Source: a virus. Taken from it: a stretch of DNA of 36,153 bases. The stretch spans positions 1 to 36,153 of IMG/VR virus record IMGVR_UViG_3300044729_001066, one strand, 5' to 3'. A program made the translations under genes and the position numbers. Positions 1 to 36,153 of the stretch are shown in pieces (position 1 is the stretch's first letter; the number at the start of each line of letters is the position of its first letter). The notes under the pieces are model-generated. The model searched no databases, had not been told where the DNA came from, and worked only from the letters and a program-made list of their open reading frames with translations.

Positions 1-55
1 CCGCCAGACCTGACACTGTGTTGTGGACTGACTTTACGTCATATTGCATTGCCAT
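1..55 (-). CDS. Start of a virion-region gene, cut by the window edge
   Basis: Only the first 18 codons are visible (begins MAMQYDVKSVHNTVSG). The ATG at 53-55 lies directly after the TAA (56-58) of the preceding minus-strand gene, and a GGAG Shine-Dalgarno sits just upstream inside that gene's last codons, so the start is well supported. It continues the head/tail operon to the left. The product cannot be identified from so little sequence. Confidence 0.6.
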   Translation of the reverse strand, partial: MAMQYDVKSVHNTVSGLA

Positions 56-211
56 TTAATTCTCCGTATCTGTGGTTTCTAACTTAGCAAGTTTGGTTTT
101 TAATTCCAAAATTTGCTTTGTTTGAACAGCCACTAGACCCATAGCGTAATCTCTTTGTGATTCCAGAAGTTCAAGCATTGCCTGAACCTCTGGGTCTTTA
201 TGAGTCAGCAT
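56..211 (-). CDS. Small helical protein, 51 aa, in the virion operon
   Basis: The chosen start is the ATG at 209-211 (MLTHKDPEVQAM), which overlaps the TAA of the upstream gene as TAATG, the usual translational coupling in this operon; an upstream in-frame start would run into the neighbour. The protein is charged and predicted almost entirely helical or coiled-coil (heptad-like L/A spacing over residues 8-45). Its place just after a virion-protein gene suggests a tail or head accessory role, but no family is recognised. The next gene starts immediately after its stop. Confidence 0.6.
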   Translation of the reverse strand: MLTHKDPEVQAMLELLESQRDYAMGLVAVQTKQILELKTKLAKLETTDTEN

Positions 212-951
212 TAGGTTTGAGTACCGACAACAACCCAAGTTGGGCTGGTGATAGCACCGGTGTTGATATACAACTTACCAGCGGTTGAATCAACATACAG
301 AGAACCCGTACCAGCAAAGTTGTCACCTGTAGTACCGTTAACCGGGGCACCTGCGTCAACCATGACTACAACGTCATCCTCCATACGGATATTGGCTTTT
401 TGGTAAGGAGTAATGCTGGAGGGGCCACCACCATCAGCAACAGGATCTTGCATCTTTAGGTCAAGACCGTATTCAAAACCTGAACCAGCGGTAGTTTGAG
501 CCATTGCAACACCAAAAGCGCAACGAGCGGTAGTTAAACCAGAATCGCCATCCATGAACGCCATAACAGCGGCATCACCAGACAAAGTGTTGGTATTAAT
601 AGTGCCCATTACACCAGCCATTAGGCCGTTGTTAGCATATGTACCAATAACTGCGAACTCACCCACAGTACCAGCCATGTGATTAAAAGTAGTGGAAGGG
701 GCAACAGAAAAAGGAGCGCCGCACTGGACACGCCCAAATACAGAGAAAGCCTCACCGGGAGTTAAATAAGAACTGGAACCAAATCCAGTGGTTGGCATAA
801 CCCGAGCATAAAAGCCCGAAGCGGCAGTGCCTTCATCAACTGGAATTACAGTACCAGTATTAATAGTGGTGGGAGTTAAGGGCTGTTGTGCGCTTGCATC
901 TCCGCCCTGATAACCAGCCCGAACTGGGCCTGAAAAAGTAGTACGTGCCAT
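211..951 (-). CDS. Putative virion structural protein (head fibre or decoration type), 246 aa
   Basis: Start chosen at the ATG at 949-951 (MARTTFSGPVRAGYQ) because a GAAAGG ribosome binding site lies just upstream; the longer in-frame version lacks one. The protein is rich in Gly, Ala, Thr and Ser, with a beta-rich middle. Its C-terminal stretch (about residues 212-232, GSLYVDSTAGKLYINTG) resembles the short beta repeats seen in phage fibre and head-decoration proteins. It is the first gene after the terminator that follows the major capsid gene and is coupled to the 51-aa gene by a TAATG overlap. Function is inferred from position and composition only. Confidence 0.55.
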   Translation of the reverse strand: MARTTFSGPVRAGYQGGDASAQQPLTPTTINTGTVIPVDEGTAASGFYARVMPTTGFGSSSYLTPGEAFSVFGRVQCGAPFSVAPSTTFNHMAGTVGEFAVIGTYANNGLMAGVMGTINTNTLSGDAAVMAFMDGDSGLTTARCAFGVAMAQTTAGSGFEYGLDLKMQDPVADGGGPSSITPYQKANIRMEDDVVVMVDAGAPVNGTTGDNFAGTGSLYVDSTAGKLYINTGAITSPTWVVVGTQT

Positions 952-1059
952 GATAGACCTTTCGTGTTGTAGCACATCCCGGCGCAGTCTCTACAAAGTC
1001 TGCTAGGTCAGTCTGTGCCGGTAAAAATTCCTAGTACCTAAATATTAAACTGTTTAAAC

Positions 1060-1090
1060 AAAAAAAGGGGGTTTTTAGGCCCCCTTTTTT
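1060..1090 (-). terminator. Intrinsic terminator after the major capsid gene
   Basis: The stem is GGGGG/CCCCC around an 8-nt loop, flanked by seven A on one side and six T on the other, so it can act on both strands. On the minus strand it begins two bases after the capsid stop codon and ends in a T run. It would partly uncouple the very abundant capsid mRNA from the genes further left. The 108 bases between it and the next gene hold no clear promoter. Confidence 0.85.
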
Positions 1091-1092
1091 CA

Positions 1093-2001
1093 TTACGCTC
1101 CGGGCGATCCAAAAACTCCTAATGGATCTGAGAAGCCAAACGAATAACGCTCACGAGCCTTGTAACGGACGTTACCCGTGTCGAAGTCTCCGTCCATCGA
1201 TGTTGCCATCGGCATACGAACGAAGTGCTTCAGACCGTTAGGTACGTCTGTGCACAAGAACCAAGCATCGGCATCCGTTAGATAGTGGTTAACAGAGTAA
1301 CCCTCTGGGATAGAACCGTTGTTCTTCAGAGCGTTGATGTCGTTATCAGCCGTACCAACACGGAGTTCAGTCTCCAAGAGGCGGGTTGCAATAAACATCA
1401 GGCTGGGAGGAACAATCAACTTACGTGGTTTTGCGGCAATCAGCAGACCACGCTCATCCGTCCATGCAGCGATCTGAATAACAGCCGCCTCAAGGGAGGT
1501 CTCATTCAGGTCAGCAGGGGTGGAAGGCTCGTTGGAGTTCACACCACCAGAAACAAGGGGATGCTGGGTCGAGAACAGTTCAACTCCATCACCGCCGGGG
1601 AAGGCAGGGTTGAAGCCGTTGTTCAGAACGTTTGCAGCCTTAACTTGCTTGGTGTAAGCCATAGCACGAGCCAAAGCCTTGGTGTACCGAGCGCTGAGTG
1701 AGTCATAGAGGTTGTCCTCAATTGCCTCTTCAGTCAGGGAAAACCCTAGTGCAATGGTTTCGTGGTTGTATCGGGCAGAAAACGCTTCCTGTGCGTTGTC
1801 ATAAGCGATGGCAGAGCCTTCGTTTTTGACCGGCGCAGCAGAAAAGCCCGACAGTTTTGTTTCTTCTTCAAAAGAACGCTCAGAGGTCTCAGTTTCAAAG
1901 ATCTCTTTGTGTTCTTCACCGTACTTGTTGTACTCCAAGCCAAACAAAGCGTTTAAGCCCGGGAGCAACTCTTTCAGTAGTTGGGCACGAGAAATAGCCA
2001 T
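1093..2001 (-). CDS. Major capsid protein, 302 aa
   Basis: The N-terminus (MAISRAQLLKELLPGLNALF), the ETETSERSFEEE segment near residues 36-48 and the C-terminal YKARERYSFGFSDPLG segment match the major-head-subunit family (Mu gpT-like annotation) that is widespread in uncultured aquatic phages. The length is normal for an HK97-fold capsid protein without a delta domain fused to a protease. The start has a clear AAGGAG site eight bases upstream. A strong terminator follows directly, as expected for the most highly expressed late gene. It sits after the scaffold-like gene in the classic terminase, portal, scaffold, capsid order. I am confident of the role; the exact family label is from memory. 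Confidence 0.88.
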   Translation of the reverse strand: MAISRAQLLKELLPGLNALFGLEYNKYGEEHKEIFETETSERSFEEETKLSGFSAAPVKNEGSAIAYDNAQEAFSARYNHETIALGFSLTEEAIEDNLYDSLSARYTKALARAMAYTKQVKAANVLNNGFNPAFPGGDGVELFSTQHPLVSGGVNSNEPSTPADLNETSLEAAVIQIAAWTDERGLLIAAKPRKLIVPPSLMFIATRLLETELRVGTADNDINALKNNGSIPEGYSVNHYLTDADAWFLCTDVPNGLKHFVRMPMATSMDGDFDTGNVRYKARERYSFGFSDPLGVFGSPGA

Positions 2002-2012
2002 TTAGTCGCTCC

Positions 2013-2633
2013 TTATACGCCAGTTGAGTTGGTGTACTGATGCGTCCCGATATTTATCTTAACGATAAACTCGACGAATGCGTCAGCGCCGGTTGCTGTT
2101 TCTCTGACCACATCAATAATACGGATAGGTAGAGTATTTGTGGTGTTTTGAGTTCCTTCATCAATCGCCACAGCGGAGTTACCAGTAATGGTAGACCCAG
2201 CGTTTTGAATTAATGCAATGTTGTTACCAATGGCAGAAATGCCCATTGCGGCAACAGTAGTGCCAGAGGAACAAGAAACCACTTGAAACAACGTGTCAGG
2301 ATCATCAGCAACATAGGCAAAAATCTTAGTGCCTGCCGCTACTGCCTGACTAGCAGGGTAAAACTGTTGAATCTGAACTTGACCGGTAGAAGCATTGGTA
2401 AAGGTACAGCCCAGAAACACGCCATTGGGTGTTGCCGTGGTGGTTCCTGTGTCCTTTTCAATCGTTCCATCAGCCACACGCTTTACTAAATCGCCATAAA
2501 AAATGTTCGTTGCATAGCCGACGTTATTCGTCGTTGCAATTTGCATTAGGCGAGTTGACCCCGCAAAAACCTGACCGCCAATTAAATTGATCGGCTTCAG
2601 GCCATACGGAGCAGATACGGTTGGATAAGCCAT
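2013..2633 (-). CDS. Capsid-associated protein (decoration-like), 206 aa
   Basis: The protein starts MAYPTVSAPYGLKPINLIGG, has no charged coiled coil, and is rich in Thr, Gly, Ala and Val with predicted beta structure throughout. This type is recurrent in aquatic phage genomes next to the capsid gene and is usually left unnamed. The start has an AGGAG site six bases upstream. The gap to the capsid start is only 11 bases. A role as head decoration or minor capsid protein is inferred from position and beta-rich composition; no catalytic motif is visible. Confidence 0.6.
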   Translation of the reverse strand: MAYPTVSAPYGLKPINLIGGQVFAGSTRLMQIATTNNVGYATNIFYGDLVKRVADGTIEKDTGTTTATPNGVFLGCTFTNASTGQVQIQQFYPASQAVAAGTKIFAYVADDPDTLFQVVSCSSGTTVAAMGISAIGNNIALIQNAGSTITGNSAVAIDEGTQNTTNTLPIRIIDVVRETATGADAFVEFIVKINIGTHQYTNSTGV

Positions 2634-2650
2634 ATTAAACTCCTAAAAGG

Positions 2651-3100
2651 TTATTTACCATTTCCAAACGACGTTGTGGATTTTCTCTCCCTAAAGAGCG
2701 GCATCCTTGGGTCGTTCTCTCTCATAAAGTTATTGTCTACAGACTCCATCTGATCTCTATTTTTCTTTGAAAAGTGTTCTTTTCGTTGATCCATAAATTC
2801 TTCAGGGGCCTTGCAAAGCAACAATCCTGCGACCTCAATGTTGTCCTTAAAACGACTGTTGGGGTCTATTAACATCTGGAACTTGGGTTGTTCTTCAATC
2901 CTTACCGGCTCCCAGCCTTCCCGCAGTTTGGCGGAAATATTGCGTGGGTCTGCTAGATTTAAGGTTGAAACACGTACCCACCTATACGCATAACCGGGTT
3001 CTTTATCTGGCTCAGGCAGTGTTGATGCTGGTTGCCATGCCTTTGGGCGCTCGGTTTGTGTACGGTTTTGAAGTTCGCGTGCAAGTCTGTTTTCTGCCAT
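2651..3100 (-). CDS. Unknown phage protein in the head operon, 149 aa
   Basis: Starts MAENRLARELQNRTQ with a GGAG site eight bases upstream that overlaps the stop region of the preceding scaffold-like gene. The protein is hydrophilic and basic at the N-terminus. Residues 40-90 contain a compact segment (YRWVRVSTLNLADPRN and GWEPVRIEEQP) that looks like a small folded beta domain, and the C-terminal third is charged (many E, K, R) and probably helical or disordered. It lies between scaffold and capsid genes, suggesting a head assembly role. I do not recognise a named family. Confidence 0.6.
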   Translation of the reverse strand: MAENRLARELQNRTQTERPKAWQPASTLPEPDKEPGYAYRWVRVSTLNLADPRNISAKLREGWEPVRIEEQPKFQMLIDPNSRFKDNIEVAGLLLCKAPEEFMDQRKEHFSKKNRDQMESVDNNFMRENDPRMPLFRERKSTTSFGNGK

Positions 3101-3101
3101 T

Positions 3102-4088
3102 TTAGTTCTCCAATTTCAAAAATTCTTTAGCATACTGTTCGGGAGTGATCCCTAACCGTTTCACAACGTCAAGTTGCGACTGCTTAAGTTTGACTCTTTT
3201 GGGAGCCGTACTTCTTGAAGCCGGAGCAACTACTGGCGCAGATTTGGGGCGCGTTTGCTGAGGTTTTTGATCCTCAATTTCTTCTTCTCCATCTACATCT
3301 TTGAAGTAGTCTGGAAAAGAACGCCGTACTGCTTTGTCAATACGACGAAAATATTCTTCAGTGCCATTAAATTTCTGCCCAAACTCGTCAAGCAGTTCTT
3401 CATGTACACCATAAGCAAAACTGGACATTGCCTTATGTCTGGGGCTGCCAAACCAAGGATTCTTCTCAAGCCACTCTGCGGTTTTTGGCTCCAGCGGAGC
3501 GGCTTCAGGTTTACTTTGAAGGATTTGTACTTCTTTTTCAGGCATTTGTAAAGTAGGTTTGAAGTCATTTGCCTGTTTTAGTGAAAAAGTAGCCTCAGTA
3601 ATCTTTACCTGTGCAGCGGCTAAAGCCTCTCCATCGCCAGCGTCATACGCGGCTTTGTACTCAGCTTTTGCCATCTCCAGTGCCCGGGAGGCGGCGTCTT
3701 TGGCTGTATCGGCATAAATTTTCTCGCCTTCAGTCAGCCTAGATTTAAGCCGTTTGTTCTCCTCGATAGCCTGTCTGGCTACGGTTAGGGCCTCCTCACG
3801 CTCGCGGGCGGCTCGTTCTTTCTCCCTCCGCTCATCGTGATAGACCTTCTTCATCTGTTTGAGCTTGGACTTGACCTCTTCGTCATATTTGTCCAACTCG
3901 TCTTGGTCTAGCTTATCGACCAACTCCTTGGGCATTGGCTGGCGACCACGATCCTCTTCAGGCGTATCGTCCTCAACCTCAATATCTACTTGAGATTTAG
4001 CCTCTACCTCTTTTTCTACGGGTTTACCCTTATTAGGAACAAACCCTTCGTCTACATCTACTTCATATTCATACTTTTCTTCAGCCAT
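3102..4088 (-). CDS. Scaffold-like head assembly protein, 328 aa
   Basis: The first 60 residues are strongly acidic (many E and D). Residues about 60-180 are a long charged coiled coil rich in K, E, A and R. The C-terminus (about 290-328) is basic, with a PKRVKLKQSQLDVVKRLG segment and predicted short helices. This acidic/coiled-coil/basic-tail arrangement, and the position between portal and capsid, are typical of internal scaffolding proteins, which guide coat assembly and bind coat through a basic helical C-terminus. The start has an AAGGAG site. No protease domain is visible. The role is inferred from architecture and synteny. Confidence 0.65.
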   Translation of the reverse strand: MAEEKYEYEVDVDEGFVPNKGKPVEKEVEAKSQVDIEVEDDTPEEDRGRQPMPKELVDKLDQDELDKYDEEVKSKLKQMKKVYHDERREKERAAREREEALTVARQAIEENKRLKSRLTEGEKIYADTAKDAASRALEMAKAEYKAAYDAGDGEALAAAQVKITEATFSLKQANDFKPTLQMPEKEVQILQSKPEAAPLEPKTAEWLEKNPWFGSPRHKAMSSFAYGVHEELLDEFGQKFNGTEEYFRRIDKAVRRSFPDYFKDVDGEEEIEDQKPQQTRPKSAPVVAPASRSTAPKRVKLKQSQLDVVKRLGITPEQYAKEFLKLEN

Positions 4089-4099
4089 TTTGGGGCTCC

Positions 4100-4510
4100 T
4101 TATTTACGTGAAATACCGCGTGGATCCTCGACTACTCCCTCAACGGAGTCATCATTGATAATCCTGAACTCTCGACCATGGATCTTTAGCCGTGTACCTG
4201 CATGGGGGCGCACGAGAATAAAATCCCCTTCCCTACACCAAGGTCCTGATGGGAACCTTGCGGCATCCTTATAGCAATCCGGCCCCATCTTTACGACAAA
4301 AAGAACCGTTGTTAGGAGTTCTTCGTGCTGGAGAGTCAGGTCAGATTTAAGGATTCCGCTTTCGTACTGCTCGTCTATATTAGGAATCCCGCACAAAATG
4401 CGGTATCCAGAGGGGTCTGGCAACTGTTTGGCTTTCCTATCGTCGGTGTCCGGTAGTACTGTTGCCTCGTTTGGGTCATCGGGGTTTGTGCCGATTAATA
4501 ATTCACTCAT
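4100..4510 (-). CDS. Phage GroES-like co-chaperonin, 136 aa
   Basis: Residues 35-127 follow the Cpn10 plan. A first strand GYRILCGIP is followed by YESGILKSD, at the place of the GroES mobile loop with its GGIV-type contact motif. Next comes FVVKMGPD like GroES 'VLAVGNG', then WCREGDFILVRPHAGTRLKI at the place of '[20 protein letters not shown]', and a final strand FRIINDDSVEGVV. A 30-residue acidic N-terminal extension is extra relative to bacterial GroES (about 97 aa). The protein probably caps host GroEL to help fold the capsid protein, as T4 gp31 does. The gene overlaps its upstream neighbour by 8 bases, inside the head operon between portal and scaffold. Confidence 0.72.
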   Translation of the reverse strand: MSELLIGTNPDDPNEATVLPDTDDRKAKQLPDPSGYRILCGIPNIDEQYESGILKSDLTLQHEELLTTVLFVVKMGPDCYKDAARFPSGPWCREGDFILVRPHAGTRLKIHGREFRIINDDSVEGVVEDPRGISRK

Positions 4511-4697
4511 CAGAGTTTTCCATCCTTTCTGCTGTTTCTATAAGAATATTGTTTGCGATTAGGAGTCCGCGATAAATCCCGCAGCCGTATTGGTAGGCCC
4601 CAAAATCTTTTGCATTACCTAAAACCGTGTCCTGCTCTATTACCTTCATTTCCTCTCGTATCTTGTCTGAAAGATACTTGAGTAGGTCATTGCTCAT
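4503..4697 (-). CDS. Small unknown protein, 64 aa
   Basis: Starts MSNDLLKYLSDKIREEMKVI. It overlaps the portal stop (ATGA type) and the co-chaperonin start, so it is translated as part of the coupled head operon. It is mainly amphipathic helix, with a Gly/Tyr-containing turn in the middle (GAYQYGCGIYRG). Small helical proteins between portal and head genes are common in phages. No function can be assigned. Confidence 0.6.
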   Translation of the reverse strand: MSNDLLKYLSDKIREEMKVIEQDTVLGNAKDFGAYQYGCGIYRGLLIANNILIETAERMENSDE

Positions 4698-7159
4698 TTA
4701 CTCTCCTTTTTAGGTTGTTTGGATTCTTTTAATACTTGCCCCATCTGTAGGCCAAGTTTTATGCCCTCTGCCTGATCTTTAGAAGCCTTTTCGTCTTTAG
4801 CCCGGGCTATTTGAGACCCGAGTTTGGCTCCTTCTATCTCAGCCTGAGTGGCAATCCGTAGCTTCTCAACCTCTAGTTGATCGGCCTTAGCGGCTGCATC
4901 CATAACGTCTTTTTGTGCTTTACGCTGGACTTCTGCCTGTTTGATCTGTAGCTCCTGCATCTGGATCTGGGTAAGCGGGTTCTGTGCTTCAGCGGCGGCC
5001 TGCTGTTGAGCGGCCTCTGCCTGATCCTTCTGTAAGAGTTTGGCTGCGCCCCTAGCTGCCAAGCGAGAAATAGCCAACTCGTACTCTTCCGGCAAATCTT
5101 GATCCGGCGGGGGCAATTCTGTACCTATTTGCTCTTCCATCTCCTTGCGGTACTGGAACGCCACATGCTCTTGTATGTGAGCCATTGCTGCCGCCTGAAT
5201 CTGCCCAGCCATCGGGTTCTGACCAATCAACTGTGCTATTTTCGGGTCCTGCATAGCCATTAAGTGGACCGTGATATGTGCCTCATGGTCTTGGTAGATA
5301 AACGCCTTGACTGGCTTGCCATTAATAACAGCCATGTTCTCGGATATCGGATCACGCGGTTTCTGGTCTTCCGGCATCGGAATTAGTTTCTCGGCGTTCT
5401 TAATACCCAGCACCTCTAGCATCTGCCTGTGGAGCATCGGGAGGTCATAGATCTGAGGAGACTGCTGAGCCAACTGCATAACGGCTTGGTACTGAACCAC
5501 CTTTTGCGACATCGTGGCAGCGTTGGGGTCTGACACGGGAATCACATCCACTTGGTCATAGTCCGACTGCTTTACGCTTCTGGTGCCCTCTACCGGCTCA
5601 TATGAGTAGTCTTCGGGGGTGTAGTCACGGATGATGATCTTGAGGAGCTTGAACTCCTGCTTCATGCTGTAGTGAATCCGTGCTTGCACTGCCGACATCA
5701 CTTTGAGCATCCGCTCTAATATAGCCAGCGTTGTACCTACCGGTGACTGAGACGACATATCACTAACCTTAAGGTCAGCAATTGCTGCGAACCGGCGACC
5801 ATCATCAATGATCTGATTTAACAGCCCAGATAAAACTTGGCTAGGCTCCTTATATGGGAGCGTCATGATGTTGTCTTTAATAGTACCGCTCGGTACGTCT
5901 ACGTCTCTAAACTCTGCTGGGGAGATTGGCGTGTCATCACCTTTGACTCGGAGTCCTCGGGTTTTAAAACCTCCCGGTAGGTTAGACAAAGTACCAGCAT
6001 CAACAAGTTGTCGAAGAATCGAAGTACCAGACTTAGCAAAAGAACCAATGAGGTGAATAAGACCAAAATGATAAAACCCAAATGCTGGTATGTATCCATA
6101 GTGTACGAAGTGTTGGCGTTTAGCCCTTAGATCATCATCGGGATTCCAATTACGACGGATTGCTAAAATCTCTTGCGTATCTTTATCAATTGTTATCACA
6201 TATGGCAGAGCTATTTCAGTAGGTTCTCCATCCTCATCTACGTCTGCATACTTATCATCTTCAATTACTAAATCTGCGTGTATCTCAAGGATCTTGTATC
6301 TATCATCGCTGGTGGCTTGAAAGCCCATTTTTTCAGCAATTTTCTTTTCTACTTCATCTAGTGAACTCTGTGGTTCTGGTAACTCAACATCCTTGTAAAA
6401 CCCAGCAACCATAAGCTTCTTCAGCTCATTTTTAGTTTTACGCATTACGTGTGTCACACGTTCTGCTGTCTCTAAACTAGAGGCGCCGTAGGGCACAATA
6501 ATATCTTCAGCGGGGACAAATATAGATGCCTGCCGTTCTAGCGATGGATCATAGTAGACTTTCTTAAACGCATTACCTGCTAAGCCCAAACCCCACAACA
6601 TTCTCTCGTGCTCTGGGCGATACTCAACCATACGCTCAGTTAGTTGATAGTTCATGTCGTCGCGCACGCGAACGGATGCCTCTTTCTTTTCTGGAGTCTC
6701 TTTACCGATGATCTGAGTTTTCACCGGCCCCATTGCAGGGAATGTCTCCATAATTGTTTCGGACTGAAACTTCACCAGCGCCTCAGATAGTAGGGGGTGA
6801 ACAATCCCACATGCCCCGGGCCAAGGCTCTGTCCGGTCCTCAATCTTCATACCTAGAAGCTCTAAGCCATCTACGTATGTCTGCATCCAATCTTTACGGG
6901 AGTCAATATCGGACTGAACATCACCTAATAGATCTCCTGCTAGTTCAGTTAACTGCCCCTCATCCATATCTTCGGCAAGGTTCGCATTAAAGTCTTCTGC
7001 TTCTTCGCCCTTCTCAATCTCCAGTATCGGCATACCATCGACACCGATGCGGACAGCTTCTGGATCTTCAATCTCAATTTCTATTTCAGGACCTTCCTGA
7101 ACCATCATCCCTTCGTCCAGTCCTATAGGAGCTTGGTTGAGTGCTTTATCAATAGCCAT
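4694..7159 (-). CDS. Portal protein, P22-like large type, 821 aa
   Basis: The portal is the dodecameric ring at the head vertex through which DNA is packaged. The large size (P22 portal is 725 aa) fits the podovirus-type portals. Residues about 105-165 (EPWPGACGIVHPLLSEALVK, ETIMETFPAMGPV) carry the conserved N-terminal wing signature I associate with this family. The C-terminal 150 residues are a long Ala/Gln/Glu/Lys-rich helix (about 690-810), as expected for the barrel or crown helices. The start follows an AAGGAT site, and terL ends just 9 bases before. Synteny with terL, scaffold and capsid supports the call. Confidence 0.92.
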   Translation of the reverse strand: MAIDKALNQAPIGLDEGMMVQEGPEIEIEIEDPEAVRIGVDGMPILEIEKGEEAEDFNANLAEDMDEGQLTELAGDLLGDVQSDIDSRKDWMQTYVDGLELLGMKIEDRTEPWPGACGIVHPLLSEALVKFQSETIMETFPAMGPVKTQIIGKETPEKKEASVRVRDDMNYQLTERMVEYRPEHERMLWGLGLAGNAFKKVYYDPSLERQASIFVPAEDIIVPYGASSLETAERVTHVMRKTKNELKKLMVAGFYKDVELPEPQSSLDEVEKKIAEKMGFQATSDDRYKILEIHADLVIEDDKYADVDEDGEPTEIALPYVITIDKDTQEILAIRRNWNPDDDLRAKRQHFVHYGYIPAFGFYHFGLIHLIGSFAKSGTSILRQLVDAGTLSNLPGGFKTRGLRVKGDDTPISPAEFRDVDVPSGTIKDNIMTLPYKEPSQVLSGLLNQIIDDGRRFAAIADLKVSDMSSQSPVGTTLAILERMLKVMSAVQARIHYSMKQEFKLLKIIIRDYTPEDYSYEPVEGTRSVKQSDYDQVDVIPVSDPNAATMSQKVVQYQAVMQLAQQSPQIYDLPMLHRQMLEVLGIKNAEKLIPMPEDQKPRDPISENMAVINGKPVKAFIYQDHEAHITVHLMAMQDPKIAQLIGQNPMAGQIQAAAMAHIQEHVAFQYRKEMEEQIGTELPPPDQDLPEEYELAISRLAARGAAKLLQKDQAEAAQQQAAAEAQNPLTQIQMQELQIKQAEVQRKAQKDVMDAAAKADQLEVEKLRIATQAEIEGAKLGSQIARAKDEKASKDQAEGIKLGLQMGQVLKESKQPKKESK

Positions 7160-7168
7160 GTTCTATCC

Positions 7169-8674
7169 TTAGTAGTAGACGTTCTGCTTACGTCTATAAT
7201 ATATTTCGTCATCAGGCTCGTCCGTCGGTAGACGCAGGAACCCACCATTTCTAAATCTCAAAAGGGCCTGAGTTGTTGAGTCCACCAAGTCATCGTTTGC
7301 CCCAGATGGAAAGTCGTTGCACTCCTCAATAACATCTTTTGCCCACCGCCTGTCAGGTGCCCAGACTATCCCAGACGAAAACAAATCGGACACAGCGTTG
7401 ACCCTTGCAATCTTATCCTGCCCCTTGCCCGGCGTAAATTCTGAAACCGGCACGCCCATGCGCCGCAACTCCTGATAAAGCGCTGATCCGTTGGACTTCT
7501 TCTCCACTATAAACGCATCTGGCTCCCACTCTTTGTACTCTTCAAGCACCATGGCCTTTAGTTCAGGGAACTCCATGCGCTTTTTTACAGAATTGAGCAA
7601 TATGATGTTATAGACGTTCGTTTCTTCGTTCTGGAAGACGCCCCACGTAGTCAAGGCGTTGTAGTCCGCCCGATTGTTGGCTTCTTGAGCCGCGTCAAGG
7701 CTCATAATTACGAACTCGCACTCTGGTGGGCTCTCTTTATCCCAGATCTGCCACCACTCCCTCTTAATTAGTGCTCCCTCTTCAGCCGTCGGGTCCTGCA
7801 TATACTGGGCCTGCCAGTATCGGGGGTCCATTCCAACCTTTTTGGCCTCCAACTCCTCTACGGGCCAGAACTCGGGCCAAAGTGCCTTCCCACTAGGTAG
7901 GATGGCTGGAAACTCCACCACTTCCCATTGATCTGCGTCCTCATTTTTGATCATGTGGTTCACAATCTGCGCGGTCAAGTCAAGCTTTGACCACCGTGTC
8001 ATCACCACGATTATGGCGCCACCCGGCATTAGACGCTGGATCGGTCCTGACTGAAACCACTCCCATGCTGGCAAGAACACCTCGGGTCGCATTTGCTTAG
8101 CTTCCTGCTCTGAGTGTGGATCATCGATAATAAACAGATCGGCACCACGACCAGCCAGAGCGCCACCGACACCAATAGCAAAATACTCGCCTTTAAAATT
8201 TGTTCCCCAACGTGACGCCGACTTAGAGTCTTGCTGGAGCTCAATCTGAGGAAAGATGTCTTTATATTTCTCATCTGCCACCAAGTTACGCACCCTACGA
8301 CCAAAGTCAACCGCCAGATCTGCCGTATGAGAGGCCATAATGACCTTCTTATGAGGGTATTTACCTAGAAACCACGCGGGTGCGAGGTAGGAAATTAGTT
8401 CAGATTTACCGTGACGGGGGGCAATATTGACAATAACCCGCTTTTTCTTGCCTGCGGCTATTTCTTCAAAGATATTAGCCAGTCTGCGGTGGTGTGGGCC
8501 TACTTTATAGCCCGGATATACGTGATCTGCGAAGGATAAAAGGTCCGTTTGACCTATTTTCTTGACTTGTTCTGCCTCATAACGGCTAATTTCGTCTAAA
8601 GCCTCCAACTTTTCGTTGTGGCTAAGCAGACTAATATGGGTTTTTAAGAACTTAAGCCGCTCGGGTGTCAGCAT
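7169..8674 (-). CDS. terL: Terminase large subunit, 501 aa
   Basis: This is the ATP-driven packaging motor and headful or end-cutting nuclease. The ATPase domain shows Walker A APRHGKS (residues 85-91), Walker B LFIIDDP (180-186) and a coupling motif MTR (225-227). The C-terminal RNase H-like nuclease shows acidic residues at D327 (IMSLDAAQE), E391 (VEKKSNG) and D461/D462 (NDDLVD). All key residues are present and the length is typical. The start codon lies 23 bases inside terS, and no in-frame ATG in a better context is seen. It heads the minus-strand late operon together with terS. Confidence 0.96.
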   Translation of the reverse strand: MLTPERLKFLKTHISLLSHNEKLEALDEISRYEAEQVKKIGQTDLLSFADHVYPGYKVGPHHRRLANIFEEIAAGKKKRVIVNIAPRHGKSELISYLAPAWFLGKYPHKKVIMASHTADLAVDFGRRVRNLVADEKYKDIFPQIELQQDSKSASRWGTNFKGEYFAIGVGGALAGRGADLFIIDDPHSEQEAKQMRPEVFLPAWEWFQSGPIQRLMPGGAIIVVMTRWSKLDLTAQIVNHMIKNEDADQWEVVEFPAILPSGKALWPEFWPVEELEAKKVGMDPRYWQAQYMQDPTAEEGALIKREWWQIWDKESPPECEFVIMSLDAAQEANNRADYNALTTWGVFQNEETNVYNIILLNSVKKRMEFPELKAMVLEEYKEWEPDAFIVEKKSNGSALYQELRRMGVPVSEFTPGKGQDKIARVNAVSDLFSSGIVWAPDRRWAKDVIEECNDFPSGANDDLVDSTTQALLRFRNGGFLRLPTDEPDDEIYYRRKQNVYY

Positions 8675-9230
8675 CTATTGCCTCTACGTCGATTACGTCC
8701 CGTTTTTTCCCTTTTTCAGCCAATCTTTCGAGTCTTTCTAACTTCTCAAGTAGAGATTTCTCGACTTCTTCGCTTGTTTTGTGAGCAACGGTGACTTCTG
8801 TGCGCTTTTTGAACGCATCAACACCGTCGATCTCTCCCAGCGCTTTGACTGCGGGGAGTGCAAATTTGGGATCGGGGTTAGTAGTCTGTTCTACTAACTT
8901 ATTTACGACGTAGAGTTTAAGGTCTGCGAGGTCTCGCACCACCATTTGGTCATATTGAGCGACCATTCCAGCCAAATAGGCCAGTATTTCATTTCTATAA
9001 TTAGCAAAATCTACTTTTTCATTGCTTGTCAACATCTTTTTGGCAAGCTCTCTTGCCGTGTCTTTATCTTTCTCGTCAGGCTCAATAGGCTTGCCCTGCA
9101 GATCAGATAAGAGTTTGATAGTCCTTGCGTAGACCTCTAACTCTTCTTGCTGCGTCATCTGAGGCATTGCCCCAGTCGCGTCTTTTGGTAACGCGATATC
9201 TTTATCGACATCAAGAATATATGTAGACAT
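8652..9230 (-). CDS. terS: Putative terminase small subunit, 192 aa
   Basis: Start placed at the ATG at 9228-9230 (MSTYILDVDKD); the in-frame extension upstream would translate the stem of an intrinsic terminator and is rejected. The protein is helical and acidic. Residues about 120-170 (FALPAVKALGEIDGVDAFKKR, then a Glu/Lys-rich coiled coil with LLEKLERLERL) match the arrangement I associate with small terminases in aquatic phages, which recognise DNA and oligomerise through a coiled coil. It overlaps terL by 23 bases. No Shine-Dalgarno precedes the ATG, and a -10-like box lies only seven bases upstream. The call rests mainly on synteny. Confidence 0.66.
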   Translation of the reverse strand: MSTYILDVDKDIALPKDATGAMPQMTQQEELEVYARTIKLLSDLQGKPIEPDEKDKDTARELAKKMLTSNEKVDFANYRNEILAYLAGMVAQYDQMVVRDLADLKLYVVNKLVEQTTNPDPKFALPAVKALGEIDGVDAFKKRTEVTVAHKTSEEVEKSLLEKLERLERLAEKGKKRDVIDVEAIDADTRAA

Positions 9231-9236
9231 GCGCGG

Positions 9237-9265
9237 GTTATACCACAAAAAAAGCCCCCTGTATA
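9237..9265 (-). promoter_or_regulatory. Candidate promoter for terS giving a leaderless mRNA
   Basis: On the minus strand TATACA (9260-9265) and TATAAC (9237-9242) are separated by 17 bases, and TGG precedes the -10 as an extended -10. Initiation seven bases downstream would fall on the A of the terS ATG. The -35 lies in the loop of the terminator at 9247-9276, so element and promoter overlap. Only 4 of 6 -35 bases match the consensus, so this is a candidate. Confidence 0.4.
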
Positions 9266-9276
9266 CAAAAGGGGGC
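9247..9276 (-). terminator. Intrinsic terminator just upstream of terS
   Basis: The minus-strand stem GCCCCC/GGGGGC (9271-9276 with 9254-9259, extended by one T-A pair) has a loop containing GTATAC and is followed by seven T. It would stop minus-strand transcription that enters from the control region before it reaches terS, or act as an attenuator. Confidence 0.75.
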
Positions 9277-9650
9277 AAAAGAGGAGCCCGGCATCACGGA
9301 GCCGGGGGCCGACAGGGTAGGAATCGTCGGAACCATCCTGCAAAAATATAGTACCCCAAAAGGAAACGGGACTCCAGAAAAAGACAAGGGGGCATTTCCT
9401 AGGGGAGTGAAAACCTTGACTTTGGGAAAATACGAAGGGGGTGGGGGCTCATTTTTTTAGGCTGCCGTACTTTGGCTTAACCATGCGGGTTTGCGGGCGA
9501 TTTTTTGTACTTAGTGCCGGTTTAATAAATGCGCAAAAGTTAAGTTAATTGGTAATTTTGGTGATGATTTGTGTGGATTAAGGGGTATGGGGTGCGCAGG
9601 TACCATCTACCGGCATCGGGGGGGTGGGGTACGGGTGGGGGGCGAATACC
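9277..9650. other. Divergent control region, G-rich, no gene
   Basis: I find no convincing coding sequence here. A hairpin CCCGGC/GCCGGG (9287-9306) lies behind the terS terminator. From about 9395 to 9642 the plus strand carries repeated G-runs (for example five-G runs at 9437-9441 and 9443-9447, and GGGG at 9582-9585 and 9589-9592). Leftward late and rightward early transcription diverge from this region. A TTGACT at 9415-9420 has no matching -10. Confidence 0.5.
9618..9642 (+). other. G-quadruplex-type tract
   Basis: Four runs of 7, 4, 3 and 6 G are separated by loops of 1, 3 and 1 bases, which meets the canonical G3+N1-7 rule. The tract ends eight bases before the -35 box of promoter P1. 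On the transcribed plus strand it is displaced as single-stranded DNA when the region melts, so it could affect promoter use or replication. Confidence 0.55.
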
Positions 9651-9679
9651 TTGATTTATGCCCTAGGATATTGTATAAC
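9651..9679 (+). promoter_or_regulatory. Promoter P1 (sigma70 type) for the small early genes
   Basis: TTGATT (9651-9656) and TATAAC (9674-9679) are 17 bases apart. The bases after the -10 (CATACTCATG) are nearly the same as after promoter P3. The short hairpin GCGG-TATATT-CCGC at 9689-9702 follows in the leader, just before the GGAG of the first gene. Confidence 0.75.
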
Positions 9680-9720
9680 ATACTCATGGCGGTATATTCC
9701 GCTGTTTATTGGAGAGCATC

Positions 9721-9963
9721 ATGGAGCAATTAGGTAATCTCGTAATCAGCTTAGTTCTGTTAGATCCCGCACCAAAAGGGTGTCACCCAGACGATCTCTT
9801 TTCCCGTCGTTCACGCCGTGTCAGTCTGCTTCGTATGTATCAAGTATCAAAAGAAGAAGCGCATAAGACAGCGACAATGTTCCTAGCAGATAACAGGCTA
9901 GACAACAGCGACCATTACCAGACAGAAGTAGTCTGGACTTACACCGAGAAAATTTATATGTAA
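9721..9963 (+). CDS. Small early protein, 80 aa
   Basis: Start chosen at the ATG at 9721 (MEQLGNLVISLVLL), six bases after GGAG; a TTG 12 bases upstream would destroy this spacing. The N-terminal 15 residues are hydrophobic but short, and the middle is very basic (SRRSRRVSLLRMY). The C-terminal half is mixed. It is the first gene after P1 and shares the GGAGAGCATCATG initiation cassette with the next two genes. No family recognised; early position suggests host takeover. Confidence 0.7.
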   Translation: MEQLGNLVISLVLLDPAPKGCHPDDLFSRRSRRVSLLRMYQVSKEEAHKTATMFLADNRLDNSDHYQTEVVWTYTEKIYM

Positions 9964-9969
9964 TCAACC

Positions 9970-9987
9970 GGGGGGCGAAAGCCCCCC
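9970..9987 (+). other. GNRA-capped intergenic hairpin
   Basis: A perfect 7-bp stem GGGGGGC/GCCCCCC is closed by a GAAA tetraloop. There is no T-run, so it should be an mRNA stabiliser or processing barrier and not a terminator. It lies between two small genes in a module repeated 240 bases downstream. Confidence 0.75.
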
Positions 9988-10005
9988 ATCAACTAGGAGA
10001 GCATC

Positions 10006-10203
10006 ATGCAATTAGAATTATTCCCCAATGACTTTGTAAGATTTGCTACAGAATTTCCCAGGGAAAAACTCAATATTATTCGGGAAGATAAGCCAGAGGA
10101 ATACTATCGAATAATGCAAATCAGGAATGTAATATCTAAGCATAGATATGCAGTTAGAGCATTAGATAAGCGTCTAACATGGGATTTAGAAAGACTAATG
10201 TAA
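10006..10203 (+). CDS. Small early protein, 65 aa
   Basis: Starts MQLELFPNDFVRFATEFPRE with the GGAGAGCATC initiation cassette. The protein is basic and helical, with an RNVISKHRYAVRALDKRL segment that could bind nucleic acid. It lies between two GC-rich tetraloop hairpins in the three-gene P1 transcript. I do not recognise a family. Confidence 0.7.
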   Translation: MQLELFPNDFVRFATEFPREKLNIIREDKPEEYYRIMQIRNVISKHRYAVRALDKRLTWDLERLM

Positions 10204-10209
10204 TTAACC

Positions 10210-10225
10210 GGGGGCTTCGGCCCCC
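10210..10225 (+). other. UUCG-capped intergenic hairpin
   Basis: A perfect 6-bp stem GGGGGC/GCCCCC is closed by TTCG, an exceptionally stable RNA tetraloop. No T-run follows. The flanks match those of the 9970 hairpin (TAAT-AACC before, CCAT-AACTAGGAGAGCATCATG after, with small changes), so the intergenic module has been duplicated. Confidence 0.75.
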
Positions 10226-10243
10226 ATAAACTAGGAGAGCATC

Positions 10244-10405
10244 ATGAAAATAAGTAACATCTTCCAACTACGCGACACGCTTCAGGGTTATGGTTTTTGG
10301 TACACGCTCTGGTTCCATGGCGTCAGCTTCGACACGCTGTGGTGCATATTCGTAGCGTGGCAAATGATCAGATATGACAGACGGTTAACTCAGCAGTATG
10401 AGTAA
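10244..10405 (+). CDS. Very small aromatic, possibly membrane-associated protein, 53 aa
   Basis: The open frame begins MKISNIFQLRDTLQGYGFW and ends TAA at 10403-10405. It has the same GGAGAGCATCATG start cassette as the two genes before it. It is unusually rich in Trp, Phe and Tyr; about residues 19-42 (with TLWFHGVSFDTLWCIFVAW) could insert in or lie on the membrane, and the C-terminus is basic (RYDRRLTQQ). A true terminator follows four bases after the stop. Function unknown. Confidence 0.65.
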   Translation: MKISNIFQLRDTLQGYGFWYTLWFHGVSFDTLWCIFVAWQMIRYDRRLTQQYE

Positions 10406-10408
10406 TCA

Positions 10409-10431
10409 GGGGGCTTCGGCCCCCTTTTTTT
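10409..10431 (+). terminator. Intrinsic terminator of the P1 operon
   Basis: Stem GGGGGC/GCCCCC with a TTCG loop, followed by seven T. It uses the same hairpin as 10210-10225 but with a T-run, so only this copy should terminate. Confidence 0.92.
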
Positions 10432-10441
10432 GTGCCCCCGA

Positions 10442-10518
10442 CTTTGATACCAGTTATGTTTCCGTGAGCGAGGCTGTGTGCGCTAGCGTCTTAAATAGCG
10501 TTTCACATGGGGCTGAAA
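10442..10518 (+). repeat. Intergenic cassette copy R1
   Basis: This is the first of three related spacers (with 11324-11414 and 12145-12304). It begins CTTTGATACCAGTTATGTTT, continues CCGTGAGCG and ends in TAGCG followed by the inverted repeat TTTCA-TGAAA (10501-10518). It lies between a terminator and promoter P2. Confidence 0.75.
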
Positions 10519-10521
10519 ACC

Positions 10522-10550
10522 TAGCTATCGGGCTAGCCGTATGCTATAAG
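10522..10550 (+). promoter_or_regulatory. Promoter P2
   Basis: TATAAG at 10545-10550 is preceded at 17 bases by TAGCTA, aligning with TAGACT of P3. The inverted repeat at 10501-10518 ends three bases upstream of the -35, the same geometry as P3, which suggests a regulator site. The leader contains ACCCGG/CCGGGT (10582-10599) with a short T-run just before the start codon. Confidence 0.6.
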
Positions 10551-10617
10551 ATACTCATAGCGCAAGTGTTTGTGCTATCCGACCCGGCGGTTTCCGGGTT
10601 TTTAAATGGAGCTATAT

Positions 10618-11277
10618 ATGTCAGAAAAAGACATGGTTTTCACTCCGACCCCTGTCAGCATTACCGACGGGGCTTATCAACAAGCTAAGCTACACGGCAC
10701 GACGAAATCCATCATCGCATCATTGATGGACATGATCCCCGGCTTAGGATTCAGCGACGACGCAATCAACGATGAAGTAAAGGTTGAATTGCGTAAGGGT
10801 TATGCCACTCGCTGGCATGAAGAGAATCCATCAACCTATTATGTCGCTGTTGACGGCAATTGGGTTAAATGCGAAAGCGAAGAGAAAATGCTCAGCCATA
10901 AAAAAGCTGACAAGTTTGTTCTCGATGTCCATACAGCTTTCGGATATACCCAACAAGCTTTCGGGGCTCTTAAAAACGAAGAGCCGTTAAAGCATAGCTT
11001 GATCAAAGAAACACGAGACAAGTTTAATAAATATGTCTCGAACCGGGTAGCCGATCTTAATCGTGAGGCTAAAAAGCTTTACCGGGAGCGCAACGGCATC
11101 GAAAATACCCGCTCGTCGGTTCCGTTGTTTTATGTATGGCTCACGGCTCCCGAAAAGGGGATCCTCTCTCAAATCCGACAGCGTTGCATCAATGCAAAAG
11201 CTAAGGGTGATGAGACTGCGGATCTCGCCAAGCTAGACAAGGCTCTTGCATCATTCAAGACTAGTCTAGACAAGTAG
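10618..11277 (+). CDS. Paralogue A of a duplicated early protein, 219 aa
   Basis: Start chosen at the ATG at 10618 (MSEKDMVFTPT) because GGAG lies six bases upstream; the ATG at 10606 would include that site. The protein is soluble and mostly helical. It is clearly related along its length to the next gene: both share a QAFG-LKN-(D/E)P block, a K(Y)-SNR segment, and a C-terminal CINAKAKGDETA / CKNAKARGDDTA block. It has its own promoter and terminator. No known domain recognised. High-level early expression is likely from the promoter and ribosome binding site. Confidence 0.78.
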   Translation: MSEKDMVFTPTPVSITDGAYQQAKLHGTTKSIIASLMDMIPGLGFSDDAINDEVKVELRKGYATRWHEENPSTYYVAVDGNWVKCESEEKMLSHKKADKFVLDVHTAFGYTQQAFGALKNEEPLKHSLIKETRDKFNKYVSNRVADLNREAKKLYRERNGIENTRSSVPLFYVWLTAPEKGILSQIRQRCINAKAKGDETADLAKLDKALASFKTSLDK

Positions 11278-11284
11278 CACCTGA

Positions 11285-11319
11285 CCCGACCCGGCGAAAG
11301 CCGGGCGGGTTATTTTTTT
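11285..11319 (+). terminator. Intrinsic terminator of paralogue A
   Basis: Stem CCCGGC/GCCGGG with a GAAA tetraloop, extended by CCCG/CGGG across a bulged A, then TTATTTTTTT. It is a strong intrinsic terminator starting seven bases after the stop codon. Confidence 0.92.
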
Positions 11320-11323
11320 GGCT

Positions 11324-11414
11324 CTTTGAAACCAGTTATTTTTCTGTGCGCGCGCGAGGACGGCGTGCGTGCGTGACCGCGTTCGCTATTTAGCGTTTCA
11401 CAGGGGGGTGAAAC
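11324..11414 (+). repeat. Intergenic cassette copy R2
   Basis: Begins CTTTGAAACCAGTTATTTTT and CTGTGCGCG, contains CGCTATTTAGCG, and ends in the perfect inverted repeat TTTCAC-(6)-GTGAAA (11396-11413). It lies between the paralogue A terminator and promoter P3. Confidence 0.78.
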
Positions 11415-11416
11415 CC

Positions 11417-11445
11417 TAGACTTCTCCCGTAGAATGTCGTATAAC
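11417..11445 (+). promoter_or_regulatory. Promoter P3
   Basis: TAGACT (11417-11422) and TATAAC (11440-11445) are 17 bases apart. The bases after the -10 (ATACTTATG) match P1. A leader hairpin CCGG-TATTTT-CCGG (11455-11468) precedes an AGGAGGT site. The inverted repeat at 11396-11414 abuts the -35. Confidence 0.68.
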
Positions 11446-11488
11446 ATACTTATGCCGGTATTTTCCGGTGTATTCAGGAGGTATCACA

Positions 11489-12112
11489 ATGGCAAAAACT
11501 GCCACATGGTCTAGTGATCCTAAATCACTGCAGGACGCCGCCTACCAAGCGGCGCGGTCAATCGAGGGTGTAGAGTCCTCTGCTAAGTATGTTCTAGCAC
11601 AGTGCCCTACCTTTTCTACCGAGCAACCCACTGAAGTCAAGGAGGAGTTAGACAAGGGCTGGATTCTGAGATTCTCAGAATTGAACCCCGTAAAAACTTA
11701 CTTTCTTACTTCAGACGGTAAGAATTGGGTTTTGCCTTCGGACGGAATAGTACCCGAGAAGGTGGCAAAGCGGGAGATTGGCGTTCACTTCGCCATGAGT
11801 TTTAGTTCTCAGGCGTTCGGTACCCTAAAGAATTCTGATCCTTCCCTGTATCAGATTATTCTACCGGTTCGGACTGCCTTCTCTAAATACAAGTCTAATA
11901 GACTTGGCGATCTTCTGCGCCAGATCAGGAAGATCGAACGGGAACAAGCGGGCGAAGTCCTGCGGGCACCCACGAAAAACTTCGTGGACTTCTGTGCCGA
12001 CACCCTAGGCAATCTAGTGGTGCGATGCAAGAACGCGAAGGCGCGGGGTGATGACACCGCGAACCTTGATTTGCTAGCCAAGCAGATCGCCGCCTTCAAG
12101 GCGGTCAAGTAA
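11489..12112 (+). CDS. Paralogue B of a duplicated early protein, 207 aa
   Basis: Start chosen at the ATG at 11489 (MAKTATWSSDPK), six bases after AGGAGGT. It aligns with paralogue A over its whole length (AYQ-A near the N-terminus, QAFGTLKNSDP in the middle, KNAKARGDDTANL near the end) but is diverged, so the duplication is old. It is helical, soluble and without a known domain. It is followed by an 11-bp GAAA-capped hairpin (12119-12144) that lacks an immediate T-run. Function unknown; the paired cassettes suggest high or differently timed expression. Confidence 0.78.
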   Translation: MAKTATWSSDPKSLQDAAYQAARSIEGVESSAKYVLAQCPTFSTEQPTEVKEELDKGWILRFSELNPVKTYFLTSDGKNWVLPSDGIVPEKVAKREIGVHFAMSFSSQAFGTLKNSDPSLYQIILPVRTAFSKYKSNRLGDLLRQIRKIEREQAGEVLRAPTKNFVDFCADTLGNLVVRCKNAKARGDDTANLDLLAKQIAAFKAVK

Positions 12113-12118
12113 GACCTT

Positions 12119-12144
12119 CCCTCTGAGCAGAAATGCTCAGGGGG
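12119..12144 (+). other. GAAA-capped hairpin after paralogue B
   Basis: An 11-bp stem (CCCTCTGAGCA with TGCTCAGGGGG, one G-T pair) is closed by GAAA. No T-run follows directly, so termination would be weak; a T-rich stretch lies 14 bases further inside copy R3. It may protect the 3' end or allow partial read-through into the origin-like region. Confidence 0.6.
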
Positions 12145-12304
12145 ATTGAAACCAGTTATTTTTCTGTGAGCGCGTGCATAAACGCGTTGATCAAAATTAG
12201 GGACAGAAGAGCGACGCATACTACTTGCATCGTATAGAATTACGGAATTTGATAGGGTTCCAAGCCAAGACGGCTATTTAGCGTTTCACGTTCCGGTGAA
12301 ACGC
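12145..12304 (+). repeat. Intergenic cassette copy R3, without promoter or gene
   Basis: Begins ATTGAAACCAGTTATTTTTC and TGTGAGCGCG, and ends GGCTATTTAGC plus the perfect inverted repeat GCGTTTCAC/GTGAAACGC (12281-12304). Unlike R1 and R2 it has about 70 extra bases, no promoter after the inverted repeat, and no paralogous gene behind it. One GGTTCCA of the downstream array (12256) lies inside it. Confidence 0.7.
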
Positions 12305-12320
12305 GTTTTTTGCGAAATAT

Positions 12321-12668
12321 TGGAACCGTGTAAGTGCTTGATTTGCAAGGCTTTTTTGATGTCCGGTTCCAAGGTTCCAAGGTTCCACGTTTTTAGAGAA
12401 GAGAGCACCTTGGAAAACATGAGAGCAAGAGAGTAGACCCGCACGATGTAAATTAAGCAAAGTCCACAAAAAAATTGGCAAAAGGGAAATCGTTCATTTT
12501 TCACTGGAACCTTGGAACCACACCATTTTTCTCTCTCTACTACTACTACTACTAAATATTTTATATATATAAATCAATAACTTAGCAATCATCACCCCTA
12601 TCAAAATCACGGTTCCACGGTTCCAACACACCCCTTTTTCGTCCGGAACCACTGGAACCCATGGAACC
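12321..12668. other. Iteron-like array around an AT-rich core: candidate replication origin
   Basis: Eleven copies of GGTTCCA or its complement lie here: + at 12365, 12373, 12381, 12611 and 12619; - at 12321, 12505, 12513, 12644 (CGGAACC), 12653 and 12662. Spacing within clusters is 8-9 bases. Clusters alternate as +++, --, AT-rich core, ++, ---. The core (12551-12580) has only two G/C in 30 bases, and the two inner clusters are equally distant from its centre (about 12565). A (CTA)6 tract (12537-12554) adjoins it. Repeated sites beside an easily melted core are typical of iteron origins. No convincing gene overlaps. Confidence 0.6.
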
Positions 12669-12712
12669 ACGCCCAAACCTCCAGCCTGATATAAAAAAGT
12701 CATATAAAAGCC

Positions 12713-12741
12713 TTGGTTTAAAGGGTAGTATGTGATATAAT
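12713..12741 (+). promoter_or_regulatory. Promoter P4, main early promoter
   Basis: TTGGTT (12713-12718), 17 bases, then a perfect TATAAT (12736-12741) preceded by TGA, giving an extended -10. It is the best sigma70 match seen in the window and lies directly upstream of the boxA leader and the long plus-strand operon. Confidence 0.85.
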
Positions 12742-12781
12742 ATCATTCTAGTAAGAAAATATTTAACACCTCGCGCAGTAT

Positions 12782-12833
12782 TTCACGGCGGGGTGAATCG
12801 CTCTTTAACAATCCACAGCGCGGTGGGCAACCA
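12782..12833 (+). promoter_or_regulatory. rRNA-leader-like antitermination site (hairpin plus boxA)
   Basis: A hairpin TTCAC-(6)-GTGAA (12782-12797) is followed after two bases by GCTCTTTAACAAT (12800-12812), identical to the boxA of E. coli rRNA operon leaders as I know it. GGTGGGCA follows, recalling the rrn boxC (TGTGTGGGCA). The order promoter, hairpin, boxA, G-rich box is that of rrn leaders, which recruit NusB/NusE and make RNA polymerase resistant to termination. It lies about 50 bases after the expected P4 start and precedes a 20 kb operon. Confidence 0.72.
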
Positions 12834-12867
12834 TCGCCGTAGCCGTAGGCGTAGGGGTTCATTCCCG

Positions 12868-12928
12868 TTTCACGACGGGGTGAACTGCTATTTGTTTCAT
12901 CTCTGCCTTGTGCCGAGTCGGGCAACCA
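12868..12928 (+). repeat. Second, degenerate copy of the hairpin-boxA unit
   Basis: TTTCAC-(6)-GTGAA (12868-12884) is followed by CTGCTATTTGTTTCA at the place of boxA, and by GGGCAACCA (12920-12928), which also ends the first unit (12825-12833). The boxA-like part has diverged, so it may be inactive. Confidence 0.55.
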
Positions 12929-13347
12929 CAGCAACCTGATAATTAAAAACTACAAACAGGTAGGGGTTGGAGTACCGAACCACATTGCATCTGATTCTAA
13001 ATAGTTACCGAGCAGTACCGGCTTCGATAAGGGGATGGGCGAATCGCCAAGAGAGGCGAGGCGCAACGCAGGATTGGCACTCCGCAACATTCCCGTCGCG
13101 TAACCTTTCACCTACAGGTGACTGCCAAAAAAGCAGAGCGACAAAACAGTATCTCACCCGTCCGTGAAGACGTACCTATCTTTACAGAATCCCTTAGAAC
13201 ATAACTTCGGAAGCGTAGATTTGTGTAATGTAAAACCGCGAGTTAACTAGCACACTTTCTGCGCTTCCCTTGGTGTGTTCTACACCAAACCAACCTTAAC
13301 CATCTGGGCAAGCATCCCTTACCCTAACTACCTAGGAGGTATCAAAG
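12929..13347 (+). other. Long untranslated leader of the early operon
   Basis: About 420 bases precede the first clear start codon after P4. Open frames here lack ribosome binding sites and overlap the real gene in other frames. One more TTTCACC/AGGTGA hairpin occurs at 13106-13121. I looked for a tRNA-like T-loop and acceptor pairing and found none. The leader could hold a structured regulatory RNA, but I cannot name one. Confidence 0.45.
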
Positions 13348-13530
13348 ATGAAACCGGAAAACAAAGCCGCAAGACAAGCCATGAAGAAGGCAAAAGAACC
13401 TGCACTTCACCCGTGGCAGAAAAAACAATCGGGGTTCGTGTACAGGAAAACTCCGAGAGCGTACCAATACGAGACGTTCAGCGAGGATATTTTTATCGGG
13501 TACACATATATTAAAGGAGGGTCACGCTAA
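13348..13530 (+). CDS. Small basic protein, 60 aa, first gene of the long early operon
   Basis: Starts MKPENKAARQAMKKAKEPAL eight bases after a perfect AGGAGGT. The N-terminal third is very basic (Lys/Arg) and the C-terminal half is aromatic (YQYETFSEDIFIGYTYI), which could form a small beta domain. It ends in a TAATG overlap with the next gene. Function unknown. Confidence 0.7.
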   Translation: MKPENKAARQAMKKAKEPALHPWQKKQSGFVYRKTPRAYQYETFSEDIFIGYTYIKGGSR

Positions 13531-13742
13531 TGACTCAGTGCATATTCTGCGGGGATTTTCTTGCACCCCATCGTGAAGAATATAAAACCTGCATGCCATG
13601 CCAAACCGAAGATGAAAGAGTGAATGGCATAAAGCCAAAGTTCGGGCTAGTCCCCATGCACAAGGGGCACTACTTCCCCGTCTTTCACTTCAACAAAGAA
13701 GACTTGATTGGCATAAACAACAAAGGAGGAATCGTCAAATGA
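13530..13742 (+). CDS. Small zinc-ribbon protein, 70 aa
   Basis: Two CxxC pairs (C4/C7 in CIFCG and C21/C24 in CMPC) spaced by 13 residues form a typical treble-clef or ribbon zinc site. The rest (residues 35-70) is a short beta-like segment. The start overlaps the previous stop (TAATG) and has GGAGG upstream. Such small zinc proteins often bind nucleic acid or host proteins; no specific family is recognised. It is coupled to the next gene by an ATGA overlap. Confidence 0.72.
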   Translation: MTQCIFCGDFLAPHREEYKTCMPCQTEDERVNGIKPKFGLVPMHKGHYFPVFHFNKEDLIGINNKGGIVK

Positions 13743-14005
13743 AGGTGAATCCAACAAGCCCCATCCCATACGAGATGCCCAACAGAAGTTCACCAAGGCG
13801 TGAAACGCTAAAGTTGTTTGACGCTAACGGCGAGGTGAGGGTGGGCGATGTCGTGCACTTCAACAGGAAAGCATGCAACGTCGAGCGCATAGGGGAGTTG
13901 ATAACCATAGTCACGATGGATGAGCGCAAGTACACCCTGAATGTCCTGCCCCATCAGATTAACTGTGTCTTACAGAAAGGAGATCCGAATGGAGGAGATC
14001 GCTGA
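13739..14005 (+). CDS. Unknown small protein, 88 aa
   Basis: Begins MKVNPTSPIPYEMPNRSSPR and overlaps the previous stop as ATGA, with AAAGGAGGAATC upstream. Residues 28-75 look like a small SH3-like beta barrel (EVRVGDVVHFNRKACNVERIG then VTMDERKYTLNVLPHQ). Its 5' part contains a TTCAC-(6)-GTGAA inverted repeat (13789-13804). It overlaps the next membrane-peptide gene by 17 bases. No function assigned. Confidence 0.65.
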   Translation: MKVNPTSPIPYEMPNRSSPRRETLKLFDANGEVRVGDVVHFNRKACNVERIGELITIVTMDERKYTLNVLPHQINCVLQKGDPNGGDR

Positions 14006-14102
14006 GTTCTTACGGGCATTGAACGGAGCGTTGGGACTTATAGCTATAGCGTTCTGTGTGTACTTCTTGGCATGTATGTTTATGGGAAGGGGTGACAAAT
14101 GA
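13989..14102 (+). CDS. Single-pass membrane peptide, 37 aa
   Basis: Reads MEEIAEFLRALNGALGLIAI and continues to a TGA at 14100-14102. Residues 12-32 form one hydrophobic membrane helix, with a short basic/acidic tail (GRGDK). AAAGGAG lies eight bases before the ATG, inside the preceding gene, and the stop overlaps the next ATG as ATGA, so it fits the coupled-gene pattern exactly. Function unknown; a membrane effector or lysis-timing role is possible but unsupported. Confidence 0.6.
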   Translation: MEEIAEFLRALNGALGLIAIAFCVYFLACMFMGRGDK

Positions 14103-14245
14103 AAACAACATGGTGGATTGAATCAGGGTATGCAGCGGAAGCAGCCAGAGAGTTAGTTTGGTTTGTAGTTTTAATTGTTGTAGGCATAGGCGTAGTCATA
14201 TGGCGCGACATGCGTAACGAGAAAAAGGAGAAGAAAGATGACTGA
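14099..14245 (+). CDS. Single-pass membrane protein, 48 aa
   Basis: Begins MKTTWWIESGYAAEAARELV, with one membrane segment of about 17 hydrophobic residues (19-35) and a highly basic tail (RDMRNEKKEKKDD) that would stay in the cytoplasm. The start overlaps the previous stop (ATGA), with GGAAGGGG upstream, and the stop overlaps the next gene by 8 bases. Two consecutive tiny membrane proteins suggest a pair acting at the envelope. Function unknown. Confidence 0.6.
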   Translation: MKTTWWIESGYAAEAARELVWFVVLIVVGIGVVIWRDMRNEKKEKKDD

Positions 14246-14456
14246 CCCATTTAGCAGGGAGTCGGACAAGGTGAAGTATTGGCAGAACAAATACCAACAG
14301 GAGTTTGATCGTGCCAAATCATATGAGATGGATCTAGTCCATGCCAATTATGAGATCAACAAACTACACCTACGGATCGACGAGTTGTGGAACGAGAACC
14401 GCACACTAGATATGCAGGTGCAGACAATCCTCAAGGAGTTAAACAATGCTCAATAA
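14238..14456 (+). CDS. Coiled-coil protein, 72 aa
   Basis: MTDPFSRESDKVKYWQNKYQ is followed by a continuous charged heptad pattern to the C-terminus. It has AAGGAG upstream, inside the 48-aa gene, and overlaps the next start by 11 bases. Probably an oligomerising helper; no catalytic features are visible. Confidence 0.65.
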   Translation: MTDPFSRESDKVKYWQNKYQQEFDRAKSYEMDLVHANYEINKLHLRIDELWNENRTLDMQVQTILKELNNAQ

Positions 14457-14754
14457 AAAGTTCACGCTTTCATACACACCAAGTCCTGAAAAGATCCTTT
14501 CATCGATGCGTGAAAAGCAAAACGAGATGAGTGAGGAGATGTTCAACGGCGAGTTCTCACCAACAGCAAAACTTGTATACGAGATCGCGTGGCGAGATGC
14601 GTGCTTGCATTGCTTGGAGCAGATCAAAGATACGGCTGATGTGGCAAGTCTTGAAAAAGATAAGCAGTTGCCCGTAGCGTACCTTGAGCGTGTGTATGAC
14701 GAGATCATGAAAGACAATGCTTTATCCCCGTTTGTTAACTATATAGGAGACTGA
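14446..14754 (+). CDS. Unknown helical protein, 102 aa
   Basis: Begins MLNKKFTLSYTPSPEKILSS. The middle (YEIAWRDACLHCLEQIKDTA, residues 44-64) is an amphipathic helix with two Cys three residues apart (HC-like, C54 and C57). It is mostly acidic and helical. AAGGAG occurs upstream inside the preceding gene. It ends one base before the start of the 300-aa gene. No family recognised. Confidence 0.65.
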   Translation: MLNKKFTLSYTPSPEKILSSMREKQNEMSEEMFNGEFSPTAKLVYEIAWRDACLHCLEQIKDTADVASLEKDKQLPVAYLERVYDEIMKDNALSPFVNYIGD

Positions 14755-14755
14755 T

Positions 14756-15658
14756 ATGAATATGACAATGAACCAACCCCCTGTGATGATATCGCTTGCA
14801 ACGAGCGGCATGATTGTGAACGTCGAAGTAAATGTGTGGTCGGCTACCAAGCAAGATCAGACTATCTCTAAAGAAGTTACTACCGCACACAATGCTGATG
14901 ACAAAGCCGCACGCGTTGTTAAGCACCTGTTGGCGGGTGATCCTACCCATAAGAAACTTCTCAACCATAGGCAGACGATCTATAACTGGGTGAAGAAGCG
15001 TACCTATGACTGGTCGGGGTCGAATCGGTATCTGCCTGTGAGCATGCTTCAGAAATTCAAGAGCGAGTTCAGTGCGCTAGAAAATGAATACGAGACACTC
15101 AAGCAAGAGTTCGTAGCCAAGTATCCTGACATTGTCGCAGGCATGGCGTTCAAGCAGGGGAGTATGTTCGATGCCAACGAGTACCCGTCGGCTGACCAAG
15201 TTGCATCGAAGTTCCGCATTAAATTATTTGTTCACCCCGTACCTGAAAACGATTTCAGGGTGGCTATCGCTAATGATATTAAGGAAGAATTGGAGAAGCA
15301 CTATGCACTTGAAGCAAACAGCAAGGTCGAAGAAATCATGCGGGATGCCACCGAGCGTTTGGTGGAGTTCATCAAACGCATTGCTCATGCTTGTCGTGAA
15401 GTGGAGGCCGAGGGAGATGGGAAAGTTCGTCGCCCGAAGGTCTATGAGGGGACGATTGACGGAGCGAAGGAGATGTGCGAATTACTCAAAGAATTTAATT
15501 TGACAGGGGATTCAAGATTGGAGGATATGCGCCAAGATTTATTGGCTACCCTGAATGATGTAACGGCTAAAGACATTCGTGAGTCTGATGCCACAAGGTC
15601 GCATGTGAAGTCCGAGATGGACAAGATCATGAACAAGTTCGGTTTAATTAATCTTTAA
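14756..15658 (+). CDS. Unknown 300-aa partner of the AAA+/VWA pair
   Basis: Starts MNMTMNQPPVMISLATSGMI, with ATAGGAGACTGAT just upstream. The protein is mainly long charged helices (residues 90-125 and 165-300), with a short beta-like N-terminus. It stands directly before the MoxR-type ATPase and the VWA-metallopeptidase gene and shares their high G/C and expression signals, so the three probably act together. It recalls DUF3150-type proteins found beside phage AAA+ genes, but I cannot confirm that without a search. No catalytic motif is evident. Confidence 0.62.
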   Translation: MNMTMNQPPVMISLATSGMIVNVEVNVWSATKQDQTISKEVTTAHNADDKAARVVKHLLAGDPTHKKLLNHRQTIYNWVKKRTYDWSGSNRYLPVSMLQKFKSEFSALENEYETLKQEFVAKYPDIVAGMAFKQGSMFDANEYPSADQVASKFRIKLFVHPVPENDFRVAIANDIKEELEKHYALEANSKVEEIMRDATERLVEFIKRIAHACREVEAEGDGKVRRPKVYEGTIDGAKEMCELLKEFNLTGDSRLEDMRQDLLATLNDVTAKDIRESDATRSHVKSEMDKIMNKFGLINL

Positions 15659-15672
15659 TCTAGGAGGTATCT

Positions 15673-16764
15673 ATGAGCGCAATTACAACATATCCAACCC
15701 TGACCATTGACGAAGTCAAGGAGTCAATCAAGACGCTTGGTGCAGGTAACAAAGAGTTGGGCATTGACCCAATCACGGTAATGATCCTGTCCGAGCCCGG
15801 ATGTGGCAAGACATCTATTCTGCGTGACCTAGAGAAAGACATGGGCACAGATGAGTATGACTATGTCTACATTGATGGCCCAAACAAAGAGATGATGGAC
15901 ATTGCCGCAAATATTCCTAACCATGAGACTAAAGCCCTAGAATATTATGTGTCATCGCTATTCAAACTAGGCAATGGCAAGAAGAAGGTGATCATGATCG
16001 ACGAGGCGTTGAAGGTTCCGAAGTTGATGCAACCGATCTACACCCGTATGTATCTAGAGCGCACAGTCGGTGACGAGCCACTGCCCGATGGGTCTATTGT
16101 GTTTGCGACATCTAACAACATGACGGATGGTGTCGGTGACGTGCTTCCCGCACACGCTGGCAATCGTCTGACAATTGTTCAGATGGAGAAACCTAACCCG
16201 AAACTTTGGCTTTCATGGGCAGGTGAACAGAAAATTAGTCCGGTGATTCGTGCTTGCGTACAAATGTATTCAAGGATGCTCAAGTCATATCGTGATCCTG
16301 ATCAGCACGACAATCCGTATATCTTTCATCCGTCGAAGCCGCAGATCAGTTTCTGTTCTCCCCGTTCTCTAGCCAAATGCAACCCAATCATTAACTCTAA
16401 TTTGTCTGAGAATGTAATGCTTGGTTTGTTGGCTGGCACAATCGGCGAGCGTGGTGCGCGGGACATGATGACATTCGTGGCACTGAACACAAGCGTGACG
16501 CAGTTCGATGACATCGTGGCTGATCCTGATAAGGTTGCTATGCCCAAGGACATGGCTCCTCTATTGCTGATGATCTTCCAAGCCTTAGATAATATCGACA
16601 CTCAGGACAAACTCAATAAGTTTCAGAAGTTCGTGAATCGTATCGAGAACGTCGAGATCCAAACGGTATGGTTTGTAATGTTGTTACGCAGTAGCAAGGC
16701 ACGGATGGCAAGACACAACCCTGAAGTCAACAAGTGGGCAACCGAGAATCACGGTTTACTCTAA
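15673..16764 (+). CDS. MoxR-type AAA+ ATPase, 363 aa
   Basis: The domain shows Walker A EPGCGKT (41-47), Walker B VIMIDE (106-111), sensor 1 FATSNN (144-149) and, after residue 220, CSPRSL with a sensor-2-type Arg. The insert-like stretch ALKVPKLMQPIYTRMYLER after Walker B is typical of MoxR/RavA proteins, which remodel or load cofactors into partners together with a VWA protein. The start is five bases after AGGAGGTATC. The following gene is exactly such a VWA partner. In a phage it may remodel a host complex or act in anti-defence; that is inference. Confidence 0.82.
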   Translation: MSAITTYPTLTIDEVKESIKTLGAGNKELGIDPITVMILSEPGCGKTSILRDLEKDMGTDEYDYVYIDGPNKEMMDIAANIPNHETKALEYYVSSLFKLGNGKKKVIMIDEALKVPKLMQPIYTRMYLERTVGDEPLPDGSIVFATSNNMTDGVGDVLPAHAGNRLTIVQMEKPNPKLWLSWAGEQKISPVIRACVQMYSRMLKSYRDPDQHDNPYIFHPSKPQISFCSPRSLAKCNPIINSNLSENVMLGLLAGTIGERGARDMMTFVALNTSVTQFDDIVADPDKVAMPKDMAPLLLMIFQALDNIDTQDKLNKFQKFVNRIENVEIQTVWFVMLLRSSKARMARHNPEVNKWATENHGLL

Positions 16765-16783
16765 ACAATAAGGAGGTATCACT

Positions 16784-18055
16784 ATGGATAAGCAAGAAGA
16801 AAGACTACGTAAGTCCCATGTGTTTCTGTTGAAACATCCTAAGACAATGCAGTTGGGTGGCATCATTCTCATGGGTCAAAGCAGTGTCGAGGATAATGTT
16901 CCAACCGCATACACCGATGGCATAAACAAACGCTATGGTCGCAAGTTCATGGAGAAACTTGTGGATGCACAGGTCAATGGCTTGGTGATGCACGAGAACG
17001 GTCATGTGTTCTTTCGGCATGTGACACACCACAAGCGCATCTTCCGTGAGAATCGCAAACTAGCAAACATCGCGGCTGACTTTGTCGTGAACGATATGAT
17101 TGTCATGCTTGAGGATCCTATGATCCAATTACCGCCGCGCACATTGTGGAACACTATGTTTCGCAATTGGTCTGTTATACAAGTCTATGACTTTCTCAAC
17201 AAACGCAAGAAGGAGTTGGACAAAGAGAAAGAATCAGGTGGTCAAACCTGCGACAACCCCAACCCAAACAGTGATTCACAGGAGGGTGAAACACTAAATA
17301 AACCCAATGGCGAAACCGATGTCGATAAACTCCTGAAGAATCTTAAAGACGTTGATTCGCTTGACGAGCACGACATCGAGAAGGCTAGTGAGTATGACGA
17401 GAAGAAGATTGCCGAAGGTATTGACAAGGCATTGCGTGAAGGTGGTCTATTGGCTGGCATCCTTGGTGGTAATAAAAGTAGACAGATCGAGGATCTGCTA
17501 GAACCGAAGGTCGATTGGCGTGAGGCATTGCGTGAGTTTGTTATGTCTCAATGCGTAGGCAAGGATGACTATAGTTGGCGCAAGTTTAACCGTCGTCTTT
17601 TGGCTAATGATGTGTACATGCCAAGCACCATCAGCGAAACGGTAGGTGAGATAACGGTGGCAATCGACACTAGCGGATCTATTGGTGGCGAGGAACTTGC
17701 GGCCTTTGCCTCGGAACTGGTATCTATTGCAGACACAGTCGTTCCGGAAAAAATTCGCGTGGTGTGGTGGGACACAAAGGTGCATGGTGAACAATTGTTT
17801 ACTGGGAACTATGCAGGGATTGAGCACATGCTCAAACCGATGGGTGGCGGGGGAACTAATGTTTCATCTGTCAGTGAATACTTAATTAGTAAAAACATTC
17901 AAACCGAATGTGTAATTGTATTCACCGATGGCTTTGTCGAGAACAATATCAGGTGGCTGCATCAAGCTCCACTTCTTTGGTTAGTTACTCAGAACAAAGA
18001 CTTTCGTCCCCCTGTCGGTAAGGCAGTTAAATTTAACACGGAGGTATTCGCATAA
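16784..18055 (+). CDS. VWA-domain protein with an N-terminal metallopeptidase-like domain, 423 aa
   Basis: The N-terminal domain has a complete zinc motif HENGH (70-74), followed by NIAADFVVND (95-104), as in the putative metallopeptidase domain that precedes VWA-like domains in bacteria (PF13203/PF09967 type). The middle (145-215) is a charged linker with a TTCAC-GTGAA inverted repeat in its DNA. The C-terminal VWA domain keeps the metal-dependent adhesion site: DTSGS (295-299), GGTNVSS (357-362, T358) and TDG (381-383). It starts after AGGAGGTATC and ends in a TAATG overlap. Pairing with a MoxR ATPase is the classic arrangement; the target is unknown. Confidence 0.82.
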   Translation: MDKQEERLRKSHVFLLKHPKTMQLGGIILMGQSSVEDNVPTAYTDGINKRYGRKFMEKLVDAQVNGLVMHENGHVFFRHVTHHKRIFRENRKLANIAADFVVNDMIVMLEDPMIQLPPRTLWNTMFRNWSVIQVYDFLNKRKKELDKEKESGGQTCDNPNPNSDSQEGETLNKPNGETDVDKLLKNLKDVDSLDEHDIEKASEYDEKKIAEGIDKALREGGLLAGILGGNKSRQIEDLLEPKVDWREALREFVMSQCVGKDDYSWRKFNRRLLANDVYMPSTISETVGEITVAIDTSGSIGGEELAAFASELVSIADTVVPEKIRVVWWDTKVHGEQLFTGNYAGIEHMLKPMGGGGTNVSSVSEYLISKNIQTECVIVFTDGFVENNIRWLHQAPLLWLVTQNKDFRPPVGKAVKFNTEVFA

Positions 18056-18237
18056 TGGACTACGCATATTTATTTTCAGGTATGGGTGTAACGATAATCT
18101 ATCTTGCATATAAAAACTATATGCTCGACAGAAACAACTCAATAAGCATTGAGATCATTACAGCAATCGCCGATGGTGAGTTAACCGTCAAACGCACAAA
18201 GGATGGTATCGAAGCAGTTTCAAAGAAAGGGGTGTGA
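18055..18237 (+). CDS. Small membrane-anchored protein, 60 aa
   Basis: Begins MDYAYLFSGMGVTIIYLAYK; residues 4-20 form one N-terminal membrane anchor. The remainder is a small hydrophilic domain (SIEIITAIADGELTVKRTKD). The start overlaps the VWA stop (TAATG), with GGAGG upstream inside that gene. It may tether a partner to the membrane. Function unknown. Confidence 0.65.
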   Translation: MDYAYLFSGMGVTIIYLAYKNYMLDRNNSISIEIITAIADGELTVKRTKDGIEAVSKKGV

Positions 18238-18238
18238 C

Positions 18239-19189
18239 ATGGGAGCATTTTATGACATTAAAACAGTATGGGAGTACAGCCAACTAATAGATCAAGCAAA
18301 AAATAGTAAGCCATACAGAAATACAGACGAACTAAACCCTAAGTATCCATTGGGTAAACGCAGGTATTCGGATCGTTACTTTAAGCCCGTGCTACAAGAA
18401 ACTCACGGAAAAAATTGGCAATACTCATCAAATTTACCGCCGATTGAAATCTATTACACAGATCGGTACATGCTTGGCACATTCTATTCTGATAATACTT
18501 TTAAATTTAATCCGTCTGCAGGATGTTATGGTCAAGGAGACAACGGAATAATTTCATCTGTTTTGCCCGGATGGATAGTGGCAAGGAGCAATTACGGTGG
18601 ATTGGTGTTTGTTCATAGGCAAACTAAAATTTCAGTACCTGTCTATCAAGGTATGCGTATTCGCTTGTGTGATGGTTCCCCAACAGAACCGTTTGAACTA
18701 CACGCAAATACACTTGACCGCAAGAAAACCAAAGCATACCGCGCTGTGCATGATGAAATGTTTAAGGTAGCTACCGCTATGCTTAGTGCTATGGGGGAAG
18801 AAGCGATATTTAATGAAATGAAACAAATGGTGCATGGTCAAGTCGCGCCGTTTATAAATTACAGACAGTCAGAATTGTCTAAAGCATATGATTCCAATGA
18901 CCCTGCTGGAGCTGTTATGTGGCTAGCTTTGCGCTACAACATTAACGATTGTAGATGTGGGTATGTCTATGATAAGTACATGTCAACAAGAATCATGAAC
19001 TCTTTGAAACCTAAAGTATTGGTTCGGAATGTTAAAGATAATTTTTACAAAGAGGTTTACAAAGAAGCAATAGGAAGGGGGGAAAGTTTATTAAAATCAT
19101 ATGTCTATCGCTATGGCGACAAGTTACCTACTGCCGAATGGGGACAAAAGATATTCGTTGATGGTGTAGAACATAAACGGATTGTTTAA
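18239..19189 (+). CDS. Unknown early protein, 316 aa
   Basis: Start chosen at the ATG at 18239 (MGAFYDIKTVWEYSQ), which follows AAAGGGGTG; the longer frame would begin inside the previous gene. It is soluble, rich in Tyr, Asn and Lys, with no transmembrane segment and no recognised catalytic motif. Residues 95-150 are beta-like and 165-250 helical. Base composition is more A/T-rich than the AAA+/VWA genes before it, which suggests a different origin. Function unknown. Confidence 0.68.
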   Translation: MGAFYDIKTVWEYSQLIDQAKNSKPYRNTDELNPKYPLGKRRYSDRYFKPVLQETHGKNWQYSSNLPPIEIYYTDRYMLGTFYSDNTFKFNPSAGCYGQGDNGIISSVLPGWIVARSNYGGLVFVHRQTKISVPVYQGMRIRLCDGSPTEPFELHANTLDRKKTKAYRAVHDEMFKVATAMLSAMGEEAIFNEMKQMVHGQVAPFINYRQSELSKAYDSNDPAGAVMWLALRYNINDCRCGYVYDKYMSTRIMNSLKPKVLVRNVKDNFYKEVYKEAIGRGESLLKSYVYRYGDKLPTAEWGQKIFVDGVEHKRIV

Positions 19190-19211
19190 CATTTCATACG
19201 GAGGTGAAACC

Positions 19212-20180
19212 ATGTATCACACACTAGCCCACGCTAAGACCATTGAGTTTATCGAGCAACAACTACCTGTAAGACAATTAGCCCGTGAGTTGTGCCATAA
19301 GTTCAATGTGTTTGTCATGTCACATGAGGAAGATAAAAACAGAAAAAAAGTTCATTTAACTAGAGAAAGTGGTACACCATTCTGCTCAATTCGCACAGAA
19401 TATGTTGAGAATCAGGCCGGTAATGAGGTAGTTAAATACGTAGTCGAGTCGCCAATGGTGCAAAAAGATAAAGGACGCGGTCAGGATCGTCATTGTCGTG
19501 AGTCAATTAATCTTAGGGCACTCTTAAAAACTTTAGAGAAAGACTACGATGCTAATGGTCAAGAGTTAGATTTTGGCTTTATGTTTAATGAAAGATATAA
19601 ATTGTTCACGAGACTTGAAGATCGCGCTGAACGAGTCTTCAAAATTGGGTGGGGTAATTCAATTTCAATTGATCATGACGCCGCATTGTCTGTGCTAAGA
19701 TATTTCTTTGAGAAAGAACCAATAAGCGACAAAGCCCAAGCCGCTCTTGAAGCTAAATACAAAGAACATCTTGTCAATGTTGATAAAAAATCTAAAGTTG
19801 TTGAATTTACAAATCGTTTTGTGACTGATTGTTTGTTGTTAGTTAAATACGATAATTGTCCAGCCATAGTCGCTAAGGTATCTTTTAAAATGGACGAGAA
19901 TAATAAAATTAAATTAAGCGTTCACGATGGGGTGAAATGCTATTCAGAGGAATCTGCATTAGCCGCTGACTACCCCGAGTTGGTTATCACTATGAAAATG
20001 TTTAACACAAAGAACAAAGTATCTGACAATAATTTAGAAGACCTATACTCAATAAAGTCCCTAGTAAGCGACGACGAGGATAGGATAGATACTGATTTAG
20101 ATGTTCTAACAATTAGAAGTGGTCGATATGATTCAAACTGCCACAACGTCTTCTTAACTCCGGTAACTAAATATGAATAA
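19212..20180 (+). CDS. Unknown early protein, 322 aa
   Basis: Start chosen at the ATG at 19212 (MYHTLAHAKTIEFIEQ), eight bases after GGAGGT; a TTG 30 bases upstream lacks support. The ribosome binding site lies in the loop of TTTCA-(8)-TGAAA (19194-19209), which could hide it. The protein is charged and has no clear domain. A TTCAC-(6)-GTGAA repeat (19921-19936) lies in its coding part. It is A/T-rich like its upstream neighbour and overlaps the next start by 8 bases. Confidence 0.66.
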   Translation: MYHTLAHAKTIEFIEQQLPVRQLARELCHKFNVFVMSHEEDKNRKKVHLTRESGTPFCSIRTEYVENQAGNEVVKYVVESPMVQKDKGRGQDRHCRESINLRALLKTLEKDYDANGQELDFGFMFNERYKLFTRLEDRAERVFKIGWGNSISIDHDAALSVLRYFFEKEPISDKAQAALEAKYKEHLVNVDKKSKVVEFTNRFVTDCLLLVKYDNCPAIVAKVSFKMDENNKIKLSVHDGVKCYSEESALAADYPELVITMKMFNTKNKVSDNNLEDLYSIKSLVSDDEDRIDTDLDVLTIRSGRYDSNCHNVFLTPVTKYE

Positions 20181-20625
20181 GTTTTCTCCTGTAATGCACC
20201 CCACGCTGAACGATCATCATCGTGTCCCTATAACATACATTAATGGAAGGTATGAAGTTTTTGTTGGGGACAACCAAATCAGGATATACAACGATGATGA
20301 ACTGCCGGATATCTTGAAGTCTAGGCTTGCAATGATTAAGGCATCAAACAAAAAACCCCCTACTGAAGATCCAATTTTGATAGCAAAAGCCTATGAGCAT
20401 CCTCCTGATTCAAATATGTTTGAGATAGGGTGGCAACCATGTGAGGGTTTGTTTGTAGTAGTCATTCCAACAAAAGACTTGACATATATGCGGGGCAAAT
20501 ACTATCCTCCCAATAGTTTGACCATAGAAGCGTTTCTTGCAAATGCACTTAACACCCCAACATTTGAGTTTTTAGAAACATATATTGAATGGCTACGCCT
20601 GAATCGAAAGTCAAAGCAAGAGTAA
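20173..20625 (+). CDS. Unknown protein, 150 aa
   Basis: Begins MNKFSPVMHPTLNDHHRVPI, overlapping the previous stop by 8 bases. Predicted mixed alpha/beta (YINGRYEVFVGDNQIRIYND, then GWQPCEGLFVVVIP). Its last 37 bases overlap the nuclease gene in another frame, so the two are translated in a coupled way. No family recognised. Confidence 0.62.
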   Translation: MNKFSPVMHPTLNDHHRVPITYINGRYEVFVGDNQIRIYNDDELPDILKSRLAMIKASNKKPPTEDPILIAKAYEHPPDSNMFEIGWQPCEGLFVVVIPTKDLTYMRGKYYPPNSLTIEAFLANALNTPTFEFLETYIEWLRLNRKSKQE

Positions 20626-20879
20626 AAGTAATCTTAAAGAATCTTGGTGCGTACTATGTCATGCCCGTCACTAGCGGGTACGGTAATTCAGGAGCACCGG
20701 ATTTCCTTGTTTGTTACCAAGGAAAATTCATCGGCTTAGAGTGCAAAGCGGGAAAGGGTAAAGTGACTGCGCTTCAACAGCGCAACCTTGACCTAATTGA
20801 TCTTGCTGGTGGATGGTCGTTTGTGATAAACGAGGAAAATGTAGAGCAGTTAAACAATCTAGTTAATTTAGTTAAATAA
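20589..20879 (+). CDS. VRR-NUC-type endonuclease, 96 aa
   Basis: A compact PD-(D/E)XK nuclease: GNSGAPDFLV gives D38, IGLECKAG gives E51 and K53, and GKVTALQQRNLDLI supplies the following Gln helix (Q63/Q64). Stand-alone VRR-NUC proteins of this size are common in phages and cut branched or structured DNA during replication and packaging. The start ATG lies inside the preceding gene, and the N-terminus (MATPESKVKARVKVILKNLG) is typical of the family, supporting the overlap. It sits in the replication part of the early operon. Confidence 0.85.
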   Translation: MATPESKVKARVKVILKNLGAYYVMPVTSGYGNSGAPDFLVCYQGKFIGLECKAGKGKVTALQQRNLDLIDLAGGWSFVINEENVEQLNNLVNLVK

Positions 20880-20890
20880 AGGAGAATTAA

Positions 20891-21292
20891 ATGAAGAAGA
20901 AAGAAAGTAGTTTAAACTTTAAAATCATACAATATTATCTACGTGATCATGGCGCTACAAGTGCGGCTGATATTCAGAAAGCGACAAAAGTAAAAGGGAA
21001 TATCTACACAACATTACAAACAATGTTGGGTCGCAAGTTAATTAAAAAAGTTGGTAAGCTGTATGTGCTAGATAATAAAATGCCGGTGTCAATAGATAAT
21101 AGCGATTCACTTGACGGTGAAAAGGCAAGTAAAGCTGTTCATCAATCACAACCAAACCCCAACCCTTACTATTTAACTAAAGCCAATATTCTCAAGCGTG
21201 AACATGAACACATCATGGAAGGTATAAAACAGTTACAGATTTCTGCTAACTATTTAAATCTACGCATTAGAGAACTTGAGCGTGTCAATTAA
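20891..21292 (+). CDS. Winged-helix-type protein with coiled-coil tail, 133 aa
   Basis: Residues 8-60 (FKIIQYYLRDHG, TSAADIQKATK, NIYTTLQTMLGRKLIKKVGK, LYVL) follow the winged-helix order of helix, helix, recognition helix and wing. The C-terminal 40 residues (ANILKREHEHIMEGIKQLQI on) form a coiled coil likely to dimerise. AAAGGAG is placed seven bases upstream. It may be a phage transcription regulator; the operator is unknown, but the TTCAC-GTGAA inverted repeats are one candidate. Confidence 0.66.
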   Translation: MKKKESSLNFKIIQYYLRDHGATSAADIQKATKVKGNIYTTLQTMLGRKLIKKVGKLYVLDNKMPVSIDNSDSLDGEKASKAVHQSQPNPNPYYLTKANILKREHEHIMEGIKQLQISANYLNLRIRELERVN

Positions 21293-21530
21293 ACACCCTA
21301 AAGCCCCACGCCCTCCAATGGAGGGTGATTGGGTGCGTCTAATGGGATCGGGCGATATAGGCATAGTCGAGAAGTGCATGGATGGTGGAGAACGTCTTTG
21401 GGTTCGCATACCAAGCACTGATGACTGGCCTTTCCCCCGATGGGCTCACGCACTTTCTGAGAAAGTCAAGCGGATTCGCCCACCAAAATTCACACAACCT
21501 GAAATCAACACAGAAGAGGCACCATTTTGA
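21282..21530 (+). CDS. Small SH3-like protein, about 82 aa
   Basis: The start is uncertain: GTG at 21282 (overlapping the previous stop region) is preferred; TTG at 21276 and ATG at 21319 are alternatives. From residue 14 the sequence GDWVRLMGSGDIGIVEKCMDG, ending ERLWVRIPSTDD, resembles a short KOW/SH3-like barrel. The C-terminus is Pro/Glu-rich. Its stop overlaps the TTG start of the methyltransferase gene. Function unknown. Confidence 0.55.
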   Translation: MSIKHPKAPRPPMEGDWVRLMGSGDIGIVEKCMDGGERLWVRIPSTDDWPFPRWAHALSEKVKRIRPPKFTQPEINTEEAPF

Positions 21531-22123
21531 ATGAAGAAGATAAGTACCAATATACAAAAGATTGGTTCGCATGGGCACCCAAAGTATGGGAGCAGTTGAT
21601 CCCACATCTACCGGAGCGTAAAAACTTCTTAGAGATTGGGTCATTTGAAGGGCGGTCTGCGGTATGGACTATCGAGAACATGATGGAAGATGGCGGCGAG
21701 ATTGTCTGCATCGACACATGGGAAGGTGGGTCTGAGCATGTCAACGGCGAAATGGATGGGGCTGAGTTACGGTTTCAACAAAACATTACTTTAGTTCGCA
21801 GCAAGTTTCCTAACCGTGCCGTAGTGTCGCTCAGAAGTACGTCTGTTGAAGGATTGGCTGGATTGCTTGCCCACAAAAAACAGTTTGAATTTATCTACAT
21901 TGATGGGTCACACCTAGCCAAGGATGTACTGACAGATGCGTGTATGGCTTGGCCTTTGTTGAAATCAAAAGGCTTCATGGTCTTTGATGACTACTTGTGG
22001 AAGCCCCAAGGGTTCACTCTGTTGCAACGCCCCAAGGTTGCGATAGATGCGTTTGTAAATATGTTTGAGGATGAATTAAATATCGCCTATTCCGGGTATC
22101 AACTTATAGTGAGGAAAGTATGA
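21527..22123 (+). CDS. SAM-dependent methyltransferase, class I (Methyltransf_24 type), 198 aa
   Basis: Motif I LEIGSFEG (35-42), the acidic motif CIDTW (61-65) and YIDGSH (124-129) followed by FDDY are characteristic of the small Methyltransf_24/cephalosporin-hydroxylase-like group, which act mostly on small molecules or sugars. The start is TTG at 21527, with GAGG seven bases upstream and overlapping the previous TGA; no in-frame ATG occurs before motif I. It is coupled to the glycosyltransferase gene by an ATGA overlap. Substrate unknown; modification of DNA or of a surface glycan is possible. Confidence 0.8.
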   Translation: MNEEDKYQYTKDWFAWAPKVWEQLIPHLPERKNFLEIGSFEGRSAVWTIENMMEDGGEIVCIDTWEGGSEHVNGEMDGAELRFQQNITLVRSKFPNRAVVSLRSTSVEGLAGLLAHKKQFEFIYIDGSHLAKDVLTDACMAWPLLKSKGFMVFDDYLWKPQGFTLLQRPKVAIDAFVNMFEDELNIAYSGYQLIVRKV

Positions 22124-22902
22124 CTGATTGGACTGAAACTTCGTTGCCCCAAGAACAAAAACAAAATCGCCCATCATTGATGATTGCCACGCCGATGTAT
22201 GGCGGGATGTGTACAGGGCATTACGTAGCAGGTTTACTTGGAACAATTAATAAGATGAAGTCGGTAGGTGTGCCTGTGTATTGGGCGCAGATGATGAACG
22301 AAAGCCTGATTACCCGTGCCCGTAATGAGTTAGCCCGTTTGTTTTTAGAAAAAGGTATGGACTACTTAATGTTTGTTGACGCAGACATTTCGTTTGACGG
22401 ACAGGCAGTAGCAACATTGATGGCGGCTGACCGAGATATTACATGCGGCATCTATCCCAAGAAAGAAGTTGATTGGAAACAAATTAGTAAAGCGGCTAAG
22501 TTAGGTAAGGAAAGCCTGCAAGATTATGGCGGTGCGTTTGTGTTTAACATGACAGGACAAAAGCAAGAGTCTGATGATGATGGGGTTATTGAAGTACGCC
22601 ACGGTGGTACAGGGTTCATGCTGATCAAGCGCAAGGTGTTTGAAGATCTCATGCCACACGTACCCACTTATCGAGTGTCTACTCACAAAGAAAACGGTGA
22701 ATATATTAAACCTTTAACTCATGAGTTCTTTGCCACAAGCATCGACGAGACAGGCGCATTGCTATCCGAGGACTATCACTTCTGTGATCTGTGGCGCAAG
22801 CATGGTGGCAAGATCTACGCCAACCCATTTATCAAATTAGAACACGTTGGTACGTATGTGTACGGGGGTGACATTCTTAAATCGGGAGGCAATCTAAAAT
22901 GA
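22120..22902 (+). CDS. GT-A-type glycosyltransferase, 260 aa
   Basis: LMIATPMYGG (20-29) and RARNELARLFLEKGMDYLMF lead to the DxD metal/nucleotide-sugar motif VDADISF (86-92), as in GT-A enzymes of the Anp1/GT2-like sort. HGGTGFMLIKR and SEDYHFCDLWRKHGG carry the usual acceptor-side acidic residues. No membrane segment, so it is cytosolic. It overlaps the methyltransferase stop. The pair could decorate phage DNA or a host or virion glycan; the sequence does not decide which. Confidence 0.82.
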   Translation: MTDWTETSLPQEQKQNRPSLMIATPMYGGMCTGHYVAGLLGTINKMKSVGVPVYWAQMMNESLITRARNELARLFLEKGMDYLMFVDADISFDGQAVATLMAADRDITCGIYPKKEVDWKQISKAAKLGKESLQDYGGAFVFNMTGQKQESDDDGVIEVRHGGTGFMLIKRKVFEDLMPHVPTYRVSTHKENGEYIKPLTHEFFATSIDETGALLSEDYHFCDLWRKHGGKIYANPFIKLEHVGTYVYGGDILKSGGNLK

Positions 22903-22943
22903 GAGACAAAGAATACGAAGCCCGAAGCAAGGAGAAGAAGTGA
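22899..22943 (+). CDS. Possible 14-residue coupling peptide
   Basis: ATG at 22899 overlaps the glycosyltransferase stop (ATGA) and reads MRDKEYEARSKEKK, ending TGA, which overlaps the GTG start of the next gene. GGGAGG precedes it. It may only carry ribosomes to the next start. Weakly supported as a functional product. Confidence 0.35.
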   Translation: MRDKEYEARSKEKK

Positions 22944-23185
22944 ACACAAAGACTTGGAACCAAACTTTAGCAAAGCACTATGATGTGTTTACAAAACCAG
23001 CGCCTTGCGATAACTGTTGGCATCGACAAAAGTGTAAGGATGAATTGTTAGCGTGTGATGTTTTTAATGCCTATGTCCAGCGCAATCAACACTGGAAAAA
23101 AGAACGTAATCCTACCCGAAAGTGGTGGAACAAAGTTTTTATTTACGATAAAGATGACGAGGATGAGCAACTGGAGAAGAAGTAA
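22940..23185 (+). CDS. Four-cysteine protein, 81 aa
   Basis: GTG start at 22940 with AAGGAG seven bases upstream, overlapping the 14-codon reading frame. C23, C26, C32 and C39 (CDNCWHRQKCKDELLACD) make a compact cluster suited to zinc or an iron-sulphur cluster. The C-terminus is very charged (KDDEDEQLEKK). Similar four-Cys small proteins are recurrent in phages without a known role. The stop overlaps the next ATG (TAATG). Confidence 0.68.
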   Translation: MNTKTWNQTLAKHYDVFTKPAPCDNCWHRQKCKDELLACDVFNAYVQRNQHWKKERNPTRKWWNKVFIYDKDDEDEQLEKK

Positions 23186-23802
23186 TGGCAATTGAGATTG
23201 ATGAAACTTTTTACTATTGGGGGCCATTTTTATGGAAAACAAAAGTAGATAAAGATTTTTGTAGTGAACTGCTTAAGAGATCAAAAAATACTAACGTTAA
23301 ATTTAATAAAAGTTTAGCCGGACACATAGATGAGGAATACAGATACCTTGAAAAAGATAAGGAGTGGTTCGTTAATAAAATGGCGCCTTATTTAGATAGG
23401 TACTTAAAATCTGGGGCACATTGGTATAAACAGTATTTAGAAAAAGAAGTTACTAAAATAAGTTTGGATAGTTTGTGGATAAACTTTATGAAAAAGGGAG
23501 ACTATAACCCTAAACACACCCATAACCATGATATAAGTTTTGTTTTGTATTTAAAAATTCCAGAAGTTTTAAGAGAAGAAAATAAAAAACTATTTGAATC
23601 TTCCACTCCTAACATAAGACCGGGTTGTATAGAATTTTTTTATGGAGAAGAAGCAGATACTTTTATTACATCTCATGTTTTTTTACCAGAAGAAACAGAT
23701 TTGTTTATATTTCCGTCGAAGTTACGGCATTTAGTAGCACCATTTAAAAGTAACTGCGTGCGAGTTTCAGTTTCGGGTAATTTTAAGATAGAAAAAGAAT
23801 AG
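23185..23802 (+). CDS. 2OG-Fe(II) oxygenase-like protein, 205 aa
   Basis: SLWINFMKKGDYNPKHTHNH (95-114), followed by DISFVLYL, is the N-terminal half of the iron site typical of the phage 2OG oxygenases; FPSKLRHLVAPF (176-187, H182) and VRVSVSGNF (R193) give the distal His and the 2-oxoglutarate Arg. Substrates of the phage members are largely unknown. Two 60-base lines I counted here have about 25-28% G+C, against 45% in a line of the glycosyltransferase gene, and codons favour AAA, AGA and TTA. This indicates recent acquisition from an A/T-rich phage. Confidence 0.8.
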   Translation: MAIEIDETFYYWGPFLWKTKVDKDFCSELLKRSKNTNVKFNKSLAGHIDEEYRYLEKDKEWFVNKMAPYLDRYLKSGAHWYKQYLEKEVTKISLDSLWINFMKKGDYNPKHTHNHDISFVLYLKIPEVLREENKKLFESSTPNIRPGCIEFFYGEEADTFITSHVFLPEETDLFIFPSKLRHLVAPFKSNCVRVSVSGNFKIEKE

Positions 23803-23813
23803 GAGGAAAAGTA

Positions 23814-24020
23814 ATGGCAGTTGAGATGACCGACTTTGAACAAGGGGTGTGGGACTATCTGTGCTCACACAAGAAGACCCCGGTTCAGGCAAATAAAATC
23901 GCAAAGGAGTGGATTGTTAGTAAGACTAGGGTATATAGAGTGCTAGAAAAGTTTGTTGAGAATGGGATCGCGGATGTTGTGCGTATTGGTTCCAAGAAAT
24001 TTTATAAAATAAAAGAATGA
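23814..24020 (+). CDS. Winged-helix DNA-binding protein, 68 aa
   Basis: Residues 6-66 (FEQGVWDYLCSHKKTPVQAN, KIAKEWIVSKTRVYRVLEKF, VENGIADVVRIGSKKFYKI) make a minimal winged helix with a clear recognition helix and wing. It follows an AGGAGG site and overlaps the polymerase start as ATGA. Likely a small phage regulator or a polymerase-associated accessory. Confidence 0.7.
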   Translation: MAVEMTDFEQGVWDYLCSHKKTPVQANKIAKEWIVSKTRVYRVLEKFVENGIADVVRIGSKKFYKIKE

Positions 24021-25903
24021 ACCTAATTACTTTAGACTTTGAAACTTTCTACGACACATCATTTTCTCTTAGCCGCCTGACAACCGAAGAATATATTCGT
24101 TCACCCGACTTTGAGTTAATCGGTGTGGGCGTAAAGGTCAATAAAGATCCGGCATATTGGATTTCAGGGTCGCGTGAAACGATATTTAGTGAGTTAAAAA
24201 AGTTACCGTGGAAGCAGTCCATGCTCCTCTGTCATAACACTATGTTTGACGGGGCTATCCTCAATTGGTTTTGCCGCATCAGTCCTAACCGTTATCTTGA
24301 TACTTTGTGTATGGCAAGAGCGTTGCATGGTGTAGATGCAGGTGGCTCATTGAAAGTCTTAGCCGAACGGTATGAGATTGGCGAAAAGGGAGAAGAAGTA
24401 ATTCATGCCAAGGGGAAACGACTTGCAGACTTCACGCCCGAAGACCTTGCGCGGTATGGTAAGTACTGCGTAAACGATGTAGAACTTACCTATAAATTAT
24501 TTGGCAAGATGGGGCACAAATTCTCTGAGCAAGAGATAGATCTGATTGACACAACAATACGGATGTTCACTCATCCCTTACTATATGTTAACCGAGAATT
24601 ACTTCAAGAACGGTTAGCCGAATTAAAAGGGGAAAAACTTGATTTACTTGGTAGCCTAAAAGAAAAATTAAAGTGCGCTAACGAAGAAGATGTAAGGCAA
24701 AAACTGGCATCAAACAAAAAGTTTGCCGAGGTACTCACCGAACTTGGCGTAACGCCCCCGACAAAAACAAGTCCAACCACGGGAAAGGATACTTATGCAC
24801 TTGCTAAAAACGACGAAGGGTTTATCGCACTCACCGAGCATGAGGACACGTTCATCCAACACTTATGTGCAGTACGATTGGGCACTAAGTCAACTATTGA
24901 AGAGTCCCGCATTGAACGCTTCATACAAATTGGGGAGCGAAACAACGGGCGACTTCCTATCCCTCTTAAATATTATGGCGCACACACAGGGAGATGGGCT
25001 GGCTCAGACAAGGTCAACTTCCAAAACCTTCCCTCAAGAGATAAAAAGAAGAAGACCCTCAAGAACGCGGTGGTTGCGCCCGATGGCTACACAGTTATCA
25101 ACTGCGACTCATCTCAGATCGAAGCGCGGGTGCTTGCATGGTTGGCAGGGCAAAACGACTTGGTCGCAATGTTTGCCGAAGGCCGTGATGTCTACTCTGA
25201 ATTTGCATCAAAAGTATATGACCGGGAAATTACCAAAGCCGATTCTGTCGAGCGGTTTGTTGGAAAGACTTGCATTCTTGGATTGGGTTATGGCACAGGA
25301 GCGACAAAACTCCAACACACCCTAAAGACTCAGCCTCCGGGAGCTATCGTTGATGATGTTATGGCTAAGAATATTGTTGAGCTATACCGGAAGGAAAACG
25401 ATAAGATCCCTGCGCTATGGGGGCAATGCGATACGTATCTTGAGCACCTTATTACATGGCCTCAGAACAAAGAAGGTACTGCCCCCCGCAAAAACTATTA
25501 CCTTGGCAAACATAAGTGCGTATTAGCTACCCCCCAAGGGATACGGCTTCCATCAAACTTTTTTATAAGATACCCTGACATTGATAATGTTACCGACGAA
25601 GGTAAAAGCCGTGTGGTCTACAAATCAAGGAAAGGCCCAATATCCATATGGGGTGGGGGCGTGGTAGAAAATATTGTTCAGGCACTAGCAAGGTGTGTCG
25701 TGGGGGAGCAGATGCTAAAGATTGGTGAGCGCTATCGCCCTGCCTTGACGGTACACGATGCTGTGGTCTGCGTCGTACCGGATGATGAGGTTGAGGAAGC
25801 AATAGAATTTATTGTGCAGTGCATGAAAACCCCGCCTGATTGGGCTACGGGACTACCCGTTGCCTGTGAGGCAAAATATGGAAAATCCTACGGAGATTGC
25901 TAA
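24017..25903 (+). CDS. DNA polymerase, family A, with 3'-5' exonuclease, 628 aa
   Basis: The exonuclease domain is intact: ExoI LDFETF (D7/E9), ExoII HNTMFDGAI (about 74-82) and ExoIII YGKYCVNDVELTY (about 151-163). In the polymerase domain, motif A is NCDSSQIEAR (catalytic D364), motif B is VGKTCILGLGYGTG, and motif C is TVHDAVV (H580/D581). No 5'-nuclease domain is present, as in T7-like polymerases. It is the replicative polymerase of the phage. The start overlaps the wHTH stop and the end overlaps the next ATG. Confidence 0.95.
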   Translation: MNLITLDFETFYDTSFSLSRLTTEEYIRSPDFELIGVGVKVNKDPAYWISGSRETIFSELKKLPWKQSMLLCHNTMFDGAILNWFCRISPNRYLDTLCMARALHGVDAGGSLKVLAERYEIGEKGEEVIHAKGKRLADFTPEDLARYGKYCVNDVELTYKLFGKMGHKFSEQEIDLIDTTIRMFTHPLLYVNRELLQERLAELKGEKLDLLGSLKEKLKCANEEDVRQKLASNKKFAEVLTELGVTPPTKTSPTTGKDTYALAKNDEGFIALTEHEDTFIQHLCAVRLGTKSTIEESRIERFIQIGERNNGRLPIPLKYYGAHTGRWAGSDKVNFQNLPSRDKKKKTLKNAVVAPDGYTVINCDSSQIEARVLAWLAGQNDLVAMFAEGRDVYSEFASKVYDREITKADSVERFVGKTCILGLGYGTGATKLQHTLKTQPPGAIVDDVMAKNIVELYRKENDKIPALWGQCDTYLEHLITWPQNKEGTAPRKNYYLGKHKCVLATPQGIRLPSNFFIRYPDIDNVTDEGKSRVVYKSRKGPISIWGGGVVENIVQALARCVVGEQMLKIGERYRPALTVHDAVVCVVPDDEVEEAIEFIVQCMKTPPDWATGLPVACEAKYGKSYGDC

Positions 25904-26082
25904 TGAATAAAGAAGTTAAGGTTGATTACGCCCCCCACTATCTACAGATAGATAGCCACTTAAAGTTGGTGCATGATCTTCTGAAATGTGGTAATTATGT
26001 AGATGCTATAACCCTTGTTGAACAAATAACAGTTGAGTCTAGACTTCTACGAGCAGCCATAAAAAGCCATGTCAAAAACTAA
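25903..26082 (+). CDS. Unknown small protein, 59 aa
   Basis: Start ATG at 25903 (MNKEVKVDYAPHYLQIDSHL) overlaps the polymerase stop (TAATG), with CGGAG upstream. The protein is helical, with a pattern like a small helical-bundle or arm domain. It overlaps the nuclease start by 14 bases. It might assist polymerase or nuclease. No family recognised. Confidence 0.6.
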   Translation: MNKEVKVDYAPHYLQIDSHLKLVHDLLKCGNYVDAITLVEQITVESRLLRAAIKSHVKN

Positions 26083-26737
26083 ACCCGTACAGTGGTCTTT
26101 CTCATCCCTCAAGGATTTTGTGGGATGTCCCAAGCGTTACTACGAGATCAAGGTCGCCAAGAACTTTGAAACTAAGATTACTCAGGCTTTAACCTATGGG
26201 AAAGAAGTCCATTCGGCTTTAGAACATTACGTCAAAGATGGAAAGAAACTACCCCTAAACTATGAGCGTTTTAAAGGCGCAATCGATGCTCTTATGGCGA
26301 TACCGGGGGACAGATACTGTGAATATGAGATGGCTTTGCTACCCGACTTGACCCCCTGTTATTTTCACGATACCGAAAGATGGGTGCGTGGGATCGCTGA
26401 CTTACTGATCGTAAATGATGATGTCGCTTACGTGGTCGATTACAAAACGGGCAGTGATAAATACCCTGATCTTGACCAATTAAAACTTATGGCATTGATG
26501 ACTTTTGCTCATTTTCCCAAGGTCAATAAAGTGAAGGGGGCATTGCTCTTTATCCTAAAGAATAATTTAGTCTCAGCAGACTACGAGCGGTTTCAGATGC
26601 AGATCCTTTGGGATAGTTTCACACCCAAGGTGAAACGGTTAGAATTATCTTATCAGACAGACGAGTGGCCTACTAACCCTACGCCGTTGTGCGGATACTG
26701 CCCCGTCTCTACTTGTGAATTTTATAAGGAGCGATAA
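26069..26737 (+). CDS. Cas4/RecB-like PD-(D/E)XK exonuclease, 222 aa
   Basis: The order is FSSLKDFVGCPKRYYE with C20, a helix with H48 (GKEVHSALEH), GIADLLI with D111, VVDYKTG with D124 and K126, and QLKLMAL with Q137, ending in a C-terminal CGYCPVSTCEF with C208, C211 and C216. C20 plus the three C-terminal Cys form the Fe-S cluster set of Cas4/AddB-type nucleases. It probably resects DNA ends for recombination in replication. No CRISPR array is present, so this is a phage recombination enzyme. It overlaps both neighbours. Confidence 0.88.
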   Translation: MSKTKPVQWSFSSLKDFVGCPKRYYEIKVAKNFETKITQALTYGKEVHSALEHYVKDGKKLPLNYERFKGAIDALMAIPGDRYCEYEMALLPDLTPCYFHDTERWVRGIADLLIVNDDVAYVVDYKTGSDKYPDLDQLKLMALMTFAHFPKVNKVKGALLFILKNNLVSADYERFQMQILWDSFTPKVKRLELSYQTDEWPTNPTPLCGYCPVSTCEFYKER

Positions 26738-26919
26738 TGGACGTTGTTTACTACATAGAAAACGGAATGCTTATCAAAGATATTGAAAATGATGGGGCTA
26801 CTTTTCTTAAGCGCGGACCTGAAAGACAAATTATACCTTTGTGTTCCATAAAGGAAGCAGAAGAAAAATACCCTGACGAACTTAAACGAGCAATGGGGTC
26901 ACAAAATGCCATACATTAA
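26737..26919 (+). CDS. Unknown small protein, 60 aa
   Basis: Starts MDVVYYIENGMLIKDIENDG, overlapping the nuclease stop (TAATG), with AAGGAG upstream. Acidic, small alpha/beta. It overlaps the next gene by 14 bases. No known family. Confidence 0.58.
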   Translation: MDVVYYIENGMLIKDIENDGATFLKRGPERQIIPLCSIKEAEEKYPDELKRAMGSQNAIH

Positions 26920-27220
26920 CAAACCTAGACCTTACGATAAAGAATATCAACAACAGAAAGCAAGAGGAGAGCATGATAACCGCATGGAGCGTCAACGAGC
27001 CCGACGTAAAGTTGATAAAGAGGGTGCTGATGCAAACGGTAATGGCAAAGCAGATAAGCGTGAAGGTAAAGATATCGCGCACAAGAAAGCGTTGTCTAAA
27101 GGTGGAACCAATAAAGACGGATACTTTGTACAATCTCCTAGTGCTAACCGTTCCTTTCGACGAAATGGTCGTAAGCAGTTGGTCTCTGAAACGAGTAAAA
27201 AAGAACGAAAAAAGACTTGA
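26906..27220 (+). CDS. Small basic protein with an HNH-like C-terminal segment, 104 aa
   Basis: Starts MPYINKPRPYDKEYQQQKAR; very basic throughout. The segment KDIAHKKALSKGGTNKDGYF followed by VQSPSANRSFRRN resembles the D-H-x-x-P-L-x-x-G-G and N-x-S/N-R parts of small HNH proteins, but the preceding metal/catalytic His is replaced (DIAH), so activity is doubtful. Such small HNH-like proteins recur in phages as virion or DNA-linked accessory proteins. Its C-terminus carries the -35 of the next promoter. Confidence 0.58.
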   Translation: MPYINKPRPYDKEYQQQKARGEHDNRMERQRARRKVDKEGADANGNGKADKREGKDIAHKKALSKGGTNKDGYFVQSPSANRSFRRNGRKQLVSETSKKERKKT

Positions 27221-27245
27221 CATGTTTGGAATTAACCCCCATTAT
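27217..27245 (+). promoter_or_regulatory. Candidate promoter P5
   Basis: Consensus TTGACA (27217-27222), 17 bases, then CATTAT (27240-27245, 4/6). It overlaps the end of the HNH-like gene and precedes the untranslated stretch before the helicase gene. Confidence 0.5.
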
Positions 27246-27403
27246 TAAGTTTCAGTTGTGACCATTAGGCGTGAGTGGGTCTAAAAAAACCGCGTCAGTC
27301 AAGCGGCGTTTAAGTATCCGACATAGATGCCTCCGGCGCGTCAGGCTTGACACAATTAAGTTGCCGTTCACTAGAAGAACGGCGGTACAGTTAAAGGATA
27401 GTT
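27246..27403 (+). other. Structured leader upstream of the helicase gene
   Basis: About 160 bases carry no gene. CGCGTCAG occurs twice (27289 and 27337 region), GTCAAGC and GCTTGAC form a distant inverted repeat, and a second TTGACA (27347-27352) lacks a good -10. The hairpin GCCGTTC/GAACGGC (about 27363-27383) stands 15 bases before AAAGGA and the start codon. The layout suggests an RNA regulatory element or a former terminator; I cannot name a class. Confidence 0.45.
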
Positions 27404-28798
27404 ATGCAAAATGTTGTAGATTTTTTAGATGCCACCTATAAGTGGCCCGGAATACATAAGCCCTTCGCGCATCAGAAAACAACCACTGCTTTTCTAATTG
27501 CTAATAAACGGGCGTTCTGCTTTAACGAAGCAGGTACAGGTAAAACATCTTCAGTAATTTGGGCGGCTGACTACCTGATGGAAGCAGGGGTCATGAAAAA
27601 AGTTTTGATCGTCTGTCCGCTATCAATTATGTATTCAGCGTGGCAATCAGATCTGTTTAAAGTAGCTATGCACCGTAAAGTTGGTGTGGCTTATGGGTCT
27701 GCAGAAAGACGCAAGAAAATTATCAAAGGTGACTATGAGTTTGTCATCATAAATTACGATGGTATTGGCATAGTCGCAGATGAAATCAAAGAGGCTAACT
27801 TTGACTTGGTAGTTATTGACGAGGCTAACGCCTACAAGACCGCCACTACACAACGCTGGAAAACATTAAAGACATTGATTTACCCGCACATGGGTCTATG
27901 GTTGCTTACTGGCACACCTGCCGCGCAGTCACCCGTAGATGCATTTGGTTTGGCTAAGTTAGTTTGCCCTGATCGGATACCAAAGTTCTTTACCTCATGG
28001 CGCGATGCAGTTATGTACAAGATTGGGCAGTTCCGATATGTACCAAAACCTAACTCAAAAGAAACCGTATTTAAGGCTCTTCAGCCAGCGATACGCTATA
28101 CAAAGAATGAGTGCTTGGACTTACCGGATGTGATGTATCAGTACAGAGACGCACCTTTGTCGAGCCAGCAACAGAAGTATTATGTCCGGTTGAAGAACGA
28201 TATGTTAGTCAAAGCCGCAGGGGAAGAGATTAGCGCTGTCAATGCCGCTGCAATGCTTACAAAACTTTTACAGTTATCAGGCGGTGCAGTGTACACAGAC
28301 TCCGGTGAAGTACTTGAGTTTGATATTGGACCGCGACTCAAAGTGCTTAGAGAAGTCTTAGATGAGGCAAGCAACAAGATTCTAATCTTTGTACCCTATC
28401 GCCACACAATAAAGATATTGAAAGACTACCTTAACAGGGATGGTTATAGTTCTGAGATTATCAATGGGGAAGTTAGCGCATCTGATCGTGCATCAATCTT
28501 TCAACGCTTTCAAAATTCCCCTGACCCACATATTTTAATTATTCAGCCACAGGCGGCGTCGCATGGAGTAACGCTAACGGCGGCTGACACAGTTGTCTTT
28601 TGGTCTCCCGTGATGTCTGTTGAGACGTACATACAGTGCATAGCAAGGATTGATCGGGTAGGGCAAAAGAACAAAATGACCGTCGTTCACTTGGAAGGAT
28701 CGGAGGTCGAGCGTCGGATGTACAAAATGCTGGAAGGCAAGATTGACATCCATGAAAAGTTGGTTGACTTGTATCGCAACATTATTGAGGAGGTGTAA
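27404..28798 (+). CDS. SNF2-type DEAD-like helicase, 464 aa
   Basis: An SF2 helicase of the SNF2 kind: Walker A EAGTGKT (42-48), motif II VIDEAN (137-142), motif III TGTP (169-172), and in the second lobe a QCIARIDRVGQ motif VI (411-421) with the arginine finger. Small phage members remodel DNA forks or displace proteins, and some help restart replication. The start follows AAAGGATAGTT. It begins a new transcription unit or sub-operon after the leader at 27246-27403 and is followed by recombination-type genes. Confidence 0.92.
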   Translation: MQNVVDFLDATYKWPGIHKPFAHQKTTTAFLIANKRAFCFNEAGTGKTSSVIWAADYLMEAGVMKKVLIVCPLSIMYSAWQSDLFKVAMHRKVGVAYGSAERRKKIIKGDYEFVIINYDGIGIVADEIKEANFDLVVIDEANAYKTATTQRWKTLKTLIYPHMGLWLLTGTPAAQSPVDAFGLAKLVCPDRIPKFFTSWRDAVMYKIGQFRYVPKPNSKETVFKALQPAIRYTKNECLDLPDVMYQYRDAPLSSQQQKYYVRLKNDMLVKAAGEEISAVNAAAMLTKLLQLSGGAVYTDSGEVLEFDIGPRLKVLREVLDEASNKILIFVPYRHTIKILKDYLNRDGYSSEIINGEVSASDRASIFQRFQNSPDPHILIIQPQAASHGVTLTAADTVVFWSPVMSVETYIQCIARIDRVGQKNKMTVVHLEGSEVERRMYKMLEGKIDIHEKLVDLYRNIIEEV

Positions 28799-28801
28799 CA
28801 C

Positions 28802-29227
28802 ATGACTGCAGAAGAATTAACAAATGCCTATATGAATGTCCGTGCCGAGAGAGAAAGACTATCGGCAAACTTTAAGTTAGAAGATGAAAAACTGAAGACG
28901 GACATGGAAGTTTTTGAACGTGAACTGCTCAAGATTTGCTCAGAGCAGAACGTGGACTTGATGCGTACTAAATACGGGACAGTGTCGCGCAACATCAAAG
29001 CGCGGGTGCATGTGATTGATTGGGATTCTTTCTACAATTACATCATTGAACACAAAGCCCCACAGTTACTCACTAAGCGTGTGCATGAGGGTAACTTTGA
29101 AGAATTTACATCTGAGAGGCGGCATGAGGGTTTACCTCCGGGTGTAAATGTGGCACGGGAGTATACAATAACCGTCCGCAAGCCAAGCAAAAAAGAAGTA
29201 ATGCTTGATGAAGTTGAATCAGTCTAA
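28802..29227 (+). CDS. Conserved phage protein with N-terminal coiled coil, 141 aa
   Basis: Residues 1-50 are coiled coil. Then comes MRTKYGTVSRNIKARVHVID, WDSFYNYIIEHKAPQLLTKR, and a C-terminal GLPPGVNVAREYTITVRKPS. This is a very common phage protein type in recombination/replication modules, unnamed, and somewhat like host-nuclease inhibitors of the Gam kind in layout. GGAGG is just upstream, at the end of the helicase gene. Role unknown. Confidence 0.65.
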   Translation: MTAEELTNAYMNVRAERERLSANFKLEDEKLKTDMEVFERELLKICSEQNVDLMRTKYGTVSRNIKARVHVIDWDSFYNYIIEHKAPQLLTKRVHEGNFEEFTSERRHEGLPPGVNVAREYTITVRKPSKKEVMLDEVESV

Positions 29228-29247
29228 TCTAGTTAAGGAGTAATAAC

Positions 29248-30090
29248 ATGAGTAATGAACTAAGCACTATCCTCGCAAACAATCCAGCTTTAGTTAACAC
29301 AGGTTTGGATGAAGACACACTTGCAGTTGCAGGTGGTATGGCAGGTGGCAGTAAACGCATCTCTATCAAAGGCGGTGTTTTTAGAATGATGGTTAACGGC
29401 AAGGAACAAGCCGTGAACGAAGATCGTTCAATGAACGTCGTAGTTGTAAAGATGGCTCATAACGCGTCGCGTACATGGTATGCCAAGGCTTACAAAGAGG
29501 GCGATAAGTTATCCCCTGCTTGCTGGTCTAACGATGCCAAGTCACCCGACCCTGCAGTAAAAGAACCCCCTGCTCCGTCTTGCGAGTCGTGCCCGAATTC
29601 CGTTAAGGGTTCAGGTCAAGGTGGTACAGGCACTGCGTGTCGTTTGTCATGGCGTACTGCAGTTGTATTGCCGGGACAGTTAGATGGTAATGTGTATCAG
29701 TTAGTATTACCTGCTACATCTGCGTTTGGTAAAGAAGATAATGGACGCTGGCCTTTCCGTCCGTATATTCAAACGCTTGCTTCACACAACGTAAGCGCCA
29801 GTGCAGTAGTTACCAAAATGCAGTTTGATACGAAGTCGCCTACACCGCGACTATTGTTCTCTCCTGCAGGGGCTGTTGATACAACAGACTTTGATACTGT
29901 TCGTAGGCAAGGTAAGTCTGCCGCTGCTGAAAATGCAATCAAACTCACTGTCTTCCAAACGGATGGTGGCACTGAAAGCGAAGCACCGGAAGTTGTTGAA
30001 GAGCCAGTAAAGCAAGAAAGCAAGAAGCCCGAGGCTGCTCAACCAACAGGCGACGCCGCTGACCTTGTTAAGAAGTGGTCTAAGAAGTAA
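29248..30090 (+). CDS. Candidate single-stranded-DNA-binding protein, 280 aa
   Basis: Begins MSNELSTILANNPALVNTGL; AAGGAG upstream. A beta-rich core with four Cys (C92, C112, C115, C131; CxxC pair ESCPN) could bind zinc inside an OB-fold, as in T4 gp32-like proteins. The C-terminal 60 residues are a low-complexity Glu/Lys/Pro linker ending LVKKWSKK, a mobile tail typical of SSBs though not purely acidic. Its position beside helicase, polymerase and primase fits. The call is inferred, not family-based. Confidence 0.45.
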   Translation: MSNELSTILANNPALVNTGLDEDTLAVAGGMAGGSKRISIKGGVFRMMVNGKEQAVNEDRSMNVVVVKMAHNASRTWYAKAYKEGDKLSPACWSNDAKSPDPAVKEPPAPSCESCPNSVKGSGQGGTGTACRLSWRTAVVLPGQLDGNVYQLVLPATSAFGKEDNGRWPFRPYIQTLASHNVSASAVVTKMQFDTKSPTPRLLFSPAGAVDTTDFDTVRRQGKSAAAENAIKLTVFQTDGGTESEAPEVVEEPVKQESKKPEAAQPTGDAADLVKKWSKK

Positions 30091-30099
30091 GGAACAGTA

Positions 30100-30417
30100 A
30101 TGCCTAAGTCGTATAGTCCTGAGTATGTAAAGATGCTTAATGCAGTTGTGATGGCAGATAATCTTGGTGTTGTTTTAGCCAAGGCGTGTGTCAAAGCAAA
30201 TCTACCTCTCAAATTGGTAGCAAAAGTGTTAGGTGTATCTAGAATGACTGTCCACACATGGTTTCGTGGGGGCGAAATTCAATTAGGACGAAAGCCGCTA
30301 GTCATTACGTTTCTTAAAGTAATAGAAGAAGACACCGCTAAAGGGGTTCTCCCCTTGGCGGACTTCAAATCGGCAAAAAAGTATGTGCATGATCTATTGA
30401 ACGAAGAGCCCGCGTAA
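30100..30417 (+). CDS. Helix-turn-helix protein, 105 aa
   Basis: Residues 35-62 (LPLKLVAKVLGVSRMTVHTW, FRGGEIQLG) form a clear HTH with the usual A-x3-G turn (VLGVS) and recognition helix. AAGGAACAGTA precedes the ATG at 30100. It may regulate the operon or act as a replication initiator, since no other initiator is evident. It is followed by a terminator hairpin. Confidence 0.75.
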   Translation: MPKSYSPEYVKMLNAVVMADNLGVVLAKACVKANLPLKLVAKVLGVSRMTVHTWFRGGEIQLGRKPLVITFLKVIEEDTAKGVLPLADFKSAKKYVHDLLNEEPA

Positions 30418-30431
30418 GCGGATTATTGTCA

Positions 30432-30457
30432 GGCAGGGTTGGTGCCCTGCCTTTATT
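30432..30457 (+). terminator. Terminator between HTH and primase genes
   Basis: A perfect stem AGGCAGGG/CCCTGCCT (30431-30438 with 30445-30452) with a 6-base loop is followed by TTATTGT, a moderate T-tract. It would stop or reduce read-through into the primase-helicase gene, unless antitermination is active. Confidence 0.72.
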
Positions 30458-30470
30458 GTCTCTAATACAC

Positions 30471-33383
30471 ATGTATAAAACATTTATTGAGACAGTCTTG
30501 CCGTCAGAAGGTACTTATGTAATAACAGGGATAAACGCAGAAAACAAAAAAGATGTGCGGCAAAAGTATGCGGAGAGTTTAGAGGACGCATACACAATCA
30601 TTGAGGACTTCAAAAAGAAATCACCGCTAAACATTTATTTTGCTTTATCCACGTTTGAAGGATTTTCACGGAAGGCTGTAGACAGCATTTACATCAAGAG
30701 TTTTTTCCTTGATCTTGATGTAGGCAAAGAAAACAACAGTTACGCTACCAAGGAAGAAGCCCTTGCCGGGCTTGCACAGTTTTTACTAAATACTCGCATG
30801 CCTGAGCCAACCATCATTGACTCAGGTAATGGTTTGCATGTCTATTGGATACTCAAGGAAGAGATTGAGACCAAGAGGTGGAAACCTTATGCCGAGGGCT
30901 TTAAGAAGTTATGTGTAGACAATAAATTGGTGATCGACCCTGCCGTACCTGCTGACGCGGCGCGGGTTCTTCGCGTGCCATACACATTAAATTACAACGT
31001 CAAAGAGGGGCAGGCGCCCATTGAGGTGACGTTTTTAAATGATATTAAATTATTTGACTTAGATGAATTGACACCTTTCTTTGGTGGTATTCAGCAAGAG
31101 TCTTCCTTTGACCTGTCTCAAGCCAAGAAAGGCTTAGACGATGAAACCCGAAAAATGTTGGGGTTAGATAACTATGAATACGTATTTCAAACAATTGCCT
31201 TTGAATCCCTTCAAGGACGAGGATGTAACCAAATCAAGTGGATGCTCCAAAACGCCGCTAGTTGTCCGGAGCCACTGTGGAAAGCTGGACTATCTGTCGC
31301 CATTAGGTGTGTTGATGGCGATACTGCCATACATTCCATGTCCGAAGACCACCCCCAGTACAGCCACGCAGAAACCGAAAAGAAAGCCCGAGACTGCCTA
31401 CAAGCAACGTGGTCTTACTCCTGTGAGGCTTTCGAAAACACAAACCCCGGAGGATGCACAGGATGTCCGTTCAAGGGAAAAATATCCTACCCGACCCATA
31501 TTGGAAAGCGGCTACGACTCGCGGAGTCGGGGGCTGACGATGCACACATACCCGACACAAGAACCCCCGAAACAAGGGATCTTAGCGATACAGAAGATAA
31601 AAAGAACGGGCCTGTACAGAATAAATTCCCGAAAGAGTTCATAACTTTTCCGCAGTTTTTATATCCATATGTTCGCCCTGTGGCGGGTGGGGTATGGTAC
31701 GAACCCCCTAGTGAGCATAAGAAAGACGGGACGGTCATCAAGAAAGATCCAATAATGATCTTGAATCAAGACTTTGTTCCCATGAAACGTCTTTATAGCC
31801 CCAACGATGGGGAGTGCTTACACATGCGGCTGTATTTGCCACATGACGGAGTTCGGGAATTTATCTTACCCATGTCGGCAGTGTATGCGCCAGACAAATT
31901 TAAAGAGTTCGTTGCCAAGAGTGGTGTGCTGGTTACGTTTACATTGATTGATAAATTAAGGGATTATCTTGTGAAGTGGTCACAATATCTAAAACAGTAC
32001 CAAAAAGCTGACGATATGCGGTTAGCTATGGGTTGGATTGACGAACCTGAGTATGGGTCTTTTGTGGCGGGTAAGGTGGAGATTACCCCAACGGGTAGGT
32101 TTGACTGTCCTGTAACACCTGCAGCGAGAAACGTAGCCGACAAGATTTATGAATCCGGATCGTTCGATACGTGGCAGAAGAGCGCTAATAAACTTAATCA
32201 ACCGGGGTTTGAGTACCATGCCCTAGGGTTATTGATGGGGTTTGGTTCCCCTCTAGTGCCTTTTAGTTCTGCTAGCGGCCTAATGATTAGTTTGTCAGGT
32301 GAAAAAGGGACAGGTAAAACAGCGGCTATGCTTGGTGGCTTATCTGTGTTTGGTCACCCCGAAGAACAAATGATTGTTACCTTGGATGGGGCAACCGTAA
32401 ATGGTTTATGGGAAAGGGCATCAACCCTAAAAAACTTAATGATGGGTATTGATGAGACTTCAAATGCCAAACCCGAAAAGCTATCCGATATTATTTACAA
32501 AGGGCCGATGAACAACCAAGGCAAGATTCGTAGCCAAACAAGTTACAACATGGAGCGTAAGCAACGCGGGGGATCTAAGAACCTTACTTTGCTGACTACT
32601 AACCAGTCTAATAAAGACAAGATGTTTATGGTTAAGAGCGACCCCGGTGGAGAGTTACGGCGCTTACTAGAGTTAGATATCACCGAGAATGGCAGACTTG
32701 TAGACTCTTTGGGTGTTGAGATTTTCCAACCATTCAAGACTAACTTTGGTCATGCTGGGCCAGCTTTTGTTGACTTTTGTTATGGATTGGGTATTCCTGA
32801 AGTTAACCGCACGGTTCAAAAATGGAACAACAGATATCGGCAAGAATTTTACAATGACTCAGCTTACTCATTTTGGAATGGAGGTATGGCGGCAATCATG
32901 GGGGGTGCAGAAATTGCCGAACGCGCTGGCATAGTTTCTATAGATTACGAGCGGTTATATGTATTTATGCTGGAGAGGATGCGCCGCCTTCACCATGAGT
33001 ACTCTAGTGCCGGGGTTAACTTTGAGGATCTGCTCAGTGAGTTCTTGTCCATAAACATGAACGGTATCTTAGCCTTTAATGAGTCAGATAAGGTGTCGGT
33101 TGAGCCACGCGGCAAAGACTTAGTCGCGCGGGCAGAGGTTACGGAGGGTAAAGTTTGGATCGCCAAGACCGCTATTAAAGAGTTCTTGCATGAGAAGCAG
33201 ATCAATGTAAGCCAATTTGAATCAGAACTATTGAAGAAGGGCGTAATGCTTAACAGCAAAGCCAAGAAGAAAATGGCGGCGGGGTGGAAATCGGCTATCG
33301 GGGCTATGAATTTGTGGTGTTATGAGGTGAAACTTGACGTTTCTGATGTGATAAATGACAAAGAAACAGGACCTACTGACTGA
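30471..33383 (+). CDS. Primase-helicase fusion (AEP primase plus DUF927-type helicase), 970 aa
   Basis: The start is placed at the ATG at 30471 (MYKTFIETVLPSEG); the longer TTG frame would cross the terminator. The N-terminal primase shows FLDLDVG (D81/D83), SGNGLHVYW (H123) and DPAVPADAARVLRVP (R165), the catalytic set of archaeo-eukaryotic primases. A Cys pair CTGC (C329/C332) follows. The helicase shows Walker A GEKGTGKT (610-617) and GIDETSN (D661/E662), with LLTTNQS as sensor. It primes and unwinds the phage genome. No Shine-Dalgarno is visible, but TCTAAT (30461-30466) lies just upstream, so the mRNA could be nearly leaderless. Confidence 0.9.
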   Translation: MYKTFIETVLPSEGTYVITGINAENKKDVRQKYAESLEDAYTIIEDFKKKSPLNIYFALSTFEGFSRKAVDSIYIKSFFLDLDVGKENNSYATKEEALAGLAQFLLNTRMPEPTIIDSGNGLHVYWILKEEIETKRWKPYAEGFKKLCVDNKLVIDPAVPADAARVLRVPYTLNYNVKEGQAPIEVTFLNDIKLFDLDELTPFFGGIQQESSFDLSQAKKGLDDETRKMLGLDNYEYVFQTIAFESLQGRGCNQIKWMLQNAASCPEPLWKAGLSVAIRCVDGDTAIHSMSEDHPQYSHAETEKKARDCLQATWSYSCEAFENTNPGGCTGCPFKGKISYPTHIGKRLRLAESGADDAHIPDTRTPETRDLSDTEDKKNGPVQNKFPKEFITFPQFLYPYVRPVAGGVWYEPPSEHKKDGTVIKKDPIMILNQDFVPMKRLYSPNDGECLHMRLYLPHDGVREFILPMSAVYAPDKFKEFVAKSGVLVTFTLIDKLRDYLVKWSQYLKQYQKADDMRLAMGWIDEPEYGSFVAGKVEITPTGRFDCPVTPAARNVADKIYESGSFDTWQKSANKLNQPGFEYHALGLLMGFGSPLVPFSSASGLMISLSGEKGTGKTAAMLGGLSVFGHPEEQMIVTLDGATVNGLWERASTLKNLMMGIDETSNAKPEKLSDIIYKGPMNNQGKIRSQTSYNMERKQRGGSKNLTLLTTNQSNKDKMFMVKSDPGGELRRLLELDITENGRLVDSLGVEIFQPFKTNFGHAGPAFVDFCYGLGIPEVNRTVQKWNNRYRQEFYNDSAYSFWNGGMAAIMGGAEIAERAGIVSIDYERLYVFMLERMRRLHHEYSSAGVNFEDLLSEFLSINMNGILAFNESDKVSVEPRGKDLVARAEVTEGKVWIAKTAIKEFLHEKQINVSQFESELLKKGVMLNSKAKKKMAAGWKSAIGAMNLWCYEVKLDVSDVINDKETGPTD

Positions 33384-33576
33384 CTTTAAGGAGCCTGAGT
33401 TTGTCTTCCCCTACCAAGCGATGAAGGTAGGGGACAGTTTCTTTATGCCTACCGTTCGCCCAGCCTATGGACATTACATTATTGACGTAACTTCAAAGCG
33501 GGTTGATGTAGTAATGAAGACCTACACAGTCGTTGAAGATAATGTCCTAGGCGTCAGGGCTTGGCGGGTCAGTTAA
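33355..33576 (+). CDS. Small unknown protein, 73 aa, last early gene
   Basis: Starts MTKKQDLLTDFKEPEFVFPY inside the end of the primase gene (29 bases overlap). A small beta-type domain (MKVGDSFFMPTVRPAYGHYI, VDVVMKTYTVVEDN). Its TAA shares four bases (TTAA) with the stop of the convergent polyvalent-protein gene, and no terminator separates them. Function unknown. Confidence 0.62.
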   Translation: MTKKQDLLTDFKEPEFVFPYQAMKVGDSFFMPTVRPAYGHYIIDVTSKRVDVVMKTYTVVEDNVLGVRAWRVS

Positions 33577-36153
33577 TCCTCATAACCAAACGGGGCAAAG
33601 TCGTCTAGGTATGCGGTCAGTGCCGTATTGAAAGCAGACTTAATTTGGTTCTGTTGTTTAATTAACAGTTGAAGCCGGAATTGTTTTTCGTTGGGGGCTA
33701 AGTCTGACCTACGAACTTGATTAGCGGCTTCCCTCAAAGACTTCAGTTGCCCGTTAACCGTGGTGTTGTAAAAATTTACAACTAAAGGATCGTTGGGATT
33801 GTTGGCTATGTACTCGCCATATTCAGGTGTGCCTTCAAGCCCTTTTAGCCGCTTCTCAATATCTTTAATTTTATTTTCAGCCTTACTAAACTGGATAGCA
33901 TCGTAGTTTGAAGGTGCTTTTAAATAAGAATCCAAGAAGAATGCATCAGTGCGAGGGTCAAAACCTTTGTTACCAGCAATTACCTGACCTAGGTTGTAGG
34001 TTGTAGATATCACGCGGCTGGCGCCATCAAAATAGTTATTGGCAAAGAAATACAATGTGCCCGGCGACATATCTACCTGACCACCAAATATGCTGAATGC
34101 CCCCCTTGCGACATCGTTATAAATGGCTGGGACGTTGTCTCCACCAAGGAAAGAATCAGCATAACGAGACTGTCGGTCTGAGTAAATCTTGCGACCAAGA
34201 CCATCTGTGTTCATGGCAAACTCAACCAGAGGCCGAAGCGCCGAGGGAGCCATACTATCTACAGCCCACGCTGTTGGGTTGGCAAACTTATCAATCTTAG
34301 AAGTAGGCAGGGGCATAAAGGATTCAAAGCCTGCATCCATAATATTTGACGCCATAGACATTACATCCTGACCGCCCATAGCTACCGATGCTACCTGCGC
34401 CCCTGTGGAAGCTAACATACCGGGGCCGAATCCCCACGGCAATTGGAATACTAGATCTCTGCCACCTACCTCTATGCCTGTATTGAATCGAGCAAACCGC
34501 ACCCACCGAGCCATATCATCAATAGCCACTTTGTTACGGTCTTCCTCATCGTCTCCTGCCAGCATATAGGCCATCATGTAGGTCATGAACCCTGCGCCTA
34601 GTAAAGCGTAAGAGGTATAACGAGCGTTTATACGTTGCTTATTAAAATTCTCATAGGCGGCTTCAGCTTGCTCTGGAGTAACCTTACCAAATTTAGTTTG
34701 CTCCATGTAATATTTAATAATCTCTTCTTTAGAGCGGAAGTCAAATGCCGGAGCCAAAGCCTGCATAGCCCTAACAGCGCCTGTAGCTGCAGGGCGCCAA
34801 AACATATAAAGGGCACCAAGAGTTTTACCCATATCGCCAACCTGCTGGAAGTTGGCTAAGTCTTTAGAAAATGCCATTGCCTTGAGATCTGCTTCAGCAT
34901 CAGGCACGCCTTCTGTCCTTAATTGTTTTCTGACAGTACGGAAAGCAGCAATCCGAGAGGATGTTTCAAACATAGCCACCCACGTATCAAAGAAGTTTGC
35001 AAAGTCTTCTTTAGTAATACCAAATACGCCACGGCTGTTAATTTTGTTTGATAATCCTTCAAGGGTCTGGGTCGAGGTCAATCCCTGCATATAAGCTACC
35101 GGGCCACCAAGATCATAATACTTAAGAATATCGCCGTAGAAACCATCAGGATCTTTTTTAGCCATGGCTTCAATTGCTTTACGATCCCCACGGTTATAGG
35201 CTAAGGTAAATTTTAAAGTCTTATGCATGCCACCGTCAGCCAATACTTTAGCCATCTGCGAAAATACGTCGCCACCAGCTCGCACACCAAACTCAGCACT
35301 AATTAAACCCGCATAAGTCATCAAGTTACGAATAAAGTCGAGCGGAGCGAACGCAGGGTTATATCGGGTGTGCATCTGCCCAAAGAAACTTGTCACGTTA
35401 TTTGCTAAGTCGATGATAGGCGTCTCAGGTTTAAATATACCTTTTAGGGCACGCCGCATGTCTTCGTCATTGACTTCATAGATATCAATACTGCCATCAT
35501 CTTTGTAAACAAAGAAAGCGTTTTCTTTTTTAATATCTTTAGGGTCAAACTCAACACTGTAACGATCTTTAAACAGTACGGTCTTAGCAGGTTTAGCACT
35601 ACCTTGCACAATCCCTTGCTGTAAAAGATTTTTCATAGCATGCGGCACATAACGGTGCCCAGCACGCATAGCCGCACGGGTTGCATCGGTCATGATTTGA
35701 AGAACCGGATTGTCAGCATCTGACTGTCGGCCTGTCATGGCATACTCGCCTTGAGCGTAATCACCGCTTAACCGCTCGCCGGTTAAATCAAACATAGCCG
35801 TGCGACCACTTGGATCAGGCTTGCCTTTAAATGGGAAGTAGTTTTGCCACCCATAAAATTTAATTACGTTCTCTACGCCGGGAGAGAAGTAGTTAGCCAT
35901 CCTGTTAAGTTTTTCGGTCTTTTTCTCAATCTGTTTAAGTACCTTAAATAAGGCGTCAATATCAGTTTTGTTTTTATCAGAGTTATAGCGTTTTAATAAT
36001 TCTATGGCTACGTCGCGGTCTACACCCAAAGCGTTGTAGTCAGAACTATCAGGATTGTTTTTAGACTCGCTAGGGCTAGGCAACTTACGATTAGCCGGGT
36101 CATTGACTAAATCAATTAGTTGTTTTCTAAGTTTGTCTATTTCTAAGTCGGCT
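33573..36153 (-). CDS. Large polyvalent virion protein (LPD38-like), 5' end outside the window
   Basis: At least 860 residues; the frame stays open to the right edge (in-frame DLEIDKLRKQLIDLVNDPANRK before the first shown start), so the TTG at 36083 is not the true start. Segments such as QMHTRYNPAFAPLDFIRNLM and MLASTGAQVASVAMGG, followed by repeated hydrophobic helices, resemble the LPD38 large-polyvalent-protein-associated domain known from phages. Several helices near residues 500-560 could span membranes. Such giant proteins are packaged in the virion and ejected into the host. It reads in the same direction as the late operon and ends on top of the early operon's last stop. Confidence 0.72.
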   Translation of the reverse strand, partial: ADLEIDKLRKQLIDLVNDPANRKLPSPSESKNNPDSSDYNALGVDRDVAIELLKRYNSDKNKTDIDALFKVLKQIEKKTEKLNRMANYFSPGVENVIKFYGWQNYFPFKGKPDPSGRTAMFDLTGERLSGDYAQGEYAMTGRQSDADNPVLQIMTDATRAAMRAGHRYVPHAMKNLLQQGIVQGSAKPAKTVLFKDRYSVEFDPKDIKKENAFFVYKDDGSIDIYEVNDEDMRRALKGIFKPETPIIDLANNVTSFFGQMHTRYNPAFAPLDFIRNLMTYAGLISAEFGVRAGGDVFSQMAKVLADGGMHKTLKFTLAYNRGDRKAIEAMAKKDPDGFYGDILKYYDLGGPVAYMQGLTSTQTLEGLSNKINSRGVFGITKEDFANFFDTWVAMFETSSRIAAFRTVRKQLRTEGVPDAEADLKAMAFSKDLANFQQVGDMGKTLGALYMFWRPAATGAVRAMQALAPAFDFRSKEEIIKYYMEQTKFGKVTPEQAEAAYENFNKQRINARYTSYALLGAGFMTYMMAYMLAGDDEEDRNKVAIDDMARWVRFARFNTGIEVGGRDLVFQLPWGFGPGMLASTGAQVASVAMGGQDVMSMASNIMDAGFESFMPLPTSKIDKFANPTAWAVDSMAPSALRPLVEFAMNTDGLGRKIYSDRQSRYADSFLGGDNVPAIYNDVARGAFSIFGGQVDMSPGTLYFFANNYFDGASRVISTTYNLGQVIAGNKGFDPRTDAFFLDSYLKAPSNYDAIQFSKAENKIKDIEKRLKGLEGTPEYGEYIANNPNDPLVVNFYNTTVNGQLKSLREAANQVRRSDLAPNEKQFRLQLLIKQQNQIKSAFNTALTAYLDDFAPFGYED

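Follow-up and report, generated by a model that had tools for sequence, protein, structure and literature searches.

Mirrored iteron clusters around an easily melted core as the probable replication origin in a tailed-phage genome fragment

The mirrored repeats found at the most easily melted spot of the 36,153-nt window analyzed here (an entire IMG/VR record, representing a linear piece of the genome of a tailed phage) very probably mark the place where copying of the phage DNA begins. Taken as a whole, the section 12256-12668 is best explained as a replication origin with a Rep-like primase-helicase of 985 amino acid residues as its initiator, and we consider this explanation quite likely to be correct. 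The sequence-only reading had proposed an origin at this location. Its proposal is supported by a pattern that is kept in relatives and by an initiator candidate with homology to SaPI Rep and Cch. The best reading, made by analogy, is that in this non-satellite phage family the origin would work in the manner of those of the PICIs, the phage-parasitizing genomic islands to which the SaPIs belong. The observed features are the repeat array, the melting-prone core, their conservation, the helical phasing, the Rep homology and the iteron-Rep covariation. For most uncultured phages the replication origins are unknown, while here a recognizable probable origin comes with a candidate initiator in which a putative recognition residue can be tested.

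The repeat array and its genomic setting

The 413 bp of this section contain 11 of the 16 exact copies of GGTTCCA or TGGAACC present in the window. The expectation from dinucleotide shuffling is 4.67 copies for the whole window, which corresponds to about 0.05 per 413 bp (Poisson P of about 2e-22). Exact units of the plus orientation start at 12365, 12373, 12381, 12611 and 12619, and those of the minus orientation at 12505, 12513, 12653 and 12662. The sequence-only reading had placed and oriented the clusters as they are found, but two more exact units at the left, 12256 (plus) and 12321 (minus), were missing from its list, and the unit at 12644, with which it opened the rightmost cluster, is imperfect (CGGAACC, 12644-12650). 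Its spacing of 8-9 bases agrees with a period of 8 bp within the clusters and 9 bp in the rightmost one. The centers of the two inner clusters, measured at 12512 and 12618, are each 53 bp from the center of the core, about as described, and 12505-12519 is the exact reverse complement of 12365-12379, as had also been noticed. The accompanying idea of large hairpins added nothing to the analysis. The coordinates of all features are given in Table 1.

Table 1. Features of the putative origin, its flanking signals and the candidate initiator gene
Feature	Position	Strand	Remarks
Outlying iteron GGTTCCA	12256-12262	+	Exact match; invariant in L086 and L100
Intrinsic terminator ending upstream transcription unit	12281-12310	+	GCGTTTCAC-loop-GTGAAACGC followed by GTTTTTT
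Left-half iteron TGGAACC	12321-12327	-	Exact match; invariant in relatives
Conserved motif TAAGTGCTTGATTT (reverse complement AAATCAAGCACTTA)	12331-12344	-	Inverted partner of 12571-12584; recurs in relatives
Left iteron cluster, 3 x GGTTCCA, 8-bp period	12365-12387	+	Conserved
Spacer of 117 bp separating inverted clusters	12388-12504		107 bp in L086, 119 bp in L100
Central iteron cluster, 2 x TGGAACC, 8-bp period	12505-12519	-	Left border of unwinding element
Presumed DNA unwinding element	12535-12584		Lowest nearest-neighbor stability of any 50-bp duplex in the window
(CTA)6, DnaA-trio-like (3'-GAT-5' on bottom strand)	12537-12554	+	Varies among relatives
Conserved motif AAATCAATAACTTA	12571-12584	+	Far edge of AT-rich tract
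Iteron cluster, 2 x GGTTCCA	12611-12625	+	Right border of unwinding element
Rightmost iteron cluster, two exact units plus an imperfect one	12644-12668	-	Last unit not retained in L086 and L100
Sigma70-like promoter of rightward operon, extended -10	12713-12741	+	TTGGTT-17-TATAAT, TGATATAAT; -10 at 12736-12741
985-aa primase-helicase, candidate initiator	30426-33383	+	AEP-like N-terminus, DUF927/Cch-SaPI Rep helicase, C-terminal winged helix

The AT-rich core that had been noted between the inner clusters is real. In a nearest-neighbor calculation it contains the least stable duplex of the 36-kb window at 30 bp (12550-12579), at 50 bp (12535-12584) and at 70 bp (12524-12593).

The array is located in a non-coding gap (12113-13347) with a terminator and a promoter on either side. 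No gene accounts for it, in agreement with the sequence-only reading, and only spurious minus-strand reading frames of 67-72 aa cross the AT core. The promoter at 12713 was read from the sequence; its -35 element is weak, an automatic scan lists a different pairing, and its TGTGATATAAT is invariant in three relatives. Leftward genes include those for the major head protein, the portal and the large terminase, and the terminase genes are 3-4 kb from the array. To the right are found a DUF3150/AAA/VWA cassette, a family-A DNA polymerase, a RecB-like nuclease, a SNF2 helicase, a 105-aa HTH protein and the 985-aa primase-helicase. To place the array just upstream of the replication operon, as the sequence-only reading did, is loosely right: the next genes begin at 13348, and the polymerase and the primase-helicase are 11.4 kb and 17.8 kb downstream of the array, all of them on the same strand. 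GC skew was set aside as evidence for an origin, since gene orientation switches near the array and makes it uninformative. The window gave no nucleotide match in phage records, and no Rfam hits or tRNAs were found in it.

Several other features of the region were observed. The untranslated leader of the rightward operon, about 600 nt long (12745-13347), is conserved and carries a boxA-like antitermination element, CGCTCTTTAACA, at 12799-12810, which also occurs in L086, L100, L088, L091, L139 and L125. Dyads of the form TTTCAC-N5-GTGAA are found before genes and in the leader, at 11396, 12284, 12781 and 12868, and the copy at 12284 is at the same time the stem of the terminator. Paralogous proteins of 223 and 207 aa are encoded just upstream of the origin (10606-11277 and 11489-12112) and most relatives have them, frequently as a pair. 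A gene for a GroES-like co-chaperonin is located at 4100-4510 within the head and packaging block.

Conservation and arm spacing among relatives

Absence of the repeat pattern from close relatives would have spoken against the proposal, but the pattern proved to be present. The relatives were gathered through the AAA ATPase gene 3 kb downstream, because the loci should not be selected by the repeat itself, and the DNA upstream was scanned in a motif-agnostic manner for a tandem of any 7-mer with a tandem of its reverse complement after it (maximum score 28). An inverted tandem-iteron array was found in 54 of the 76 AAA-anchored loci, with scores of 26-28, and in none of 228 shuffles, which never scored above 24. 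In the remaining 22 of the 76 loci the scan gave no clear array, the repeats being short, degenerate or of another type. Inverted tandem arrays were found in 75 of 240 fetched loci and in no shuffles. Most of the iteron words can be derived from [N][G/A]TTC[C/T]A; they differ between phages and are identical in both arms of one phage. In two closer relatives, L086 and L100, all exact units in the central array but the rightmost are retained despite indels, and between the closest relatives the spacers and the AT tract (ATATATA versus AATAATAAT) differ while the units stay. Among 32 non-redundant relatives, 24 have the sequence CAAnnACTTA after the AT tract and no more than 80 nt from the right pair of iterons.

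The distances between the inner edges of the inverted clusters fall into groups at 95, 104-109, 115-120 and 126-129 bp. Few spacings are outside these classes (84, 92 and 135-151 bp), and none is found at 110-114 or 121-125 bp. The classes require at least nine changes on the AAA tree. The period of about 11 bp, in a sample that is phylogenetically correlated, is close to one helical turn. This suggests that the proteins bound at the two clusters must face each other.

The same arrangement is present in two cultured Pseudomonas phages, KPP25 and phiR18, where TGTTACGA iterons surround an AT-rich core within the corresponding gap. The helicase of KPP25 is of the DUF5906 type instead of DUF927; helicase type and iteron word thus differ together while the layout remains constant. 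A second inverted array, TGTTACG/CGTGACA, is found in KPP25 at 58333-58537 (L268 43334-43538), before the virion block, and is possibly a second origin. In L094, an apparently unrelated contig that bears an integrase, a GGTTCCA array immediately adjoins the operon of a Prim-Pol and an AAA_25 helicase. Mirrored GGTTCCA arrays are also seen in two GC-rich, apparently unrelated contigs (L093 2627-2853 and L096 1133-1408), in which a DUF927 helicase was not found. In Rollin and RHph_TM3_14A a DUF927 Rep is present and a clear tandem-iteron array was not found; RHph_TM3_14A has an inverted pair, AAATCAATGGCTTAG/CTAACCCATTGATTT, which resembles the conserved motif.

The candidate initiator and alternative explanations

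A profile was built from 27 relatives of the 985-aa protein. In hmmsearch its C-terminal half proved homologous to SCCmec Cch (PDB code 5dgk, E=2.9e-21) and SaPIbov1 Rep (PDB code 8tch, E=1.6e-20), the matches to these solved structures spanning profile residues of about 505-930. The same two proteins are the best Foldseek matches of the predicted model (SaPIbov1 Rep, E of about 1e-16; Cch, E of about 6e-20), and the PrimPol fold is among its other matches. All but one of the 28 larger relative records encode this protein, the exception being a fragment that ends 8 kb past the AAA gene. SaPI Rep binds its iterons via the C-terminal domain (PMC7581432).

Residue 949 of Rep is Arg or Lys in all 23 phages whose iteron has G at position 2 (22 typed phages and one with a disrupted frame, which has Arg at 949), and it is Gln or His in all nine phages of the A type (xATTCCA), which belong to two separate Rep clades. 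For L245, L260, L283, L284, L286, L290 and L291 the iteron was typed before residue 949 was read, although several of these come from clades already seen. The Rep gene of L286 has an in-frame TGA, which may be a sequencing error, recoding or a broken gene. Among 920 Rep columns only 808 and 949, both in the C-terminal third, separate the iteron classes. No separating residue was found in nine control proteins (HTH, SSB-like, AAA, DUF3150, VWA, TerL, putative TerS, 207-aa and 96-aa), most of whose sets are larger than the Rep set, which makes perfect separation harder. With random clade pairs at least one separating column occurred in 32 of 74 cases and at least two in 19 of 74; such a column within residues 900-985 occurred in 8 of 76, and one exclusive to Arg/Lys in 1 of 76. 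For the third iteron variant, with T in place of C at position 6, no Rep column separates perfectly. The comparison, which exceeds the clade-pair null only moderately, suggests that the C-terminal domain of Rep reads the iteron. The covariation is good but not conclusive support, with two clades behind the A type.

The sequence-only reading had listed several possible binders. Only the primase-helicase is supported among them; neither the 105-aa HTH protein nor the 219/207-aa paralogues contain a residue that tracks the iteron change. The 207-aa paralogue had been considered as an initiator; its model is confident (pLDDT 93.5), but it was dropped because it has no match to a solved fold and no covariation.

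These data allow us to propose a mechanism, of which binding, melting, loading, priming and the direction of the fork are inferred steps. Copies of the Rep-like primase-helicase would bind the GGTTCCA iterons through the C-terminal winged-helix domain, and initiator complexes would assemble on the two inverted clusters at the same face of the helix. The AT-rich element could then be melted between the minus and plus clusters. The primase-helicase may load there as helicase hexamers, its fused AEP domain would prime DNA synthesis, and the phage family-A DNA polymerase would extend the primed strands. A more detailed version is put forward only tentatively and may well be wrong: the initiator complexes of the clusters would touch across about 10-12 helical turns, Arg/Lys at Rep 949 would read G and Gln/His would read A at iteron position 2, and in part of the family melting would be guided by a trio-like single-stranded motif that the phage initiator, and not DnaA, recognizes.

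Host DnaA itself might open the (CTA)n/AT-rich element via trios, with the iteron protein merely assisting, which we find unlikely. The DnaA-trio consensus is 3'-[G/A]AT-5' (PMC10797057), and the (CTA)6 immediately before the AT tract agrees with it, forming 3'-[G/A]A[T/A]-5' repeats beside an initiator box with AT-rich DNA next. Runs of at least three CTA/CTT are also strand-specific, being found on the trio strand in 11 of 32 relatives and on the opposite strand in none of the 32. However, two thirds of the relatives lack the trio, which is thus not conserved across the family, and YTW runs in general have no preferred strand (P=0.21). No TTWTNCACA box is located near the array, the only match in the window being at 23474. 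Exact DnaA boxes, TTATCCACA, are about 18-fold enriched in the origin windows of relatives (L162, L165, L169, L172, L181 and L221), so host DnaA may help in those relatives. The DnaA-trio reading was attractive in an early pattern search that demanded CTACTACTA, but the AAA-anchored sample, free of that bias, showed that the trio is not universal. The same pattern had 17 matches in cellular genomes; by eye none has a long AT tract next to it, and the matches seem to be fortuitous. The locus was not assigned to the DnaA-trio origins because most relatives have no trio and no DnaA box is nearby.

The repeats could also serve as an operator, at which a phage regulator binds GGTTCCA and controls the 12713 promoter of the rightward early/replication operon. 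Inverted repeats are common among operators, and a conserved extended -10 promoter is located 45 bp downstream of the last iteron. Nevertheless, we judge this quite unlikely: an operator requires neither the least stable duplex nor a mirrored 300-bp array with helical phasing, and no residue tracking the iteron change is found in the adjacent 207/223-aa paralogues or the 105-aa HTH protein. In addition, autoregulation by the initiator could coexist with origin function. A packaging or partition site, to which the small terminase subunit or a Par protein would bind, would suit the nearby terminase genes, and both pac sites and centromeres may be built from repeats. It would not need an unwinding-prone core, though, and neither the putative TerS nor TerL has a residue that tracks the iteron change, while no ParA/ParB gene was recognized among the scanned genes; this explanation is highly improbable. 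A replication origin with the Rep-like initiator remains the preferred reading.

Comparison with known origins

In the iteron plasmids RK2 and F and in the lambda origin, direct repeats likewise adjoin an AT-rich unwinding element. Their initiators are Rep or O proteins without helicase activity, and no homologue was recognized in the window. The DnaA-trio basal unwinding system of the bacterial oriC has the identical order of a box pair, 3'-GAT-5' repeats and an AT tract; the boxes here, however, are TGGAACC and not DnaA boxes, and the trio is missing in most relatives. SCCmec Cch and Cch2 are similar in the helicase half, which is homologous in Cch, and in the direct-repeat origin shown for Cch2, whose iteron is AAGTG (PMC7581432). 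In contrast, SCC elements are chromosomal cassettes and Cch has no fused primase.

The closest likeness is to the PICI/SaPI origins of the SaPIbov1 type. PICI origins always consist of two iteron sets flanking an AT-rich region, an arrangement common to no other known bacterial replicon (PMC6092414). The short iteron sets 12505-12519 and 12611-12625 flank the AT-rich melting site in the same manner. The initiator helicase, homologous to SaPI Rep and Cch by hmmsearch and Foldseek, also resembles the self-loading PICI initiator with its DUF927 and C-terminal winged-helix domains and an AEP-type primase. The differences are equally clear. The primase is here fused to Rep, and the origin (12.3-12.7 kb) is not directly downstream of rep (30.4-33.4 kb) but about 18 kb from it. 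These phages have their own capsid (major head protein), portal and terminase genes, whereas a PICI is a satellite that borrows virion genes from its helper. The phage was not classified as a PICI because both the rep-origin adjacency and the satellite features are absent. The array itself is distinguished by at least four clusters of 7-bp units, by the conserved CAAnnACTTA motifs and by spacing steps of one turn. Both the spacing rule and the pairing of residue and base are open to direct laboratory tests. The phage family concerned is large and uncultured and is seen in dozens of metagenome contigs. The satellite origin design is tied here to non-satellite phages, which bears on where PICI replicons arose.
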